64,000 nucleotides of DNA from an uncultured Ruminococcus sp. Lineage in GTDB: Bacteria > Bacillota > Clostridia > Oscillospirales > Ruminococcaceae. Within the stretch, counting starts at the first letter, position 1. Each line of letters opens with the position of its first letter. The stretch covers positions 24,335 to 88,334 of the forward strand of contig CACZPI010000125.1 in the NCBI GenBank assembly GCA_902783005.1. Reading direction: 5' to 3'. Under the pieces are notes generated by a model. The model saw only the letters and a list, made by a program, of their open reading frames with translations. It was not told the DNA's origin and did not search any database. Positions 1 through 64,000 of the stretch are shown piece by piece. Made by a program: the position numbers and the translations under genes.

Positions 1-152
1 ACTGCTCCGGCGGCTGCAATGCCAATAATTACATGTACATGGGTGATATTCACACCGCACACACGCTCTCCTGCGAGCTGGAAAAGAAGCGCGTGGAATG
101 CGCCATCATGATCCAGGCTGTCAAGTCTCTTGAAAGAGGCCAGGCAGAATAA
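1..152 (+). CDS. C-terminal end of an unrecognised protein (5' truncated by window)
   Basis: The frame is open from base 3 and closes with TAA at 150-152, so only the last 49 residues are present. They start with a cysteine-rich stretch (CSGGCNANNYMYM) and end in a charged, helix-like tail; four cysteines are visible. The CSGGCNAN stretch is loosely like small cysteine-rich domains such as TSCPD, but the rest does not follow that family, so I give no function. It converges on the ACT-domain gene, with a shared terminator hairpin between them. Confidence 0.7.
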   Translation, partial: CSGGCNANNYMYMGDIHTAHTLSCELEKKRVECAIMIQAVKSLERGQAE

Positions 153-159
153 CAAAAGC

Positions 160-188
160 AATGCCCTTCCGGTCACAGGAAGGGCATT
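160..188. terminator. Bidirectional hairpin between convergent genes
   Basis: An 11-bp perfect inverted repeat (AATGCCCTTCC at 160-170, GGAAGGGCATT at 178-188) has a 7-nt loop and lies between two convergent stop codons. The U-tract is weak on both strands. Confidence 0.6.
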
Positions 189-196
189 CTTGGAAT

Positions 197-448
197 CTAT
201 CCTACTTTTGTGAATTTCCGGAATCCCCGGATGCGCGTCAAACGCCTTTGCAGGTCACGCAGACCTGTCTCATCCGTCTGCACTTTGCCGCGGAATACGG
301 AAATTTCTGCGCCGCTGCGCTCCCGGATGACCCGTGCCTGATGGGAAACAATCGGGATCCCTGCACGCTGCATAGCAGCCGCAACCTCATTGACCACGCC
401 GACCCGGTCACGGATCCGGATCTCGATTTCATACAGATTTGCTGACAT
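197..448 (-). CDS. ACT-domain protein
   Basis: This 83-residue protein is a single ACT domain. It starts with the typical beta strand (LYEIEIRIRDRVGVVNEVAAAM), where Asp-Arg-x-Gly-Val-x-x-x-Val is the usual ligand-loop pattern. Stand-alone ACT proteins bind amino acids or other small ligands, and the ligand here cannot be read from sequence. I chose the ATG at 448 because GGAGGTG lies 8 nt upstream; in-frame starts further up have no ribosome site. It is monocistronic and convergent with the gene at the window edge. The family is clear, the role unknown. Confidence 0.8.
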   Translation of the reverse strand: MSANLYEIEIRIRDRVGVVNEVAAAMQRAGIPIVSHQARVIRERSGAEISVFRGKVQTDETGLRDLQRRLTRIRGFRKFTKVG

Positions 449-520
449 CTGCGTCACCTCCATGATTGATATAGCTCTATTGTACCAGATTTCCGCATTC
501 CTGTCCAATACCGGAAAGAA

Positions 521-555
521 ATCCCCTGTGATAGGTTTTTCCTATCACAGGGGAT
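521..555 (-). terminator. Terminator of the six-gene signalling operon
   Basis: A perfect 15-bp stem (521-535 with 541-555) has a 5-nt loop. It lies just after the stop codon of the last operon gene at 569. Confidence 0.75.
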
Positions 556-568
556 GCGTGTCAGAGGA

Positions 569-2395
569 TCAGAAGCCTCTTTTCTTCATCTGCTTTCGGA
601 AATCCGCGTCGATCTTGGCGGCCTTCTTCTTTTCCTTGGCAAGCCGCTTGAGCTCTGCTTCGGTGGCAGCCGCCTGATTGGCGGGTGTATTCTCATCATT
701 CATGAATGCCGACAAGCGCTGCCGGAATGCAGAACCTACGCCCTTTTTCGGAGCGGTCTGGGTTCCGTAGCCGGATTGTGCAACGGTGCTCTGGCCGGTG
801 TACTGACTGGACTGCCCGTCAAGGTACTGGCTGCCAAGATACCGGCTGCCTGTGCCCGTGCCGGGACGGCGCTGGCTGGCATACTGTGCGCCGGCCTGAT
901 AGCTGCTGACCTGCTGGGACTGCGATACATTCTGCTGACCCGGACGGAAGGTGTTGCCCTGCTGCCCCGGCTGGAAGGTGTTCATCTGCTGGGACTGCGG
1001 CGCATTCTGCTGACCCGGCTGGAAGGTGTTTGTCTGCTGGGGCTGCTGACCCGGACGGAAGGTATTACCCTGCATTCCGGGCTGGAAGGTGTTTGTCTGC
1101 TGGGGCTGCTGAACCGGTCGGAAGGTGGTACCCTGCATTCCGGGCTGGAAGCTGTTTGCCTGCTGGGGCTGCTGAACCGGTCGGAAGGTGGTACCCTGCA
1201 TTCCGGGCTGGAAGCTGTTTGTCTGCTGGGACTGTGCCATCGGCTGGGAGATGCTGACGCTCTGACCGGGGCGGAAGGTTCCGCCGCCCGGATGCCGCAT
1301 CTGACCGGGGCGAGCCTGGCTGGCATACATCTGCTGGCCGGGCATGGGCTGGCTTGCATACTGGGTGCTCTGCTGGCTCGGCATATTCTGGCTCTGCGGA
1401 CGCTCACTCATATAGCGCGGCTGTGTATTCTGGCGCATATGCGGCGGGAGCGCTGCATCGGAGTCCGGATTGATCGGCGCATCATAGAAGGGGTTGGTGT
1501 TCTCTGTCAGCTCCTCATCGGCCTGCTCGGCAAGCTCGGCTACTTCAAATCCGAATTGTGCCATCGGATTGTCTGCATCCACATCACCGGTAAATCCGGC
1601 CATCATGCTCTGGGCTTCCTCGTTGGACATGACACCGGAGGAAACCGGCTTCATCGGCTCCGGCTTCTCCTCGGGTGCGGGCTCTGCTTCCATCACCGGT
1701 GCAGCCTCTGTTTCAGGCGCTTCGGCAGCAAATTCGTTCTGCACCGGAATTTCTCCGGCATCGGGAGCTTCGGCAGCAAATTCGTTCTGTACCGGAATCT
1801 CCCCGGCAGCGGGAGCTTCGGCTGCAAATTCGTTCTGCACCGGAATCTCCCCGGCTGCGGGCGCTTCGGCGGCAAATTCGTTCTGTACCGGAATTTCCTC
1901 GGCTGCGGAAGCTGCGGCAGCGGGAGTCTCGTCTGTGACTGCTTCTTGTGCAGGCATTTGTGCCTGTTCTGCGTTGACGGCCGTTGTTTCCACGGTCGGA
2001 TCCGGCAGCGGAAGGCCGAGCAGGTCTGCTACAGGAACCGCATGATTGGCACCGTCAAGCACCTGTGTACGCAGGTTTTCCTGATTGATCCGCACCAGGA
2101 GCTGCAGGCAGCTTTCACACGGCTGGCTGACCGTCTTCCTTGCAAAGGAGATCGTGACCATTCTGTTTACACGGCTTTCGCCTTCCGGAACCATGGTCAT
2201 GATGGCGCCGAATTCCGGGCAAGAGGTCATGATATGCCCGTTCGAGATCTTCACGCTGGTAATCGCGCCGTAGACGGTTCCCTTGTCGGTCTGGAGAATG
2301 CAGCATTCCGCGTCACGCGCATCTGCGAGTGTCGGCTCAAGCGCCCGGATATTATCCATATAGCGCAGGGCGCGGTTGTAGAATCCTTTATCCAT
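569..2395 (-). CDS. Cytidine-deaminase-fold protein with Gln/Pro-rich repeat tail
   Basis: This 608-residue protein is the last gene of the operon. Residues ~30-105 follow the cytidine deaminase layout: a strand (ILQTDKGTVYGA), then Cys59-Pro60-Glu61 where the family has Cys/His-Ala-Glu, then Pro92-Cys93-x-x-Cys96. C59, C93 and C96 would bind zinc and E61 would be the proton shuttle. The rest is low-complexity: four ~16-residue repeats built on EIPVQNEFAAEAP, then Gln/Pro-rich repeats built on NTFQPGMQGNTFRPGQQ, then a basic tail rich in Lys and Arg. I start it at ATG 2395 (AGGCAGGT upstream) because the frame further 5' runs into the intergenic hairpins. Substrate and activity are unknown; it may be a binding or scaffold protein. 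The fold call is from motif spacing only. Confidence 0.65.
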   Translation of the reverse strand: MDKGFYNRALRYMDNIRALEPTLADARDAECCILQTDKGTVYGAITSVKISNGHIMTSCPEFGAIMTMVPEGESRVNRMVTISFARKTVSQPCESCLQLLVRINQENLRTQVLDGANHAVPVADLLGLPLPDPTVETTAVNAEQAQMPAQEAVTDETPAAAASAAEEIPVQNEFAAEAPAAGEIPVQNEFAAEAPAAGEIPVQNEFAAEAPDAGEIPVQNEFAAEAPETEAAPVMEAEPAPEEKPEPMKPVSSGVMSNEEAQSMMAGFTGDVDADNPMAQFGFEVAELAEQADEELTENTNPFYDAPINPDSDAALPPHMRQNTQPRYMSERPQSQNMPSQQSTQYASQPMPGQQMYASQARPGQMRHPGGGTFRPGQSVSISQPMAQSQQTNSFQPGMQGTTFRPVQQPQQANSFQPGMQGTTFRPVQQPQQTNTFQPGMQGNTFRPGQQPQQTNTFQPGQQNAPQSQQMNTFQPGQQGNTFRPGQQNVSQSQQVSSYQAGAQYASQRRPGTGTGSRYLGSQYLDGQSSQYTGQSTVAQSGYGTQTAPKKGVGSAFRQRLSAFMNDENTPANQAAATEAELKRLAKEKKKAAKIDADFRKQMKKRGF

Positions 2396-2451
2396 ATTGA
2401 TACCTGCCTTTCGGTAATAAATCTTGAGTATGTCTGTTTCTCGATACATAC

Positions 2452-2498
2452 GGCAGAGAGGGCTGCTGCGTCCTCTCTGCCCTGTGCATCGCACAGGG
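2452..2498 (-). other. Two adjacent hairpins in an operon gap
   Basis: The 114-nt gap between the GGDEF gene and the deaminase-like gene holds two perfect inverted repeats: GGCAGAGAGG (2452-2461) with CCTCTCTGCC (2472-2481), and CCCTGTGC (2480-2487) with GCACAGGG (2491-2498). Neither is followed by a U-tract on the minus strand. They look more like RNA processing or stability elements than a terminator. Confidence 0.5.
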
Positions 2499-2509
2499 GA
2501 AACCGGTTA

Positions 2510-3439
2510 TCAGCCGGCAGTGTGTTCGCTGAAGAAGATGGCGCGGTTCTTGCCGCCGATCTTTGCATTGTAGAGCGCGGTATCCGCAGCAGAAACCAGA
2601 GCCTCGGCAGTGGTGCCGTCATTCGGGAAGCTGGCAACGCCGTAGGACATAGCGATCGAGAAGTTGGTGCCGCCGACATTGAACGGCTCACCGAACAGAG
2701 TGCGAAGCTGCTCGGTCAGGTTGAGAATGTCAGCCTCGGTATGACGGCCGTCAATGATCATGCCGTATTCGTCGCCGCCGAGCTTGCCGAATTCGTAGTG
2801 ACCCTTGCAGTACTTGGAGAAGCGTGCGGAATACTCCTTGATGAGTGCATCGCCGACATCATGGCCGAAGTTGTCGTTGATCTGCTTGAAATCATCGGCA
2901 TCCATGAGCATGACCATGAAGGGCTGTGCCTGCTCCACCTTGGCAGCCAGGGACTCATTGAAGGCTGCGCGGTTCGGCAGACCGGTCAGACGGTCGGTGT
3001 AAGCGAGGGTACGCAGAGCCGCAGCCTGCTCTTCCTGTACACGGTTTGCCTCAATGAGCTGGTTGTAGGACTCGGTCAGCTCGTCATGCGCCTTCTCGGA
3101 ACGCGACAGGTAGGTGTAGAGGACGAAGAGTGTAATGATGGTTACCAGTGCGACCAGGACACCCGGCAGGGAGCTTGCACCGGCAGAGCCGCCGCGCGAA
3201 AAGATCTGTACCACGACGGTAGCAGCATTGATCAGGTTCAGGATCATGGCTGTAATGAAGCCGCGCTTGCGGTTGGTGACAACCATGACGGTGCACAGCA
3301 GAACGCCGACCTGTGCAATGATGCCGTTAAGAGCATTCAGACCGTTGCGGGCGAACTGACCCTGGAGAGCGAACAGCGCCAGGTAAATAAGGACACAGAT
3401 GATCAGCACGGCAAGATTGCCGCTTTTTTTATTATTCAT
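2510..3439 (-). CDS. Membrane-anchored GGDEF-domain protein (predicted diguanylate cyclase)
   Basis: This 309-residue protein has four hydrophobic segments (about residues 9-28, 38-54, 61-80 and 93-111), a coiled-coil linker (~112-145) and a GGDEF domain (~147-305). The domain keeps the DADDFKQINDNFGHDVGD metal/nucleotide region and the signature reads GGDEY at 221-225, a Tyr-for-Phe change that other active-looking members also carry. No RxxD inhibitory site is visible upstream of the signature. The predicted reaction is 2 GTP to c-di-GMP at the inner membrane. It is gene 5 of the operon, with AGAGG and ATG 3439 as start. Its presence ties the kinase/phosphatase cassette to cyclic-dinucleotide signalling, which is inference from context. 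Confidence 0.85.
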   Translation of the reverse strand: MNNKKSGNLAVLIICVLIYLALFALQGQFARNGLNALNGIIAQVGVLLCTVMVVTNRKRGFITAMILNLINAATVVVQIFSRGGSAGASSLPGVLVALVTIITLFVLYTYLSRSEKAHDELTESYNQLIEANRVQEEQAAALRTLAYTDRLTGLPNRAAFNESLAAKVEQAQPFMVMLMDADDFKQINDNFGHDVGDALIKEYSARFSKYCKGHYEFGKLGGDEYGMIIDGRHTEADILNLTEQLRTLFGEPFNVGGTNFSIAMSYGVASFPNDGTTAEALVSAADTALYNAKIGGKNRAIFFSEHTAG

Positions 3440-3484
3440 GATGATTACCTCTTTTCAGATTTTGATGTCAGTTGACGAATTCTG

Positions 3485-4435
3485 TCAGGATTCTTCGCGC
3501 ATACGCATGGTATTCTTGTAGCGCTGCTTCTGGATCTTGGCGGCATGCTCTGCTGCACGGATCTCTGCACGCATCTTGTTGCGCTCCACAGCCTCCTTCA
3601 GCGAGGAGGTGTTTTCCTCAAGAAGTTCCTGATCCCATGCGCAGGACAGGGAAATATCGTCCTGCGTACCGAAGTTCGTGCGCTTGGTAAGATTGCGCAG
3701 CACGATGGCATCGAAGGCAGCCGGCTTATCCAGGTGCGATGCGATGATGGAATGGTAGTCCAGGAAATCCTCGCTGCTGCGGAAGGATGTAAACAGACCG
3801 TCCGTGGAAACAAAGACAGCCAGTGCCTTGGCCGGGATGAAAAAGCTGTTGAACAGGTCGATGGCATTGGAATTGCACAGCGATGCCGTCAGATTGGCGG
3901 GAGCGGTTTCATCGTCCACGATGGGCATTTCCGCCTCGGCATCCTCGTCAATTACGACCAGGCTGCCGTCACCGATCTGGAGGCCGAAGGTGAATTCCGA
4001 TCCGATGATCGCAGCGATCAGCGTGGTGCCGTAGATCGCCTCGACCTTGAGCTTGGCAAATTCATCCTCCGTGAAGGGGAGCTTTTCCTCTTCTGTAACG
4101 GGATTGGCTGCAAAGTGGCTACGTACCGCATTGTTCCAGCGGCAGATAATGTTTTTTTCGATCTTGCGGATGAGCCTTGTCGGATTCTCCTCGAAGAGCT
4201 CCTCAAAGGTTTCTGCGTCCGCATAGTAGGCGCTGATGGCCTCGACGGTTGCCTGCACGGCGAACTTGGAGCCGAGGTCACTGCGGAAATGCTTCTTGCT
4301 GCCGTGTCCGTCGGCTACGACAGCGAGCGCATAATGTTCGTTGGCCTGAAAATCAGACCAGTCCTGACAAACGGTTCCTTTCGCAACGTGGCTTGCGCCG
4401 ATAATGGTGTGAAACAGACCGTGAAATGTTGACAT
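3485..4435 (-). CDS. PP2C-family Ser/Thr protein phosphatase
   Basis: This 316-residue protein opens like a PP2C (GLFHTIIGASHVAKG..CQDW) and carries the metal-binding DGHGS motif at residues 42-46. A C-terminal FGTQDDISLSCAWD matches the last PP2C aspartate motif (G-x-x-D-D). The final ~40 residues are basic and helical. The family removes phosphate from Ser/Thr using two metal ions; the natural partner is the kinase two genes upstream. A strong AGGAGGTG site precedes ATG 4435, 36 nt after the VWA stop. The kinase-VWA-PP2C set is the known TerY-P-like arrangement. Confidence 0.85.
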   Translation of the reverse strand: MSTFHGLFHTIIGASHVAKGTVCQDWSDFQANEHYALAVVADGHGSKKHFRSDLGSKFAVQATVEAISAYYADAETFEELFEENPTRLIRKIEKNIICRWNNAVRSHFAANPVTEEEKLPFTEDEFAKLKVEAIYGTTLIAAIIGSEFTFGLQIGDGSLVVIDEDAEAEMPIVDDETAPANLTASLCNSNAIDLFNSFFIPAKALAVFVSTDGLFTSFRSSEDFLDYHSIIASHLDKPAAFDAIVLRNLTKRTNFGTQDDISLSCAWDQELLEENTSSLKEAVERNKMRAEIRAAEHAAKIQKQRYKNTMRMREES

Positions 4436-4471
4436 GGGGCACCTCCTTTCCCGAATGCACCACCGCCGGGA

Positions 4472-5272
4472 TTACCAGCCGGTGTCAAAGGGAATGGCGT
4501 CGCCGTACCCCTCGGATTTGACCATCTCCTGGATCTGCTGACCGAGGAGCTTCTGCTTTGTCTCGTAAACGTCCTCCATGCCCAGCTCGTGGTCGGAATC
4601 CGCAAGCGTCATGCTCTTGGAGCCGATCTGCGAGGAGGTCACGGCAATAATCTTGATCAGGTGTGCGAGCTGGCCGCCGGAGTAGGCATGTACGACGGTA
4701 TCCTTGGTGCCGGTGAATTCGGCGAGCATCTCGTCGTTGGCCTCCTTGCCGATGCCCAGTGCGGTCTTCAGGCCGTACTTGTACCAGCTGTTCTGCTGGA
4801 GGATGCGCAGGCCTTCCTTGTAGTCATCCGACGGATAGCCGTCTGTCATCAGGAAGATGACCGGTGCAAAGGACAGGGACGGGGAATTGAGGAAGTAATT
4901 GCGCGACATACGCACGGAGAGCTCCTTGAAGGCAGCACCCATGCTGGTCACACCGTCCGCACGCAGACGGGTCCATTCAAACTCCTCAATGGAGATCGGT
5001 TCGGAATACATCCACATGACACTGTTCGAGAAGGTCAGTACAGCGACCTTGACATCGGTATCCGCTTCACCGACGCGGCGGATCTCCGGAATGAGCTCCT
5101 CCATGACGGTATTGAGCTCGCCCATCTTGGTACCCTTCATACTGCCGGAGGTGTCGATCAGGAAGAAGATGACGAGACTTTTGCGGGAAACGCCGGTCGC
5201 ATTTAGCGGATCATCGTCGTCAAAGTCCATGATTTCCGCTTCGTAATCGGGATTCAGCGTTGCATTATCCAT
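4472..5272 (-). CDS. TerY-like von Willebrand factor A (VWA) protein
   Basis: This 266-residue protein has a complete MIDAS metal site: DTSGS at residues 40-44 (Asp40, Ser42, Ser44), Thr109 in the GVTSMG loop, and Asp144 in LMTDGYPSDD. An acidic N-terminal stretch precedes the domain. VWA proteins bind partner proteins through the metal ion. TerY-type members travel with a PP2C phosphatase and a kinase, and exactly those two genes flank it. No signal peptide or membrane segment is visible, so it should be cytoplasmic. AAAGGAG precedes ATG 5272. Confidence 0.85.
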   Translation of the reverse strand: MDNATLNPDYEAEIMDFDDDDPLNATGVSRKSLVIFFLIDTSGSMKGTKMGELNTVMEELIPEIRRVGEADTDVKVAVLTFSNSVMWMYSEPISIEEFEWTRLRADGVTSMGAAFKELSVRMSRNYFLNSPSLSFAPVIFLMTDGYPSDDYKEGLRILQQNSWYKYGLKTALGIGKEANDEMLAEFTGTKDTVVHAYSGGQLAHLIKIIAVTSSQIGSKSMTLADSDHELGMEDVYETKQKLLGQQIQEMVKSEGYGDAIPFDTGW

Positions 5273-5315
5273 ACTTATGAAACTCCTTTACTCAGATTTT
5301 TGCAGGAACAGAGGA

Positions 5316-6692
5316 TCACTTGTTTTCTTCGGAGATGGCATCCTCATAGATGTAAGCCTTGACACCGCCGAAGTCGATCGCGATACCCTGCCAGAGGGGA
5401 AGTCCCTTATCCGGTGCGACCGGGTAGTACTTACCGTCGGGCATTCTGGCCTGCCATACGTCCTTGCTCAGATTTTTCAGGCCGAGCATACCTGGCTTGA
5501 GCTTGTTCTCGACGAGCTCGGTGGTGACAGTGGTGTAGTCATCCGAACCGATCGTGGTCTGGCATGCATACAGCTTGCAGCCGATATACAGCGGCAGACG
5601 GTAGTCGAGATGTGTGAAGGCAAGGCTGGCAAATTCGCTGCCGCACTTCGGACAAATGAAGAAGTGCGTGGACGGATCCTCCTTGAAGGTGGAGGAGAAA
5701 TTGCTTCTGCCGCACTTGCAGGTGATGATCTCCGAGCGCAGACGGATGAAGAGCTTCTGCCATTCATTCTCGATGATGCGCTTGTTCGGCTCGGCAATGC
5801 CGGTCGTGAAGGACTTGATGAATGCTTCACGGATGTATTCCGGATAGATCTTCCAGAACTTGATGACATTGTCGTGAATGCCGCGTACCGGCCGGTTGGT
5901 CGTATTCTCCGGGTCATACACGAATACGGCTTCCTTGCCGTAGTGGCGCAGCTCGGAGCTTTCTGTCAGGCAGATGTCCTTGACGACCTTTTCGCCCTCC
6001 ATCGGATCGCCGCGGAACAGCAGCTTGAAGAGGACAACGGCAAGGGAATACTTGTCGGTCTGCACGTTCGGCTTTTCGATGCCGCGCACGACCTCCGGCG
6101 CCATGTAGCCGGGCTTGCCGCCGATGCCGAAGTTGGCACCGTCCGGTGCGATGTTGTCGCAGTCGCACACGAGGATGTCGCCGGTGTTGACATTGATGAA
6201 GAAGCCGCCGTCATTCAGATCCTGGTAGCTCTTGCCGGCTCTGTGAAGCTGACGGAATGCCGTAACGATATTGATGGCAGCCGTTACCATTGCAAAGAGG
6301 GACTTGAACTGCACCGGTGTCTTGCTGGCACGGCCGGTCAGCGGATCAATACCGAGCTTGTAGGTGTTGAGGATGTCCACGAACGAATCGAAATTCTGCG
6401 GGCGCACGTCCATCAGGTAGCCGAATCCGCCGGTTTCGATCGGCTTGGTCAGGTATTTCGGCCACAGGAACAGCCTGGACGGCGAGCCGTCCTTGATGTT
6501 GTTTTCGATGTTCTTGCGGAACGCCTGCGGATTCTTGATCTTGTCCACATCGTACCATTTGAGCGCATACTTCATGTCATTGAATTCCACGAGGTATACG
6601 ATACCCTGGCCGCCGCTGCCGAGCTCCTGCAGAACCTTGGCGGCGCCGCCGTACTCCATTTCGATATACTGACCGATCTGAAGTTCAACCAT
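5316..6692 (-). CDS. Ser/Thr protein kinase with zinc ribbon and FHA-like C-terminus
   Basis: This 458-residue protein has a kinase domain at ~15-320: glycine loop GSGGQG (25-30), ATP lysine K45, catalytic Asp158 in an unusual SYQDLND in place of HRDLKxxN, a metal motif CDCDN (176-180) in place of DFG, and APE at 198-200. These variants are like the kinases of TerY-P triads. A four-cysteine zinc ribbon follows (CKC at 325-327, CPKC at 347-350). Residues ~368-450 (GLKNLS..W..DG..Y.V.P) resemble a degenerate FHA fold, which would read phospho-threonine; that call is weaker. It has no membrane segment or PASTA repeats, unlike PknB/PrkC. Confidence 0.82.
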   Translation of the reverse strand: MVELQIGQYIEMEYGGAAKVLQELGSGGQGIVYLVEFNDMKYALKWYDVDKIKNPQAFRKNIENNIKDGSPSRLFLWPKYLTKPIETGGFGYLMDVRPQNFDSFVDILNTYKLGIDPLTGRASKTPVQFKSLFAMVTAAINIVTAFRQLHRAGKSYQDLNDGGFFINVNTGDILVCDCDNIAPDGANFGIGGKPGYMAPEVVRGIEKPNVQTDKYSLAVVLFKLLFRGDPMEGEKVVKDICLTESSELRHYGKEAVFVYDPENTTNRPVRGIHDNVIKFWKIYPEYIREAFIKSFTTGIAEPNKRIIENEWQKLFIRLRSEIITCKCGRSNFSSTFKEDPSTHFFICPKCGSEFASLAFTHLDYRLPLYIGCKLYACQTTIGSDDYTTVTTELVENKLKPGMLGLKNLSKDVWQARMPDGKYYPVAPDKGLPLWQGIAIDFGGVKAYIYEDAISEENK

Positions 6693-6803
6693 TTGAAACT
6701 CATTCCTTTCAGTCTATATTCTCTATCTGCATACGGACAAAAGTCCGCTGCATGACACTGCGCTTTCAGGCAGCGCAGAAATATCCGTGTAAGCTGACGC
6801 GTG

Positions 6804-7841
6804 TCAGATACCAACGCCCGGCTTGAGGATCTTGCAGCGCAGACCGTTCTCCTGGCAGAACTTGTGTACATAGGAGTTCTCGTAGCAGCCGATGGTCAGG
6901 CTGGTGCAGAGCTTGAAGGCGTCGTCATCAATGTACTTGACGCTGTTGGTCAGGAACAGGGACTTGAGGTTTGCGCAGCCCTGGAATGCTTCGCTGCCGA
7001 TGCTGCTGATGGTGGAGGGAAGCTCCACGACCTCCAGGGAGGAGCAGAATGCGAAGGTGTTCTCCTCGATCTCTGTCACACCGGACGGGATCTTGATCAT
7101 GGAGAGCTTGGTGCACGACTGGAAGGCACCCTTGCCGATGCGCTTGACATTGGCAGGGATCTCAATGTTCTTCAGACGCTTGCACTCGGAGAAGGCGAAT
7201 TCACCAATGACGAACAGTGTTGACGGCAGCTCGACCGTCTTGAGCCACCCGAAGCCGTCGAAGGTGAATGCGTCGAGCGTCGTGTAGCCGTCATCCACAC
7301 GGATGGTGCCCTTCAGACGGCTCTTGGCAGCATTCTTGGCTGAGAAGACACGCTCGGAAATGGGAGCAGCCGGCTTGGCAGGCGCCTTCGGAGCGGCTGC
7401 GGCGGGCGCGGCACCGTTGTTGAATGCCTGACGCTGCGGAGAGGTCAGACCCGGACGGGATGCCGGCTGAGCGGGTGCAGCGGGTGCGGCAGCGGCAGCG
7501 GCAGGTGCAGCAGCCGGTGCCGGGGGAACGTAGTTCCATTCCATCATGTAGGTGAAGCATTCGAGCACTGCCTCAACTGCGGAATCTGCGAGGAACATTT
7601 CGCCGGACATATACTCTCTCGACTTCATGATCGCGATTTTCTGGTTGTCCTCGCGGCGCATCGTCGCCAGAACACCGTTGGTCAGCACATGCTTGAGCAG
7701 TCTGCGCTCCCGGTCGTTGTCGGGGATGTAGTCACTCATCAGGGCGATGAATTTATTGGTGTCGTTGAGCACCTCATCGCCATGCTCACGCACGATCTCG
7801 TAGAGCGCGTGCTTGACCGCATTTGTGTTAAAATCCGCCAT
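6804..7841 (-). CDS. BspA-type leucine-rich-repeat protein, first gene of signalling operon
   Basis: This 345-residue protein has a helical N-terminal domain (~1-108), an Ala/Pro linker (~110-165) and about six BspA-type LRR_5 units of ~23 residues (~175-330), such as L-x-x-I-x-I-P-x-x-V-x-x-I-G-x-x-A-F. There is no signal peptide, so unlike surface BspA proteins it is probably cytoplasmic. The N-terminal ~100 residues look like a small helical module of unknown type. It heads the operon behind a consensus promoter, with AGGAGG 10 nt before ATG 7841. It could be the sensor, scaffold or kinase substrate of the system. Confidence 0.75.
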   Translation of the reverse strand: MADFNTNAVKHALYEIVREHGDEVLNDTNKFIALMSDYIPDNDRERRLLKHVLTNGVLATMRREDNQKIAIMKSREYMSGEMFLADSAVEAVLECFTYMMEWNYVPPAPAAAPAAAAAAPAAPAQPASRPGLTSPQRQAFNNGAAPAAAAPKAPAKPAAPISERVFSAKNAAKSRLKGTIRVDDGYTTLDAFTFDGFGWLKTVELPSTLFVIGEFAFSECKRLKNIEIPANVKRIGKGAFQSCTKLSMIKIPSGVTEIEENTFAFCSSLEVVELPSTISSIGSEAFQGCANLKSLFLTNSVKYIDDDAFKLCTSLTIGCYENSYVHKFCQENGLRCKILKPGVGI

Positions 7842-8010
7842 ACAATTTTAGCCTCCTGTTACTCTTTGCTTGTCCTTGCACGGCCGTTGGTATCCCTCAT
7901 TCTCCCGATGCCGGCAGGACGCATGTTGAATTCCCGAAACTATTCGTAATTTATTTCTATTAAAATACTCTCGGTAATTCGTTATGCGTATAATACACAT
8001 AATTATATAG

Positions 8011-8039
8011 ATTATAACATATATACGGCATCCTGTCAA
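8011..8039 (-). promoter_or_regulatory. Consensus sigma-A promoter of the signalling operon
   Basis: Reading on the minus strand, TTGACA (8039-8034) and TATAAT (8016-8011) are both perfect and separated by 17 nt. The leader to the LRR gene would be about 160 nt. Confidence 0.85.
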
Positions 8040-8148
8040 TACTCCTGCCATATTTTTGCCGAATCCTACAAAAAACACCGCCAAAGATTGCAAGATCCTC
8101 TGAAAATGGAGTGCGCCTGCCGGGTACGTCGGAAATGTGAAAAAACTA

Positions 8149-8177
8149 TTGCAATTGTGTAAAGAATATGCTATAAT
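8149..8177 (+). promoter_or_regulatory. Promoter of the binding-protein/GGDEF pair
   Basis: TTGCAA (8149-8154) and a perfect TATAAT (8172-8177) are 17 nt apart. Expected transcription start is near 8184. Confidence 0.8.
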
Positions 8178-8248
8178 AGGACATGTATGTACCGGATCGG
8201 TCATCACAAAACGGAGGATGAATGATTTACAAAGGAGGAAACAAGTAC

Positions 8249-9337
8249 ATGAACAAACGCATCAGAAGCATTCTGGCTGCACTGCTTGCGGCGGCGATGC
8301 TGACGGGATGCTCGGCGCAGACCCAAGAGCCGCAGATGAAGATCTATGTCATCTGCAAGAGCCAGGATCCCTATTGGGACACCACCAAGGCGGGAGCCCT
8401 GGAAGCAGGCGAGGAGATGAATCTCGATGTGATCTATGAGGCGCCTGCATCCGAGGAGGAAATTGACACCCAGATCCAGATGATCAACGACGCACTGGCA
8501 GACGGTGCGCAGGCGATCGTGCTTGCGCCGCTGGATACGGATGAGCTGAACGACACGCTGCGCAACGCCGTTTCGCAGAATGTCCCGGTGCTGACCATTG
8601 ACTCGGATGTCAGCTTCACCGGCAGACGCGCCTGCCTGAGCACGCAGAATTTGTCCGCGGGCGCCATTGCGGCCAGAGCGGCAGCCGAAATGATCGGCGG
8701 CGAGGGCGAGGTCGGCATTATCTGCCACAAGGCGGATGCACAGACGGCGATCGAGCGCATGGGCGGCTTTGTGGACGAGCTTTCCGGCAAGTCGGCAGAC
8801 ACCGTTCCGGATGCACCGCGTTCACCGGAGGGCGGGATGCCTGAGGGAAATCCGCCGGAGGGTGAACGTCCGGAGGGAGAGAAGCCGGCTGAGACTTCGG
8901 CAGATCAGGACAATGCCGGGTATCCGGATATTACGATCGCTGAGACGAAGTATTGCGAAGGCAATGTCGATCTGTCCCGCGAGGGCGCGATCCAGCTCAT
9001 CACCGAGCATCCGGATCTCAAGGCGATCTATGCGACGAACCAGCCGGGTACGGTCGGTGTATGCCAGGCCATTGATCAGCTTGGCATGCAGGATCAGATC
9101 ACGGTAGTCGGATTCGACTATTTCGACGGCGCAGATGCGTATATCGAGAGCGGCATTCTGGATGCGGTCATTTCGCAGAATCCCTATAATATGGGCTACC
9201 TCGGCGTTCGTTATGCCAGAAAGCTCGTGGAGGGCGGAATAGTAGAATCCAATGTAGACACGGGTGCCACGCTGATTACCAAGGATAACCTGAATGACGA
9301 GGATATCCGTTGGCTCGTGAATCCGACAGGAAAGTAA
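8249..9337 (+). CDS. Periplasmic-binding-protein-like lipoprotein (Peripla_BP_4, ribose-binding type)
   Basis: This 362-residue protein has a lipoprotein signal with a lipobox ending LTGC (Cys21). The mature part follows the type I sugar-binding fold of RbsB/XylF-like proteins (YVICKSQDPYWDTTKAGALEAGEE; GAQAIVLAPLDTD; VVGFDYFDGADAYI). A Pro/Glu-rich insert (PEGGMPEGNPPEGERPEGEK) interrupts the C-terminal lobe side. No ABC transporter genes are nearby; the next gene, 12 nt on, is a membrane GGDEF-like protein. It therefore probably senses a ligand rather than importing it. AAAGGAGG sits before ATG 8249. The ligand is unknown. Confidence 0.82.
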   Translation: MNKRIRSILAALLAAAMLTGCSAQTQEPQMKIYVICKSQDPYWDTTKAGALEAGEEMNLDVIYEAPASEEEIDTQIQMINDALADGAQAIVLAPLDTDELNDTLRNAVSQNVPVLTIDSDVSFTGRRACLSTQNLSAGAIAARAAAEMIGGEGEVGIICHKADAQTAIERMGGFVDELSGKSADTVPDAPRSPEGGMPEGNPPEGERPEGEKPAETSADQDNAGYPDITIAETKYCEGNVDLSREGAIQLITEHPDLKAIYATNQPGTVGVCQAIDQLGMQDQITVVGFDYFDGADAYIESGILDAVISQNPYNMGYLGVRYARKLVEGGIVESNVDTGATLITKDNLNDEDIRWLVNPTGK

Positions 9338-9349
9338 GGAGGGAGAGCA

Positions 9350-10543
9350 ATGGCAGGTACAGCAACAGAACAGGGACGCCGCGTCGGCAGAGCGCTGAGC
9401 GTGGCGGGCGTTGTATTCGTCCTGATTATGGCACTGAATATGGTCGTGGAGAATCTGGTCTATGTCCGCAGCCGCCGGGTCTATGACAGCAATATGGAGG
9501 CCGTGCAGAACATGAGCGCCATGAATGCCGAGCTTGCTTCGGTCAATGAGCGCGTTGTCCTGATGGCAGCGGGTATGAGCGATGAGCAGACGCTTGAGGA
9601 GATTGACAAGTCCTTTGAGAATATCCATGCGCTCAAGCAGACATTCCTGGCCGGGGAAGCGTACTCGGACGTGGAGCTGCGCCGGTTCATGCAGGCAAGC
9701 TACGCGATCCAGGGCTTTGAACGGAAGATCGAGGAGGTCAGGGACACCCTCCCGACTGCCGGCTATGCCAAGGCACGCGACATTTATGAACAGGAGATCT
9801 CTCCTTTGAAGGCATGCGCTTCCGAAATGCTGGAAGCGACCATCGAGATCGGCCAGACCAATGCCGAGGCAAATGTCCACAACAGTACCATCATGCACGG
9901 CATTGCACAGCTGATCCTGATTCTGATTACCGTGCTGGTGCTTGTGGCAATGACGATCTTCGGACGCCGCCAGATCCGCGCACTGTATCAGATCCAGGAG
10001 AAGGAGAAGGAGCTTGCCGCGGCAGAAGGACGCATCAACCGCACACGCCAGAAGGTATTCGATGCCGCGTCCATGAACATCCTGACCAATATGCAGAACC
10101 GCTACGGCCTGGAAACACGCCTTGAGGAGCTGCTCGAGGAGGGACAGTTCTATGTGGGCGTCTTTGACATCGACAATTTCCGCGAGATCAACGATACCTA
10201 CGGCTACAATTTCGGTGATGAATGCCTGGCGGCGATCGCGGATCGCCTGCGTACAGCCTACGGAGATCAGACAGAGCTGTTCAATGTTGCCGCCGATGAA
10301 TTCTGCGTGATCCTTGACAATACGCTCAGCGACATGCAGGCCCAGCAGCTTGCTGAGGAGGTGCGCCAGAGCATCGGCAGCCCGATCGTGATCGACGGCG
10401 TTGTGATCCAGAATACGGTCTCCGCATCGCTCTGCCATGTGCTGCCGAGCGGTCTGGATGTGACGGAGCTGCTCATGCGGCTTGACAGTGCAATGCATGC
10501 GGCCAAGCGCGACGGCGGCAACAGACTGAATTACATCCGCTGA
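9350..10543 (+). CDS. Membrane sensor with periplasmic four-helix domain and AADEF (degenerate GGDEF) output
   Basis: This 397-residue protein has TM1 at ~17-38, a helical extracytoplasmic domain (~40-183), TM2 at ~184-204, a coiled-coil linker (~210-240) and a GGDEF-type domain (~243-397). The FDIDNFREINDTYGYNFGDE region is well kept, but the signature at 314-318 is AADEF instead of GGDEF. Loss of both glycines normally removes cyclase activity, so it may act as a GTP or c-di-GMP receptor or partner. It is co-transcribed with the binding lipoprotein (AGGAGGGAG, 12-nt gap), which suggests a ligand relay across the membrane. Confidence 0.83.
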   Translation: MAGTATEQGRRVGRALSVAGVVFVLIMALNMVVENLVYVRSRRVYDSNMEAVQNMSAMNAELASVNERVVLMAAGMSDEQTLEEIDKSFENIHALKQTFLAGEAYSDVELRRFMQASYAIQGFERKIEEVRDTLPTAGYAKARDIYEQEISPLKACASEMLEATIEIGQTNAEANVHNSTIMHGIAQLILILITVLVLVAMTIFGRRQIRALYQIQEKEKELAAAEGRINRTRQKVFDAASMNILTNMQNRYGLETRLEELLEEGQFYVGVFDIDNFREINDTYGYNFGDECLAAIADRLRTAYGDQTELFNVAADEFCVILDNTLSDMQAQQLAEEVRQSIGSPIVIDGVVIQNTVSASLCHVLPSGLDVTELLMRLDSAMHAAKRDGGNRLNYIR

Positions 10544-10555
10544 GAAACGGCGAAA

Positions 10556-10599
10556 TCCGGACGCTTTCCGATTGAAGAAGAGCGTCCGGAAATTTTTTT
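10556..10599 (+). terminator. Intrinsic terminator after the sensor pair
   Basis: A 10-bp stem (TCCGGACGCT at 10556-10565 with AGCGTCCGGA at 10581-10590) is followed by AATTTTTTT. Confidence 0.9.
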
Positions 10600-10620
10600 G
10601 AAATTTTTTTGAAAAAACAC

Positions 10621-10649
10621 TTGACAAACCGGCGGGGATGTGCTATAAT
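10621..10649 (+). promoter_or_regulatory. Perfect consensus promoter of the tRNA cluster
   Basis: TTGACA (10621-10626), a 17-nt spacer and TATAAT (10644-10649) match consensus exactly. The phased A/T tracts just upstream (10590-10619) look like an UP element, fitting a stable-RNA promoter. Confidence 0.92.
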
Positions 10650-10683
10650 AAACAAGTCGTCAGGCGAGAGCGGACGAACGGAT

Positions 10684-10756
10684 GGAAGCTTAGCTCAGCT
10701 GGGAGAGCATCTGCCTTACAAGCAGAGGGTCATAGGTTCGAGCCCTATAGTTTCCA
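10684..10756 (+). tRNA. tRNA-Val (TAC)
   Basis: A 73-nt cloverleaf has a GGAAGCT/AGTTTCC acceptor stem and a TCTGC-CTTACAA-GCAGA anticodon arm, giving anticodon TAC. The T-arm has GGTTCGAGCC. CCA is not encoded. Confidence 0.95.
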
Positions 10757-10762
10757 TAATAT

Positions 10763-10806
10763 ATAATTCAGGATTTATATAATTCTTTATATAAATCCTG
10801 GATTAT
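10763..10806. repeat. AT-rich perfect hairpin inside the tRNA cluster
   Basis: CAGGATTTATATAA (10769-10782) and its exact complement (10787-10800) flank a 4-nt loop, and pairing extends outward by several A-T/G-T pairs. It is followed by a run of A. It sits between tRNA-Val and tRNA-Asp and may be a processing or partial termination element. Confidence 0.6.
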
Positions 10807-10828
10807 AAAAAAATATCCTACTCAATAA

Positions 10829-10902
10829 GGCCCAGTAGCTCAGTTGGTTAGAGCGCCGCCCTGTCACGGCGGAGGTCGTGAGTTCGAGCCTCATCTGGGT
10901 CG
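10829..10902 (+). tRNA. tRNA-Asp (GTC)
   Basis: A 74-nt cloverleaf has acceptor GGCCCAG/CTGGGTC, anticodon loop CTGTCAC (GTC) and discriminator G as expected for Asp. CCA is not encoded. Confidence 0.95.
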
Positions 10903-10930
10903 CTTTTATAGCATTTCAAATTGCTATCAT

Positions 10931-11003
10931 GCGGATTTAGCTCATCTGGTAGAGCGCCACCTTGCCAAGGTGGAGGTAGCGAGTTCGAGCCTCGTAATCC
11001 GCT
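10931..11003 (+). tRNA. tRNA-Gly (GCC)
   Basis: A 73-nt cloverleaf has acceptor GCGGATT/AATCCGC and anticodon arm CCACC-TTGCCAA-GGTGG, giving GCC. Confidence 0.95.
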
Positions 11004-11017
11004 TTTTTCTTTTATAT

Positions 11018-11088
11018 GGCGCTATAGCCAAGTGGTAAGGCGTTGGTCTGCAACACCATGATCGCCGGTTCAAATCCGGCTGGCGCCT
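11018..11088 (+). tRNA. tRNA-Cys (GCA)
   Basis: A 71-nt cloverleaf has acceptor GGCGCTA/TGGCGCC, anticodon loop CTGCAAC (GCA) and a short D-arm typical of tRNA-Cys. Confidence 0.94.
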
Positions 11089-11092
11089 CTGA

Positions 11093-11126
11093 AAACGCTT
11101 TCCGGGAAACTGGAAAGCGTTTTTAT
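11093..11126 (+). terminator. Terminator of the tRNA cluster
   Basis: AAACGCTTTCC (11093-11103) pairs with GGAAAGCGTTT (11112-11122), followed by a T-rich run. Confidence 0.9.
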
Positions 11127-11163
11127 TTTATTATTATAAAGTTCTGAATGAGGAGGATCACTA

Positions 11164-11832
11164 ATGGAATCCATTACGATACAGGCACTCTTTGACCTGA
11201 CGCATACACTGGCGGGGGATTATCTGGCACAGTTTACCTATCCCTGGGAGGCACTGGCCGGGATCAGGGAAATGATCATTGCTGTCGGCGGCACCCTGGA
11301 TCCGGAGGAATATGATATGCCCGCGGAGAATGTCTGGGTTCACAAGACGGCAACGGTTTTCCCGTCGGCTTATCTGGGCGCCCCCTGCATCATCGGTCCG
11401 CGCACGGAGGTACGGCATTGTGCATTCATCCGCGGCAGTGCGCTGGTGGGCGCAGACTGTGTGGTCGGCAATTCCGTGGAGCTGAAGAATGTGATCCTTT
11501 TCGACAATGTGCAGACACCGCATTACAATTACATTGGTGACAGCATTCTCGGCTACAGATCCCATACCGGCGCCGGCTCCATCACCTCGAATGTCAAGTC
11601 CGACAAGACCAACGTCTGCGTGCGTCTGAACGGAGAACGCATCGAGACCGGACTCAAGAAGATGGGCGCGATGCTGGGCGATTATGTAGAAGTCGGCTGC
11701 AACAGCGTTCTCAATCCCGGTACGATCGTTGGCCGGCATTCTGTGATTTATCCGACAAGCTGTGTACGCGGCGCGGTGCCGGAGGAAAGCATCTGGAAGA
11801 ATGACGGCGTGATCATCCGTAAGACACGGTAA
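11164..11832 (+). CDS. Left-handed beta-helix (hexapeptide) protein related to the GlmU C-terminal domain
   Basis: This 222-residue protein has an N-terminal helical part (~1-55) and then hexapeptide-like turns (GAPCIIGPRTEVRHCAFIRGSALVGADCVVGNSVEL; GDYVEVGCNSVLNPGTIVG). The GYRSHTGAGSITSNVKSDK stretch resembles the sugar-nucleotide acetyltransferase helix of GlmU-type enzymes. The nucleotidyltransferase half (GxGTRM-type motif) is absent, so it is not a full GlmU. It may acetylate or simply bind a sugar nucleotide. AGGAGG precedes ATG 11164. It is followed by a tiny membrane peptide and an RNA methyltransferase gene in the same direction. Confidence 0.7.
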   Translation: MESITIQALFDLTHTLAGDYLAQFTYPWEALAGIREMIIAVGGTLDPEEYDMPAENVWVHKTATVFPSAYLGAPCIIGPRTEVRHCAFIRGSALVGADCVVGNSVELKNVILFDNVQTPHYNYIGDSILGYRSHTGAGSITSNVKSDKTNVCVRLNGERIETGLKKMGAMLGDYVEVGCNSVLNPGTIVGRHSVIYPTSCVRGAVPEESIWKNDGVIIRKTR

Positions 11833-11865
11833 GTACACCGGGTCTGCATAGAGGAGGAAGCGGCG

Positions 11866-11949
11866 ATGCCTTTCCGCAAGCGTCATCCCGTGCTGTTTCT
11901 TCTGATACAGTCGGCTGTGCTGATCCCTCTGATTTGCTTGGTTCGATAA
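11866..11949 (+). CDS. Predicted 27-residue single-helix membrane peptide
   Basis: A short frame, MPFRKRHPV followed by LFLLIQSAVLIPLICLVR, starts at ATG 11866 behind a strong GAGGAGG site 8-10 nt upstream and stops at 11947-11949. It has a basic N-terminus and one hydrophobic helix, the classic small membrane protein layout. It lies 33 nt after the beta-helix gene and 15 nt before the methyltransferase gene. It has no recognised family; the ribosome site and composition are the only support. Confidence 0.5.
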   Translation: MPFRKRHPVLFLLIQSAVLIPLICLVR

Positions 11950-11964
11950 CAGTCAGGAGGTAAT

Positions 11965-12540
11965 ATGGATCCGAGAAAGCATTTTTCAGCGCTCCAGATC
12001 ATCCATCGGGTACTGGAGGAGCATATCAATCCCGGCGACCTTTGCATTGATGCGACGGCAGGGCGGGGAAAGGACACGCTCTTCCTTGCAAATCTCGTTG
12101 GTGAGACAGGGCATGTGACAGCATTTGACATTCAGCAGGATGCGGTGGACAGTACGCGGGCGCTTCTGGAGCAGAATGGTGTTTCAGAGCGGTGCACCGT
12201 GATCCACGGCAGTCACAGCGAAATGGCAGAGCATGCACAGGAGGGGACGGTCTCCGCGATCACATTTAATTTCGGATGGCTGCCCGGCGGCGACCACAAT
12301 ATTTTCACCCGCCCCGATACCAGCATTGCAGCCATTGAGCAAGGGCTGCGGCTGCTGCGTGAGGACGGCATCATGACGCTGATCCTGTATTACGGACGCG
12401 AGACCGGATTCGAGGAGCGCGATGCATTGCTGGCCTATCTGCCGACGATCGACAGCGATCTGTATACGGTCGTAGAAATGCCCTTTGTGAACCGCTCCAA
12501 TTGCCCGCCCATTCCCATAGTGATTTTCAAGGGCAGATAA
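11965..12540 (+). CDS. mnmM: Class I SAM-dependent methyltransferase, YtqB/MnmM type
   Basis: This 191-residue protein carries the SAM-binding motif DATAGRGKDTLFLA at residues ~29-42, the acidic ribose-binding loop (TAFDIQQDAV), and the NFGWLPGGDH motif characteristic of the YtqB group in place of NPPY. In Bacillus and Staphylococcus this family (MnmM) performs the last methylation of mnm5s2U at the wobble base of tRNA. Length fits (~190). AGGAGG lies 7 nt before ATG 11965. Proximity to the tRNA cluster is probably coincidental. A dispersed repeat that carries the terminator follows immediately. Confidence 0.85.
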   Translation: MDPRKHFSALQIIHRVLEEHINPGDLCIDATAGRGKDTLFLANLVGETGHVTAFDIQQDAVDSTRALLEQNGVSERCTVIHGSHSEMAEHAQEGTVSAITFNFGWLPGGDHNIFTRPDTSIAAIEQGLRLLREDGIMTLILYYGRETGFEERDALLAYLPTIDSDLYTVVEMPFVNRSNCPPIPIVIFKGR

Positions 12541-12546
12541 TCTGCG

Positions 12547-12617
12547 CTTGTCAAAACAGTCTGTTTTTGGAAGGCATACTGTAAGCCCGCCCCTCCCCGC
12601 ACGCGGAGAGGGGTTTT
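12547..12617 (+). repeat. Dispersed ~75-bp repeat, copy A (carries terminator hairpin)
   Basis: The element runs from TTGTCAAAACAG through GGCATACTGT to CCGCCCCTCCCC and ends in a GC-rich hairpin (CCCCTCCCCGC..GCGGAGAGGGG) followed by TTTTT. A clear second copy lies at 48761-48846 in the opposite orientation. It probably also terminates the methyltransferase gene. Confidence 0.75.
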
Positions 12618-12634
12618 TGCGCATCTCTGCTTCT

Positions 12635-12673
12635 GAAAAAAGGATCAGCCCCCTGACCGTTGTCAGGGGGCTG
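12635..12673 (-). terminator. Terminator of the dockerin gene
   Basis: CAGCCCCCTGAC (12646-12657) pairs with GTCAGGGGGCTG (12662-12673) over 12 bp. On the minus strand the stem is followed by a T-run. Confidence 0.88.
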
Positions 12674-12706
12674 CTGTTTCTCGCCTTGCGCCGGATGCGC
12701 CGGGGG

Positions 12707-14812
12707 TTACTGTGCAGCGTGCATCAGCAGATACTTGAGGACTGCCAGATCAAAGATATCAATGATGCCGTCCTGGTAGACATCTGCACGCGCTGCCTGT
12801 TCCTGTGTCAGTTCTTCCTGCGCACACAGGAAGCGGGTCATGAAGATGACATCCTTCACAGTCAGCTCACCGTCACCAAGCAGATCACCCTTTACCTCCG
12901 GGGGAGCGGTGGCTTCGGTCGTGGAAGTCTCGGTTTCAGTGGATTCTGTGGAAGTCTCAGTCTCGGTGGATTCTGTGGTAGTTTCAGTTTCGGTGGACTC
13001 TGTGGAAGTCCCGGTCTCGGTGGATTCTGTGGTAGTTTCAGTTTCGGTGGATTCCGTAGAAGTCTCGGTCTCGGTGGATTCCGTGGAAGTCTCTGTTTCG
13101 GTGGATTCCGTGGAAGTCTCGGTTTCGGTGGACTCTGTGGAAGTCTCGGTTTCGGTGGATTCCGTGGAAGTCTCGGTCTCGGTGGACTCTGTGGAAGTCT
13201 CAGTCTCGGTGGATTCTGTGGAAGTCTCTGTTTCGGTGGATTCTGTGGAAGTCTCAGTCTCGGTGGATTCCGTGGAAGTCTCGGTCTCGGTGGATTCCGT
13301 GGAAGTCTCTGTTTCGGTGGATTCTGTGGAAGTCTCAGTCTCGGTGGATTCCGTGGAAGTCTCGGTCTCGGATGTCGGATACTCGTAACCGGACTGCTGG
13401 CATACCATGGCGCGAAGCTCGCTCAGATCATAGGTGTAACGGGTGGAAGCGGTGGCATAACCGGTGGAAACGTCAATATACATGGCGTTATCATCGGTGT
13501 CCGTGTACATACCGTAAATATAGCCGTTTGCTCTCTGCTCATCGGTGAGATTGAACAGCCAGTAGATACCGCCGTTGCAAAGTGCGAAGACAGCGTCACA
13601 GGTGGTGTAATAGATAATATCCGCGTCTGTGCTGGCGATGATGTAGTTGTACAGATAGTACGCGCCGGTCTTCTCCGAAGCAGGCCATCTGGCATCCAGC
13701 GAGTTGAGTGCGCGGCGTGTGACCAGGTTTGTGGTGGGGCTGTATACATCGTAATAGAACCAGCCGGTATTCTTGTTGACGGCGTCCTGTACAATGGTGA
13801 TCCAGCCTTCCTGATACGGGCTGATGGCAACATCGGAGTCACACCAGAAGCCGCCCTTGAGATCCGAAGAGGCGATCGTCATAGCCGATTCGCCGGTGGA
13901 AGTCACCCAGTCGGTGGAATTGTGGTTCGATGCGGTCATGCCGCTCGCATCGGTGAGGAAGCTGTCGTGGCTGACAGTACCCGCGTGGCCGTCATTGGCG
14001 TCGTCCCAGGTCACATCAACGTGGTACCACTTGCCGTCGATCTGCACCAGATTCCAGGTGTGACGCAGCGCGGTGGTATTGACGGACATGCTCTCCACGC
14101 CGACCTTCCGCAGCAGGATGGAGTACAGGGAGGTGTAGGCCTCGCAGACACCCATGCCCCGCTCGATCATGCCGTAGGGTGTGTAGCTGGCTTCCTTGCC
14201 GTTCTCAGTCTCATAATTGTTGTAGTCATGGTCGTAATCGAAATGGATCGCAAGATATTCATGCAGGAACAGCGCTTTTTCCGCATCCGACCATGCCGGG
14301 TTGACCTTGGCAGCGATCGCGTCAACGGCTTCCTTGGTTTCGCTCATTTCGGTGTCATAGTCTGCATCGTCCACGATGTAGCCCAGACCCAGCTCATATA
14401 CATAGCCGTGACCGCCATCGCCCATGACGGAATAGCGCATCGAATGCTTGTTGGCCAGCATGCCGACATCCCAGCCGTTGATGACAGCAACATAGACATT
14501 CTGAAGGGATTGGATACTGTCGGTATCCGCCGGGATCCGGTTTTTCATATTCCGGATCTTCACGGAAGAGGCGTGCTTTGCCAGTCCGTCGTAGATCATC
14601 TGTGCGGCCTCTGCTGTCTGTGCGGCAGTCAGTGTTCCGACAGCGCCGAGAATTGAGAAATCCTGCTGATCGGCAGCCTGTACGCCGGCAAACGGAACGC
14701 CTGCAAGCATGACGGCGCCGGCAGCCAGTCCGGCTGCACTCCGGCGAAGGATATTGCAGAATGTATATTTTTTGTGAACTTTCTGCTTTCTGGTGTTCAT
14801 AAATCCAGTCAT
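12707..14812 (-). CDS. Secreted transglutaminase-like protein with Thr/Glu/Ser repeat linker and type I dockerin
   Basis: This 701-residue protein has a signal peptide (twin basic N-terminus, hydrophobic core, likely cut near VQA-AD). A transglutaminase/protease-like domain spans ~150-330, with Cys in GVCEAY, His in LRHTWN and Asp in HVDVTWDD forming the triad. A beta-rich region follows, then about 17 nine-residue repeats of TESTETETS (27-bp DNA repeats, ~12917-13370), then a C-terminal dockerin with two calcium-loop duplications (GDLLGDGELTVKD; ADVYQDGIIDIFD). The dockerin implies docking to a cohesin, as in ruminococcal cellulosomes. AAAGGA 8 nt upstream supports ATG 14812 over earlier in-frame starts. 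Confidence 0.88.
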   Translation of the reverse strand: MTGFMNTRKQKVHKKYTFCNILRRSAAGLAAGAVMLAGVPFAGVQAADQQDFSILGAVGTLTAAQTAEAAQMIYDGLAKHASSVKIRNMKNRIPADTDSIQSLQNVYVAVINGWDVGMLANKHSMRYSVMGDGGHGYVYELGLGYIVDDADYDTEMSETKEAVDAIAAKVNPAWSDAEKALFLHEYLAIHFDYDHDYNNYETENGKEASYTPYGMIERGMGVCEAYTSLYSILLRKVGVESMSVNTTALRHTWNLVQIDGKWYHVDVTWDDANDGHAGTVSHDSFLTDASGMTASNHNSTDWVTSTGESAMTIASSDLKGGFWCDSDVAISPYQEGWITIVQDAVNKNTGWFYYDVYSPTTNLVTRRALNSLDARWPASEKTGAYYLYNYIIASTDADIIYYTTCDAVFALCNGGIYWLFNLTDEQRANGYIYGMYTDTDDNAMYIDVSTGYATASTRYTYDLSELRAMVCQQSGYEYPTSETETSTESTETETSTESTETETSTESTETETSTESTETETSTESTETETSTESTETETSTESTETETSTESTETETSTESTETETSTESTETETSTESTETETSTESTETETTTESTETGTSTESTETETTTESTETETSTESTETETSTTEATAPPEVKGDLLGDGELTVKDVIFMTRFLCAQEELTQEQAARADVYQDGIIDIFDLAVLKYLLMHAAQ
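12917..13370. repeat. 27-bp tandem coding repeat (~17 copies)
   Basis: Near-identical 27-bp units, differing mainly at synonymous positions, encode the Thr/Glu/Ser linker of the dockerin protein. Copy number is approximate. Confidence 0.85.
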
Positions 14813-15264
14813 CACACTCATCCTTTCGGTTACTGTTTGATTACTGTCGGCAATGCACCTGCTTCCGTGCATTGCATCCTGTAAAACAGAACTTTGCAAA
14901 CAACTGATTGTATAATTATGCGCATTTTCTATCTCTTTTATGACCGAATCCGTTGTCTGCGTTCTGATTTTACACGATTTCAGTATTTGACAGGGTTTGT
15001 TTTGATTCCCAATTCCTGAAATTATTGTAGCATATTTTATAAAAAAAGTCAACTGCTTTTAAGAAAATCGGCTTTTTGTGTAAATGGACGCCCTCGTATT
15101 GTACAGCTTGCACAAATATCGTTGACGATTTTATACACAATCAGCAATTTACAGAATGTAATATCCGAAAAGTATAATTTTTGAAGTTCTGGAAGTGCTG
15201 TCCGGTGCATAGGATGGAAGTGGGAATACCCCGGTCCCGATACTATGAAATACAGGTGATGCAT
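14813..15264. other. Divergent intergenic region, dockerin gene / amidase gene
   Basis: About 450 nt of AT-rich sequence between divergent genes. It holds a minus-strand promoter (15024-15052) that leaves a ~200-nt leader before the dockerin protein. I see no riboswitch signature in the leader and no clear plus-strand promoter. Confidence 0.55.
15024..15052 (-). promoter_or_regulatory. Promoter of the dockerin gene
   Basis: On the minus strand, TTGACT (15052-15047) and TACAAT (15029-15024) are 17 nt apart. Confidence 0.78.
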
Positions 15265-15987
15265 ATGAATACCAGGTATCTGATCCGGATCGCAGCGCTG
15301 CTGACGGCGGTGGCGCTGACAATTGCAGGCTCCTGCTATGCGGTAAGCCGGACGCGCAGCCGGCTCCTTGAAACCGGAACGGCAGCCGCACAGAAGCAGG
15401 TCATCATACTGGATGCGGGTCACGGCGGCGCAGACGGCGGATGCAGCTCAGCGGCAGGGGATGTGGAAAAGCACATCAACCTTGCCGTTCTCCTCGATCT
15501 CAAGGCCATGCTCCAGGCATCCGGCTATGAGGTGCTGACGACGCGGGAAACGGATGTATCCATTCATGATCCCGGCACGGAAGGCCTTGCCAACCAGAAG
15601 CGTTCGGATATGGACAACCGGCTCGCACTGTTCAATTCCGTGGACGGGGCGATCTGTGTCTCCATCCATCAGAATCAGTTTACCGATCCGAAGTACAGCG
15701 GTGCGCAGATGTTCTATTCCGAGACGAACCGGCACAGCGCGGAGCTTGCACAGACGCTCCAGTCTCAGTTTGTGGCATTTCTCCAGCCGGAGAATCACCG
15801 TGAGATCAAGCTGTGCGGCAAGGAGCTGTTTCTCTGCTATTTCAGTGAGAATCCGACTGTCATGGCAGAATGCGGCTTCCTCTCCAATCCCGAAGAGGCC
15901 GCTCTTCTGGTGACGGAGGACTACCAGCAAAAGGTCGCCTTCACGCTGTATGCCGGCATCACGCAGTACTGCGCGGCGCAGAAATGA
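15265..15987 (+). CDS. N-acetylmuramoyl-L-alanine amidase (Amidase_3), CwlD-like
   Basis: This 240-residue protein has an N-terminal membrane/signal segment (~7-27) and an Amidase_3 domain. Zinc ligands are visible: His in DAGHGG, Glu in GDVEKHIN and His in VSIHQN; the catalytic Glu is in MAECGFLSN. The enzyme cleaves the bond between N-acetylmuramic acid and L-alanine in peptidoglycan. Size and layout match CwlD, which prepares spore cortex peptidoglycan for delta-lactam formation; a PdaA-like deacetylase and spoIIA operon elsewhere in the window make that role plausible. AGGTG 8 nt upstream favours ATG 15265 over upstream in-frame codons. Confidence 0.87.
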   Translation: MNTRYLIRIAALLTAVALTIAGSCYAVSRTRSRLLETGTAAAQKQVIILDAGHGGADGGCSSAAGDVEKHINLAVLLDLKAMLQASGYEVLTTRETDVSIHDPGTEGLANQKRSDMDNRLALFNSVDGAICVSIHQNQFTDPKYSGAQMFYSETNRHSAELAQTLQSQFVAFLQPENHREIKLCGKELFLCYFSENPTVMAECGFLSNPEEAALLVTEDYQQKVAFTLYAGITQYCAAQK

Positions 15988-15990
15988 AGC

Positions 15991-16022
15991 ATGCCCCCGG
16001 CGTTCCCATCCGCCGGGGGCAT
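15991..16022 (+). terminator. Hairpin after the amidase gene
   Basis: A 12-bp stem pairs ATGCCCCCGGCG (15991-16002) with CGCCGGGGGCAT (16011-16022). There is no U-tract, so termination may be inefficient. Confidence 0.6.
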
Positions 16023-16055
16023 CCCATGAAGATGCGCATTTCAGGCCTTGGACTG

Positions 16056-16084
16056 TTGACAAACTTTGTGGAACATGATATAAT
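16056..16084 (+). promoter_or_regulatory. Perfect consensus promoter of the GIY-YIG gene
   Basis: TTGACA (16056-16061), a 17-nt spacer and TATAAT (16079-16084) are all consensus. Confidence 0.9.
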
Positions 16085-16152
16085 GAGGAGACAGCGATTC
16101 CCGACGGAATGCTGACAATTACGAGATCCAAACAGGAAAGGATGAATGTAAA

Positions 16153-17409
16153 ATGCCGGATAAAGAAGAAGCCCTGGAGATGGATTCAAAATGGAGCGAG
16201 GATGATAAGGCACGATTCATAGGTCGTTTCTCGGATGGTAACAAGAAAGGCAAGGCGGGTGATTCCGATGAAGCGAAAAGCGTTAATGACAGGTACTATG
16301 TCTATGCCCTGTGCGATGACGGTGTTCCCTTTTACATCGGCAAGGGAACGGGTGAGCGGTGCTTCCAGCATCAGGAATCACTGGCTGATCTGCTCAAGGA
16401 ATATCAAGAAGAAATGGAGGCAATGGATGAGGAAGAGCGGGCATTGTTCACGGAAAAACTGAACAATGAACTTTCGGACAAGCATAAAAGAATACAGGAA
16501 TCCATACAGAAAGAAACCTTCGACATTGCCATTATCAAATTCGGTCTGACAGAGCATGAAGCATTCATGTGCGAATCGGACACGATCAATACCATGCGGC
16601 TTCTGGACGTTGAGCTGACAAATGCCGTCAACGGGCACGGAAGCCGGATGGAAAAGGCAACCGGCGAGCGTGTCAAGGCCAGATTCATGGATGATTTTCT
16701 GACAGAGTGCTGCCCGCCGTCTGCCAGCCTTGCAGAGCTGTATGACTTCCTGAATGCACCGGATTTTCCCTTTGACCCGAAGAAGGATGATGTGGTTTTC
16801 ATCTTCTATAACTGGTTTTATCCGTACTGCGAGACGGTGGACGACCACTGGGACAGCGTCCGCGGATGCTGGACACTGGGCAAGGAGAAAGCCGAACGCT
16901 GCAAATATGTTTTTGCGATGCACAACAGCATCATCAAGCACATTTTCAAGGTCAGAGCCGACGGGGAGACCCGCACCGATTTTCAGAAGCTTGTCGATGT
17001 GACCAGCCCTCTGAAGCCGATCGAGGGAGACGTTATTTCTCGGATTGAAGGTAGAAAGGGAGATATTGACCTGGCTGAACGGCTCCTGGCCCTTTATGAA
17101 AAGGAGCCGGAGCTGCGGGACATCAAGGGAGAAAAGAAAAAGAAAGAGGCGATCGTGGCAAAGCTGAAGGCAGCGTATCCGGATATGAAGGATCTGGAGC
17201 CGAAAAAACTGAACAGAGGCTTCTTTGCATGCGACTGGCGCGATTACGAAGAGGATTCAGATTTGCGGGCGCTCAGGGAACGGTTTCAGAATTGCCTGAT
17301 CAGCAAGAAAGAACTGAAAATGAAGCAGGGTCCCTTTACCACCCTGCTCCACAATACCCGTAAGAACGACCCCGTGAAGGCACATATTAAGACATCCCGA
17401 AAAGACTGA
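16153..17409 (+). CDS. LEM-3-like GIY-YIG nuclease-domain protein
   Basis: This 418-residue protein has a GIY-YIG module at ~48-165: strand YYVYAL (48-53), PFYIGKGTGERCFQH (59-73) with Tyr61, Arg69 and His73, then a helical insert and ESDTINTM.. with a Glu in the expected catalytic position and LTNAVNGHG. This arrangement is that of the LEM-3/ANKLE1 branch rather than UvrC or homing nucleases. The C-terminal ~240 residues are charged, Lys-rich and unassigned. It is a single-gene unit between its own promoter and terminator. Nuclease activity is inferred; the biological role (repair, defence or other) is unknown. Confidence 0.72.
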   Translation: MPDKEEALEMDSKWSEDDKARFIGRFSDGNKKGKAGDSDEAKSVNDRYYVYALCDDGVPFYIGKGTGERCFQHQESLADLLKEYQEEMEAMDEEERALFTEKLNNELSDKHKRIQESIQKETFDIAIIKFGLTEHEAFMCESDTINTMRLLDVELTNAVNGHGSRMEKATGERVKARFMDDFLTECCPPSASLAELYDFLNAPDFPFDPKKDDVVFIFYNWFYPYCETVDDHWDSVRGCWTLGKEKAERCKYVFAMHNSIIKHIFKVRADGETRTDFQKLVDVTSPLKPIEGDVISRIEGRKGDIDLAERLLALYEKEPELRDIKGEKKKKEAIVAKLKAAYPDMKDLEPKKLNRGFFACDWRDYEEDSDLRALRERFQNCLISKKELKMKQGPFTTLLHNTRKNDPVKAHIKTSRKD

Positions 17410-17427
17410 ACCCCGGCAGATACAGCA

Positions 17428-17459
17428 AAGCACCCTTCCCAGATACGGGAAGGGTGCTT
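17428..17459. terminator. Bidirectional terminator between GIY-YIG and GNAT genes
   Basis: A perfect 13-bp stem pairs AAGCACCCTTCCC (17428-17440) with GGGAAGGGTGCTT (17447-17459) between convergent genes. Confidence 0.85.
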
Positions 17460-17468
17460 CTCATCATG

Positions 17469-18098
17469 TTATCCGAAGATCTGCCCCGGCAGCTTCTGCT
17501 TTTCCTTGGGCGGGAACGCCTTGTCGAATACCTCTACATCCGCATCATCGGCATAATACGCCTGCGGGGTGAGGTAGACGCCGGTCACGCCGTCGAGATA
17601 GCCGGGAATCAGCTCCCTGCAAAGGAAAAACGATGCGTCCGCATCCTCCGGCAGATCGTGGTAGCGGATGCCGAATTCGCTGGCATAGGTAAAGCCGCTC
17701 TTGCCGTAGAAGGCGATATTGCCCTCGAACAGCACGGCGCCAAAGCCCATGGCGGCAGCCTTTTCAAGTGTGGCATCCAGCAGGAGCTTGCCATAGCCCT
17801 GCCGCTGCAGCTCCGGCGCAATGCAAATCGGCCCCATCGTCAGGACGCCGATCTCCCTGCCGTCATCGGCCTGAATGACCGTGCGGACAAAGAGATTCTG
17901 TCCGATGAGCCGCCCGTCCTGCTCCATGACGAAGTCGAGCTCCTTTACAAAAGCCGGATCATCGCGGAGTACATGCGTTACATGATGCTCGCTGCATCCC
18001 GGACGGTAGACATTCCAGAAGCTCTCGCGGATCAGATGCTCTACAGCGCGGCGGTCGCCGGATGTTTCGGGACGGATGATGATATTCCTGTTGTTCAT
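17469..18098 (-). CDS. GNAT-family N-acetyltransferase
   Basis: This 209-residue protein has the GNAT fold: IIIRPETSGDRRAVEHLI at the start, LTMGPICIAPELQRQGYGKLLLDATLEKA as the acetyl-CoA pyrophosphate loop (Q/RxxGxG/A at ~104-109), and FEGNIAFYGKSGF near the end. The GPICIAPELQRQGYG pattern is like the YhbS/MSMEG group. The substrate is unknown. GGAGG 8 nt upstream makes ATG 18098 the start. A ~170-nt leader with a tiny frame and a 10-bp hairpin separates it from its promoter. Confidence 0.85.
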   Translation of the reverse strand: MNNRNIIIRPETSGDRRAVEHLIRESFWNVYRPGCSEHHVTHVLRDDPAFVKELDFVMEQDGRLIGQNLFVRTVIQADDGREIGVLTMGPICIAPELQRQGYGKLLLDATLEKAAAMGFGAVLFEGNIAFYGKSGFTYASEFGIRYHDLPEDADASFFLCRELIPGYLDGVTGVYLTPQAYYADDADVEVFDKAFPPKEKQKLPGQIFG

Positions 18099-18141
18099 GA
18101 TGATTTCCTCCATAAATTGATTCGTCAGTATTTCCCAAACG

Positions 18142-18180
18142 AACCGGGAGGCGTGGGATCGTCAGCAGAACCTCCCGGTT
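18142..18180 (-). promoter_or_regulatory. Leader hairpin upstream of the GNAT gene
   Basis: AACCGGGAGG (18142-18151) pairs with CCTCCCGGTT (18171-18180) around a 19-nt loop, directly after a short leader frame. No U-tract follows on the minus strand, so it may be an attenuation or stability element. Confidence 0.5.
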
Positions 18181-18217
18181 ATGCTGCAATCTCCGGTGTA
18201 CCAAAGTAATGCTTCAA
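18179..18217 (-). CDS. Possible 12-residue leader peptide
   Basis: A TTG-initiated frame (read MKHYFGTPEIAA) follows AAAAGGAG by 7 nt and stops right before the leader hairpin. It lies between a good promoter and the GNAT gene. Short frames of this size occur by chance; the ribosome site is the only specific support. Confidence 0.3.
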   Translation of the reverse strand: MKHYFGTPEIAA

Positions 18218-18273
18218 ACAAATTCTCCTTTTGATTTCATTCCGGCCGCATCGTTCTGTGACCGGTTATCTAT

Positions 18274-18302
18274 AGTATACATGATCCGGGGCTTCCTGTC
18301 AA
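18274..18302 (-). promoter_or_regulatory. Promoter of the GNAT transcript
   Basis: On the minus strand TTGACA (18302-18297) and TATACT (18279-18274) are 17 nt apart. Confidence 0.82.
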
Positions 18303-18349
18303 TGGGCGGCAGATGATTTTTTGTCTTCTGTAAAATTTGCTTTCCTGCC

Positions 18350-18379
18350 TTGACAGGCACCCCTGCTTCATGGTATAAT
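18350..18379 (+). promoter_or_regulatory. Promoter of the epimerase/alcohol-dehydrogenase pair
   Basis: TTGACA (18350-18355) and TATAAT (18374-18379) with an 18-nt spacer. Together with the minus-strand promoter it accounts for the 350-nt gap 18099-18448. Confidence 0.85.
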
Positions 18380-18448
18380 ACTATCAAATTGCAGATAATG
18401 TACAAAAATTCTGTACAAAATCCGGATAAAACGAGATGAGGTGACAGT

Positions 18449-19468
18449 ATGCAAGTATTATTGATCGGCGGTACCGGTACCATCAGCATGGCTATTACCA
18501 GTCGCCTGGTGAAGCAGGGGCATACGGTGTATCTGCTCAACCGCGGCAGCCGGAATGCGGATGTACCGGAGGGTGTACATCTGATCCGGGGCGACATCGG
18601 CAATGAGGAGGAGATCCGCGAAAAGCTCGCCGGCATGCAGTTTGATGCCGTGGGGGAATTCATCGGCTTTGTTCCGGCACAGGTCGAACGGGATTACCGG
18701 CTTTTCCACGGCATCACGAAGCAGTATCTCTATATCAGCTCTGCCTCGGCCTACCAGAAGCCCCCGGCAGACTGCGTCATTACAGAAAGCACGCCGCTTG
18801 CCAATCCCTACTGGCAGTATTCGCGTGACAAGATCGCATGCGAGGAATTCCTCATGCGCATGTACCGGGAAAACGGATTCCCGGTGACGATCGTCCGCCC
18901 GAGCCATACCTACGACGAACGCTCCGTGCCGCTCGGAGTTCATGGCAGAGCCGGCAGCTATCAGGTCATCCGCCGGATGCTCGACGGCAAGCCGGTCATC
19001 ATCCACGGCGACGGCACCTCGCTCTGGACGATCACGCACAACAGCGACTTTGCAGCCGGCTACTGCGGGCTGATCGGAAATATCCATGCCATCGGACAGG
19101 CATTCCACATTACCTCGGATGAGAGCGTGACCTGGAACCAGATCTATCAGTCCATCGCGGATGCGCTGGGCGTGAAGCTCCATGCTGTCCATATTCCCTC
19201 GGAATTCCTGGCAGCGGTGAGCGATTATGACCTGGAGGGCAGCCTCATCGGAGACAAGGCCAATTCCGTGATCTTTGACAATTCCAAGCTCAGACGCGCC
19301 GTTCCGGGATTCTGTGCGTCTGTCCGTGCCGACCAGGGCATCCGGGCAGCCGTGGAGCATATTCTGGCACATCCGGAATACCAGACGGAGGATCCGGAAT
19401 TCGATGCGTGGTGTGATAAGGTGATCGCAGCATATGAAGCATGTAAGGAGGCATTGAACCATGAATGA
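18449..19468 (+). CDS. Extended SDR, NAD-dependent epimerase/dehydratase family
   Basis: This 339-residue protein has an N-terminal Rossmann motif (VLLIGGTGTIS, residues 3-13). The usual extended-SDR Tyr-x-x-x-Lys motif is seen as YSRDK around residue 129-133, after a Ser-rich strand (YLYISSASAY). It fits the nucleoside-diphosphate-sugar epimerase group, but the exact substrate cannot be read. GAGGTG precedes ATG 18449. Its end overlaps the following iron-type alcohol dehydrogenase by 8 nt, so the two are translationally coupled and may act on related carbonyl compounds. Confidence 0.82.
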   Translation: MQVLLIGGTGTISMAITSRLVKQGHTVYLLNRGSRNADVPEGVHLIRGDIGNEEEIREKLAGMQFDAVGEFIGFVPAQVERDYRLFHGITKQYLYISSASAYQKPPADCVITESTPLANPYWQYSRDKIACEEFLMRMYRENGFPVTIVRPSHTYDERSVPLGVHGRAGSYQVIRRMLDGKPVIIHGDGTSLWTITHNSDFAAGYCGLIGNIHAIGQAFHITSDESVTWNQIYQSIADALGVKLHAVHIPSEFLAAVSDYDLEGSLIGDKANSVIFDNSKLRRAVPGFCASVRADQGIRAAVEHILAHPEYQTEDPEFDAWCDKVIAAYEACKEALNHE

Positions 19469-20651
19469 TTTTCAGTTTTACAGTCCGACAGAATTTATCT
19501 TCGGCAGAAATACCGAGGCACAGGTAGGTGCCGCAGTCAGAAAGCACGGCGGTACCAGGGTGCTGCTGCATTACGGCGGACAGTCGGCGGTCAGAAGCGG
19601 CCTGCTTGTGCGTGTAAAGGATTCCCTTGCGGCAGCGGGGATCGCCTATGTGGAGCTTGGCGGCGTCAAGCCGAATCCGCGGGATACGCTTGTCTATGAG
19701 GGCATTTCGCTGTGCCGCCGGGAGGGTGTGGATTTCCTGCTGGCAGTCGGCGGCGGATCGGTCATTGATTCCGCGAAGGCCATTGCGATCGGCGTGCCGT
19801 ATGAGGGGGATTTCTGGGATTTCTATTCCGGGAAGAGCCCGGCGGCAGCGCTCCCGGTCGGCACGGTGCTCACCATCGCCGCAGCCGGAAGCGAAGGCTC
19901 GGGAGATTCCGTCATCACAAAGGAGGACGGCGGCCTGAAGCGCGGAACGGGCTCCGATCTGCTGCGTCCGAAATTCTCCATTCTCGATCCGGCTCTGACC
20001 TGCACGCTGCCGCCGTATCAGACGGCGTGCGGCGCAACGGATATCATGGCGCATGTCTTTGAACGGTATTTCACGAATACCGAGGAGGTCGAGATCACCG
20101 ACCGGCTCTGTGAGGGGGTGCTGCTGACCATGGTCAGGGAAACGCCCCGTGTGATCGCGGATCCGGAGAATTACGATGCCCGCGCCAACATCATGTGGGC
20201 GGGCACGGTGGCGCATACCAATATTGTCGGCGTCGGCCGGGAGCAGGACTGGAACAGCCACGGCATCGAGCACGAGCTTTCTGCATTGTATGACTGCGCC
20301 CACGGTGCGGGGCTTGCCGTCATCATGCCGGCGTGGATGGAATTTGTCTGCACCCGCCGCGATCCCATGCGCTTTGCACAGGCGGCTGTGCGCGTATGGG
20401 GCTGTCAGATGGATTTTGCTCACCCGGAGAACACGGCAATGGAAGGCATTGCCTGCTTCCGCCGCTTCCTGCACCGCATCGGCATGCCGGTGAATTTTGC
20501 GGAGCTCGGCGCACGGGAGGAGGATATTCCGGTGCTTGTGGAGAAATTCGGCATCGGCACCGGACGCACCGGCGGCTATTACTGGCTCTCCGCAGAGGAT
20601 GTGACAGAGATCTACCGCATTGCGGCACATACGCCGCCGGTGGAATCGTAA
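19461..20651 (+). CDS. Iron-containing alcohol dehydrogenase, butanol-dehydrogenase (BdhA/YugJ) type
   Basis: This 396-residue protein has the NAD(P)-binding GGGS motif (LLAVGGGSVIDSAKAIA), the TIAAAGSEGSGDSVIT strand, and the metal region with D and H residues (ACGATDIMAHVFERYF; HGIEHELSALYDCAHGAGLAVIMPAW). The DxxxH...H...H arrangement supports a group III iron or zinc enzyme. It likely interconverts aldehydes and primary alcohols with NAD(P)H in fermentation. GGAGG precedes ATG 19461, inside the end of the SDR gene. Confidence 0.9.
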   Translation: MNDFQFYSPTEFIFGRNTEAQVGAAVRKHGGTRVLLHYGGQSAVRSGLLVRVKDSLAAAGIAYVELGGVKPNPRDTLVYEGISLCRREGVDFLLAVGGGSVIDSAKAIAIGVPYEGDFWDFYSGKSPAAALPVGTVLTIAAAGSEGSGDSVITKEDGGLKRGTGSDLLRPKFSILDPALTCTLPPYQTACGATDIMAHVFERYFTNTEEVEITDRLCEGVLLTMVRETPRVIADPENYDARANIMWAGTVAHTNIVGVGREQDWNSHGIEHELSALYDCAHGAGLAVIMPAWMEFVCTRRDPMRFAQAAVRVWGCQMDFAHPENTAMEGIACFRRFLHRIGMPVNFAELGAREEDIPVLVEKFGIGTGRTGGYYWLSAEDVTEIYRIAAHTPPVES

Positions 20652-21788
20652 TCACAAAGTATCGTTTCCCTCCCGGAAGAGCGAGGCGAATGCATTCCCC
20701 AATGCGTAACGGAAGCCCATCCGCGGAACGCTTTCGGCGGCAAGCAGCGCGGATTCGGCCAGAAGGGTATCCTCCTGATAAAAGTATACCCGTCCGACAG
20801 GTGTTCCGGCTTTGAGCGGTGCGGTCAGATAGTCCGGCATGACGGTCACGCAGTCGATCTGCGATGCCCCGGGCACCGCCAGCAGCGGCAGCCGGTCAAG
20901 TGCGATCTGCACCGCCGAAGCAGTTCCGCCACGGACACTGACCGGCAGCAGGAATTCCTCCGCGAAGCCCGGCGTCATGACCTTGTATGTGGAAAATGCG
21001 GAGCGGATGTGCTGTCTGGCCTGTGCAAACCGCTCATCCGGATCCGTCTCCCCGAGGATAATGACACAGACCAGCAGCCCTTCGCGCTCGGCCGCAGCCG
21101 CCAGACAGCAGCCGGCTGCCTCGGAATGCGCGGCCTTGAGTCCCCGGCAGCCGTCAAGGGTACGGGTGAGCGTATTTTCATTGACAAGCTCGGCGGGCGT
21201 GGCATCCTCCCGGATCACCGTCCGCCATGTGGTCAGATACGGCGTCAGCACATCTGCTTGCAGCACCGCGCAGGCCAGCCTGCCGATATCGCGTGCGGTG
21301 GAATATGCCTGCGGGTCGTCAAAGCCCTGCGCGGAAGTGAAGCGCGTGTCCCGCATTCCCAGGTCAAAGGCGGCTGCATTCATGTCCATCACAAACCGTT
21401 CGCTGCTGCCTGATACGGCCTCTGCCAGAACGGCCGCCGCATCATTGGCGTTGCCGCACAGCAGCCCCATCAGCAGGTCATCCACAGTCACCCGATCGCC
21501 CGGCACCAGCCAGATCACCGCGCCGCGCATGCCCTGCACGCATTCCCCGGCGGTCAGAACGGTATCAGGGGAGAGGGAGCCGGACAGGATCTCCCGTGCG
21601 GTCAGATACGCGGTCATCAGCTTGGCCAGCGTTCCCACGGGGCGGCGCGTATCGGCATTTTCCTCCGATAATACACATCCGGTCGCTGCCTCCAGCACCA
21701 GCACCGAAGGTGTCTGCGCCTGCGCCTGTACGGGCTGCACAAATGGCAGTATCAGCAGAAAAACAAGCAGTATCGCGGTCTGTTTCAT
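20652..21788 (-). CDS. D-Ala-D-Ala carboxypeptidase (peptidase S11) homologue with all three active-site motifs altered
   Basis: This 378-residue protein has a signal peptide and the DacA/DacF two-domain layout, with a beta-rich C-terminal domain from ~280. The alignment to the family is easy, but the catalytic motifs are changed: SxxK reads T53-L-A-K56 (in RRPVGTLAKLMTA), SxN reads N113-A-N115 (in GNANDAA), and KTG reads K218-A-A (in GLKAAHSEAAG). Lysines are kept but both serines and the KTG glycine are lost. It is probably not an active penicillin-binding carboxypeptidase and may be a regulator or binding protein. AGGAGGT precedes ATG 21788. There is no frameshift, so it does not look like a decaying gene. 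Confidence 0.88.
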   Translation of the reverse strand: MKQTAILLVFLLILPFVQPVQAQAQTPSVLVLEAATGCVLSEENADTRRPVGTLAKLMTAYLTAREILSGSLSPDTVLTAGECVQGMRGAVIWLVPGDRVTVDDLLMGLLCGNANDAAAVLAEAVSGSSERFVMDMNAAAFDLGMRDTRFTSAQGFDDPQAYSTARDIGRLACAVLQADVLTPYLTTWRTVIREDATPAELVNENTLTRTLDGCRGLKAAHSEAAGCCLAAAAEREGLLVCVIILGETDPDERFAQARQHIRSAFSTYKVMTPGFAEEFLLPVSVRGGTASAVQIALDRLPLLAVPGASQIDCVTVMPDYLTAPLKAGTPVGRVYFYQEDTLLAESALLAAESVPRMGFRYALGNAFASLFREGNDTL

Positions 21789-21937
21789 AGGGTTACCTCC
21801 TGCCGGAATCGGATGCTATACCGTATGCGCGGCACGAGGCGGGTATGCAAGGAAACAGGAAATTGTATTTTTGACCAAATTTAACATATTGGTTTTGTCT
21901 CTTTTTCACAATGTTGCGGCGGACAGGCATAATGTGC

Positions 21938-21966
21938 TTGCAAATTTCTGCATTTTATAGTAAAAT
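21938..21966 (+). promoter_or_regulatory. Promoter of pgi
   Basis: TTGCAA (21938-21943) and TAAAAT (21961-21966) are 17 nt apart, 38 nt upstream of ATG. Confidence 0.72.
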
Positions 21967-22004
21967 AGAATATGAATCTTTGACTTTTTGGAGGCGTTTA
22001 TATT

Positions 22005-23339
22005 ATGGCAGTAAAACTGAATACCAGATACCTCGGCGGCTTCATCAGCCAGGACGAGATGGATGCCATGAAGCCGCAGGTCGATGCAGCCGTCAAGATG
22101 CTGCATGACCGCACCGGCCTCGGCAGCGATTTCCTCGGTTGGCTCGAGCTTCCGACGGATTATGATAAGGAAGAGTTCGCCCGCATCAAGGCTGCAGCCA
22201 AGAAGATCCAGGGGAATTCCGAGGTGCTGATCGTCATCGGCATCGGCGGTTCCTATCTGGGTGCCCGCGCTGCAATCGAGCTGCTCAAGAGCCCGTTCTA
22301 CAATAATCTGAAGAAGGATACCCCGGACATCTACTATGTCGGCAACAACATCAACCCGACATACCTCAACGAGATCATCTCCATCTGCGAGGGACGCGAT
22401 TTCTCCGTGAATGTGATCTCCAAGTCCGGCACCACCACCGAGCCCGCACTGGCCTTCCGCGTGTTCAAGAAGCTCGCAGAGGACAGATACGGCAAGGACG
22501 GCGCGAAGGATCATATCTTCGCTACCACGGACAAGGCAAAGGGCACCCTCAAGGAGCTCTCCGATACCGAGGGCTATGAGACCTTCGTGGTTCCGGATGA
22601 TGTCGGCGGACGTTTCTCCGTGCTGACGGCTGTGGGTCTGCTCCCGATCGCTGTGGCAGGCTGCGACATTGACAAGCTCATGGAGGGCGCTGCCAAGGCA
22701 CAGTCTGACCTGATGGCTGATTATGCGGAGAATGACTGCTACAAGTATGCAGCCATCCGCAACATCCTCAACCGCAAGGGCAAGCAGGTCGAGATGCTCG
22801 TTGCCTACGATCCTGCATTCGCAATGATGAACGAGTGGTACAAGCAGCTCTTCGGTGAGTCCGAGGGCAAGGACAACAAGGGTCTGCTCCCGACATCTGT
22901 TGTCTTCTCCACCGATCTGCATTCCATGGGTCAGTTCATCCAGCAGGGCAGCCGTCTCATGTTCGAGACTGTTGTGGACATCAAGCAGCCGAAGCAGGAT
23001 TTCTTCCTGGAGAAGGATGAGGCAAATCTCGACGGCCTGAACTTCCTGTGCGGACAGAACATGTCCGTTGTTAACCGCAAGGCACAGGAGGGCACCATCC
23101 TCGCACATACCGAGGGCGGCGTACCGCAGGTGATCCTGGAGCTCGAGGATACCAAGGAATTCAGCCTGGGCTACCTGATCTACTTCTTTGAGAAGGCCTG
23201 CGCAGTATCCGGCTATGTACTGGGTGTCAACCCGTTCAACCAGCCCGGTGTGGAGAGCTACAAGTCCAACATGTTCGCCCTGCTCGGCAAGCCCGGCTAT
23301 GAGGGCGCAAGAGCTGCACTCGAAGCAAAGCTCGGCTGA
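22005..23339 (+). CDS. pgi: Glucose-6-phosphate isomerase
   Basis: This 444-residue protein is a full-length short-type PGI as in Bacillus. The sugar-phosphate SIS signatures are clear: [32 protein letters not shown] and the [10 protein letters not shown] region, with a late [12 protein letters not shown] containing the conserved Gln/Lys. It interconverts glucose-6-phosphate and fructose-6-phosphate in glycolysis and gluconeogenesis. TTGGAGG lies ahead of ATG 22005. Codon use is highly biased, as for an abundant enzyme. A small P-loop gene follows 87 nt later. Confidence 0.97.
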
Positions 23340-23426
23340 TTTACGAACCAGATGCACGGAGCTGCCAAGCAGGTTTGTGCTGATTTGAGCCAATTTGACC
23401 AACCAATTTGAAAGGAGTTATCAATC

Positions 23427-23831
23427 ATGATTCAACTGATTACCGGAAGAAAGGGTACCGGCAAGACCAAGAACCTGATCGACAAGATCAATACCGCTGT
23501 TGCAGAGACCAACGGCTGCCTCGTATGCGTGGAGAAGGGTGAGACCCTCAGACGTTCCATCAGCTACAAGGTTCGCTGGGTGGGCGTTGAGCAGTTTGAC
23601 ATCGCAGGCTACGAGAACTTCTACGGCTTCATCGCCGGCATGCTCGCAGGCAACTACGACATCAAGGAGATCTTCGTGGACGGCATCCTGAAGATCGGCG
23701 GTGCAGATTTCGACGCGCTCGGTGCCATGTTCGCAAAGCTCGACAAGCTGACCGGCAAGGACACGATTGTGACCTTCACGGTATCTGCTGACAATGCAGA
23801 GCTGCCGGAGTCTGTGACCAAGTATCTGTAA
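23427..23831 (+). CDS. Small P-loop NTPase-like protein of unknown function
   Basis: This 134-residue protein begins with a Walker A motif (GRKGTGKTKN, residues 7-16). A later hydrophobic strand ending in Asp (IKEIFVDGILKI) could be Walker B, and a third strand (DTIVTFTVSAD) could be sensor-like. It is far smaller than AAA or RecA ATPases and has no recognised partner. AAGGAG precedes ATG 23427, and its highly biased codons suggest good expression. It lies downstream of pgi with no terminator between, so co-transcription is possible. I do not recognise a named family. Confidence 0.75.
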   Translation: MIQLITGRKGTGKTKNLIDKINTAVAETNGCLVCVEKGETLRRSISYKVRWVGVEQFDIAGYENFYGFIAGMLAGNYDIKEIFVDGILKIGGADFDALGAMFAKLDKLTGKDTIVTFTVSADNAELPESVTKYL

Positions 23832-23839
23832 GATTGACT

Positions 23840-23887
23840 AAATTCTCCGGGGGCGGCAGCCGCAATGGCGCTGCTTTCGGAGAATTT
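23840..23887 (+). terminator. Possible terminator after the P-loop gene
   Basis: AAATTCTCCG (23840-23849) pairs with CGGAGAATTT (23878-23887) with an inner GC-rich arm. The U-tract is short. Confidence 0.6.
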
Positions 23888-23909
23888 CTGAGAATTTCCG
23901 GAAAAGGGC

Positions 23910-23938
23910 TTGACAAACGGCCGTACATTTTGTATAAT
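23910..23938 (+). promoter_or_regulatory. Perfect consensus promoter of yceD-rpmF
   Basis: TTGACA (23910-23915), 17 nt, TATAAT (23933-23938). Confidence 0.92.
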
Positions 23939-24025
23939 AGTCTTTGTGATGCCCTGCACGGGAATCATCCGGGGAACACTTGATCCGGAGCAATCATCCG
24001 GAGTTATAATTAGGAGAATGATCCG

Positions 24026-24496
24026 ATGCTGCTGAATATCAAAAATGTACTGAACGTTCCGGGAACCGTACTTCCGGTCGATCTGACTGTCAGTGACGAG
24101 CGTCTCGAGACGGTGCATCAGGTACACGGCTTCACATTTGCCGCGCCGGTCACGGTGAAAGGGCAGATCGAGAACCGTGCGGGAGTGACCGCATTGCAGC
24201 TTCATATCAGTTGTTCCCTTCTGGTGACATGTGACCGCTGCCTCAAGGAGACAGTGCAGGACTTTGCCTACGATGAAGAGCACATCATCGTCCGCCGGTT
24301 TGAATCGGAGGAGGAGGAGTTCGAGCTCGAAAATTATATTGTAGCCAAGGCCGAGAGCATCGATCCGGAGGAGATCGCGGTAACGGATCTGATTCTGGAG
24401 CTGCCCAGCAAGATGCTGTGCAAGGAGGACTGCAAGGGACTCTGCCCGGTCTGCGGGTGCGACAGAAACGAGACGGACTGCGGTCATACATCCTAA
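24026..24496 (+). CDS. YceD/DUF177-family protein
   Basis: This 156-residue protein has the YceD layout: an N-terminal beta region, a CDRCLKE motif near residue 72 and a C-terminal cysteine cluster (CKEDCKGLCPVCG). The family is almost always found directly upstream of rpmF, as here, and is linked to 23S rRNA accumulation in bacteria and plastids. AGGAG precedes ATG 24026. Confidence 0.88.
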   Translation: MLLNIKNVLNVPGTVLPVDLTVSDERLETVHQVHGFTFAAPVTVKGQIENRAGVTALQLHISCSLLVTCDRCLKETVQDFAYDEEHIIVRRFESEEEEFELENYIVAKAESIDPEEIAVTDLILELPSKMLCKEDCKGLCPVCGCDRNETDCGHTS

Positions 24497-24563
24497 CAAA
24501 ACATCAATCCGATGATCCCTGACGGGAGTCAGCGATTCCGGAATTATAAAGGAGGTGCCAAGA

Positions 24564-24749
24564 ATGGCTGTACCGAAGAGAAAAACATCCCACGCAAGAA
24601 AGAACAAGAGACGCAGCGCAGTTTGGAAGCTGGAGGCTCCGGCAATGAGCAAGTGCTCGCATTGCGGCGCGCTGAAGGCTCCGCACAAGGTTTGCAAGAA
24701 CTGCGGTTACTATAAGGACGTTGAAGTTCTGAAGCTGGATGCTGAATAA
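24564..24749 (+). CDS. rpmF: 50S ribosomal protein L32
   Basis: This 61-residue protein starts MAVPKRKTSHARKNKRR and carries the zinc-binding four-cysteine pattern CSHCG..CKNCG, so it is the zinc-containing (C+) form. AAAGGAGGTG precedes ATG 24564, which gives the standard MAVP start. It sits 67 nt after yceD in the usual operon. Confidence 0.97.
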   Translation: MAVPKRKTSHARKNKRRSAVWKLEAPAMSKCSHCGALKAPHKVCKNCGYYKDVEVLKLDAE

Positions 24750-24825
24750 GCACGAGGGCGGAGAGAGGTGATGCTTCTCTCCGTTTACTGTTTATACGGG
24801 AAAATCCGTGGAAAGGAGGGTACGC

Positions 24826-26130
24826 ATGGTCACCATCACGGGAATCATTCCGCATTCGCCGGCGGCAAGGGCAGGCATTCAGGCCGGGGAAACGCTGGTG
24901 TCCATCAGCGGCTCTCCGGTGCGGGATGTACTCGATTATATGTTCTATGCTGCCGATACGGAGCTGACGCTGGTCATTGCTTCCGCGGACGGCGTGCAGC
25001 GTCAGATCCGCATTGAAAAGGACGAATATGATGATCTGGGGCTGGAATTTGCCAGCTTCCTGATGGATAACAAGCAGTCGTGCTCGAACAAATGCGTGTT
25101 CTGCTTCATTGACCAGATGCCTCCGGGCATGCGGGAAACGCTCTATTTCAAGGACGACGATGCCCGCCTGTCCTTCCTCCAGGGCAATTATGTCACGCTG
25201 ACCAATATGTCGCAGGAGGATGTGGACCGCATCATCCGCATGAAGCTCGGGATCAATGTCTCTGTCCACACCACTAACCCGGAGCTGCGCGTGAAGATGA
25301 TGCACAACCGCTTCGCCGGCCAGAAGCTCGATTTTCTCTGGCAGATGGCACGCGCCGGCATTCAGCTCAATTGCCAGATCGTGCTGTGTCCCGGTCTGAA
25401 TGACGGCAGTGAGCTTGAACGCACACTCACGGATCTTGGCCAGATGCTCCCGCATCTGACAAGCGTGGCAGTCGTACCGGTAGGCTTGTCGAAATACCGG
25501 GAGGGGCTCTATCCGCTGACGGGATTCACCCCGGAAACAGCGGCGCAGGCCATTGATACGATCGAACGGTTTCAGGCGGAATTTCTGGCAAAGCACGGTA
25601 CCCGTGCGGTATTCCCGTCGGATGAATTCTTCCTGATCGCGCGGCGTCCCATCCCGGATGCGGCGTATTATGAGGATTATCCGCAGTATGAGAACGGCGT
25701 CGGAATGCTGCGTTCACTTGCGGATGAATTCCATGCCGCGCTGCCGGACGGAGAGTGCGATGCCCTGCCGCGGAAGGTCACCATTGCAACAGGCTGGTCT
25801 CCGGCGGAATTCTTGACGGGGCTGGCTCAGGAGGCCGAGGCGCAGTACCCCGGACTGACCGTGGAGGTCGTCCCCATCCGGAATGATTTCTTCGGGGAGA
25901 CGATCACCGTGACGGGTCTGATTACGGCGCAGGATCTGATCGCGCAGCTCAAAGGGCGCGATCTTGGGGATGAGCTGCTGCTGTCCTCGTCCATGATCCG
26001 GCGGGACAGTGATGTATTTCTCGATGATCTGACGATCTCCGACGTGGAAGCAGCGCTGGAAACACACATCCGGCTGGTGCCGAGCGACGGCTATGAGCTT
26101 CTGGATGCGATGCTTGGCGTGACGTACTGA
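24826..26130 (+). CDS. PDZ-radical SAM-DUF512 protein
   Basis: This 434-residue protein has an N-terminal PDZ-like domain (~1-65, IIPHSPAARAGIQAGETLVSISG), a radical-SAM-like cysteine motif CSNKCVFC (CxxxCxxC, ~83-90) and a C-terminal DUF512 domain (~220-430, ending near SSMIRRDSDVFLDDLT). The family is widespread in Clostridia, often beside der, exactly the case here; its reaction is not established. AAAGGAGG favours ATG 24826 over an earlier in-frame ATG. It is followed at 8 nt by the YhfC-like gene. Confidence 0.88.
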   Translation: MVTITGIIPHSPAARAGIQAGETLVSISGSPVRDVLDYMFYAADTELTLVIASADGVQRQIRIEKDEYDDLGLEFASFLMDNKQSCSNKCVFCFIDQMPPGMRETLYFKDDDARLSFLQGNYVTLTNMSQEDVDRIIRMKLGINVSVHTTNPELRVKMMHNRFAGQKLDFLWQMARAGIQLNCQIVLCPGLNDGSELERTLTDLGQMLPHLTSVAVVPVGLSKYREGLYPLTGFTPETAAQAIDTIERFQAEFLAKHGTRAVFPSDEFFLIARRPIPDAAYYEDYPQYENGVGMLRSLADEFHAALPDGECDALPRKVTIATGWSPAEFLTGLAQEAEAQYPGLTVEVVPIRNDFFGETITVTGLITAQDLIAQLKGRDLGDELLLSSSMIRRDSDVFLDDLTISDVEAALETHIRLVPSDGYELLDAMLGVTY

Positions 26131-26138
26131 GGTGCCGT

Positions 26139-26948
26139 ATGGAGCAGCAAATCAATATCGGCATTTTCACGGTCATCGGTCTTGGCCTTGCAAGCGTGAC
26201 AAGTGCGCTGCTGCCGGTGATCCTGTGGATCATCTGGCGGAAAAAGGCTCATGCTGCATGGATCCCGCTGATTGCGGGCGTGGTCGGGTATCTGTTCATC
26301 GGAACCTTCCGCGGTGCGGCAAGGGCGCTGTTCCTGACGCCGATGCAGGACACACCGTGGCTGTTCTACATCTTGCAGGCGGTCTTTGCCGGCGTATTTG
26401 AGGAGGGCGGACGGTATCTGATCTTCCGGTACGCCATCCCGCAGCATGACCGCTTTACCGACGCTGTATCCTACGGCATCGGGCACGGCGGCCTGGAGCA
26501 TTTCATTGTCGGCTGGCAAAGCTCCCTGTTTTTCGGATTTGTCGTCGCCCTGCTCTACCATTTTCAGGGGATCGACGGGCTTCTTGCACAGGGCATGGAT
26601 ATGGAGGGGCTGCCGGAGCTTTTGCAGGATATTGCAGATCACCATTTCCTGCGCTGCCTGCTGATCGCGCTCGATCATTTCGGGAGTCTGCTGTTTCAAT
26701 GCTGCATGTCGGTGCTGGTCTTCACGGCCGTGCAGCGGGACAGGCATCCGCGGTGGCTGCTTGCCGCATTCGGGCTGCATGTTCTGGCGGACATCATTCC
26801 GGCATTCCATTTTGCGGGGGATCTCTCGGAAATGGAAATTGATGTCCTGCAATTGCTGTTTGCGGCAGGCGTGGTGTATCTGACCTACCGTGTGCGGCAG
26901 CATTATGAAGCGGAAAACCATACCGGGGAGCTCCCCGATTTCACATAA
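26139..26948 (+). CDS. YhfC-family intramembrane protease-like protein
   Basis: This 269-residue integral membrane protein has about seven hydrophobic segments. Conserved polar motifs inside them are EEGGRYLIFRY and IGHGGLEH, the pattern of YhfC proteins, which are related to the CPBP/Abi glutamic intramembrane proteases. The substrate is unknown. It is tightly packed between the DUF512 gene and der and is likely part of that operon. Confidence 0.78.
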   Translation: MEQQINIGIFTVIGLGLASVTSALLPVILWIIWRKKAHAAWIPLIAGVVGYLFIGTFRGAARALFLTPMQDTPWLFYILQAVFAGVFEEGGRYLIFRYAIPQHDRFTDAVSYGIGHGGLEHFIVGWQSSLFFGFVVALLYHFQGIDGLLAQGMDMEGLPELLQDIADHHFLRCLLIALDHFGSLLFQCCMSVLVFTAVQRDRHPRWLLAAFGLHVLADIIPAFHFAGDLSEMEIDVLQLLFAAGVVYLTYRVRQHYEAENHTGELPDFT

Positions 26949-26969
26949 ACATCAAAGGAGGAACCAACG

Positions 26970-28301
26970 ATGCCATTACCCGTAGTAGCCGTTGTGGGCA
27001 GACCGAATGTCGGCAAGTCCACTCTTTTCAATAAGCTCGTCGGACAGCGGATCTCCATTGTCGAGGATACCCCCGGCGTGACCCGTGACCGCATCTATTC
27101 CAAATGCGAATGGCGCGGGAGGAGCTTCATGGTCGTGGATACCGGCGGCATTGAGCCGAAGGAGGACGACAAGATGCTCACGCTCATGCGGCAGCAGGCG
27201 GAGATCGCGATTTCCCATGCCAATGTCATCGTGCTCGTCACCGATGTCCGCGCCGGTGTGACCGCCAATGACTATGCCGTTGCCGATATGCTCCAGAAAT
27301 CCGGCAAGCCGGTCGTGCTTGCCGTCAACAAGTGCGATACCCTCGGTGAGATCCCGATGGATGTCTATGAATTCTACAACCTCGGCCTCGGTGATCCGTT
27401 CCCGATCTCGTCCGTTCACGGTCACGGCACCGGCGACATGCTCGACGAGATCATGAAGTATTTCCCCGAGGACGAAACCGAGGATTATGCCGACACCGAC
27501 ATCAAGGTCGCCGTCATCGGCAAGCCGAATGCCGGCAAGTCCTCCCTCATCAACCGCATTGCCGGCGAGGAGCGCGTGATCGTTTCCGACATTGCCGGCA
27601 CCACCCGTGATGCCACGGATACTGTCATCGACCGTGAGGAAGGGCGCTTCGTTTTCATTGATACCGCCGGCATCCGCCGCAAGTCGAAGATCACCGAGAA
27701 GATCGAGCATTATTCCGTTCTCCGCGCCTATATGGCAGTGGATCGTGCGGATGTATGCGTCATCATGATCGACGCCGTCGAGGGCTTCACCGAGCAGGAT
27801 TCCAAGGTGGCCGGCTATGCCCATGAGCAGGGCAAGGCCTGCATCGTTGCGGTCAACAAGTGGGATGCGGTCGAGGACAAGACGGACAAGACCATGCAGG
27901 AATACCGCAAGAAGCTGGAGAACGACTTCTCCTTCATGAGCTATGTGCCCTTCATCTTCATTTCTGCCAAGACCGGTCAGCGCGTGGAAAAGCTCTTCGG
28001 CCTTATCAAGCAGGTGGCCGAGCAGAATGCCATGCGCATTTCCACCGGTATGCTCAATGATGTGCTGGCCTATGCCGTTGCAAGAGTGCAGCCGCCGTCG
28101 GACAAGGGCAAGCGCCTGAAGATCTACTACATGACGCAGGCTTCCACCAAGCCGCCGACATTTGTTTGCTTTGTCAATCGTGCCGACCTGTTCCATTTCT
28201 CGTACCAGCGCTACATTGAAAATCAGATCCGCACGACCTTCGGCCTCGAGGGAACACCTGTGCGCATAATCGTGCGCGAGCGCAACCGGAATGACGCATA
28301 A
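26970..28301 (+). CDS. der: Ribosome-assembly GTPase Der (EngA)
   Basis: This 443-residue protein has two tandem GTPase domains, each with its own G1 (GRPNVGKS; GKPNAGKS), G3 (DTGG; DTAG) and NKxD (NKCD; NKWD), plus a C-terminal KH-like domain. It matures the 50S subunit. AAGGAGG precedes ATG 26970. Gene order DUF512-(YhfC)-der-plsY is typical of Clostridia. Confidence 0.97.
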   Translation: MPLPVVAVVGRPNVGKSTLFNKLVGQRISIVEDTPGVTRDRIYSKCEWRGRSFMVVDTGGIEPKEDDKMLTLMRQQAEIAISHANVIVLVTDVRAGVTANDYAVADMLQKSGKPVVLAVNKCDTLGEIPMDVYEFYNLGLGDPFPISSVHGHGTGDMLDEIMKYFPEDETEDYADTDIKVAVIGKPNAGKSSLINRIAGEERVIVSDIAGTTRDATDTVIDREEGRFVFIDTAGIRRKSKITEKIEHYSVLRAYMAVDRADVCVIMIDAVEGFTEQDSKVAGYAHEQGKACIVAVNKWDAVEDKTDKTMQEYRKKLENDFSFMSYVPFIFISAKTGQRVEKLFGLIKQVAEQNAMRISTGMLNDVLAYAVARVQPPSDKGKRLKIYYMTQASTKPPTFVCFVNRADLFHFSYQRYIENQIRTTFGLEGTPVRIIVRERNRNDA

Positions 28302-28316
28302 AGGGGGACATACCAA

Positions 28317-28991
28317 ATGCTGATTTTGTCACTGGTGATCGCCGCCTGTGTCGGCTATCTCATGGGAAGCATCAATTCCGCCATCATCACCGTCAGACTG
28401 CTCCGGCATGAGGATGTGCGGCAGTTCGGCTCCGGCAATGCGGGACTGACAAATACCCTGCGCTGCTTCGGCAAGCTCTGTGCGCTCTTCACCCTCATCG
28501 GTGACCTTGCCAAGGGCGTGATTGCAGTGCTCATCTCGCAGGCCATTGCGGGGGCGATCGCAGGCGAGGCGGCAGACCTGTATCTGGTCGGCTGCATCGC
28601 CGGCATCGGTGCCATTCTCGGGCATGTGTTCCCGCTGTATTACGGCTTCAAGGGCGGCAAGGGCGTGCTGGTCGGCGTCAGCATCTTCCTGGTGCTTGAC
28701 TGGCGGGTATTTCTGATCCTGATCGGTATTTTCGCGATCGTGCTGGCCGTTTCCCGGTATGTGAGCCTGGCTTCCATCACCGGTGCTGCCTGTGCGCCGG
28801 TCGCGACCTTCCTCATGCAGTATTTCTGCGAGGACATCCGGCATCAGAGCTTCACCCTCCCGCAGATCCTGCTGCATACAGGTATGATGGTGATTATGGG
28901 CGGCATGATCATCTTCATGCACCGCTCCAATATTGAACGGCTGAGAACCGGCACGGAACGCAAATTCGGGGAGAAGAAGGAGCGTCAGTAA
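28317..28991 (+). CDS. plsY: Acyl-phosphate:glycerol-3-phosphate acyltransferase PlsY
   Basis: This 224-residue membrane protein has the three PlsY motifs: GSINSAIIT near the N-terminus, GSGNAGLTNTLR (~38-49) and GHVFPLYYGFKGGKGV (~102-117). It makes lysophosphatidic acid for membrane lipid synthesis. The start follows GGGGG-type ribosome sequence 14 nt after der. Its TAA overlaps the next ATG (TAATG at 28989-28993), so the SUFU genes belong to the same operon. Confidence 0.95.
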   Translation: MLILSLVIAACVGYLMGSINSAIITVRLLRHEDVRQFGSGNAGLTNTLRCFGKLCALFTLIGDLAKGVIAVLISQAIAGAIAGEAADLYLVGCIAGIGAILGHVFPLYYGFKGGKGVLVGVSIFLVLDWRVFLILIGIFAIVLAVSRYVSLASITGAACAPVATFLMQYFCEDIRHQSFTLPQILLHTGMMVIMGGMIIFMHRSNIERLRTGTERKFGEKKERQ

Positions 28992-30055
28992 TGGACTACA
29001 TTCTCGAATCCAGGTCTCCTGTCTGTGATATGGAGGCCGTGATCGACAGGGATGCACATGCCTATTATCTCGTCATGCTGCATCATGCCAAGGTTGTCCG
29101 GATGCTCTGGATCGCCAACCGCATCCCGGCGCCGCCGGATATTGCGGCAAGCTATCAGCGGGTGAGCATCGGCCATCATTTCCTGATGCCGGCGCCGTAT
29201 GTCATGCATGCCCCCGGCGGCATCGAGCTGGATCCGGGAAAGCTGACGATCATCTGGTACCCCTCCGGCGACGGTGTGGGCGTATTCTATGGAGATACCA
29301 TTCTCTGTGCAAGCCCGACGACCGCCAATGCCAAGACCTTCCCCGGCTTTACCCGCTATGTCAGGGAAAAAACGCCCTACGGATGGCCTTTCCTGCCGAA
29401 TGCGGAAAGCGTGGAGGCAGACGTCCTGGATGCGGTGAAATTCTGGGGCTTCATGCGCCGCGAAGCCACATGGCAGGAGGTGCAGCAAAAGCATCTGGAG
29501 GTGCTGCATGCATTCTTCGGGCAGCATGAGCAGTATTACGCGATCGACGGCGGCAAATTCCCGCCGCGGGCATTGGTGCAGGGGCGCCGTGACGGTGCCG
29601 TGTACAGCATTACGGCGGGCATGAGCCTGCTGCCGATGCCGAAAACAGAGCTGACCTATCTGGAACAAACGCCGCAGCACTGCCGGACGGAGCTGGGATT
29701 TGCGGCAAGGGAGCGTTTCTTCGGGCTGCCGGAGCAGATGGCGCCGCGCATTTCTGCGGCAGCGAATGCACCCTGGGAGACGCTTTCCATGCTCGATCAC
29801 GGGCATATGATTGACATTGCCGATATTCCGGGATTCCCGGAAATGCTGCTGGTCGATCCGCGGCGGACTCCCGGCATGGAATGTCCGGAGTATCCGGGCT
29901 TCTGGGGATGCCGGATCAATCTCCTCTGGATGGTGCCGGTCACCGCAGAGGAGATCGCATTTGCAGAAAAGCACGGAAGTGCGGCTTTGCTTGACAAAGC
30001 ATCGGACAAGACCCGTCTGCATATATTTGACGGGGCGCCAAAATTTGGGGGATAA
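28991..30055 (+). CDS. SUFU-domain protein, paralogue 1
   Basis: This 354-residue protein has an N-terminal ~150-residue domain shared with the next gene (SPVCDMEAVIDRDAHAYYL; FPGFTRYV) and a C-terminal part that follows the suppressor-of-fused family: ITAGMSLLPMP, ELGFAAR, LDHGHMIDI, FPEMLLVDP, VPVTAEEIAFAEKHG. No signal peptide is present. In bacteria SUFU-like domains are often immunity proteins of polymorphic toxins, but no toxin gene is nearby. It is translationally coupled to plsY. Confidence 0.75.
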   Translation: MDYILESRSPVCDMEAVIDRDAHAYYLVMLHHAKVVRMLWIANRIPAPPDIAASYQRVSIGHHFLMPAPYVMHAPGGIELDPGKLTIIWYPSGDGVGVFYGDTILCASPTTANAKTFPGFTRYVREKTPYGWPFLPNAESVEADVLDAVKFWGFMRREATWQEVQQKHLEVLHAFFGQHEQYYAIDGGKFPPRALVQGRRDGAVYSITAGMSLLPMPKTELTYLEQTPQHCRTELGFAARERFFGLPEQMAPRISAAANAPWETLSMLDHGHMIDIADIPGFPEMLLVDPRRTPGMECPEYPGFWGCRINLLWMVPVTAEEIAFAEKHGSAALLDKASDKTRLHIFDGAPKFGG

Positions 30056-30057
30056 TC

Positions 30058-31131
30058 ATGGAAACGGATTTTGTTTGTATCAGCAGATCGCCGGTCACAG
30101 GTCTGGAGGCCTGTGTCGGCAAGGATGACAATGCCTATTACCTCTACCTGATGGAGGCGCCGGAGCTGGGCGGGGGAAAGGTCGTGCGCATACTCTGGCT
30201 GTGCAACCGCAAGCCGGCGCCGGAGGTGCTGTCGACCGAAGGCGACGGCTCGTTCCTGCTGCCGCGTGAGCATGTCGGCCATGACCTGAACGGCATTGAC
30301 CTCGATGAAAGCTCGCTGCGCATCCGCTGGTATGCGACGGGGGACAGTGCGGCGGTCTATGACAGGGAAGGCGTGCTCGGTGCCATCCCGCCCTATGCGG
30401 GGGTGCATGATTTCCCTGGCTTTACGCGGTATATGAAAGGATTTCACCGCTACGGCTGGCAGATGCGGCCGGAGGATGCGGAGGGTATTGAGGCCTATCT
30501 GCATGATGCAGACCGGCAGTGGCAGCTTACCCTGACCGAAAAGGGCTGGGAGATCGTGGACAATGCCTTCCGGCAGGTCTATTACCGGTTTGCGGGGGAG
30601 CCGTCGCATTATCTGGATCTTGACCGCGGGAGCTTTCCGCGCAGGCGGCTTTTCATGGGTAAGCAGAATGACATCTGCTATAATCTGACCGTTGGCATGT
30701 CACAGGCGGAGCTGCCCCGCGCACAGATCCTTCTGCGAAATGAATATGCGGCATTTTCCCGCATGGAGCTGGGATTTGCCTGTCAGGAGCAGCACGCGGC
30801 ACTTGCGGAATACATGGTTCCCGTGATGGCTGATCTCATGCAGATGCCGTGGCAGGAACGCGACTTCCTCGGCCACGGGCATACGATCGAATTCCCGAGG
30901 ATCCCGGGATTTGCAGGATTCCTGCTGGTGGATGCCGGACAGGTGCCGGGACTGCCGTGCCCGGCCATGCCGCCCTTCCTCGGTGTCAAGCCTCGGTTTT
31001 GCTGGATCGTCCTTGTCACACAGAAGGAGATGGATTTCGTCCGGGAGAAGGGCGTTGAGAAGATCCTGCGGAAATGCTGGATGCCGGAGCTGGTGCATGT
31101 ATATGACGGCGGCGCGAAGTTTTTCCGGTAA
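30058..31131 (+). CDS. SUFU-domain protein, paralogue 2
   Basis: This 357-residue protein is a divergent copy of the preceding one across its whole length (SPVTGLEACVGKDDNAYYL; FPGFTRYMKG; LTVGMSQAELP; ELGFACQ; LGHGHTIEFPRIPGF; VTQKEMDFVREKG). The start is 2 nt after the stop of paralogue 1, so the pair arose by tandem duplication and is co-translated. Function is unknown; the same immunity-like reading applies only by family analogy. Confidence 0.75.
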   Translation: METDFVCISRSPVTGLEACVGKDDNAYYLYLMEAPELGGGKVVRILWLCNRKPAPEVLSTEGDGSFLLPREHVGHDLNGIDLDESSLRIRWYATGDSAAVYDREGVLGAIPPYAGVHDFPGFTRYMKGFHRYGWQMRPEDAEGIEAYLHDADRQWQLTLTEKGWEIVDNAFRQVYYRFAGEPSHYLDLDRGSFPRRRLFMGKQNDICYNLTVGMSQAELPRAQILLRNEYAAFSRMELGFACQEQHAALAEYMVPVMADLMQMPWQERDFLGHGHTIEFPRIPGFAGFLLVDAGQVPGLPCPAMPPFLGVKPRFCWIVLVTQKEMDFVREKGVEKILRKCWMPELVHVYDGGAKFFR

Positions 31132-31186
31132 AGTCTGACTGTAATGCAGAGAGAAAGTGTGGGAGCGGATTTCCCGCCTTGAAATG

Positions 31187-31212
31187 CCCCCTTCCCGTGT
31201 GTGGGAAGGGGG
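31187..31212 (+). terminator. Terminator of the der-plsY-SUFU operon
   Basis: CCCCCTTCCC (31187-31196) and GGGAAGGGGG (31203-31212) form a 10-bp stem with a 6-nt loop; a weak T-rich stretch follows. Confidence 0.7.
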
Positions 31213-31287
31213 TAGGTTGTATTTCAATCAATCTGAATGTATTTCAACAACAAATTTTGTGCAGAAGGATGAAATTCCAAAAAGCAC

Positions 31288-31315
31288 TTGCATTTTCCTG
31301 TAAAGGTGGTAAAAT
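31288..31315 (+). promoter_or_regulatory. Promoter of groES-groEL
   Basis: TTGCAT (31288-31293) and TAAAAT (31310-31315), 16-nt spacer, directly upstream of the CIRCE operator. Confidence 0.7.
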
Positions 31316-31319
31316 AGTA

Positions 31320-31346
31320 TTAGCACTCGGGGAGATAGAGTGATAG
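31320..31346 (+). promoter_or_regulatory. CIRCE operator (HrcA-binding site)
   Basis: TTAGCACTC is followed by exactly 9 nt and then GAGTGATAG, against a consensus right arm GAGTGCTAA. The left arm is perfect; the right arm has two changes. It overlaps the expected transcription start, as usual for HrcA repression of groE. Confidence 0.88.
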
Positions 31347-31385
31347 CACTCCGGGCAGCCGGGTGCAAAACACAATCAGAACTGA

Positions 31386-31718
<333 letters not shown>

Positions 31719-31738
31719 GTTCCATCCGCACAGCCTAA

Positions 31739-33391
<1,653 letters not shown>

Positions 33392-33409
33392 TGCCCTGAA
33401 TACGAAACG

Positions 33410-33443
33410 CCGCTCCCCGATGAAAACCGGGGAGCGGTTTTTT
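33410..33443 (+). terminator. Terminator of groESL
   Basis: CCGCTCCCCG (33410-33419) pairs with CGGGGAGCGG (33428-33437), followed by TTTTTT. Confidence 0.92.
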
Positions 33444-33463
33444 ATGTCCTGGCTTGCATTCAC

Positions 33464-33498
33464 AAAAAACCGGATCAGAAGCATGCTCCTGATCCGGT
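33464..33498 (-). terminator. Terminator of the cytidylate-kinase-like gene
   Basis: ACCGGATCAG (33469-33478) pairs with CTGATCCGGT (33489-33498). On the minus strand it is followed by TTTTTT. Confidence 0.9.
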
Positions 33499-33510
33499 AC
33501 GGATGCTGTT

Positions 33511-34131
33511 TCAGACCTCCGGCTCCGGCTGTGCGGTCACAGCGCTGACAAGCAGCTTGGCTGCACCCTCGATGCCGAGAACACCGGTGTTGAGACAAAG
33601 CGAATAATTCAGCTTGTCATACCAGTTGCCGCCGGTGTTGATATTGTAGAACTTCTCGCGCCGGCTGTCGATGCGCGGGAGGATCGTGTCAATGTCCTTG
33701 GCAGGAATATTGTATGTCTGCTGTGCGTATTCGAGCCGCCATGCACGCGGCGCATAGATGAAGGCACTGAACCGGTAGGGATTGTCCCGCAGGATCCAGT
33801 TGGCACAGCGTCCCACGATGACACAGCTTCCCTGCTCAGAGAGCTCCTTGATGATCTGTGTCTCGGTGATGTACAGCTTGTCGGAAACAGGGATATTGTC
33901 CTCCATCGTCCGCGCCGGATTGGAATTCATCAGCAGCGCATAGAGAAAGCTCTTCGGGGAGGATTCCTCTGCACCCTCGAGCTTGGCCACCGGAACGCCG
34001 AGACGTTCGGATGCCATGTCGAGAATCTCGTGATTATAAAACGGAATGCCAAGCTCTGCAGCCACATGCTTGCCGACGATGCTGCCGCCGCTGCCGTATT
34101 CCCGCTCGATTGTAATAATAGGATGTTTCAT
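33511..34131 (-). CDS. Cytidylate-kinase-like family protein
   Basis: This 206-residue protein starts ITIEREYGSGGSIVGKHVAAELG, a P-loop variant in which GSGGSIVGK replaces the standard GxxxxGKS/T. It has CVIVGRCANWIL and helical lid-like parts (RIDSRREKFYNINTGGNWYDKLNYSL) seen in the AAA_26/cytidylate-kinase-2 group. Such proteins are common in Firmicutes and are usually annotated as cytidylate kinase-like; true CMP kinase activity is not assured. It is a single-gene unit convergent with groESL. Confidence 0.85.
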   Translation of the reverse strand: MKHPIITIEREYGSGGSIVGKHVAAELGIPFYNHEILDMASERLGVPVAKLEGAEESSPKSFLYALLMNSNPARTMEDNIPVSDKLYITETQIIKELSEQGSCVIVGRCANWILRDNPYRFSAFIYAPRAWRLEYAQQTYNIPAKDIDTILPRIDSRREKFYNINTGGNWYDKLNYSLCLNTGVLGIEGAAKLLVSAVTAQPEPEV

Positions 34132-34521
34132 CTGCTACAAGCCCCCTGTAAATAGAAATATTCAGCCGGTTTCACGCGGAAACAGGCTGCTGAGAACAGA
34201 ATATGCGTTAGTTATCGCTGATATGTCATAAGATAAGTATATCACAAATCTCACAAAAAAGCATCCTTTCAAACGAAAAAAATTGAACTATTTTTGATTT
34301 TCTACATTCCGTCCAAAACAAGCACCGGATTTTTATGCAAAATGTAGAGCATTCTGACCGTACCGGAGCCCTGCACGGATGCAAAATCTGGTGAAATCAC
34401 CGATTTTGCGGAGAATTCACAAAAAAGCCATACATACACCCTGCCAAAATGCTATAATGGAGGGTGAAGCCGGAAGCATTGTCCGGCGAGAATCAGAGAG
34501 AAAATCAAGGAGGAAGGATCT
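34132..34521. other. Divergent control region upstream of the cellulase gene
   Basis: This 390-nt AT-rich gap lies between divergent genes. Near the cellulase it has a TATAAT (34453-34458) without a recognisable -35, and a 29-nt palindrome at 34381-34409. I see no further genes. Confidence 0.55.
34381..34409. promoter_or_regulatory. Operator-like palindrome upstream of the cellulase promoter
   Basis: GCAAAATC-T-GGTGA and TCACC-GATTTTGC form a 13-bp near-perfect palindrome with a 2-nt centre and one bulge. It lies ~45 bp upstream of the -10 of the GH5 gene, whose -35 is poor, so an activator site or repressor site is plausible. Confidence 0.5.
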
Positions 34522-36639
34522 ATGAGAAGGAATGTGCATCGTGCGGCAGCCGCAGCACTGGCGGTTTTGCTCGGATGCTCCATGACCGGCTGTAACGGTG
34601 TATGGGATGCCCTCATCGGCAAGGAACCGGCGGAATCGGCTGCGGAGACCTCAGAAGAGGCACAGACCGAAGCCGGGACCACAGCAGAGACGACCGCCGC
34701 CACAGAGACGGAAACAGAGCCGCCCACAACGGAGCATGTCAGCCCGACCGAAACTGTGGTTTCTTTGCTGGGTGCCCAGATCGACACGGATGCCACGCTT
34801 GACCGTGACAGTGCGGACGATGCGGGGAAGAATTTCAAGACCGATCTGTCTGATTTTATTGAGGAAGGCGACACGGTCAATTCGTTTACATTTGTCTTCT
34901 ATTCCGCTGACGGCACCTCGAATATCGGCACTTTCAAGGGCGGCTGCGGTATTTCCGTCAATAGTGACTGTGCGGCCGCGACCGATGAGGGATGGTACCA
35001 GTCCGATGATTTTTCCGTCCAGTCCGAGGGCAGCTATTGCGAGGTGACCTGGAATGTGCCTGCCGAGGTCGCACCCTACATTGCTGCTGATGGTGCGGTG
35101 CAGGTCGGCTACTGGTGGGGCGCCGTGCAGAAGGTCACTTTGAAAAATGTGATCTGCTCGTATACCCGCACACGTTCGCTGCCGGTGGACAGCACGGAAA
35201 CGGTTTCTGTGGGGCAGACGCTGCATTTCGGCAATGATGATACGAATACCGTCAAGGTCTCCCTTGCGGATGTGCTGCCGGAGGACGGTGTGCCGCAGGC
35301 AGTGACATTTGATATTCAAGGCGGCGGGAGCTTTGGTAAATTTACGGGTGCCTTCGGCATCACGACAGACGACTGGTACCAGACCGATACCGTGGCAGTT
35401 CTGACGGATGCAAGCGACCTGACCCTGACATGGATCATTCCGGACGGTATCAAGGCATCCATTCCGCAGGAAGCGGAGGTCATGCTTGGCTACTGGTGGG
35501 GCGAGGTCAATGACATCACACTCCAGTCTGTGACCGTGAAATACAGCATTGGCGGGGCGCCTGCGGCGGCTCCGGTACAGACACAAAAACAAGAGGACAC
35601 CACGGAGGATCTGCCTGTGATCGAGAGCAAGGGGGATGCGGCAGCCATTGCAGCGGCCATCAGAATCGGCTGGAATCTGGGCAATTCGCTCGACAGCTAC
35701 AACAAGGATAATAAAAAGCGCGACTACGAGACGAGCTGGGGCAATGTGAAGACCACGCAGGCGGTCATTGATACCGTGCGTGACAAGGGCTTCAACGCCG
35801 TGCGCATTCCGGTATCGTGGACGAATCATACCGATGATGCGGGCAATATTGACGCAGAATGGATGGAGCGTGTGAAGGCCGTCGTGGATTATGCGGTCAA
35901 GGACGACCTGTATATCATTCTGAATGTACATCATGACGATTACACCTGGCTCAATCCGACCTATGCGGATGAAGCGGCAGTAACGGCGAAATATGTCAAG
36001 ATCTGGGAGCAGATCGCGGATACCTTCAAGGATTATGACGAGCATCTGCTGTTTGAAGGACTCAATGAACCCCGTGTGATCGGCAGCGCGAAGGAATGGA
36101 CAGGCGGCACCGAGGAGGAGCGTGATGTCATCAACCATCTGCTCGCGAAGTTTGTCAGCACCGTGCGCCATTCCGGCGGAAAGAATGCCGACCGCACGCT
36201 GGTCGTAACGACCCATGCGGCTTCGATCACGGATGAGGCGATCAATGGTCTGGTACTGCCCGACGACAAGAATCTGATCGTATCCATCCACAACTATGCG
36301 CCGTGGAAATTTGCCACGGATGAATACCCGGATGCACGCGATTTTGACAGCGCAGGACAGCAGGAGCTGGAGCAGCAGTTCGGCAAGCTGTACAACAAGT
36401 TTGTCAGCCAGGGCATTCCGGTCATCATCGGTGAATTCGGCGCGGAGGACAAGGAAAACACGGCAGCACGGACGGCATATTACAGCTATTATATCAATTG
36501 TGCCGCACAGCGTGATATTCCGTGCTTCATCTGGGATAACGGCGGCGAGGACAGCTTCGGCCTGCTTGACCGCGGGAACAATACCTGGTATTATCCGGAG
36601 ATCGTGGATGCGGCTGTCAGCGCAGCGGCATCGAGATAA
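34522..36639 (+). CDS. Lipoprotein GH5 endoglucanase with two carbohydrate-binding-like modules
   Basis: This 705-residue protein has a lipobox (SMTGC) after the signal, a Thr/Glu-rich linker (~35-75), two related beta modules (~75-220 and ~225-345, each ending GYWWG-V--(I/V)TL--V), and a GH5 barrel (~370-700). The catalytic pair is visible: the acid/base Glu in FEGLNEPR and the nucleophile in VIIGEFGAED. WNLGNSLDSY and HHDDYTWLNP are typical of subfamily 4 endoglucanases. The paired modules resemble ruminococcal CBM80-type modules, a tentative call. It acts on beta-glucans outside the membrane, held by lipid rather than a dockerin. AAGGAGGAAGG precedes ATG 34522. Confidence 0.9.
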   Translation: MRRNVHRAAAAALAVLLGCSMTGCNGVWDALIGKEPAESAAETSEEAQTEAGTTAETTAATETETEPPTTEHVSPTETVVSLLGAQIDTDATLDRDSADDAGKNFKTDLSDFIEEGDTVNSFTFVFYSADGTSNIGTFKGGCGISVNSDCAAATDEGWYQSDDFSVQSEGSYCEVTWNVPAEVAPYIAADGAVQVGYWWGAVQKVTLKNVICSYTRTRSLPVDSTETVSVGQTLHFGNDDTNTVKVSLADVLPEDGVPQAVTFDIQGGGSFGKFTGAFGITTDDWYQTDTVAVLTDASDLTLTWIIPDGIKASIPQEAEVMLGYWWGEVNDITLQSVTVKYSIGGAPAAAPVQTQKQEDTTEDLPVIESKGDAAAIAAAIRIGWNLGNSLDSYNKDNKKRDYETSWGNVKTTQAVIDTVRDKGFNAVRIPVSWTNHTDDAGNIDAEWMERVKAVVDYAVKDDLYIILNVHHDDYTWLNPTYADEAAVTAKYVKIWEQIADTFKDYDEHLLFEGLNEPRVIGSAKEWTGGTEEERDVINHLLAKFVSTVRHSGGKNADRTLVVTTHAASITDEAINGLVLPDDKNLIVSIHNYAPWKFATDEYPDARDFDSAGQQELEQQFGKLYNKFVSQGIPVIIGEFGAEDKENTAARTAYYSYYINCAAQRDIPCFIWDNGGEDSFGLLDRGNNTWYYPEIVDAAVSAAASR

Positions 36640-36647
36640 CAGCAAAC

Positions 36648-36681
36648 AAAACGTTGCAGGGAACGCTCCCTGCAACGTTTT
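36648..36681. terminator. Bidirectional terminator, cellulase / Nudix
   Basis: A perfect 14-bp stem pairs AAACGTTGCAGGGA (36648-36661) with TCCCTGCAACGTTT (36667-36680) between convergent genes. Confidence 0.9.
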
Positions 36682-36688
36682 CATTGCT

Positions 36689-37105
36689 TTATCCTGCTGC
36701 ATTTTTGATGACATTGCGTGCCTTGATGACGATGTTCTTGTCGTTTTCGTAGGTCAGCATATGGGAGGCATGTCCGATATCCACCCAGCGCACCTCGGAG
36801 ATCTCCTCCTCCTGCGGCACATAATCGTAATTCTTGGCCTTGCCGATGAAGTAGACCACGACCTTCTGCGTATCCCGCTTCGGGGAATAGGAAACCGTCT
36901 CCCGGAAGGTCGGATCAATGATGACGTCGATCGAAGTTTCCTCCTTGATCTCGCGGATCGCTGTCTCCACCTCGGTCTCGCCCGGTTCTACATGCCCTTT
37001 GGGAAATGACCAGTGACCGCTGTTGATGTGGCGGATCAATAAAATCTCGATATTTCCATGAAATCTGCGGTATACGATCGCTCCGCAGGATTTTTCATGA
37101 CGCAT
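36689..37105 (-). CDS. Nudix hydrolase (Ap4A-hydrolase-like)
   Basis: This 138-residue protein has a full Nudix box, GHVEPGETEVETAIREIKEET (GX5EX7REUXEEXGU pattern, ~37-57). The start SCGAIVYRR and WSFPKGHVEPGE resemble bis(5'-nucleosyl)-tetraphosphatases. It hydrolyses a nucleoside-diphosphate-linked compound; the exact substrate is not certain. On the minus strand a TGGACA-17-TATAAT promoter is visible upstream near 37160-37190. Confidence 0.9.
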   Translation of the reverse strand: MRHEKSCGAIVYRRFHGNIEILLIRHINSGHWSFPKGHVEPGETEVETAIREIKEETSIDVIIDPTFRETVSYSPKRDTQKVVVYFIGKAKNYDYVPQEEEISEVRWVDIGHASHMLTYENDKNIVIKARNVIKNAAG

Positions 37106-37323
37106 GGCATCTCGCTTCCTTTCTCGCCGCTGCCCGGCAAAATAGATTTGTCACATCTATTATAGCACATATTATCCAATTTGTCCATATATTTTTTCTG
37201 TTTCTTTGTAAATTTTTTGACGAACAACAGCAAAACCGGATTTTTTCAAAAAAACTGTTTACGGATCCGGATTTTTGTGGTAAAATAGAAGTAACCCATT
37301 TTATCGTAGATAAGGAGAACACC

Positions 37324-38517
37324 ATGAACGAGAATCCAACACCGTTTACTGCCGAACAGTTCCGGCAGCAGGCGGTTGAGCTCAGTCAGGCGGTTGCGGA
37401 GCTGCAGCGGCGTGACAACAAGCTGATAGACCCGCAGGATCCGTTTGAGAATGAAACGGAATTCCATGAATACGGCTGCGATTTCGGTGAGATCGTTCCG
37501 CAGATCCGCATTCCCGGCTGCCGCCTCCCGTTAAAGCCCAATTCCCGGGAACGCAGCCGCATCCGGCGTTACCAGAATATTGTCGGCGGATTCATGCTCG
37601 GCCATTTTGTTATTTCAAATCTGGCCGCATTCCTGCTGATCCAGTTGTTTTATGTACTGCTCTATGCTTTTGACGGAATGCACGGGGAGCTGCCGGCAGC
37701 CTATGACGATATGGCGCAGACCTATCTGACCAATTCTTCTTCGATGATCGCGCTGAATCTGCTTGTGTACGGCACCTGCAATGTCGCGGCCGCGCTGCTT
37801 GGCCTGCGGGCAACGCGCATTCCGGTGTCCACGCTCTTCCGGACAAAGAATTTCACAGCCGGCCATGCCGTGTGCTATATCTGCATCATGCTGACCATTC
37901 AGACCTTCATGGCACTCGCGGCAACCGGGATCACGGATCTGCTCGAGGGCATCGGCATCACGCCGTTTGAAATGGACGATTCGATGCTCCCGGAGCTGAA
38001 AAGCACAGCCGTTTCCTTCCTGTACAGCGTGCTGATCGCACCGGTGACGGAGGAGCTGCTGATGCGCGGCTTTGTCCTCAAGAATCTCTCCCGTGTCAGC
38101 CAGCGCTTCGGCATTCTGATGTCGGCATTCCTCTTCGGGATCTGGCATGAGAATCTGGCACAGTTTTTGCTGGCCTTCTGCGGCGGCGTATTCCTGGGGT
38201 ATATTGCCGTCAAGCATGATTCGCTCATTCCCGGCATCATCTGCCATATGGCGGTGAATTTCGCGGCAGAGATGTTCAATGCCTTCGATACCTACGGTCT
38301 CGATACGCTGTATGATCTGTTCAATGTGGTGTATATGGTCATGGTCATTGCAGGCGTCCTGCTGCTGATCGTCATGTTCATCCGGGAGCGCCTGCCCAAG
38401 ACAGTGCCTGCCCAGACGGAACGCGGCTTCCGCATTACGCTGACCAGCCCGCTGCTGCTGCTTGCCATCGCGGCACACATCGGAATGGCGATCTATTATA
38501 CGGTGTCTGAGATCTGA
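37324..38517 (+). CDS. CPBP-family intramembrane glutamic protease
   Basis: This 397-residue protein has a ~90-residue cytoplasmic N-terminus and about eight membrane segments. The CPBP motifs are present: EELLMRG (EExxxR), FGIWHEN (FxxxH) and ICHMAVNF (HxxxN). Members cleave membrane proteins or process prenylated peptides, and some are bacteriocin self-immunity proteins; no bacteriocin genes are near. AAGGAGAAC precedes ATG 37324. Confidence 0.9.
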   Translation: MNENPTPFTAEQFRQQAVELSQAVAELQRRDNKLIDPQDPFENETEFHEYGCDFGEIVPQIRIPGCRLPLKPNSRERSRIRRYQNIVGGFMLGHFVISNLAAFLLIQLFYVLLYAFDGMHGELPAAYDDMAQTYLTNSSSMIALNLLVYGTCNVAAALLGLRATRIPVSTLFRTKNFTAGHAVCYICIMLTIQTFMALAATGITDLLEGIGITPFEMDDSMLPELKSTAVSFLYSVLIAPVTEELLMRGFVLKNLSRVSQRFGILMSAFLFGIWHENLAQFLLAFCGGVFLGYIAVKHDSLIPGIICHMAVNFAAEMFNAFDTYGLDTLYDLFNVVYMVMVIAGVLLLIVMFIRERLPKTVPAQTERGFRITLTSPLLLLAIAAHIGMAIYYTVSEI

Positions 38518-38526
38518 CAGAAAAAC

Positions 38527-38556
38527 AGCCTCCTGCCGAAAAGCAGGAGGCTTTTG
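38527..38556. terminator. Bidirectional terminator, CPBP / deacetylase
   Basis: AGCCTCCTGC (38527-38536) pairs with GCAGGAGGCT (38543-38552) and is followed by TTTT. Confidence 0.88.
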
Positions 38557-38558
38557 AT

Positions 38559-39293
38559 TTACAGGGTATAGCCCATGTCCCGGAGCCGGTCGATCAGCTC
38601 TCCGAGAATCTGTGCATTGGTGGATGAGACCGAATGCAGCAGGAGGATCTCACCGCCGTGCGCCTGTGCGGTCAGCTTTGCAAGTGCCTGCTGCGGATCG
38701 GGCTGCTTGTCGGTCAGCCAGTCCACATGGGCGCCCGACCAGAAGATCGTCCGGTACCCGAGTGACTGCGCCGTCTGCAATGCCTCCTCGGAATATTCCC
38801 CGCAGGGACAGCGGAAATACTGCATCGTGTAGCCGTATTTCCGGATCACCAGATCATGCAGATCCATCAGCTCCGCATGTGCCTGATCCGGTGTCAGATG
38901 CGGCACGGATGCATGTGTCATGCCGTGGTTGCCGAGCATATGCCCGTCTGCGATCATGCGCCTTACCAGCTCTGTTTCCTTCTGTGCGTAGTCGCCGGTG
39001 AGAAAAAAGATCGCCGTCACATGCTTTTCGGCAAGCACATCCAGAATATCGTCCGTGTAGCCGTTCTCATACCCCTGATCGAATGTCAGAATGATCCGGC
39101 TCCGGTCAGGCGTGGTCGCATAGGCGCCATATTTCCGGTACTGTGCATCAAAGTCAAGCGCCCCGAGCGGAATGCCGTCTGCATCCGTCTGTGTGCCCTG
39201 TCCGTATCCGATCGCGCCCGCAGCGGCGGGGAGCGGCGCACCAAGCAGAAGCGCTCCGAGCAGCAGCGCCGGGAGCCTGCCAGCAATTTTCAT
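38559..39293 (-). CDS. Polysaccharide deacetylase (NodB fold), PdaA-like
   Basis: This 244-residue protein has a signal peptide and a NodB domain: TFDQGYENG (motif 1, catalytic Asp), GNHGMTHAS (motif 2, two metal His), RCPCGEYS (motif 3) and LLLHSV (motif 5). TFDQGYE is the form seen in PdaA, which makes muramic delta-lactam in spore cortex. With the CwlD-like amidase and spoIIA operon it suggests spore formation. The motif 3 Cys replacements (RCPCG for RPPxG) are unusual. Confidence 0.88.
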   Translation of the reverse strand: MKIAGRLPALLLGALLLGAPLPAAAGAIGYGQGTQTDADGIPLGALDFDAQYRKYGAYATTPDRSRIILTFDQGYENGYTDDILDVLAEKHVTAIFFLTGDYAQKETELVRRMIADGHMLGNHGMTHASVPHLTPDQAHAELMDLHDLVIRKYGYTMQYFRCPCGEYSEEALQTAQSLGYRTIFWSGAHVDWLTDKQPDPQQALAKLTAQAHGGEILLLHSVSSTNAQILGELIDRLRDMGYTL

Positions 39294-39367
39294 AACAATC
39301 CCTCATTTCTGCGGCAGATCGCCGCACGGATAGTATGTGCCAAAAGGGAATGAATATGAACGGGAAC

Positions 39368-39400
39368 AAAAACAAGCCCCGCCTCGTGGTGGCGGAGCCT
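39368..39400 (-). terminator. Terminator of ireB
   Basis: AAGCCCCGCC (39374-39383) pairs with GGCGGAGCCT (39391-39400), with a T-run on the minus strand. Confidence 0.75.
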
Positions 39401-39439
39401 GCGAATGTCGATAGAATTGCCGGGGAATCAAAGCCGTCC

Positions 39440-39685
39440 TCAGTGATTGAGATAGGATCTGACAAGCACCTGAAGCAGCTCATCGCGGTCAATGTGACGG
39501 ATGAGATTACGCGCATTGTTGTGCGTGGTTATGTAGGTGGGATCCTCGGAGAGGATGTAGCCGACGATCTGGTTGATGGGATTATAGCCCTTCTGTACCA
39601 GTGCATCGTAAATAATGGTCAGAGTCCGCTTGAGCTCGATCTCTTTTTCTTCGTTCATTGAAAAGGTCATTGTTTTATCGAACAT
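39440..39685 (-). CDS. ireB: IreB-family regulatory phosphoprotein (UPF0297)
   Basis: This 81-residue protein (MFDKTMTFS.., NPINQIVGYILSEDPTYITTHNNARNLIR) is a clear IreB. In Enterococcus, IreB is phosphorylated on N-terminal threonines by the PASTA kinase IreK and lowers cephalosporin resistance; the Thr5/Thr7 equivalents are present here. It often lies beside alaS and yqgF, but here it stands alone. AGGAGGAAG precedes ATG 39685. The classical IreK kinase is not in this window. Confidence 0.95.
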   Translation of the reverse strand: MFDKTMTFSMNEEKEIELKRTLTIIYDALVQKGYNPINQIVGYILSEDPTYITTHNNARNLIRHIDRDELLQVLVRSYLNH

Positions 39686-39720
39686 GATGCTTCCTCCTCA
39701 GGAAATAGAATTACATGTAT

Positions 39721-39749
39721 ATTATAACTGATTTTCCCGCACATCACAA
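39721..39749 (-). promoter_or_regulatory. Promoter of ireB
   Basis: On the minus strand TTGTGA (39749-39744) and TATAAT (39726-39721) are 17 nt apart. Confidence 0.72.
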
Positions 39750-39828
39750 GACTTTGTCCTACATTTCTCCTGCGATTCTACGTTTTGTAGGATTTTACGT
39801 GTTTGTTTTTGTGAATTTTGCCGGATTT

Positions 39829-39856
39829 CCCCCTGCCACAGTCCTGCGGCAGGGGG
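39829..39856. terminator. Hairpin after the DUF1540 gene
   Basis: CCCCCTGCC (39829-39837) pairs with GGCAGGGGG (39848-39856). It follows the minus-strand DUF1540 stop. Confidence 0.75.
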
Positions 39857-39865
39857 AGGCGAAGG

Positions 39866-40039
39866 TCAGGCGATGCCGTCGGAACGCTTCTCAAAGGAAT
39901 TGCAGTCTACGCACCGGGGATCGGACGGATCAGATTCGTGGGTGCCGACACGGATGCAGTCAAGGCCGCAGAAGGGCTCGGACTGCATGTTGAAACGGCA
40001 CTGGTCAACGGTGCAGCGGATGTTTTCATTTTTTTCCAT
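39866..40039 (-). CDS. Small DUF1540 cysteine-rich protein
   Basis: This 57-residue protein has the DUF1540 pattern CTVDQCRFN....FCGLDCIRVG....CVDCNSF with six cysteines. Members are small putative metal-binding proteins, often in spore-forming Firmicutes. GGAGG 8 nt upstream supports ATG 40039. It is a short stand-alone gene divergent from the Nudix-MutY gene. Confidence 0.85.
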   Translation of the reverse strand: MEKNENIRCTVDQCRFNMQSEPFCGLDCIRVGTHESDPSDPRCVDCNSFEKRSDGIA

Positions 40040-40120
40040 ATTCATTACCTCCGGATGGATGTTCCGGGTATCCCGGACAGGAGCAGTATGCCCTGTTGGA
40101 TAGAAATTATCCGGAAACGG

Positions 40121-40149
40121 TTGCATTTTTCGTGATTTTGTGCTATAAT
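40121..40149 (+). promoter_or_regulatory. Promoter of the Nudix-MutY gene
   Basis: TTGCAT (40121-40126) and TATAAT (40144-40149), 17-nt spacer. Confidence 0.82.
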
Positions 40150-40183
40150 AGCAGCATAGAATCATACAGAAGGGAAATCCGTC

Positions 40184-41788
40184 ATGTCCGATGCACTTTA
40201 TGCTGAGATCGAGAGCTTTGTCCCTGCCTCCCCGGAGGAGACGCAGGCAAAGCAGAAGCTGCTTGCCCTGATCCGGGAATATGGAGACCGGATACTCGAC
40301 CGGGACTGCCCGGCCGGACATATCACCTGTTCGGGGTATATCCTCAGCCCCGGTCTGACGCATACGCTTATGGCGTATCACCTGATCTACGGCTCGGTCG
40401 GATGGACGGGCGGACATGCCGACGGCGATCCGGATCTTCCCGGAACAGCGCTCCGGGAGGCACGGGAGGAAACCTCTGTAACAAGGATCTGGCTTCAGAC
40501 ACGCCGGATCCTTTCCATTGATGTGCTGCCTGTGCCGCCGCATGAAAAGCACGGCAGGCCGGTGGCACCGCATCTGCATTATAATGTGACCTACGGCCTG
40601 ATCGCGCCAATGGAGCAGCCGGTCGCCGCAAAGCCCGATGAAAACCGTGATGTGCGGTGGCTGACAGATGAAAAGGTGGCCGCACAGTGCACCGAACCGC
40701 AGATGCTTCCGATCTATCAGAAATTAACACAGCGCATGCGCCGGATCGCAGAGGAAAAACGCCGCATTCCGGAGCATATGCCTGCGCCGCTGCTGGAATG
40801 GTATGCATCCTCTCACCGCGACCTGCCCTGGCGGCATGATACCACGCCGTACCGTGTCTGGGTCAGTGAGATCATGCTGCAGCAGACCCGTGTAGAAGCT
40901 GTGAAGGGCTACTATGCACGATTTCTGAATGCCCTGCCGGATGTGCAGGCTCTTGCAGCATGCCCGGAGGATCAGCTCCTGAAGCTCTGGGAGGGTCTGG
41001 GCTATTATAACCGTGTGCGCAATCTGCAAAAGGCCGCGCAGATCATCGTAAACGATTACGGCGGCGTGTTCCCGCAGAAATATGCCGCAGTCCGTGCCCT
41101 GCCCGGCATCGGGGAGTATACAGCAGGTGCCGTCTGCTCGATCTGCTTCGGGATGCCGACACCTGCCGTGGACGGGAATGTGCTCCGCGTGATGGCAAGG
41201 CTCCGGGAGGATTTCCGGAATGTGCTGGATCCCGCAGTAAAATCGGAGGTGCAGGAAACGCTTGCAGCGGTTTATCCGGGTAAGGACTGTGCCACCCTGA
41301 CACAGGCGTTGATCGAAATTGGTGCGACAGTCTGTGTGCCGAATGGGATGCCGCATTGTGATGCATGCCCGCTGCGGACGCTGTGCATGGCGCATCTGTG
41401 CGGCTCTGCCGGAATGCTGCCGGTGCGGATCAAGCAGACAAAGCGCCGCACTGAGGAACGCACCGTCCTTGTTCTGCGCTGCGGTGATCGTATTGCCATC
41501 CGGCAGCGTCCGAAAAAAGGCCTGCTGGCCGGGCTCTGGGAGCTGCCGAATACCGGCGGCATTCTGAACGAGGAACAGGCGGCCGCACTTGCCGCCGAAT
41601 GGGGCGTGCAGCCGCTTGGTTTTGAAAAAACGGTGCAGCGCCGTCATATTTTCACGCATATCACCTGGGAGATGACCGGCATTTTCCTGACCTGCGGCAC
41701 GATGCCGGAAGACTTTGTCTGGGCGGATGCGCAGGATCTTGAAAACGTGTATTCACTTCCCACGGCATTTCGCTGCATTCTGGAATAG
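40184..41788 (+). CDS. mutY: Nudix domain fused to adenine DNA glycosylase MutY
   Basis: This 534-residue protein has an extra N-terminal Nudix domain (~1-185; box GGHADGDPDLPGTALREAREET, in which Asp replaces the first Glu). A complete MutY follows: catalytic Glu in SEIMLQQTRVE, helix-hairpin-helix LPGIGEYTAGAV with PAVDGN (catalytic Asp), a four-cysteine iron-sulfur loop (C..CDACPLRTLC), and the C-terminal Nudix-like 8-oxoG recognition domain (~435-534). MutY removes adenine opposite 8-oxoguanine. The first Nudix part is not usual in MutY (~350 aa alone). The frame is continuous with no internal stop or strong internal start, so it looks like a true fusion. Confidence 0.9.
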   Translation: MSDALYAEIESFVPASPEETQAKQKLLALIREYGDRILDRDCPAGHITCSGYILSPGLTHTLMAYHLIYGSVGWTGGHADGDPDLPGTALREAREETSVTRIWLQTRRILSIDVLPVPPHEKHGRPVAPHLHYNVTYGLIAPMEQPVAAKPDENRDVRWLTDEKVAAQCTEPQMLPIYQKLTQRMRRIAEEKRRIPEHMPAPLLEWYASSHRDLPWRHDTTPYRVWVSEIMLQQTRVEAVKGYYARFLNALPDVQALAACPEDQLLKLWEGLGYYNRVRNLQKAAQIIVNDYGGVFPQKYAAVRALPGIGEYTAGAVCSICFGMPTPAVDGNVLRVMARLREDFRNVLDPAVKSEVQETLAAVYPGKDCATLTQALIEIGATVCVPNGMPHCDACPLRTLCMAHLCGSAGMLPVRIKQTKRRTEERTVLVLRCGDRIAIRQRPKKGLLAGLWELPNTGGILNEEQAAALAAEWGVQPLGFEKTVQRRHIFTHITWEMTGIFLTCGTMPEDFVWADAQDLENVYSLPTAFRCILE

Positions 41789-41790
41789 TG

Positions 41791-42447
41791 TCATTTCAGT
41801 AATTCCGCCCGCAGCATGGCGAGCAGCTTCTTTTCCCGCCGGGAGACCTGCACCTGTGTCATGCCGAGAATGGCAGCGGTCTTTGCCTGCGTCAGCTCGG
41901 AAAAATACCGCAGCTCCAGCAGCCTCCGGTCGATCGGATCGAGCGCTGCCATGACCTGCCGCAGTGCAATGCGGTCGCTGATCTGCTCATCCGGCGCCTC
42001 CACGGCAATGTCCATCTGTCCGGCATCCTCATCCGGTGCCGTCAGGGAAAGCACAGGGGAGCAGGCACACAGCGCCGTTGTGATCTCTTCGGGAGAGGTG
42101 CCTGTTCTTTCCGCAAGCACGGAGAGCGGCGGTTCCTGTCCGGTCTCTTTGATGATCTCCTCCCGGATCTGCTGTACCTTTAAGGAAAGCTCCCGCATGC
42201 TCCGGGAGACATGCACCGTTCCGCCCTCGCGGAACAGCCGCTTGATCTCCCCGAGAATGACCGGCACGGCGTAGGTCGAGAACTGCACGCCGCGGGAGGT
42301 GTCGAATGCATTGGCAGCCTTGACCAGCCCCTCGCATCCGGCGGAATACAGATCTTCATAGGGAATGCCCCGGCTCCGGAAGCGGTTCGCACACAGATGC
42401 ACCAGCCCGAGATGCGCTGCGGCATCGGGACGGTCATTCGGCTTCAT
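41791..42447 (-). CDS. sigF: Sporulation RNA polymerase sigma factor SigF
   Basis: This 218-residue protein is a sigma-70 family member with regions 2 (GIPYEDLYSAGCEGLVKAANAFDTSRGVQFSTYA), 3 (REGGTVHVSRSMREL) and 4 (LTQAKTAAILGMTQVQVSRREKKLL). These are typical of SigF/SigG. Position after spoIIAA-spoIIAB identifies it as SigF, the first forespore sigma factor. It overlaps spoIIAB by 14 nt. AGGA precedes ATG 42447; an in-frame ATG 6 nt earlier has no site. The N-terminal region is shorter than in Bacillus. Confidence 0.93.
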   Translation of the reverse strand: MKPNDRPDAAAHLGLVHLCANRFRSRGIPYEDLYSAGCEGLVKAANAFDTSRGVQFSTYAVPVILGEIKRLFREGGTVHVSRSMRELSLKVQQIREEIIKETGQEPPLSVLAERTGTSPEEITTALCACSPVLSLTAPDEDAGQMDIAVEAPDEQISDRIALRQVMAALDPIDRRLLELRYFSELTQAKTAAILGMTQVQVSRREKKLLAMLRAELLK

Positions 42448-42883
42448 TGGCATCCTGCACGCCGAGTCTGCGGCGCATGGTCAGCACGGTGCCCTTGCCG
42501 GGAACGGAGCGCACATGCAGCGAATCGGTAAAGGTCTGCATGATGGCAAAGCCGAGTCCGGCGCGGTCTTCCTCCGGCGCAGAAGTCCAGAGCGGCTCCA
42601 TTGCCCTGGCGACATCCGGGATCCCGCAGCCCTTATCCGTGACCCGTATGTAGACCACACGCTCCGGGAGCAGCCGCAGCATGATGCTGACCTCTCCGGA
42701 GGTGCCGCGGTAGCCGTGAACAATGGCATTCGTCACCGCCTCGGAAATCACCGTGCGCAGATCGGCAAGCTCCTGCGCGGTGGGATCGGCGGGGATGACG
42801 AATGCGGACAGCGCAGCCCGCGCCAGTCCTTCATTGGCAGAATTGGCAGAGAATGCGCATTTGAATTCATTGACGATCTTCAT
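42434..42883 (-). CDS. spoIIAB: Anti-sigma F factor SpoIIAB
   Basis: This 149-residue GHKL kinase-like protein has the N-box SEAVTNAIVHGY and G-box DKGCGIPDV plus AGLGFAIMQTFTDSL. It binds and holds SigF and phosphorylates SpoIIAA. Its ATG overlaps the spoIIAA stop (ATGA). Confidence 0.95.
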   Translation of the reverse strand: MKIVNEFKCAFSANSANEGLARAALSAFVIPADPTAQELADLRTVISEAVTNAIVHGYRGTSGEVSIMLRLLPERVVYIRVTDKGCGIPDVARAMEPLWTSAPEEDRAGLGFAIMQTFTDSLHVRSVPGKGTVLTMRRRLGVQDANEAE

Positions 42884-43209
42884 TGTGTGACCTCCTTTGT
42901 ACTGCGGCAGATCTTTGCAAGGCGCTCCATCCCCGCAAGCCTCAGAATTCGGCTGATATGCGGGGCAGGATCCTGCACGAGGATCTCGCCGCCGAGCGGG
43001 GAGAGGATCTTGTAGCGTCCCATGATCAGCCCGATGCCGGAGCTGTCCATGAAGCTCACCCTGGAAAAATCAAAGATGAGCGTCTGCGGCAGATGCGCAT
43101 AGATGGCGGCATCGACCTCTGCACGCATGGCATTGCTGGAATGGTGGTCGATCTCCCCGTCAAGTCCGACGAGGAGGCAGGCGGTTTCTGTGTCATACTG
43201 AATTTGCAT
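42880..43209 (-). CDS. spoIIAA: Anti-anti-sigma factor SpoIIAA
   Basis: This 109-residue STAS-domain protein has the phosphorylation site Ser in FMDSSGIGLIMGRYK (DSSGIG, second Ser). When dephosphorylated it frees SigF from SpoIIAB. AAAGGA 9 nt upstream supports ATG 43209 over an in-frame ATG 39 nt earlier. It starts the spoIIA operon; the upstream region holds no clear sigma-A promoter, consistent with sigma-H use, which I could not confirm. Confidence 0.94.
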   Translation of the reverse strand: MQIQYDTETACLLVGLDGEIDHHSSNAMRAEVDAAIYAHLPQTLIFDFSRVSFMDSSGIGLIMGRYKILSPLGGEILVQDPAPHISRILRLAGMERLAKICRSTKEVTQ

Positions 43210-43556
43210 GGGGAATGTTCCTTTCTTCTGCATAGTATCGTTTTGCATTTATTATTGTACCACAACCCCCATGTCGGATCGTGCCGAAGCAGGGGATCCT
43301 GAAAAATTTAAGGCTCCCGGCACACCGGGAACCGGAAATGTGAAAAATCGCACGCTGCAAAAACGGCTATATTCCGAGAGTATTGCAGCGTGTAAAAATA
43401 ATTTTGGTTTTTTCAGAAATTTTTGTGTGTTTTAAGTTTCTTTTAAGCCCTCAGCCCTATAATATAACTGTAATCAGACAACAGCACTCGACCCGATCAA
43501 ATCCAGTACGAAAGGAGCGGTGGATACACGGGGGTACGGCCTCCGGTATCGGACAT
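43210..43556. other. Divergent control region, spoIIA / VTC operon
   Basis: About 350 nt between divergent operons. It holds a 10-bp inverted repeat (CACGCTGCAA 43351-43360, TTGCAGCGTG 43383-43392), two TTTTAAG direct repeats 11 bp apart (43430-43436, 43441-43447) and a TATAAT at 43458-43463 for the VTC operon. AAAGGAG at ~43511 lies too far from the chosen ATG to serve it. Confidence 0.55.
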
Positions 43557-44411
43557 ATGGCAATCAGCACATTCATGCGCAAGGAAATCAAATTCATGCT
43601 CTCCATGGAGCAGTATGAGGCGCTTCTGACACAGGTTCACAAATACATGGATCCCGACAAGTTCTGCATCGGCGGCAAGGATTACGGCATCTACAATCTC
43701 TACTACGATACGCCCGATGATTACCTGATCCGCACCTCCCTCGAAAAGCCCAAGTACAAGGAGAAGCTCCGCCTGAGAAGCTACTTCTCGCCGGCATCTC
43801 CCTCCGACAAGGTCTTCCTCGAGATCAAGAAGAAGGTCAACGGCATCGTGACCAAGCGCCGCGTGACCATGACGCTTGAGGAATCCGATGCCTACCTGAT
43901 GAAGCGTCAGAAGCCGGTGGATCTCTCGAAATACCTCCAGAAGCAGATCTTCTCGGAGCTTGATGTATTCCTGAACACCTATCCGGTGATCCCCAAGCAG
44001 TACATCAGCTACCAGCGCAGCGCCTTCTTCGGCAAGGACGATCCGGATTTCCGGCTGACCTTCGACCGGCAGATCACGGAGCGCCGGTATGACCTCTCCC
44101 TCGGACTGCCCAGCTATGGCGCACAGATCATTGCACCGAACCAGAGACTGATGGAGGTCAAGATCGCAGGCGCCATGCCGCTGTGGCTCTCGCAGGCACT
44201 CTCGGAGCTGAAGATCTACAAGATCAGCTTCTCCAAGTACGGCACCGCTTACAAGCGCTATGTACGCAACAAGCTCTATCAGGAAGGACACTTCAGCAAG
44301 CCTGAGGAACAGGAAACCGCAGCCCCGGCGGTCAGAACCATGATCCGACAGACTGTCAATCACAACTGGGATGAAAGAAGAACTGCCTCCGGTATTCTGC
44401 TCCCGCGGTAA
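43557..44411 (+). CDS. VTC-domain (polyphosphate-polymerase-like) protein
   Basis: This 284-residue protein has the VTC/CYTH-like tunnel fold: FMRKEIKFML (Lys/Glu start), YNLYYDTPDDYLIRTSLEKPKYKEKLRLRSY (basic pocket residues), VFLEIKKKVNGIVTKRR, and LMEVKIAGAMP. The family makes inorganic polyphosphate from ATP in yeast VTC; bacterial members are annotated as polyphosphate polymerase domain proteins and often sit with DUF4956 and CotH-like or carbohydrate-binding genes, as here. I use ATG 43557 because homology starts there, though its ribosome site is weak. Confidence 0.85.
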   Translation: MAISTFMRKEIKFMLSMEQYEALLTQVHKYMDPDKFCIGGKDYGIYNLYYDTPDDYLIRTSLEKPKYKEKLRLRSYFSPASPSDKVFLEIKKKVNGIVTKRRVTMTLEESDAYLMKRQKPVDLSKYLQKQIFSELDVFLNTYPVIPKQYISYQRSAFFGKDDPDFRLTFDRQITERRYDLSLGLPSYGAQIIAPNQRLMEVKIAGAMPLWLSQALSELKIYKISFSKYGTAYKRYVRNKLYQEGHFSKPEEQETAAPAVRTMIRQTVNHNWDERRTASGILLPR

Positions 44412-44481
44412 GTGACACAACAAGCATTTTGGATACGTTTTTCACACCCAATTCACATGAATTCAGAAAGGAAGATTGATT

Positions 44482-45183
44482 ATGTTAGAATCTGTACTGC
44501 TCTCGAGTGACTCCGTTTACGGCACTGCCTCCACCGTGACCCTCGGCTCCTTCGTTGCCTGCCTGGCGGTCTCCCTTCTGCTTGGCTTCGGACTGAGCAT
44601 CGTCTACATGCTGACCCACAAAAAGGAAGGCTTTGCACAGAGCTACGCCGTTACCCTCATCATGCTGCCGCCCATCGTATGTGTGCTCCTGATGCTCATT
44701 AACTTCATCGGCGGCATTGCGATCGCCGGCATCTTCGGCCTGACCCGCTACCGTTCTGTTGCCGCAGATCCCAAGGACATCGGCTATGTCTTCATGGCAA
44801 TGGCAGTCGGCGTCGTGACCGGCATGGGCTACATCACCTACGCCATTATCTTCTTCGTCATCATGGCCGTTGTCCTCTATGTCCTCACTCTTGTCAACTA
44901 TGCAGCTCCCAAGGCATCCGACATGACCCTGAAGATCTCCGTTCCGGAAAATCTCAACTATGACGGCCTGTTCGACGCAGTCCTCAACAAGTACTGCCAG
45001 AGCTGGAAGCTCCGCAGAGTCAAGACCACAAACTTTGGCTCCATGTTCGACTGCATCTATGCCATCCAGCTCCCGAACAATGTCGAGCAGAAGAAGATGA
45101 TCGACGAACTGCGCACCCTCAACGGCAATATGACCATCACCCTGACCCTCTTCAAGTACGACGACAAGATCTACGAGAAGTGA
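44482..45183 (+). CDS. DUF4956 membrane protein
   Basis: This 233-residue protein has about four membrane segments in the first ~140 residues, with FGLTRYRSVAADPKDIGYVFMAMAVGVVTGMG as the conserved DUF4956 core, followed by a cytoplasmic alpha/beta domain. It is the standard partner of bacterial VTC-domain proteins; its role is not known (possibly polyphosphate transfer across the membrane, inference). AAAGGAAG precedes ATG 44482. Confidence 0.87.
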   Translation: MLESVLLSSDSVYGTASTVTLGSFVACLAVSLLLGFGLSIVYMLTHKKEGFAQSYAVTLIMLPPIVCVLLMLINFIGGIAIAGIFGLTRYRSVAADPKDIGYVFMAMAVGVVTGMGYITYAIIFFVIMAVVLYVLTLVNYAAPKASDMTLKISVPENLNYDGLFDAVLNKYCQSWKLRRVKTTNFGSMFDCIYAIQLPNNVEQKKMIDELRTLNGNMTITLTLFKYDDKIYEK

Positions 45184-45269
45184 TCCGATCGTGTCTTTTC
45201 CGATCCAACCAGAACGCCGGGCGGCATCCGTCCGGCAGTTCGCATACCTGTATGAATGGAGGAATACCC

Positions 45270-46628
45270 ATGAAACAGCTCAGATCCGTCCTCTGCCTGC
45301 TGCTTGCCGCTGCTATGATGCTTCCGGCCGGATGCGGCAAAAAGGATGAGGCCACCGCTTCCCAGGAGACGACGGCCGCCGCGCAGACCGCGGAGGATGC
45401 CGAAGAGGAAGATGACGATGATGACGACGATGCGCCCATCAAGGATGTCAAGGTGAAATCTGCCTCGAAGTCAGACGCAAAATCCGAAACCACGGAATCT
45501 GCCCCGTCCACAACGGCTGCAAGCACCTCGACCACCGCAAAGGCTGCCTCCACGACGGCCGCCACGGCGAAATCTGCCGGCAATGCAGCTTCCGGCGGCA
45601 ATGCGGCAGCCGCCGAAGCCCCGGCCGCAACAGAGGCCGCAACAGAAGCCGCGGCAGAAGCCCCCACCGAAGCCCTGACAGATCCGGCTCCCGAGGAGAC
45701 GGAGGCAGGGGAGGAGCAGAATGTTGTCTCCGGCATCATTGATCTCGGCTCCGGCGCCTTTGAAGGCGAGGGCATCACGATCAACGGCGGCACCGTCCTG
45801 ATCACCGGCGGCGGCACCTACATTCTCTCCGGCGCCCGCACGGGCAATGTGGAGATCAACACCACCGAAAAGGTCAAGCTCAAGCTCAACGGCGTGGACA
45901 TCACGAATCCCGACGGCCCCGCCCTGCTTGTCAGCGATGCCAAGAAGGTCACCCTGACACTCATCGAAGGAACGTACAATGCCCTGAATTCCGGCGGCAG
46001 CATGCACGACGGTACGATCACCTCCAACGATACCCTTGAGATCAAGGGTGCCGGCACGCTCAATGTCACCAGCAATGAAGTCCACGGCATTTCCTCGGAT
46101 GACGACATTGTCATCAAGAACGGCGATATTACCGTAAATGCCGCAAAATCCGCATTGATCGCCAACGATGACATCACCGTCAGCGGCGGCACGATCCATG
46201 CGACCGGTGCCACCAACGGCATCAAGTCCAAGGGTACCATGACGATCTCCGGCGGTGCGGTCTATGCCTTCGGCGGCCCGAAGGAGACCAAGAGCGCCCT
46301 CTTCTGCGGCAGCGTATTCACGCTGACCGGCGGCTATGTCTATGCCGTTGGCTGCGGTGCCTCGGAGCCGGATCCCTCCCTTTCGACCCAGCATGCGATC
46401 TGCGTGAAGTACACCCCCTCGCTGGATGCCGGATCCACGGTATCGCTGGTGGTCAACGGCATGGAATTCCTGCGTGAAACCTCGCCGTATGCGTGCAATA
46501 CCGTCTTTTTGTCCACCCCGGACATTGTAGACGGCATGGCCTATGATGTCTACGCAAACGATGTGAAATACGGAGAAACCAACTATACAGCCGGAATCAG
46601 CTCCACCGCCGTGGTATCTGCCGAATAG
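45270..46628 (+). CDS. Lipoprotein with carbohydrate-binding (DUF4353-like) domain
   Basis: This 452-residue protein has a lipobox (LPAGC), an acidic stretch (seven Asp in a row near residue 50), a long Ala/Thr/Glu linker (~60-155) and a beta-helix-like region (~160-440) of repeated ITINGGTVLITGGGTYILSG-type turns. This matches carbohydrate-binding domain-containing (DUF4353) proteins. It completes a VTC-DUF4956 cluster and is probably surface exposed. A terminator follows at 46674. The ligand is unknown. Confidence 0.82.
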   Translation: MKQLRSVLCLLLAAAMMLPAGCGKKDEATASQETTAAAQTAEDAEEEDDDDDDDAPIKDVKVKSASKSDAKSETTESAPSTTAASTSTTAKAASTTAATAKSAGNAASGGNAAAAEAPAATEAATEAAAEAPTEALTDPAPEETEAGEEQNVVSGIIDLGSGAFEGEGITINGGTVLITGGGTYILSGARTGNVEINTTEKVKLKLNGVDITNPDGPALLVSDAKKVTLTLIEGTYNALNSGGSMHDGTITSNDTLEIKGAGTLNVTSNEVHGISSDDDIVIKNGDITVNAAKSALIANDDITVSGGTIHATGATNGIKSKGTMTISGGAVYAFGGPKETKSALFCGSVFTLTGGYVYAVGCGASEPDPSLSTQHAICVKYTPSLDAGSTVSLVVNGMEFLRETSPYACNTVFLSTPDIVDGMAYDVYANDVKYGETNYTAGISSTAVVSAE

Positions 46629-46673
46629 TTCGTGAACATATTGTAAAGGCGGGCAATTCCAGAAAGAGGATAA

Positions 46674-46717
46674 CGCGCAGCACACTGCCGAAGAAAAGGC
46701 GGGTGCTGCGTGTTTTT
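46674..46717 (+). terminator. Terminator of the VTC operon
   Basis: CGCAGCAC (46676-46683) pairs with GTGCTGCG (46703-46710), followed by a run of T. Confidence 0.85.
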
Positions 46718-46944
46718 GTTTTTGAGGGCAAATCTGATAGCCAGACAATCATGATTTTACCACAGTCTATAAATGTATAAAATATGAATTGAAAACAGAA
46801 AATCCTGATATACATAAAAATTCATAGATTCCTGACCTGAATCAAACATTTTTGAGAAAAAATGAAGATTTGAGAATATAAAAAGATAGCTTCGGATATA
46901 AAAGAATATTGTTTTGTGATGCGAAATCGAGTAAAATATTGAAA

Positions 46945-47305
46945 ACAGCACATACAAGCGCCGGATAGAGGCGCGGGAAACTTCCCCTCTCAATTGTTTC
47001 CCAAAGCCTGGTGACTTGCAGTTGTTGTTTTATACAGACGTGAAGATCAGGTTTCTGGCTTTAGCGCAGTGGGAGTCCGGGGCAACCCGAACAATTTGCT
47101 TATCTTGCATTTCGATTCAGTTTTATATAAGCAATCCCAGTCAGAGATCCGGTTTTGACGCTGCCGAAATGCGCCAGCTTTCAGTGCAGATGGGTATAAT
47201 AAAAATAATAAAACAATCTATTTTATTAACCCAGAATAAGCTGTGCATTTTTTACCTTCCTCTTTATGAAAACATCCGGTGGAATTTGGCCCCCGGGTGT
47301 TTTTC
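46945..47305 (+). ncRNA. Possible structured non-coding RNA (unassigned)
   Basis: A TAAAAT at 46932-46937 could serve as a -10. Downstream, complementary pairs nest: AATTGTT (46992-46998) with AACAATT (47090-47096), AAAGCC (47003-47008) with GGCTTT (47057-47062), and a local CGGG-GCAA-CCCG hairpin near 47079-47090. A terminator-like AACATCCGG/CCGGGTGTT stem (47271-47301) with T-run closes the stretch. I checked it by eye against RNase P RNA, tmRNA, SRP RNA and common riboswitch signatures and found no match; a 6S-like role is possible but unsupported. Confidence 0.4.
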
Positions 47306-47395
47306 GTTTTTTCCGGATTTTGATTTTCGGTCTGCGCAAATTTTTTGTAACGATCCCGCCGGTACCGGCTCTTATGGATAGAAGGAGGTGAGACT

Positions 47396-47875
47396 GTGGA
47401 GGATTTTGAAAAGCTGTACCTGTCCTATTATCCGGAGGTATACCGCTATCTGCTGCGGCTGTGCGGGGATGCGGGGCTGGCCGAGGAGATCACGCAGGAA
47501 GCATTTTTCCGGGCGCTCCGGTCGCTGGATTCCTACCGCGGCGAATGCCGGTTTTCGGTCTGGGTCTGCCAGATCGCCAAGCATACCCTGTACAGGGAGC
47601 TGAAACGGCAGAAACGCGAGATCCTTCCCGACAGTCTCCCGGAGGCGCCTGATCCGGCTTCGGATGTGGAGGGGCAGATCACTGACCGGAATACCGCAGC
47701 CGTGATCCGTGAGCGCATGGAAGCCCTTCCGGAGCCGTATCGGAGCGTATTCCGGATGCGGATTCTGGAGGAGCAGCCGTTTTCGGCCATTGCACAGCAG
47801 TTCGGAAAAACAGAGAGCTGGGCGCGTGTGACCTATCACCGTGCCAGGCTCAGAATACAGGAGGGATTGGTATGA
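47396..47875 (+). CDS. ECF-type RNA polymerase sigma factor
   Basis: This 159-residue protein has sigma region 2 (YPEVYRYLLRLCGDAGLAEEITQEAFFRALRSLDSYRGEC..FSVWVCQIAKHTLYRELKR) and region 4 (LPEPYRSVFRMRILEEQPFSAIAQQFGKTESWARVTYHRAR). It starts with GTG 47396, directed by GAAGGAGGTG 6 nt upstream. It is translationally coupled (ATGA) to the membrane anti-sigma gene, so it probably responds to an envelope signal. Confidence 0.93.
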   Translation: MEDFEKLYLSYYPEVYRYLLRLCGDAGLAEEITQEAFFRALRSLDSYRGECRFSVWVCQIAKHTLYRELKRQKREILPDSLPEAPDPASDVEGQITDRNTAAVIRERMEALPEPYRSVFRMRILEEQPFSAIAQQFGKTESWARVTYHRARLRIQEGLV

Positions 47876-48714
47876 AATATCCGTGCGGACTCATCCGCGA
47901 TCTGCTGCCGCTGTATCATGACGGCATTGCAGCGCCGGAAAGCCGGGAGGCAGTCGAAGCACACATGCAGGAATGCGAGGCGTGCAGGGCAGAATACGAC
48001 AAGCTGCGCGGCGGGGACTATCTGGAGCACTACATGTATGATGCGGCATTGAACAAACAAGCGGTGGAATCCTATCAGGGCGTGAAGAAGAAGGAAAAGC
48101 GAAGGGTCATCACGATCATTGTGATCGCTGTGGCGGCGGCAGTCATTGCAACGGCGCTCCCGCTGGTGCTTGTCATGGTGCTGATGATGGGCTCTGTTGC
48201 CTCTGCAAAGGTCGAAGTGCATGATGACATTGCGGAATATCAACACTTTATCGGTGCGTCCGCGGAAGAGAAATACCGGAATAAATGGGGCATGGACGAG
48301 AGCATTTTCCCGGCGGCGATCACCCCGGAAATGGATGTGCAGGACTTCCGGATGGTGTACTATAACCCATGGGATGCGCAGTATCTTGCGTATCTGACGG
48401 TGAAGTATGACGATGCGGCTTATGCGGCGGAAAGGGTGCGTCTGGAAGCATATCCGTCAACGGACTATATCGGGTATTACAGCGTGCAGGAGGAGACGAC
48501 CTATGAGCTGCTGGCGGTGTATGCGGATGCCTATCAGGGCTTTGTGTACGCGCTGACGGACGGGGAAGGCACGATCATCTATGCCGAGCAGATCTTCTGC
48601 AATTACCAGATGGATCTGGATTATACACAGTATATGGATCCGGACTATTTCCTGGACGGCTTTGATGCGCAGACGGACAATCCCTACCAGAAAGAACAGA
48701 TGGGAGAACGCTGA
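47872..48714 (+). CDS. Membrane anti-sigma factor with zf-HC2 domain
   Basis: This 280-residue protein has an N-terminal zinc-binding HC2 motif (HMQECEACRAEY, HxxxCxxC), one membrane segment (~80-107) and an extracytoplasmic domain of ~170 residues of unknown fold. It overlaps the sigma gene by 4 nt. By family it holds the sigma factor until a signal arrives. The external domain is not one I recognise, so the stimulus is unknown. Confidence 0.87.
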   Translation: MKYPCGLIRDLLPLYHDGIAAPESREAVEAHMQECEACRAEYDKLRGGDYLEHYMYDAALNKQAVESYQGVKKKEKRRVITIIVIAVAAAVIATALPLVLVMVLMMGSVASAKVEVHDDIAEYQHFIGASAEEKYRNKWGMDESIFPAAITPEMDVQDFRMVYYNPWDAQYLAYLTVKYDDAAYAAERVRLEAYPSTDYIGYYSVQEETTYELLAVYADAYQGFVYALTDGEGTIIYAEQIFCNYQMDLDYTQYMDPDYFLDGFDAQTDNPYQKEQMGER

Positions 48715-48731
48715 TACTCTTGACACTTTTC

Positions 48732-48857
48732 AGGGGGTGTGGGGGCGCAGCCCCCACACCTTAACCCCCTCCCCGCGTGCGGGGAGGGGGCAGGGGAGGG
48801 GCGGATCCACAGTACGCCCTTCCCAAAACAGGCTTTTTGACAAACCCGGACGGGAGA
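48732..48857 (-). repeat. Dispersed ~75-bp repeat, copy B, plus adjoining long hairpin
   Basis: Read on the minus strand from ~48846 the segment matches the copy at 12547-12617: TTGTCAAAAAGCC, TGTTTTGGGAAGG, GTACTGT, CCGCCCCTCCCC, then a GC-rich hairpin (CCCCTCCCCGCACGCGGGGAGGGG). It is extended by a 12-nt CCCCT-rich duplication. Next to it at 48736-48760 lies a strong GGTGTGGGGGC-GCA-GCCCCCACACC hairpin. The gap 48715-49022 also holds the promoter of the next gene and nothing else. Confidence 0.72.
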
Positions 48858-48924
48858 GCATGGATGCTCTCCCAAACTTTTTGCTATTCAGAAAATAATT
48901 TGCAAGAAAAATTATTAAAAACAC

Positions 48925-48953
48925 TTGACAAGTTTGAAAGAATGTGCTATACT
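48925..48953 (+). promoter_or_regulatory. Promoter of the RHH-clpB unit
   Basis: TTGACA (48925-48930) and TATACT (48948-48953) with a 17-nt spacer. Confidence 0.87.
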
Positions 48954-49022
48954 AAACTTGTAAGGAAAAACTGATAATCCGAACTGCAAATTATAGAAAA
49001 TCAGAAAAGAAGGTGACCCGGC

Positions 49023-49670
49023 ATGAAGAAAAGCATTTACAGCCTTGTCCTTGCAGACGATGTGGTGGCGGCAGTGGATCAGATGGCGTATGAGCTGCAT
49101 ACCAGCCGCTCGAATCTCATCAATCAGATTCTTGCAGAACGCCTGTCCTGCGTCACACCGGAAATGCGGATGCAGCAGGTCTTCTCCGCTATGGAGCAGC
49201 TTGCCCAGCAGTTCCGCATCCTGGAGCAGACCTCCGCGCATGCGCTTTCCCTGCAAAGCCGGCTGGATTATAAATACAAGCCTACCGTACAGTACGTCGT
49301 GGAGCTTTACCGCACGCCGCATGACGGCGAGGACGGACGGCTCCGGGTACAGCTGAGGACGCAGAATCAGATGCTTCTGTCAGCGCTTGACGGCTTCTTC
49401 CGGCTCTGGATGGCGCTGGAGGAACGCTATGTGCCGGATGCAGCCGGGACGGTCTACCGGATCTCTCCGGGCAGGCTGGAGCGCTCCATCCGCAATCCCG
49501 GGCTGGATGAAGCCCGTCTCGGAAAACGCATCGGCAGCTATGTCCAGAGCTTCGACCGCTATCTGAAGGCGTGGTTCAGCGGCATTGCAGTCCGCTCCGC
49601 ACAGGAGACGGCCGCAGCACTGGAGCAGTCCTTTGCTGCGGATGTGAGGCATCACAGCAGCGGTATATAG
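49023..49670 (+). CDS. Ribbon-helix-helix-like protein upstream of clpB
   Basis: This 215-residue protein starts MKKSIYSLVLADDVVAAVDQMAYELHTSRSNLINQILAERL, a good CopG/MetJ-type ribbon-helix-helix motif (strand, helix, SRSNLINQIL turn). The remaining ~165 residues are helical and unassigned. It could be a DNA-binding regulator of its own operon. AAGAAGGTGA precedes ATG 49023. The gene ends 50 nt before clpB with no terminator. Confidence 0.68.
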   Translation: MKKSIYSLVLADDVVAAVDQMAYELHTSRSNLINQILAERLSCVTPEMRMQQVFSAMEQLAQQFRILEQTSAHALSLQSRLDYKYKPTVQYVVELYRTPHDGEDGRLRVQLRTQNQMLLSALDGFFRLWMALEERYVPDAAGTVYRISPGRLERSIRNPGLDEARLGKRIGSYVQSFDRYLKAWFSGIAVRSAQETAAALEQSFAADVRHHSSGI

Positions 49671-49720
49671 TGAGAAGCATTCCGCATTACCAATTGAAAC
49701 AGATCAAGGAGGCATGAATC

Positions 49721-52303
49721 ATGAATGCACAGAAGCTGACACAGAAATCCAATGAAGCCCTGCAAAGCGCCCAGAGCATAGCGCTTGCAGCCAATAGCAT
49801 GCAGATCGAACAGATCCATCTGCTGCAGGCACTTCTGCAGCAGGAAGGCGGACTGATCCCGCAGCTCTTTGCCAAGCTCGGCACAGATGTGGATGCCCTC
49901 CGGCGTTCACTCCAGACGGCCATTGACAGCGCTCCCGCTGTGACCGGATCGGGGAGACAGCCGGGCATGGTCTATATTTCGCATGATGTGGACAATGCCC
50001 TGAATCAGGCAGAATCCCAGGCGGCACAGATGAAGGACGAATTCGTCTCTGTCGAGCACATTGCCCTCGGCCTGCTGACGGTTCCGGATGCATCCCTGCA
50101 GAAGATCCTGCGGCAGTTCGGAATTGACAAGGATGCGTTTCTGCGTACCCTTGCCCAGATCCGCGGCAGCGCCAGAGTTACCAGCGACAATCCGGAGGAG
50201 ACCTACGATGCCCTCGGCAAGTACGGCTCGGATCTGACCGAGATGGCCAGACAGAACAAGCTCGATCCGGTCATCGGCCGTGATGCGGAGATCCGCAATA
50301 CCATCCGCATCCTCTCGCGCAAATCCAAAAACAACCCTGTCCTGATCGGTGAGCCTGGCGTCGGCAAGACTGCCATCGCTGAGGGGCTTGCACAGAGAAT
50401 TGTCCGCGGGGATGTGCCGGACGGCTTGAAAGACCGCACGATCTTTTCGCTGGATCTCGGTTCGCTGATCGCAGGCGCCAAGTACCGCGGCGAATTTGAG
50501 GAGCGTCTGAAGGCAGTTCTTGCAGAGATCAAAAAGAGCGACGGCCGCATCATTCTCTTTATTGATGAGCTGCATACCATTGTCGGCGCGGGCAAGACCG
50601 ACGGCGCAATGGATGCCGGCAATCTGCTCAAGCCGATGCTGGCCAGAGGCGAGCTGCACTGTATCGGTGCAACAACTCTGAATGAATACCGCCAGTATAT
50701 CGAAAAGGATCAGGCATTGGAACGCCGGTTCCAGCCGGTCATGGTCGATGAACCGACCGTGGAGGACACGGTATCCATCCTGCGCGGCCTGAAGGAACGC
50801 TATGAGGTCTACCACGGTGTCAAGATCCATGACAATGCGCTGATCGCGGCGGCAACGCTGTCCGACCGGTATATCTCTGACCGGTTCCTGCCGGATAAGG
50901 CGATCGACCTGGTAGATGAGGCGTGTGCGGTGATCCGCACGGAAATGGATTCGATGCCGCAGGAGCTGGATGATATTTCCCGCCAGATGATCCGTCTGGA
51001 GATCGAGGAAACGGCATTGAAAAAGGAAAGCGACCAGATTTCGCAGGAGCATCTGGCGGAGACACAGAAGGAGCTTGCAGAGCTGCGTGACCGCTTTGCG
51101 GCAATGAAGGCACAGTGGGAGAATGAGCGCGACTCCATCGGCAAGGTGCAGAAGATCCGTGAGGAGCTTGAGCAGGCGAATGCCGAACTGGAAAAAGTGG
51201 AGCGCGAGTACAATCTGAACCGCGCAGCAGAGCTGAAGTACGGTATTATTCCGGAACTGAACAAGCGGCTGGAAGCCGCCGGCGGCGGAGATGCCCCGAC
51301 CATTCTGCGCAGTGAGGTCACGGCAGAGGAGATCGCGAAGATCGTCGGCAGATGGACGGGAATCCCCGTGTCGAAGCTGATGGAGGGCGAGCGCGAGAAG
51401 CTGCTGCGTCTGGGAGACATTCTGCATGAACGTGTCATCGGCCAGGATGAAGCGGTGCAGAAGGTGAGTGAAGCGATCCTGCGGTCGCGTGCGGGCATTC
51501 AGGATCCGGACAGACCGATCGGCTCCTTCCTGTTCCTCGGCCCGACCGGCGTCGGCAAGACGGAGCTGGCCAAGGCGCTGGCGCAGGCACTCTTTGATGA
51601 TGAGAGCAATATGGTGCGCATCGACATGAGTGAATATATGGAGAAATTCAGCGTGAGCCGCCTGATCGGAGCGCCTCCCGGATATGTCGGCTATGAGGAG
51701 GGCGGACAGCTTACGGAGGCGGTGCGCAGGAAGCCCTATTCGGTCGTGCTGCTCGATGAGGTCGAGAAGGCGCATCCGGATGTATTCAATCTGCTGCTCC
51801 AGGTGCTCGATGACGGCAGGATCACGGATTCGCAGGGACGGACGGTGGATTTCAAGAATACCATCCTGATCCTGACCTCGAACCTCGGATCGCAGTTCAT
51901 TCTTGACAGTGTGAATGACTACGGCTGCATCACGGAGGGGGCACGCTCGAATGTGGATGCGCTGCTGCACCAGCAGTTCCGTCCGGAATTCCTCAACCGT
52001 CTCGATGAGATTGTGTTCTACAAGCCGCTGCAGCAGGAGGAGATTCTCTCGATCGTAGACCTGATGCTCGATGACCTGCGGCACCGTCTGGATGCTAAGC
52101 AGCTTCGTCTGGATGTCACCGATGAGGCAAAGCGTGCTGTCGTAGACAACAGCTATGACATCAGCTATGGTGCAAGACCGATCCGCCGCTACCTCCAGCA
52201 GCAGATCGAAACGCAGATCGCAAGATTCATCATCGGTCAGGATCCCGCACCGGGGACGACGATCACGGTGGATTATCAGAACGGGGCATTTACCCTGCAA
52301 TAA
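49721..52303 (+). CDS. clpB: Disaggregase ClpB
   Basis: This 860-residue protein has the Clp N-domain (~1-150), NBD1 with GEPGVGKT and [13 protein letters not shown], the long coiled-coil middle domain (~400-525), NBD2 with [14 protein letters not shown] and a C-terminal D2-small domain. It rescues aggregated proteins with DnaK. AAGGAGG precedes ATG 49721. No CIRCE or CtsR-like site was seen upstream, so control is likely through the preceding promoter. Confidence 0.97.
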
Positions 52304-52326
52304 GGGTATGCATGTCAATAGAAAGC

Positions 52327-52361
52327 AAGGACAGTCCGTTATTGCATGACGGGCTGTCCTT
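52327..52361 (+). terminator. Terminator of clpB
   Basis: AAGGACAG-T-CCGT pairs with ACGG-G-CTGTCCTT (52327-52361). It overlaps the end of the convergent XRE gene. Confidence 0.75.
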
Positions 52362-52575
52362 ATTTGTTGATCTCTTTTTTATCTGTTCTGCCGAGGAGGT
52401 AGTCCACGGAAACATCGTGGAAATCAGCGATTTTGATGAGGATCTCAGTGGGAATGTAGCGGGTTCCGGTTTCGTAGTGACTGTATGCACGCTGAGAACA
52501 ATGCAAATAATCTGCCATCTGTTGTTGGGTAAGATCTTTGTCCTCACGCAGGTTTCTGATTCGTATATATTGCAT
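52360..52575 (-). CDS. XRE-family (Cro/CI) DNA-binding protein
   Basis: This 71-residue protein is a single helix-turn-helix domain (IRNLREDKDLTQQQMADYLHCSQRAYSHYETGTRYIP) with the typical tail LLGRTDKK. It is a likely repressor. GGAGGGG precedes ATG 52575. It is divergent from the zinc-ribbon-Ltp gene across a ~124-nt gap and may regulate it. Confidence 0.88.
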   Translation of the reverse strand: MQYIRIRNLREDKDLTQQQMADYLHCSQRAYSHYETGTRYIPTEILIKIADFHDVSVDYLLGRTDKKEINK

Positions 52576-52625
52576 AAGTTTTTACCCCTCCAATATACCT
52601 ATTCTACAAAAATCTTACAACTGTA

Positions 52626-52654
52626 TTGACATTTAGCCCTAATTGGACTATACT
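52626..52654 (+). promoter_or_regulatory. Promoter of the zinc-ribbon-Ltp gene
   Basis: TTGACA (52626-52631) and TATACT (52649-52654), 17-nt spacer, inside the XRE intergenic region. Confidence 0.82.
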
Positions 52655-52699
52655 TATGATAGTGCAATTTGTTCTACTGTATTAAATGGAGGTATTACT

Positions 52700-53674
52700 A
52701 TGAAATGTCCAAATTGTGGAGCTGAAATTCAAAACAGCAGAAAGTGCAACTATTGTGGTGCGCAAATCTCTTATGCCCAGTTGCGGGAACAAGAACAATT
52801 GAATAAGGCGGGCTGCCCGAGATGTGGGAGTTCAAATGTCCAGTTTTCTCGTGAGAATCATGGTGAGATAACTGGAAAACAGCAAAAGAAAATCATACAC
52901 AGAACTGTAGGATTTTGCAAGGATTGTGGCCACACATGGTATCCAGAAGGCACTGAAAACGCTTCCAAAAAAAGTAAAACTTGGCTATGGGTTTTAGGCT
53001 GGATATTTATTTTTCCTGTACCGCTTACTATCCTGCTTTTGAGAAAGAAAGACATGAAACCAGCTCTGAAGTATGGTATTATTGCTGCGTCTTGGATTGT
53101 ATTCCTCCTGTTAGGTGCAGGAGATAGATCGTCACAATCAAGAAATACACCTGAATTAAACCAGCCTGTCTCGCAACAAGATATTTTGGTTACAGAACAA
53201 GTGACTTTGGAAACATTATCAGAAGCCGTAGAAGAAACAACGGCTGAGGAAACAACCGTAGAAGAAACAACCGTAGAAGAAACAACCGTAGAAGAAACAA
53301 CCGTAGAAGAAACGACCGTAAAAGAAACAACCGTAGAAAAAGAGACAATAGAAGAAGCTGTCCCTGAACCTGAAACACCATCAGTTACGTTGGGCGAACA
53401 AAATGCACTTAGGAAGGCTCTGTCATACTTGGATTTTGCTGCGTTTTCATATACAGGTTTAATTGAACAACTGGAATTTGAAGGTTTTTCCCACGAGGAA
53501 GCGGTGTATGGCGCCGATAATTGCGGGGCAGACTGGAATGCACAGGCGGCAAAAAAAGCACAAAACTACATGGATTTGATGGCATTTTCCAGGAATGATC
53601 TTATTGAGCAGCTTTTATATGAAGGATTCACAAACGAACAAGCTGAATATGGCGCGAGTGCTGTTGGGTATTAA
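52700..53674 (+). CDS. Zinc-ribbon membrane protein with two C-terminal Ltp-like repeats
   Basis: This 324-residue protein has an N-terminal zinc ribbon (CPNCG..CNYCG), a second CxxC pair (CPRCGS..CKDCG), two membrane segments (~95-115, ~125-150), a linker of seven five-residue ETTVE repeats (15-bp DNA repeats, 53237-53340), and two copies of a ~42-residue Ltp/host-cell-surface repeat (ALRKALSYLDFAAFSYTGLIEQLEFEGF; KKAQNYMDLMAFSRNDLIEQLLYEGF). In the streptococcal phage TP-J34, the Ltp lipoprotein blocks superinfection. AT-rich codon use sets it apart from neighbours, suggesting recent transfer. GGAGG precedes ATG 52700. Confidence 0.8.
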   Translation: MKCPNCGAEIQNSRKCNYCGAQISYAQLREQEQLNKAGCPRCGSSNVQFSRENHGEITGKQQKKIIHRTVGFCKDCGHTWYPEGTENASKKSKTWLWVLGWIFIFPVPLTILLLRKKDMKPALKYGIIAASWIVFLLLGAGDRSSQSRNTPELNQPVSQQDILVTEQVTLETLSEAVEETTAEETTVEETTVEETTVEETTVEETTVKETTVEKETIEEAVPEPETPSVTLGEQNALRKALSYLDFAAFSYTGLIEQLEFEGFSHEEAVYGADNCGADWNAQAAKKAQNYMDLMAFSRNDLIEQLLYEGFTNEQAEYGASAVGY

Positions 53675-53993
53675 AAGTAACATCGTATAGAAATCGTCTG
53701 TCGGCTTGGAATGCATCTGCGCTCTCGTGTCCATCAGCTTGCGTAATATCTCCAATCAGTACATTCAATATTATGTAGTCATCATTGTACAACCTGTCGA
53801 AAAATTAGTGGTACATCTGACACATTGAATAATGTATGATGTTACCTTAAAAGTATCGCTACCACCGGGCACGGGCATTTTCGTCCACAAATAGTGCAGA
53901 AAATGCAATTGACAGTCCTGCCCCGAATCCTGTATAATAGAAGTATCCCCGCCATAGGGCAGGGATACTCAAAAAACAGGAAAAAGGAACAGA
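53675..53993. other. Intergenic region before the GH26-like gene
   Basis: About 320 nt holding the consensus-like promoter listed at 53909-53938. The left part is AT-rich like the acquired gene before it. I see no other gene. Confidence 0.55.
53909..53938 (+). promoter_or_regulatory. Promoter of the GH26-like gene
   Basis: TTGACA (53909-53914) and TATAAT (53933-53938), 18-nt spacer. Confidence 0.85.
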
Positions 53994-55430
53994 ATGATGA
54001 TGGATACGATCTACAATCTTCATATGGGCCCCGCTAAATGCGCGGTAGACCTCGGTGACGGCTCCGAACGCGGCGAATACGTCAATCAGGACTATATTCT
54101 CCACACCCTCGGACGCCCCCACAGAAGCATTTCCCTGATGTACTGCTACTACCCGCTTGACAAGGGCTGGCCGGGACGCGCCAGCGTCGTTCATGCATCC
54201 CCGGATGTGGCATTTGCGTGGGATTTCCCCTACGATGATTATTTCACCTACAAGGGCGGCCTCGGCGGTACTACCGATGACGAGCCGTTCACCTATATGC
54301 GCGAGATCCGGCAGCACGGACAGGATGTCACCCTCACCCTGACCATTGACCCCCATGTTTCCGATGAGCACCTGGCTGCCATCGGTGAGGATCTGCGCCC
54401 CTTCGGCCGCGTCCTCCTGCGCATCAATCATGAGGCCACCGGCAACTGGTTCTCCTTCAACAAGCGCTGCACCTACCAGGAGGTCGCCGATTTCTTTGTG
54501 AGAGCCTCCCGCATTATCAAGGAGCATGCCCCGAACGTGCAGACCATCATCTGCATTGGCGGTGTGGAGCATCCGGAGACCGGGCAGATCGAAAAGGAAA
54601 AGGAATTTGCCCAGACCATTCCCGCTGCCGATATCTGGTCGGTGGATAAGTACATGGCGCTGCACTGGGGCTGGCCGTATGATGTCGCCGAGCCCGGCGG
54701 CAATTCCCACAGCCGCAGCAAGGTGCGCGACATCTATGAAATGACCAAGGCGAGCTTCGAGCGCTATACCGTCCTGAATGGCGGCACGCCCAAGCCCATG
54801 ATCATGAGCGAATTCAATGCCGACGGCGATGTGACCGGCGCTTACGACCAGGCTGCAATGGTGCAGGAATTCTGCGATATTCTCGACGAGGAAAATGCCG
54901 ACTGGTTCACCGGCTTTACCTTCTATCAGTTCCGCGACCGCGGCAGACTCGGCCTGGAGATCGAGGATCCCAACAATCCCGATGTCGGCATTGCACAGCC
55001 GGTCATGGAAACCTACAAGAAGATCATCCATTCCGAACGCTTCCTCCCGGCAATGGAGCAGGGCGCACAGGCAAGCCTTCCCGTGAAGCTGCGCTGGGGC
55101 AGCTCGGAGGATGCCGACGGTCTGGCCATTCCGCTGCATTTTGAAGGGGATCCGGTCTTCTGCGAGATCACCTTTGAGGATGAGAACAACTACATGCTCG
55201 AAATCAATGGCAGATGGTTCTGGCGCTCCCCGAAGGCAAAGACCATTGACCTGATGAGCGCCTTCTATGAGAAGCATCTTGACGGTGCATGCGATCTGAC
55301 CCTGAAGATCTTTGCCCCGCCTGCATCCGGCGAGAATGATCTGACCCTTGCGGACGGACTCTTCAACAGCTATACAACCGTGGAGAAAATGCCTAAGATC
55401 CGCATTCGTTTCGCTCCGGTGGAACCGTGA
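53994..55430 (+). CDS. GH26-like glycoside hydrolase without a signal peptide
   Basis: This 478-residue protein looks like a TIM-barrel GH of clan GH-A. The segment LLRINHEATGNWFSF matches the GH26 acid/base region (R-x-x-HExxGxWF), and PMIMSEFNADG has a nucleophile-like Glu. A C-terminal beta domain (~365-478) follows. GH26 enzymes mostly cut beta-mannan or mixed glucan. No signal peptide, lipobox or dockerin is present, so it acts inside the cell or is not a hydrolase. AAAGGAAC precedes ATG 53994. Confidence 0.6.
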   Translation: MMMDTIYNLHMGPAKCAVDLGDGSERGEYVNQDYILHTLGRPHRSISLMYCYYPLDKGWPGRASVVHASPDVAFAWDFPYDDYFTYKGGLGGTTDDEPFTYMREIRQHGQDVTLTLTIDPHVSDEHLAAIGEDLRPFGRVLLRINHEATGNWFSFNKRCTYQEVADFFVRASRIIKEHAPNVQTIICIGGVEHPETGQIEKEKEFAQTIPAADIWSVDKYMALHWGWPYDVAEPGGNSHSRSKVRDIYEMTKASFERYTVLNGGTPKPMIMSEFNADGDVTGAYDQAAMVQEFCDILDEENADWFTGFTFYQFRDRGRLGLEIEDPNNPDVGIAQPVMETYKKIIHSERFLPAMEQGAQASLPVKLRWGSSEDADGLAIPLHFEGDPVFCEITFEDENNYMLEINGRWFWRSPKAKTIDLMSAFYEKHLDGACDLTLKIFAPPASGENDLTLADGLFNSYTTVEKMPKIRIRFAPVEP

Positions 55431-55475
55431 ACCGGTAAACTTTCTATGAAAATTTCAAAAATATCCAAAAACCAC

Positions 55476-55503
55476 TTGACAAATTTTTAAAATGTTGTAT
55501 AAT
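55476..55503 (+). promoter_or_regulatory. Promoter of the coiled-coil zinc-ribbon gene
   Basis: TTGACA (55476-55481) and TATAAT (55498-55503), 16-nt spacer, with A/T tracts upstream. Confidence 0.82.
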
Positions 55504-55622
55504 TTATAGTAGGAATGAATTACGCCGGAGCGGGATGCACTGACCCGTCTGCGGCGTTCAGGCAGATTGCTGCGCATCCGCTTAATTTACATCATCATAA
55601 TCATATTTAGGAGTTGATTAGT

Positions 55623-56054
55623 ATGGGATTCATGGACACGATCAGCGGCGCCGGAAGAGGTGTCAGCGAAAAGGCAAAAAACGTTTCTGAGGTCAACAAC
55701 CTCAAGCGTAAGATCCTGTATGAGGAGGAGCGTATCGTCGAGGTATTCGCCGATATCGGCAAGAAGTACTACAAGAACCCGGACGAGGATCCGGCTGTTC
55801 TGAAGGCGCTGTGCGAGGACATTGACACCCGCCGCCGCCGTATCAAGAAGATGCGTTTCGAGCTCAACAGCATCCGCGGCTACAAGATTTGCCCGAAGTG
55901 CGATGCTGAGGTCAACGAGAAGTTCCAGTTCTGCGGTGTCTGCGGTGCCAGACTGCCCGATATGGACGATGAGGATTTCGCATCCCTCGAGACCAACGAT
56001 TACTACACCGAGAGCGACAGCTTCTTCAACGCAGACACGATCAAGAGCTATTGA
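55623..56054 (+). CDS. Coiled-coil zinc-ribbon protein of unknown function
   Basis: This 143-residue protein has a glycine-containing start (GFMDTISGAGRGVSEKAKNVSEV), a coiled coil (~20-88) and a single zinc ribbon (CPKCDAEVNEKFQFCGVCG, ~91-109), then an acidic Ser/Tyr tail. Similar zinc-ribbon proteins with coiled coils are common and uncharacterised in Ruminococcaceae. GGAG precedes ATG 55623. Highly biased codons and a good promoter suggest strong expression. Confidence 0.8.
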   Translation: MGFMDTISGAGRGVSEKAKNVSEVNNLKRKILYEEERIVEVFADIGKKYYKNPDEDPAVLKALCEDIDTRRRRIKKMRFELNSIRGYKICPKCDAEVNEKFQFCGVCGARLPDMDDEDFASLETNDYYTESDSFFNADTIKSY

Positions 56055-56098
56055 TCTTTGGACTGTCGGTGAAGCTGACAGCAGAATTGCATGAACAC

Positions 56099-56300
56099 AG
56101 GATTCCCCGGAATGGAACTACCCCCCGGGGAATCCTGTATTTCTATACAGGATTCCCCTATAAAAAGCATCCTGTATTTCGATGCAGGATTCCCCTATAA
56201 AAAGCATCCTGTATTTCGGTGCAGGATTCCCCTATGAAAAGCATCCTGTATTTCGATGCAGGATTTCCTTATGAAAAGCATCCTGTATTTCTATACGGGT
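56099..56300. repeat. 37-bp tandem hairpin repeat, five copies
   Basis: ATCCTGTATTT recurs at 56132, 56169, 56206, 56243 and 56280, exactly 37 bp apart. Each unit has an ATCCTG...CAGGAT inverted repeat and ends CCCCTAT(A/G)AAAAGC. The left edge is a terminator-like stem (AGGATTCCCCGG 56099-56110, CCGGGGAATCCT 56125-56136) that ends the zinc-ribbon gene. The right edge lies 34 nt before the SNF2 start. Confidence 0.85.
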
Positions 56301-56333
56301 GAAGCATCCCATTGCAGAGAGGAGGTCAGAACG

Positions 56334-59300
56334 ATGGAACAGGGGATCTACCGGTATTTTGATGTGAAATCGGTTACGGAACCGATGCATTTTACCGAGG
56401 CAGAGCAGGCACGCGGGCAGGAGCTGGTGCGGACAGGACAGGCGCAGATCACGACAGTCAGCATTGACTATGAGAAAAACAGCCACATCCATGAATGCAT
56501 CGGCCGGATGGTCGTGCGCTGTGAGGACGGCGCGATGCCGTGCAGCGTGAGCATCCAGTTCGGCCGCAGACGGCTGTTCCATCTGTATTGCAGCGCGGCA
56601 CGGTGCCGGAATTTCGCCCGCATCGGTGAGCGCGTCATTGACCACCATCCCTGCATCCATAAGGCTGCTGCATTGCTGCTGCTGCGGCAGTATCTCGACG
56701 AACACAATCCCGGCGATACGACCAATGCCGATGCAATGACTTTGATGCAGGCCTATCACCGCAATACCCGTTCGGCTTATACGGGCGGACTCCCGCCGTG
56801 CATCCGGCTTGTGCCCTATCTCGAACGCAATGCCCACGGCGTGCAGGTCGGCTTCCGCATCGGCACCGACCGGCTGTATGTCCTGCGCGATCTCTATACC
56901 CTGCGCAGGATGGTGGAAGGACGGCAGACGATCAGTCTTGGCAAGCAGGCAGAGGTGGATTTTTCTGCTGCATCCTTTGACGGGAAGGGAATGCCGTTTT
57001 ACCGATTTCTCTGCGAATTTGCCGCCGGACGGCTGCCGGCATCGGGAAAACGCTTCGGGGATCCTTCGGCCGGCAAGCTCCTGACGCTTGAGGGCGCCTG
57101 TGCGGATGCCCTGTACGATGCTGCGCAGGGCATGACGCTGACCTGTACTGACCGCACCCGCGCAGCCAATCCTTCGGATTCTCTGGAGGTCTGTGAGGGC
57201 ATGCCGGATATTCTGCTGAAGATCCGCCCGGATCTGCTGCCGGACGGTACCTTTGAGGGTGTGTGCGCGACGGCATCGCTGCCGCTGTGCTTTTCCGGAA
57301 GCCGTAGCACCTACTGCATCACCGCCGGGAATCTGCTGCGCATTCCGGATGCTGCGTCCCCGGTTCTGCGGATGCTGACGGATGCGGCACATAACGGACA
57401 GATGGAATGCCATTTCGGAAGGCGCCATCTGTCGGATTTCTGGTATTCGATCCTGCCGGATCTGCGGCGCTGGATGCGCACGGAGATCGGGGATGAAGCA
57501 CAGATCCGGCAGTACCTTCCGCCGGATCTGCTCTTGCGGTTTGATCTGGATGCACAGGAGGGCATTCCGCGCTGCCGCATCACGGCGGTCTATGATACGG
57601 CGGAATACTGCCTGTCGGCTTCTGCGCCCGCCTCTGTGCCGGATGAGATCAGCCGCGATGCCATGCGTGAGGCGCAGACAGCAGAGCTGGTGCGCACCTG
57701 GCTGACGGAAACAGACGGCGAGGAATATGTCTGCACACCGCAGGAGGAAGCTGTGTACCGGTTCCTGCATGACGGCCTTGCAGCCATGCATGCCCTTGGA
57801 GAGGTGCGGGCGACGGATGCCTTCTCCCGGCTGCGGATCCACCGGCGGCTGCCGGTAAAGGTGGGCGTTTCGGTAGAAAGTCACCTTTTGCGGCTGGAGA
57901 TCCTGTCGGATGACCTGACACAGGAGGAGCTGCTGGACATCATTCGGAGCTACCGGATGAAGAAGCAGTATCACCGCCTGAACAGCGGTACCTTCGTGGA
58001 GCTGGACGACCGGACAGAGGAGCTCAGCGAAATACTGGAAACGCTTCAGGTCGATGAAACAGCCTTCCTGCGCAATCATATCGAGGTTCCGGTGTACCGG
58101 GCACTGTATCTTGACAGAATGCTGGAGCGCTGTGAGGAGATGCGCGGCAGTACGGATACGCGGTATTCCGATCTGGTGCGGGCATTTCAGGACATCGGGG
58201 AGGCAGAGCTGGAAGTGCCGGAATCGCTGCGGAGCATTATGCGCAGCTACCAGTGCTACGGCCATAAGTGGATGCGGACATTGGCAGCGGGGGGCTTCGG
58301 CGGCATCCTTGCGGATGATATGGGACTGGGCAAGACGCTGCAAATGATCTCGGTGCTGCTGGCTGTGAAGGAGAACGGTACACAGGGAACGAGCATCATC
58401 ATCTGTCCTTCCTCGCTGGTCTATAACTGGATCGCGGAGCTCGAACGCTTTGCACCCGCGCTGCATGCGTGTGCCGTTGCCGGAACGCCGGCAGAGCGTG
58501 CCGCTTTGATCGCACAGGCGTCCGGCTGGGATGTGCTGGTCACCTCCTATGACCTGCTCAAGCGGGACATCCATCTGTATGAGGAAACGCCTTTTCTGTA
58601 TGAGGTGCTTGACGAGGCGCAATATATCAAGAACCGCACGACCGATGCCGCCAAGGCGGTCAAGCTGCTTCGGAGCATGCACCGCTTTGCCCTGACGGGA
58701 ACGCCCATTGAGAACCGGCTCAGCGAGCTGTGGAGCATTTTTGATTTCCTGATGCCCGGATTTCTCTATGATTATCCGACCTTCCGGCGGGAGCTGGATG
58801 TGCCGATCACGCACGACCGGAATCCGCAGGCGATCGAACGGCTGCGGCGCATGACAGCGCCGTTCATTCTGCGGCGGCTGAAAACGGATGTGCTGCAGGA
58901 TCTTCCCGAAAAGCTGGAGGAGGTGCGCTATGCACGCTTTGAAAGCGACCAGCAGCATGTCTATGACGGCGAGGTCATTCGTTTGCGTGAGCTGCTGCAT
59001 GGCACAGATCCGCAGGACAAGATCCGGGTGCTTGCGGAGCTGACCAGGATCCGGCTGATCTGCTGTGATCCGGGACTGGTGTTTGAAGGCTATCAGGGCG
59101 GCTCCGCCAAGCGCGAGGCATGTCTGGAGCTGATCCGCAGCGCCATGGAAGGCGGCCACCGGATCCTGGTGTTTTCTTCCTTCACCTCGATGCTTGCGCT
59201 TCTGGAGCAGGATCTGACGGCGGCAGGGATCGGGTATTACAAAATCATCGGTGACACCCCCAAGCGGGAAAGGCTCCGGCTTGTCAACCTGTTCAATGAA

Positions 59301-59615
59301 GGGGATGTGCCGGTATTCCTGATCTCCATTCGCACCGGCGGCAACGGCCTGAATCTGACGGGCGCAGACGTGGTCATCCACTATGACCCGTGGTGGAGCG
59401 CGGCCGTGGAAGAACAGGCCAGTGACCGGGCGCACCGGATGGGACAGAAACGAACCGTCACGGTCTACCGGCTGATCGCATCGGGAACGCTTGAAGAACG
59501 CATCCGGCAGCTCCAGGAGCGCAAGCTCAGCATGGCACAGCCCTTCCTGGGCGGGGAATCGGAGCTGTTCTCCTCCCTGACCCGCGAGGAGCTGCTCGGG
59601 ATCCTCGGCGGATGA
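56334..59615 (+). CDS. SNF2-family DEAD/DEAH helicase with SWIM-like zinc finger and SNF2-associated domain
   Basis: This 1093-residue protein has a SWIM-like region near the N-terminus (HLYCSAARC..HHPCIHKAA, CxC..CxH pattern), a long SNF2-associated domain (~200-600), and a C-terminal SNF2 motor: DDMGLGKTLQ (motif I), LDEAQYIKN (motif II, DEAQ), LTGTPIENR (III) and the C-lobe HYDPWWSAAVEEQASDRAHRMGQ (V-VI). Motor domains translocate on duplex DNA, but the process served is unknown. GAGGAGG precedes ATG 56334; the upstream frame runs into the repeat array. It is a single-gene unit. Confidence 0.92.
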   Translation: MEQGIYRYFDVKSVTEPMHFTEAEQARGQELVRTGQAQITTVSIDYEKNSHIHECIGRMVVRCEDGAMPCSVSIQFGRRRLFHLYCSAARCRNFARIGERVIDHHPCIHKAAALLLLRQYLDEHNPGDTTNADAMTLMQAYHRNTRSAYTGGLPPCIRLVPYLERNAHGVQVGFRIGTDRLYVLRDLYTLRRMVEGRQTISLGKQAEVDFSAASFDGKGMPFYRFLCEFAAGRLPASGKRFGDPSAGKLLTLEGACADALYDAAQGMTLTCTDRTRAANPSDSLEVCEGMPDILLKIRPDLLPDGTFEGVCATASLPLCFSGSRSTYCITAGNLLRIPDAASPVLRMLTDAAHNGQMECHFGRRHLSDFWYSILPDLRRWMRTEIGDEAQIRQYLPPDLLLRFDLDAQEGIPRCRITAVYDTAEYCLSASAPASVPDEISRDAMREAQTAELVRTWLTETDGEEYVCTPQEEAVYRFLHDGLAAMHALGEVRATDAFSRLRIHRRLPVKVGVSVESHLLRLEILSDDLTQEELLDIIRSYRMKKQYHRLNSGTFVELDDRTEELSEILETLQVDETAFLRNHIEVPVYRALYLDRMLERCEEMRGSTDTRYSDLVRAFQDIGEAELEVPESLRSIMRSYQCYGHKWMRTLAAGGFGGILADDMGLGKTLQMISVLLAVKENGTQGTSIIICPSSLVYNWIAELERFAPALHACAVAGTPAERAALIAQASGWDVLVTSYDLLKRDIHLYEETPFLYEVLDEAQYIKNRTTDAAKAVKLLRSMHRFALTGTPIENRLSELWSIFDFLMPGFLYDYPTFRRELDVPITHDRNPQAIERLRRMTAPFILRRLKTDVLQDLPEKLEEVRYARFESDQQHVYDGEVIRLRELLHGTDPQDKIRVLAELTRIRLICCDPGLVFEGYQGGSAKREACLELIRSAMEGGHRILVFSSFTSMLALLEQDLTAAGIGYYKIIGDTPKRERLRLVNLFNEGDVPVFLISIRTGGNGLNLTGADVVIHYDPWWSAAVEEQASDRAHRMGQKRTVTVYRLIASGTLEERIRQLQERKLSMAQPFLGGESELFSSLTREELLGILGG

Positions 59616-59655
59616 GGACTTCCGGATGATGAGAAAGCATTAAAAGAGAAAAAAC

Positions 59656-59695
59656 ATAAAAATCCCCATTCTCCGGCTTTTTGGAGAATGGGGAT
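59656..59695 (-). terminator. Terminator of tRNA-Arg, also usable by the helicase gene
   Basis: ATCCCCATTCTCC (59662-59674) pairs with GGAGAATGGGGAT (59683-59695). On the minus strand a T-run follows. Confidence 0.9.
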
Positions 59696-59706
59696 CGGCA
59701 TTGCAG

Positions 59707-59780
59707 CGTTCCCGAGGTGATTCGAACACCCGACCTACCGCTTAGGAGGCGGTCGCTCTATCCAGCTGAGCTACGGAAAC
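59707..59780 (-). tRNA. tRNA-Arg (CCT)
   Basis: A 74-nt cloverleaf on the minus strand has acceptor GTTTCCG/CGGGAAC, anticodon loop CTCCTAA (CCT) and T-arm GTGTTCGAATCAC. Discriminator is G; CCA is not encoded. Confidence 0.95.
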
Positions 59781-59789
59781 ATCTTTTAT

Positions 59790-59818
59790 ATTATACCACA
59801 TTTCAACTGAAAAAGCAA
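59790..59818 (-). promoter_or_regulatory. Promoter of tRNA-Arg
   Basis: On the minus strand TTGCTT (59818-59813) and TATAAT (59795-59790), 17-nt spacer. Confidence 0.75.
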
Positions 59819-59877
59819 GAGGAAAAACAGAAATTGCAGCAGATGCGGCAGAGAAGCGTTAATCTGTCAAATTATTC

Positions 59878-59906
59878 TTGCATTATCGGGCGATCCGTGT
59901 TATAAT
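59878..59906 (+). promoter_or_regulatory. Promoter of the M16 peptidase-lgt operon
   Basis: TTGCAT (59878-59883) and TATAAT (59901-59906), 17-nt spacer. Confidence 0.82.
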
Positions 59907-59935
59907 AGTAATATTCCCAGAAAGGAGTGAACTGC

Positions 59936-61216
59936 TTGAACTACACCACGACCTCTCTCGGGGACGGCATTTCGCTGATCTCCGTGCAGGAACCGAAATT
60001 CAAGACCAATACACTGGCCGTACAGCTTCTCGTGCCGATCGTACCGGAGAAGAATGCGGCCTATTCGCTGGCGTTTGCCATGCTGTCGGCTTCGTGCCGG
60101 CGCTATCCGGATAATATTGCCATGACGGTGTGCCTTGACGATCTCTATGGCGGCACCCTTGGCACCAGTACGGGTGCCAACGGCACTGTCATGACGCTGA
60201 TGATGTACGGAAGCGTGATCGCTGACCGCTTTGCCCTGCAGGGAGAGCCTCTGCTGGATGGCATGACGGATCTGCTGCTGGAATGCCTGTTTGAACCGAA
60301 TGCAGAGAACGGCGCTTTCAATGCAAGCGAATTCGCCATCCAGAAGAAGGAGCTGCTCGACACCATCCAGGCCGAGATCAACAATAAACGCGGCTACGCC
60401 ATGACCCGCGCTGCCCAGACCATTTTTGAAGCGGAGCCGGATGCCTATCCGTCCTACGGTGTCCGCGAGGATGCCGAGGCGCTGACCCCGGAGAATGTAT
60501 TTGCAGCCTATCAGGAGCTGCTGCGCATCAGTACGATCCGCATTTATTTCGTAGGCCCCGAGCCTGTTCCGGCATTGGAGCCGCGTTTGCGAGAGGCTTT
60601 CTCCGTGCTGACAGACCGTGCGCCGCTGCCGCTTGTCTTCAAGAGCGCCAGCCGCATCAAGCCCGAAACCGCCCGCATCACCGAACCGATGGATGTGGTG
60701 CAGTCCAAGCTCGTCATGGCCTTCAAGTATGAGGAGCAGGATTCCTATGCCGTGCGCATGTTCAATGTCATGTTCGGTGCGGCACCCTATTCGATGCTCT
60801 TCATGAATGTCCGTGAAAAGCAGAGTCTTTGCTATTATTGTGTCAGCCGCGCCAGATCCCTGCGGAATACGGTGATTGTGGACAGCGGCGTGGAGCTGGC
60901 CAATGCGGAGCGCACCCATGCAGCCGTGCTTGAACAGCTCGAAGCATTCCGCCGCGGAGAATTCCCGGACGAGCTGCTGGAAAATGCCAAGCGCAGCATG
61001 GCCGATGCGCTTCACGGCATCGGAGATTCGCCGTTTTCGTGCATCATGGAGGCGTATGAGCGCTTCTACAGCGGAGATGACCGGGAGCCGGAGGAACGCA
61101 TCCGCCGTTTCATGGAGGTCACCCGCGAGGATGTGATCGCCGTGGCACAGGCGCTTCGGGAGGATACCGTCTATCTGATGCAGCAGGAGGAGGGAACAGA
61201 GCATGAGGAACACTGA
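59936..61216 (+). CDS. M16 (insulinase) family protein, non-catalytic half (YmfF-like)
   Basis: This 426-residue protein has the M16 two-domain fold but no HxxEH zinc motif where its partner has HFLEH, and LCYYCVSRARS in the second half as in YmfF. It starts with TTG 59936, the codon 8 nt after AAAGGAG; a GTG nearer the site is too close. It overlaps the catalytic partner by 14 nt. The pair likely forms one heterodimeric peptidase. Confidence 0.88.
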   Translation: MNYTTTSLGDGISLISVQEPKFKTNTLAVQLLVPIVPEKNAAYSLAFAMLSASCRRYPDNIAMTVCLDDLYGGTLGTSTGANGTVMTLMMYGSVIADRFALQGEPLLDGMTDLLLECLFEPNAENGAFNASEFAIQKKELLDTIQAEINNKRGYAMTRAAQTIFEAEPDAYPSYGVREDAEALTPENVFAAYQELLRISTIRIYFVGPEPVPALEPRLREAFSVLTDRAPLPLVFKSASRIKPETARITEPMDVVQSKLVMAFKYEEQDSYAVRMFNVMFGAAPYSMLFMNVREKQSLCYYCVSRARSLRNTVIVDSGVELANAERTHAAVLEQLEAFRRGEFPDELLENAKRSMADALHGIGDSPFSCIMEAYERFYSGDDREPEERIRRFMEVTREDVIAVAQALREDTVYLMQQEEGTEHEEH

Positions 61217-62477
61217 GATCATCCGCAGTGAACAGACCGACGACAGCTGCCTCTACTGCAAGCATCCGTCCGGACTGGATATTTATATCAAGGAAATGGA
61301 GGGCTTTAATTCCGCATTTGCCCTTTTTGCGACAAAATACGGCTCGATCAACACCCGCTTCCGCCTGCGCGGCGAGGCGGACTATGCCGAGGTGCCGGAG
61401 GGCATCGCGCATTTCCTGGAGCACAAGCTCTTTGAGAATGAGGACTGTGATGCATTTGAGCAGTATGCCCGCACCGGTGCCAATGCCAATGCATTCACCT
61501 CGTTCGACCAGACGGCCTATCTCTTCGGATGCTCCGAGCATTTCAATGATTCCCTGCGGATCCTGCTCAATACCGTGCAGAATCCCTATTTCACGCAGGA
61601 AACCGTGGACAAGGAACAGGGGATCATTGCACAGGAGATCCGCATGAATGACGATAATCCCGGCTGGCGGGTATTCTTCGGAATGCTGCGTGCCATGTTC
61701 CACAATCATCCGGTGCGCATTGATATTGCCGGAACGGTCGAGAGCATCCGCGAAATTGATGCGGATCTTCTGTACCGCTGCTACAATACCTTCTACAACC
61801 TCCATAATATGACCCTGTGCATCGCCGGAAATGTCCGTGCGGAGGAGGCGCTTGCCGTCTGCGACGAGCTGCTCAGGCCATGCGAGGATCAGGGACTGGA
61901 ACAGCTTTACGCCGAAGAACCGGAAGACATCGTGACAGCGTTCACAGAGGAGCATATGCCGGTCGGTACGCCGCTGTTCAATTTCGGCTTCAAGCTGCGC
62001 CCGCGCGAGGGCAGGGAAGCGGTGCGCACGGCGCTGGTTTCCTCCATGCTGCTGGAAACGCTGCTCGGTGCAAGCTCTCCCTTTTATAATGATGCGCTGC
62101 ATGAAGGGCTGCTCAATTCGGAATTCGATGTGGATGCGCCTTTCTACGGTGACGGCTACTTTGTCGTGAGCTGCGGCGGCGAGACAGCACAGCCGGAGCT
62201 GGTGCGTGACCGCATTCTGCAGGTGCTGGAGACGGCAAAGCGCGAGGGCTTTGACCGCGAGACCTTTGAACGGCTCAAGAAGGTGCGTTACGGCGACCTG
62301 ATCCGTTCCTCCAACAATGTCGAGGCAAGTGCGAACGGCATGATGCGCTCCTGGATGCGCGGTATCGGCATTTTTGACGATGCACAGCTTCTGGCATCCG
62401 TGACCTATGAGGACGCGATGCAGCTGCTGCGTGAGGAGCTTGATCCGCAGCGTGCTGTTCTCTCCGTGATCCGGTAA
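61203..62477 (+). CDS. M16 (insulinase) family zinc peptidase (YmfH-like)
   Basis: This 424-residue protein has the inverted zinc motif HFLEH (~75-79) with the downstream Glu in the EQGIIAQEI region. Partner and position match ymfF-ymfH of Bacillus. The substrate is unknown. It is translated from ATG 61203 inside the end of the preceding gene. Confidence 0.92.
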   Translation: MRNTEIIRSEQTDDSCLYCKHPSGLDIYIKEMEGFNSAFALFATKYGSINTRFRLRGEADYAEVPEGIAHFLEHKLFENEDCDAFEQYARTGANANAFTSFDQTAYLFGCSEHFNDSLRILLNTVQNPYFTQETVDKEQGIIAQEIRMNDDNPGWRVFFGMLRAMFHNHPVRIDIAGTVESIREIDADLLYRCYNTFYNLHNMTLCIAGNVRAEEALAVCDELLRPCEDQGLEQLYAEEPEDIVTAFTEEHMPVGTPLFNFGFKLRPREGREAVRTALVSSMLLETLLGASSPFYNDALHEGLLNSEFDVDAPFYGDGYFVVSCGGETAQPELVRDRILQVLETAKREGFDRETFERLKKVRYGDLIRSSNNVEASANGMMRSWMRGIGIFDDAQLLASVTYEDAMQLLREELDPQRAVLSVIR

Positions 62478-62488
62478 GGGGGCGCAGT

Positions 62489-63583
62489 ATGGAAACATTA
62501 ACAGAACTTGGCTATACCAATCTGGATGCGGATGAGATCGTCTTCCCGTATCTGGGCATTGATGTGCATGTCAGTTCCACAGCCTTCACCATCGGCAATC
62601 TTGAGGTGCAGTGGTACGGCATCATCATCGTCATCGGCCTGCTGCTGGCGATGTTCATGGCCTTCCGCAATATGCGGCGTGTCGGGCTGGATTCCGACCG
62701 TGCCGTGGATGCGATCATCGGCGGCATCATCGGTGCCATGGCCGGCGCGCGGGCGTATTACGTCATTCTGAACTGGGAGGATTACCGCGGCGACATCAAG
62801 GCGATCCTCAACACCCGCGAGGGCGGTCTTGCCGTATTCGGCGGCCTGATCGGTGCGGTGATCGTCGGCGGCATCATCTGTAAGCTCCGCAAGGTGAAAT
62901 TCCTGCCGATGATGGATCTGTGCGGTGTGGGCTTCCTCATCGGACAGGGCATCGGACGCTGGGGCAATTTCACGAACCAGGAGGCATTCGGCCGCAATAC
63001 CAATTTCTTTCTCGGCATGAGCGGCGGTACTGTACAGCGCTGGATCGTCTATCATTCAGCCGATGCAACGACAGGCGGTGCGGTGCTCGATCCGGATGTC
63101 CCGGTGCATCCGTGCTTCCTGTATGAATCCATCTGGTGTCTGACCGGTGCGCTGCTGCTGTGGCTGACACTCAAAAAATGGCGAAAATTCGACGGACAGA
63201 TCATTCTGATGTACATGGTCTGGTACGGATTCGGGCGCTTCTGGATCGAAGGGCTGCGCACAGACAGCCTGACGATCGGATCGCTGCGCGTATCGCAGGC
63301 ATTGGCAGCCGTGATCTGCGTGGCATCGCTGGTGTTGCTTTTCGTGAATCTCTCCCACGTCAAGCGGATGGGACGCGATTACAAGCTGTATGTGGATACC
63401 GCTGAATCCAAGGCGCTTCTTGCTGAGGCAGACAAGCGTGCCGAGGAGGCTGCGGCGAAAAAACAGGCAAAGCAAAATCCCGATGCTCCGACGGAATCCG
63501 TCGTTGCAGAGGAAGCAGAGGAAGCATCTGAGCAGACGCAGGATGAAGCGGCGGATGCGGATCAGGATTCTGAATCAGAATAA
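62489..63583 (+). CDS. lgt: Prolipoprotein diacylglyceryl transferase
   Basis: This 364-residue membrane protein has the Lgt signature GQGIGRWGNFTNQEAFG (~154-170), the HPCFLYES motif (~207-214) and YGFGRFWIEGLRTDS. It attaches diacylglycerol to the lipobox Cys, needed by the lipoproteins elsewhere in this window. The C-terminal ~60 residues are an Ala/Glu/Asp-rich tail not found in short Lgt. AAGGGGG precedes ATG 62489. Confidence 0.96.
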   Translation: METLTELGYTNLDADEIVFPYLGIDVHVSSTAFTIGNLEVQWYGIIIVIGLLLAMFMAFRNMRRVGLDSDRAVDAIIGGIIGAMAGARAYYVILNWEDYRGDIKAILNTREGGLAVFGGLIGAVIVGGIICKLRKVKFLPMMDLCGVGFLIGQGIGRWGNFTNQEAFGRNTNFFLGMSGGTVQRWIVYHSADATTGGAVLDPDVPVHPCFLYESIWCLTGALLLWLTLKKWRKFDGQIILMYMVWYGFGRFWIEGLRTDSLTIGSLRVSQALAAVICVASLVLLFVNLSHVKRMGRDYKLYVDTAESKALLAEADKRAEEAAAKKQAKQNPDAPTESVVAEEAEEASEQTQDEAADADQDSESE

Positions 63584-63596
63584 GGAGGAACTACAA

Positions 63597-64000
63597 ATGG
63601 CAAATCTTATCGACGGCAAGGCAGTCTCTGCCAAGGTCAAGGAGCAGGTGCGTCTGGAGACACAGGCGCTCATTGAAAAGCACGGCATCACGCCGGGGCT
63701 CGCAGTCGTGATCGTCGGGAATGACCCGGCATCGCGTGTGTATGTCAACAACAAGAAGAAGGCCTGTGAGGCAGTGGGCTTCAAGTCCTTCGAGTATGCG
63801 CTCCCGGAGGAGACCACGCAGGAGGAGCTGCTTGCACTGGTGGAAACACTCAACAACGATCCGAATGTCAACGGCATTCTGGTGCAGCTGCCTGTTCCGA
63901 AGCAGATCGACGACAAGGCCATTATCAATGCCATTGACCCGAAGAAGGATGTGGATGCCTTCCATCCGGAGAATGTCGGCCAGATCATGATCGGTGACTA
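63597..64000 (+). CDS. folD: Bifunctional methylene-THF dehydrogenase/cyclohydrolase FolD (3' truncated by window)
   Basis: The first 134 residues are present. They include GNDPASRVYVNNKKKACEAVG with the catalytic Lys/Tyr region, GILVQLPVPKQI and DPKKDVDAFHPENVGQ. FolD interconverts methylene- and formyl-tetrahydrofolate. AAGGAGG precedes ATG 63597, 13 nt after lgt. The gene runs off the window end. Confidence 0.96.
   Translation, partial: MANLIDGKAVSAKVKEQVRLETQALIEKHGITPGLAVVIVGNDPASRVYVNNKKKACEAVGFKSFEYALPEETTQEELLALVETLNNDPNVNGILVQLPVPKQIDDKAIINAIDPKKDVDAFHPENVGQIMIGD

Follow-up and report, generated by a model that had tools for sequence, protein, structure and literature searches.

A conserved kinase-VWA-PP2C operon of Ruminococcus and close relatives with a candidate adaptor domain and a deaminase-fold tail protein

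Kinase-VWA-PP2C triads are found in many bacteria. To our knowledge, what they sense and what they act on is largely unknown. The window studied here (the whole stretch of DNA analysed, 64,000 nucleotides from an uncultured Ruminococcus sp.) encodes such a triad together with an LRR protein, a GGDEF protein and a protein with a deaminase fold. The locus raises the question of whether these genes form one system and, if so, what it does. We conclude that the six-gene cluster is a system conserved in Ruminococcus and its close relatives, with parts that differ in status. Judged from sequence comparison, the core comprises the LRR protein, kinase, VWA protein, PP2C and deaminase-fold tail protein, and the GGDEF protein is optional.

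Gene organization and transcription signals

The six open reading frames of the preliminary description were all identified on the minus strand, at the positions and in the order that it gave. The features of the operon, in the direction of transcription, and of a divergent gene pair are:

8011..8039, minus strand: predicted sigma-70-type operon promoter with extended -10, from its consensus match (12/12 bases, 17-nt spacer, TG before the -10)
6804..7841, minus strand: head gene, encoding an N-terminal helical domain, a disordered linker and BspA-type LRR (PF13306, E 6e-36; AF2)
7542..7826, minus strand: candidate adaptor domain (head protein residues about 6-100), common to proteins adjoining other kinases of the family
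5316..6692, minus strand: Ser/Thr kinase with C-terminal zinc ribbon and beta-rich tail (Pkinase, E 1e-10)
4472..5272, minus strand: VWA protein with complete MIDAS (PF00092, E 2.6e-9)
3485..4435, minus strand: PP2C phosphatase (PF13672, E 4.5e-35)
2510..3439, minus strand: membrane GGDEF protein, optional member (PF00990, E 8.5e-38; membrane helices judged by eye from the sequence)
2396..2509, minus strand: structured spacer between the GGDEF and tail genes (predicted RNA fold)
569..2395, minus strand: tail gene, encoding a deaminase-fold domain, long disordered repeats and a basic C-terminus (zinc site; profile match)
521..555, minus strand: intrinsic terminator (stem of 15 pairs, T-rich tail)
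8149..8177, plus strand: promoter-like site before the divergent pair (10/12 consensus bases, TG before the -10)
8222..9337, plus strand: divergent gene for a periplasmic sugar-binding-type protein (PBP) with a lipoprotein-like start (PF13407, E 2.5e-49)
9350..10543, plus strand: GGDEF protein paired with the PBP, a conserved neighbour (PF00990, E 1.8e-25)

The LRR_5, Pkinase, VWA, PP2C_2 and GGDEF domains of the window proteins all score above curated Pfam cut-offs. The promoter and the terminator had been claimed previously, and both were recovered, the former with every consensus base and the TG, the latter with its full stem. A single transcript had also been proposed. Among the sites listed, none other on the minus strand from 8011 to 2510 matches at least 10/12 promoter bases. 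Sites with 9/12 bases precede the kinase gene (6807-6780) and fall where the GGDEF gene starts (3488-3459 and 3458-3431). Thus, internal promoters are possible. The RNA fold predicted for 2396-2512 has a z-score of -4.66 (0/200 shuffles were equally stable). Rfam matches over the whole window were to tRNAs only.

The kinase, VWA protein and phosphatase

K45, D158, D177 and four zinc cysteines are present in 81/81 kinase orthologues. The catalytic-loop Asn is replaced by Gly in all 81, so the kinase is possibly atypical. Among its Foldseek matches, the best 50 of 1993 are kinases. A zinc ribbon and an FHA-like tail had been described for this protein. The former is borne out by the invariant cysteines (zinc-ribbon profiles in Pfam match only below cut-off). 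The tail is beta-rich in the AF2 model (residues about 356-447, block pLDDT 79-90; the whole model is of medium quality, mean pLDDT 63), but no FHA match was identified in Pfam.

The VWA protein has a complete MIDAS, as reported earlier, with D40, S42, S44, T109 and D144 invariant in 11/11 aligned sequences. The PP2C residues D42, D156, D212, D259 and D260 are invariant in 10/10.

Conservation of the cluster

We compared 80 loci. Of these, 67 reach the tail gene, six others with PP2C end inside the PP2C or GGDEF gene, and the remaining seven stop short of PP2C. The counts of 80, 67 and 68 used here leave out extra same-genus loci, which are largely the same contigs as L062-L141, and count twice one identical operon from a single assembly (L136 and L138). 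The six-gene order recurs in relatives with kinases 72-83% identical, and is thus conserved far beyond chance. The LRR gene was identified in 77/80 loci, and the remaining three contigs begin at the kinase match or no more than 90 bases from it. The tail gene follows PP2C in 67/67 contigs that run far enough, which makes it the constant member that it had been taken for. The six-gene order as first described recurs with the LRR and tail genes constant, but the GGDEF gene is missing in 30/68 loci.

Across 40 long loci, members of four families (LRR, kinase, VWA, PP2C) were counted in 36-37 each. GGDEF proteins of either kind were counted in 34, tail proteins in 31 and the PBP in 29, ahead of the next most frequent family at 22 (the ORF caller misses some genes, including the window's kinase). 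Among the hosts of the operon are R. albus and R. flavefaciens, both familiar as degraders of cellulose in the rumen. The preliminary description did not include the divergent PBP/GGDEF pair (8222-10543). It is present in 42/53 loci; no pair was seen in the examined flank of the other 11, which include two R. albus strains.

The deaminase-fold tail protein

Within its genus, the tail gene tracks the kinase: it was identified (E 1e-41 or better) in 26/28 kinase-bearing genomes, and in 0/10 kinase-less genomes, two of which show only weak matches (near 1e-8 to 1e-7). In the two kinase-bearing genomes without a match, the operon is cut at a contig end and the assemblies are 77% and 72% complete. 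Kinase and tail gene lie on different contigs in 6/26 genomes, where linkage was not seen.

The window's tail protein has a complete zinc site (CxE...PCxxC; C59, E61, C93 and C96, numbered from Met1). Taken alone, it matches deaminases weakly (14.8 bits against a Pfam cut-off of 25; E 1.4e-5 and 25.2 bits against a cut-off of 74 for NCBIfam PRK05578). The family profile matches blasticidin-S deaminase (3oj6, E 4e-4), and two of the deaminase paralogues of L188 and L190 exceed the Pfam cut-off. The zinc site is complete in 33/68 tail proteins, and the other 35 (including L115, which is cut short and was scored as zinc-lacking) miss at least one zinc or catalytic residue, with at least seven changes. 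Deamination therefore cannot be what these proteins do in general, and a general deaminase mechanism was dropped. The window's own protein, its site being complete, may have an enzymatic role. An AKEKKKxAK-like C-terminal motif occurs in 57/60 full-length tail proteins. In this family, zinc-complete and zinc-lacking versions of a deaminase fold occupy one gene place, a natural series in which to ask what role the fold takes when catalysis has gone.

A second tail-like paralogue lies downstream in two loci (L126, L139), and four loci (L113, L123, L130, L137) have diverged tail genes. L182 carries a GGDEF-GGDEF-deaminase set on the strand opposite to the triad and facing it. The occurrence of GGDEF and deaminase genes without the triad had been named as evidence against a joint system. 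Such an arrangement exists for a paralogous deaminase, which adjoins a GGDEF gene in L188, L190 and L191 with no triad seen, but the tail gene proper keeps to kinase-bearing genomes.

The optional GGDEF protein

Over 68 loci, the operon encodes no GGDEF protein in 30, one in 36, four in one locus and seven in another. In L076, L090 and L092 the gene looks shortened (gap about 0.6-0.7 kb) and was scored as one copy. Its presence requires at least six changes on the operon tree. A GGDEF enzyme is therefore not a fixed member, contrary to the original proposal, and we dropped the idea of an invariant set of six genes in which a cyclic-dinucleotide enzyme is obligatory. The window protein has the signature GGDEY, plus DADDFK; the GG[DE]E[FY] motif is found in only 24/50 operon GGDEF proteins.

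We also considered whether loss of the zinc site causes loss of the GGDEF gene. The latter is present in 27/33 zinc-complete and 11/35 other loci, but only five independent pairs lie on starred branches, and the idea was dropped.

An adaptor domain beside related kinases

The AF2 model of the head protein (mean pLDDT 84.5) has helices at residues 6-99, low confidence at 111-160 and repeats thereafter. Foldseek returned bacterial LRR structures as top matches, in a search dominated by the repeats. The N-terminal domain of about 95 residues was absent from the preliminary description; no Pfam or NCBIfam name covers this part. A PDB search with its profile returned only an engineered protein (31 positions, E 1.5e-4) and a ribosomal protein (E 0.56).

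This domain recurs beside related kinases, fused to LRR, Sel1, RCC1, FGE-type or helicase modules that score above Pfam cut-offs. The head gene had been regarded as an addition to the triad. It is a constant member and not a foreign one, since its N-terminal domain is also found in proteins beside many other kinases of the family. We surveyed 30 loci around kinase paralogues, 23 of which hold kinase, VWA and PP2C genes. An adaptor protein is encoded within 3.9 kb in 16 of these 23 other full triads; none was identified in the remaining 7/23, or in 11/30 loci overall. In three loci (L170, L171, L187) an adaptor protein lies 1.1-1.5 kb from a kinase without VWA or PP2C genes. Thus, the kinase may be the docking partner of the domain. 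Four copies each occur in L176 and L216. Some related triads carry adaptor-helicase fusions, and one triad lies near a TIR-Sel1 protein.

A model built only from LRR-protein rows detected 13 of the 1,319 ORFs of the 30 loci (E<1e-3), and 0 of 626 control ORFs, drawn from the window and the genomes of its genus rather than from the families to which the test loci belong. The iterated model detected 27 ORFs in 19/30 loci. Across 394 genomes of the order we identified 19 matches in 15 genomes, 13 of which are among the 15 genomes with a kinase relative, and 16/19 matches lie within 7.1 kb of such a relative; this survey is partly circular, as 10 of the 15 genomes had supplied model rows. The other three matches are in G358 (no such kinase in 19 kb), G465 (weak, 29 bits) and G589 (triad on another contig). 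Out of sample, only two other genomes matched among 378 of the phylum, and all four matches adjoin a triad. Core proteins gave 0 matches to the domain at E<=10; this covers 112 kinases and the VWA and PP2C sequences in the operon tree. The literature searched, available in part, described neither this domain nor a triad with a GGDEF or deaminase gene; a prior description is possible.

Proposed function

Tentatively, and at somewhat less than even chances, we propose that the operon is a phosphorylation switch within a wider kinase-centred set, in which a common adaptor domain carries recognition modules. The head protein would dock on the triad or its kinase through the helical domain, and recognise a signal or partner through the LRR that follows. 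Elsewhere, that domain would bring Sel1, RCC1, FGE-type, helicase or membrane modules. Between them, the kinase and PP2C would control how far a target is phosphorylated. The most likely target would be the tail protein, which would keep its disordered tail and basic C-terminal motif while its catalytic site decays. The VWA protein could provide a MIDAS-dependent assembly platform, and the GGDEF proteins could link the switch to c-di-GMP in lineages that have them.

A broader statement seems possible, if a little short of probable: that kinase-VWA-PP2C switches defined by the unnamed helical domain form a broad class spanning Bacillota, each of them carrying at least one plugged-in recognition module (LRR, Sel1, RCC1 propeller, FGE-type, helicase or membrane), the Ruminococcus version adding a deaminase fold that repeatedly turns into a non-enzymatic scaffold or substrate. 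A common adaptor domain with visible recognition modules makes the signal and target of the triads a testable question.

The GGDEF proteins figure in two alternatives. The triad might regulate a nucleotide messenger made or edited by the GGDEF enzyme and the deaminase, as first suggested. The complete zinc sites (the window and 33/68 tail proteins), the window's genome, with 21 GGDEF and 10 EAL matches above cut-off, and the second deaminase paralogue, which has a zinc site and adjoins a GGDEF gene with no triad seen, are consistent with this. We consider it unlikely, given that 35/68 tail proteins miss zinc or catalytic residues yet keep gene place and tail, that 30/68 loci have no GGDEF gene, and that only 24/50 operon GGDEF proteins carry the motif. 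Alternatively, the locus could be a local c-di-GMP hub, responding to an external sugar that the PBP/GGDEF pair detects, with the operon GGDEF proteins passing the signal on via phosphorylation. The pair's frequency (42/53 loci) and the arrays of four and seven GGDEF copies speak for such a hub; it is made improbable by the 11/53 loci without the pair, the 30/68 without an operon GGDEF gene and the absence of a PilZ match in the window's genome.

Anti-phage defence, as for published stand-alone TerY-P-like modules, is suggested by the TerY-P modules that the available text of PMC11090510 places in defence loci, and by the adaptor-helicase fusions and the TIR-Sel1 neighbour of related triads. 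However, PADLOC matches are confined to part of the kinase domain and, marginally, the LRR protein (E 0.058); at E<=0.1 the VWA, PP2C, GGDEF and tail proteins gave none, and gene order and the mostly sugar-sensor-type neighbour are kept in the lineage, which seems unlike patchy defence islands. We doubt that defence is the function. Least credible, and very unlikely, is conserved adjacency of genes that do not work together. The weak promoter-like sites within the cluster and the GGDEF and tail genes on the other strand in L182 would fit that view, but the families of the operon and its PBP neighbour occur in 29-37 of 40 long loci (next family 22), and kinase and tail gene are jointly present or absent in the genus (26/28 versus 0/10).

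Comparison with known systems

The phosphorylation switch proposed here shares its core with TerY-P, defined in the available text of PMC11090510 as a VWA protein, a PP2C and a kinase with zinc ribbon. All three window proteins fit this definition, key residues included, and the earlier assignment to TerY-P holds; the VWA protein has a complete MIDAS, and its TerY-like assignment rests on operon context. One kinase paralogue (L169, 55% identical) occurs with PP2C, phosphomannose isomerase and TerD. As stated previously, TerD is missing from the window's system: none matched in its genome (88% complete), and ter linkage elsewhere is frequent, not universal. The window also differs in its adaptor-LRR head, deaminase-fold tail and optional GGDEF genes.

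The actinobacterial GAP1-N2 systems (PMC7159879, available in part) encode a kinase-zinc ribbon-beta-rich protein, a PP2C and a stand-alone vWA, and thus share the kinase architecture and both partners. Unlike them, the window operon has no such GTPase or FNIII gene by Pfam, and the available text of PMC7159879 names no adaptor-LRR or deaminase-fold partner for them. The tail protein resembles the blasticidin-S/cytidine deaminase fold in its profile match to 3oj6 and in the CxE...PCxxC site of the window; it falls below curated cytidine deaminase cut-offs (Pfam and NCBIfam), and its family differs in the long disordered tail, basic C-terminus and repeatedly lost zinc site.

The EADs of bacterial conflict systems, as presented in the available part of PMC7159879, are likewise small helical domains with varied fusions beside a constant core. 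In both cases a small domain is common to several variable proteins beside that core. Pfam scans gave no match to EAD families, and the switches differ in that no adaptor copy was found on kinase, VWA or PP2C rows. In their logic, the adaptor-domain switches would be a bacterial counterpart of LRR- and adaptor-based receptors.

Gene organization

The six minus-strand genes named in the preliminary description were found in the window at the places and in the order claimed:

7841-6804, minus strand: LRR (head) protein, above the curated Pfam cut-off
6692-5316, minus strand: kinase, above the curated Pfam cut-off
5272-4472, minus strand: VWA protein, above the curated Pfam cut-off
4435-3485, minus strand: PP2C, above the curated Pfam cut-off
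3439-2510, minus strand: GGDEF protein, above the curated Pfam cut-off
2395-569, minus strand: deaminase-fold (tail) protein; single-protein match weak, profile match clear

Five of the six proteins thus pass curated Pfam cut-offs; the deaminase-fold protein alone gives a weak match, and its family profile matches blasticidin-S deaminase (3oj6, E 4e-4). Intergenic distances are 36-114 bases. The operon has a promoter that matches the consensus perfectly (8039-8011) and a strong terminator (555-521), and promoter-like sites near inner gene starts are no better than 9-of-12. Strong hairpins (z -4.66) without a T-run, possibly a processing or attenuation element, are predicted in the GGDEF-tail spacer (2396-2512, minus strand). 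Just beyond the terminator is an ACT-domain gene (197-508, minus strand), with a promoter-like site at its start (507-479), that remains near the operon in only some relatives.

Conservation and distribution

A scan of the kinase alignment against GTDB species genomes identified 487 relatives, and conservation was counted in the best 80 of these, all with kinase identity of at least 72%. They are labelled Ruminococcus, Oscillospiraceae, Clostridia or Clostridiales, with one Alistipes, and include strains of R. flavefaciens and R. albus. The LRR gene lies upstream of the kinase in 77 of the 80 loci, the remaining three contigs beginning no more than 90 bases from the kinase match. PP2C is reached in 73 of the 80; the contig ends inside PP2C or GGDEF in six of these, and in all 67 others a deaminase-fold gene follows PP2C on the same strand. 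Downstream of the tail gene, on either strand, 22 of 40 long loci encode a ~177-aa protein (e.g., L104, ~15772-16305) that looks like a two-helix membrane protein.

Within the window's genus, 28 of 38 genomes encode a kinase orthologue. The tail gene, at E 1e-41 or lower, is present in 26 of these 28, on a separate contig from the kinase in six, and in none of the other ten genomes, two of which match weakly (E about 1e-8 and 1e-7). In both kinase-bearing genomes that miss it the operon is broken at a contig end; one of them (G024) has only a paralogue-like match (2e-17). Kinases of at least 64% identity occur in 27 of 297 genomes sampled from the family, in two of 394 from the order (both members of the window's family) and, among 391 from the class, in the window's own genome only. 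In these samples the full system is restricted to one family, Ruminococcaceae (family name from genome labels).

Kinase and GGDEF proteins

Lys45, Asp158 and Asp177 of the kinase are kept in 81/81 orthologues. The catalytic-loop Asn, retained in 23 of 31 kinase paralogues, is Gly in all 81, and because of this replacement the window-type kinase may be atypical. The tail, previously described as FHA-like, is beta-rich in the AF2 model and has no Pfam match. A paralogue with 55% identity is encoded at another locus (L169, 8516-12562) together with PP2C, TerD and a phosphomannose isomerase; it has Ala in place of the catalytic-loop Asp and is thus a possible pseudokinase.

The operon GGDEF gene is variable: among 68 loci including the window, 30 have none, 36 one, one four and one seven copies, with six or more changes of presence on the kinase, VWA and PP2C tree (quick method, SH-aLRT support only). 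The GG[DE]E[FY] signature is present in 24 of 50 operon GGDEF proteins, and its first Gly is replaced in 15. RxxD is the inhibitory-site motif of GGDEF proteins; none was seen in an alignment of 18 of them. Where seven GGDEF genes stand in tandem between PP2C and the tail gene (L103, 13295-20047), several signatures are altered, five of them in the alignment. L182 has two GGDEF genes grouped with the tail gene as one set on the opposite strand.

A pair of plus-strand genes at 8222-10543 codes for a protein of sugar-binding type, followed by a second GGDEF protein. Among the 53 loci whose upstream sequence extends for 4 kb or more, 42 have the pair, divergent in 40 and co-directional in two. 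The window genome (88% complete) has 21 GGDEF and 10 EAL matches over the cut-off, and no PilZ match.

Deaminase-fold tail protein

The zinc site is complete in the window protein and in 33 of 68 tail proteins overall; the other 35 lack at least one residue, and the state changes at least seven times on the same tree. An AKEKKKxAK-like C-terminal motif is found in 57 of 60 full-length tail proteins, with near variants recognized by eye in the other three. Q, P, G, S, N and aromatics make up 0.40-0.66 of residues in the protein's tail, and 43 of the 60 contain NPF (26/29 zinc-lacking, 17/31 zinc-complete).

A second deaminase-fold paralogue, which has all residues of the zinc site and ends in an LFGxLF-type tail, adjoins a different GGDEF protein in L188 (7138-7938), L190 (7541-8356) and L191 (5403-6203), and the triad was not seen beside it in these three loci. 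Such a paralogue starts 1.6 kb (L126, the same contig as L185) and 1.4 kb (L139) past the tail gene, in both cases with a GGDEF-like match beyond.

A helical domain shared with other kinase loci

Proteins adjoining paralogous kinases in other families are also matched by a profile built from the ~100 N-terminal residues of the LRR proteins. In the proteins scanned, neither Pfam nor NCBIfam has a name for this ~95-residue helical domain, which we call the adaptor domain. The LRR-only model matched 13 ORFs (E<1e-3) from nine of 30 kinase-paralogue loci (1,319 ORFs) and, even at E<10, none of 626 control ORFs, the controls being from the window and its genus and the test loci from other families. 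An iterated model matched 27 ORFs in 19 of the 30 loci and none in the other 11. Kinase, VWA and PP2C are all present in 23 of the 30, and in 16 of these 23 an adaptor protein is within 3.9 kb. In L170, L171 and L187 (one genus code) the kinase has no accompanying VWA or PP2C gene, and an adaptor-Sel1 protein is encoded 1.1-1.5 kb away; where the neighbours were scanned, a GNAT or HAD-type gene also flanks this kinase.

Of the 394 genomes in the order sample, 15 contain the adaptor domain, with 19 matches in total. Sixteen of these matches lie no more than 7.1 kb from a relative of the window kinase, an association that is partly circular because ten of the 15 genomes supplied model rows. Against the association, three matches (G358, G465, G589) have no relative of the window kinase nearby, and the domain was not found in two kinase-bearing order-sample genomes (G625, G635). 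The phylum sample (378 genomes, partly overlapping earlier samples) is a cleaner test: the domain occurs in only two other genomes, both new and outside the model, and all four matches adjoin a kinase-VWA-PP2C triad.

Modules behind the adaptor domain (Pfam):
Sel1: L211, L221, L170, L171, L187, L218
BspA LRR: window, L213, L222, L245
RCC1: L179
UvrD: L217
DEAD helicase: L213
DUF6273: L176 (two proteins)
DUF1292: L216
DUF4190: L220
FGE-type: L249
No Pfam match: some proteins (L172, L215, two of L248)

A zinc-ribbon-like Cys motif precedes the helical domain in the L092 LRR gene, L221 (5738-6916) and L245 (7805-10249). In L249, a TIR-zinc ribbon-Sel1 protein (6000-7253) is three ORFs from the adaptor-FGE protein and triad.

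Proposed function and relation to known systems

The sequences directly show gene order and content, co-occurrence, association and the states of key residues. For the mechanism, we propose that the adaptor domain would dock recognition modules onto the kinase or the triad, with the VWA protein holding the assembly together. Kinase and PP2C would control the phosphorylation of a target, for which the tail protein is the likeliest candidate, and GGDEF proteins, where present, could link this switch to c-di-GMP.

The kinase-VWA-PP2C set agrees with TerY-P anatomy in passages of PMC11090510, as had been claimed. The proposed lack of ter linkage holds for TerD, which has no match in the window genome (88% complete). 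No published description of the system was found in the literature searched, the main TerY-P paper lying outside that search. The window triad also resembles the combination of kinase, PP2C and vWA that passages of PMC7159879 describe for actinobacterial GAP1-N2 systems. One mark of the effector-associated domain in passages of that paper is a copy on a core protein, and the adaptor domain differs in this respect because no such copy was found; in its proposed way of working, it resembles the effector-associated domain.
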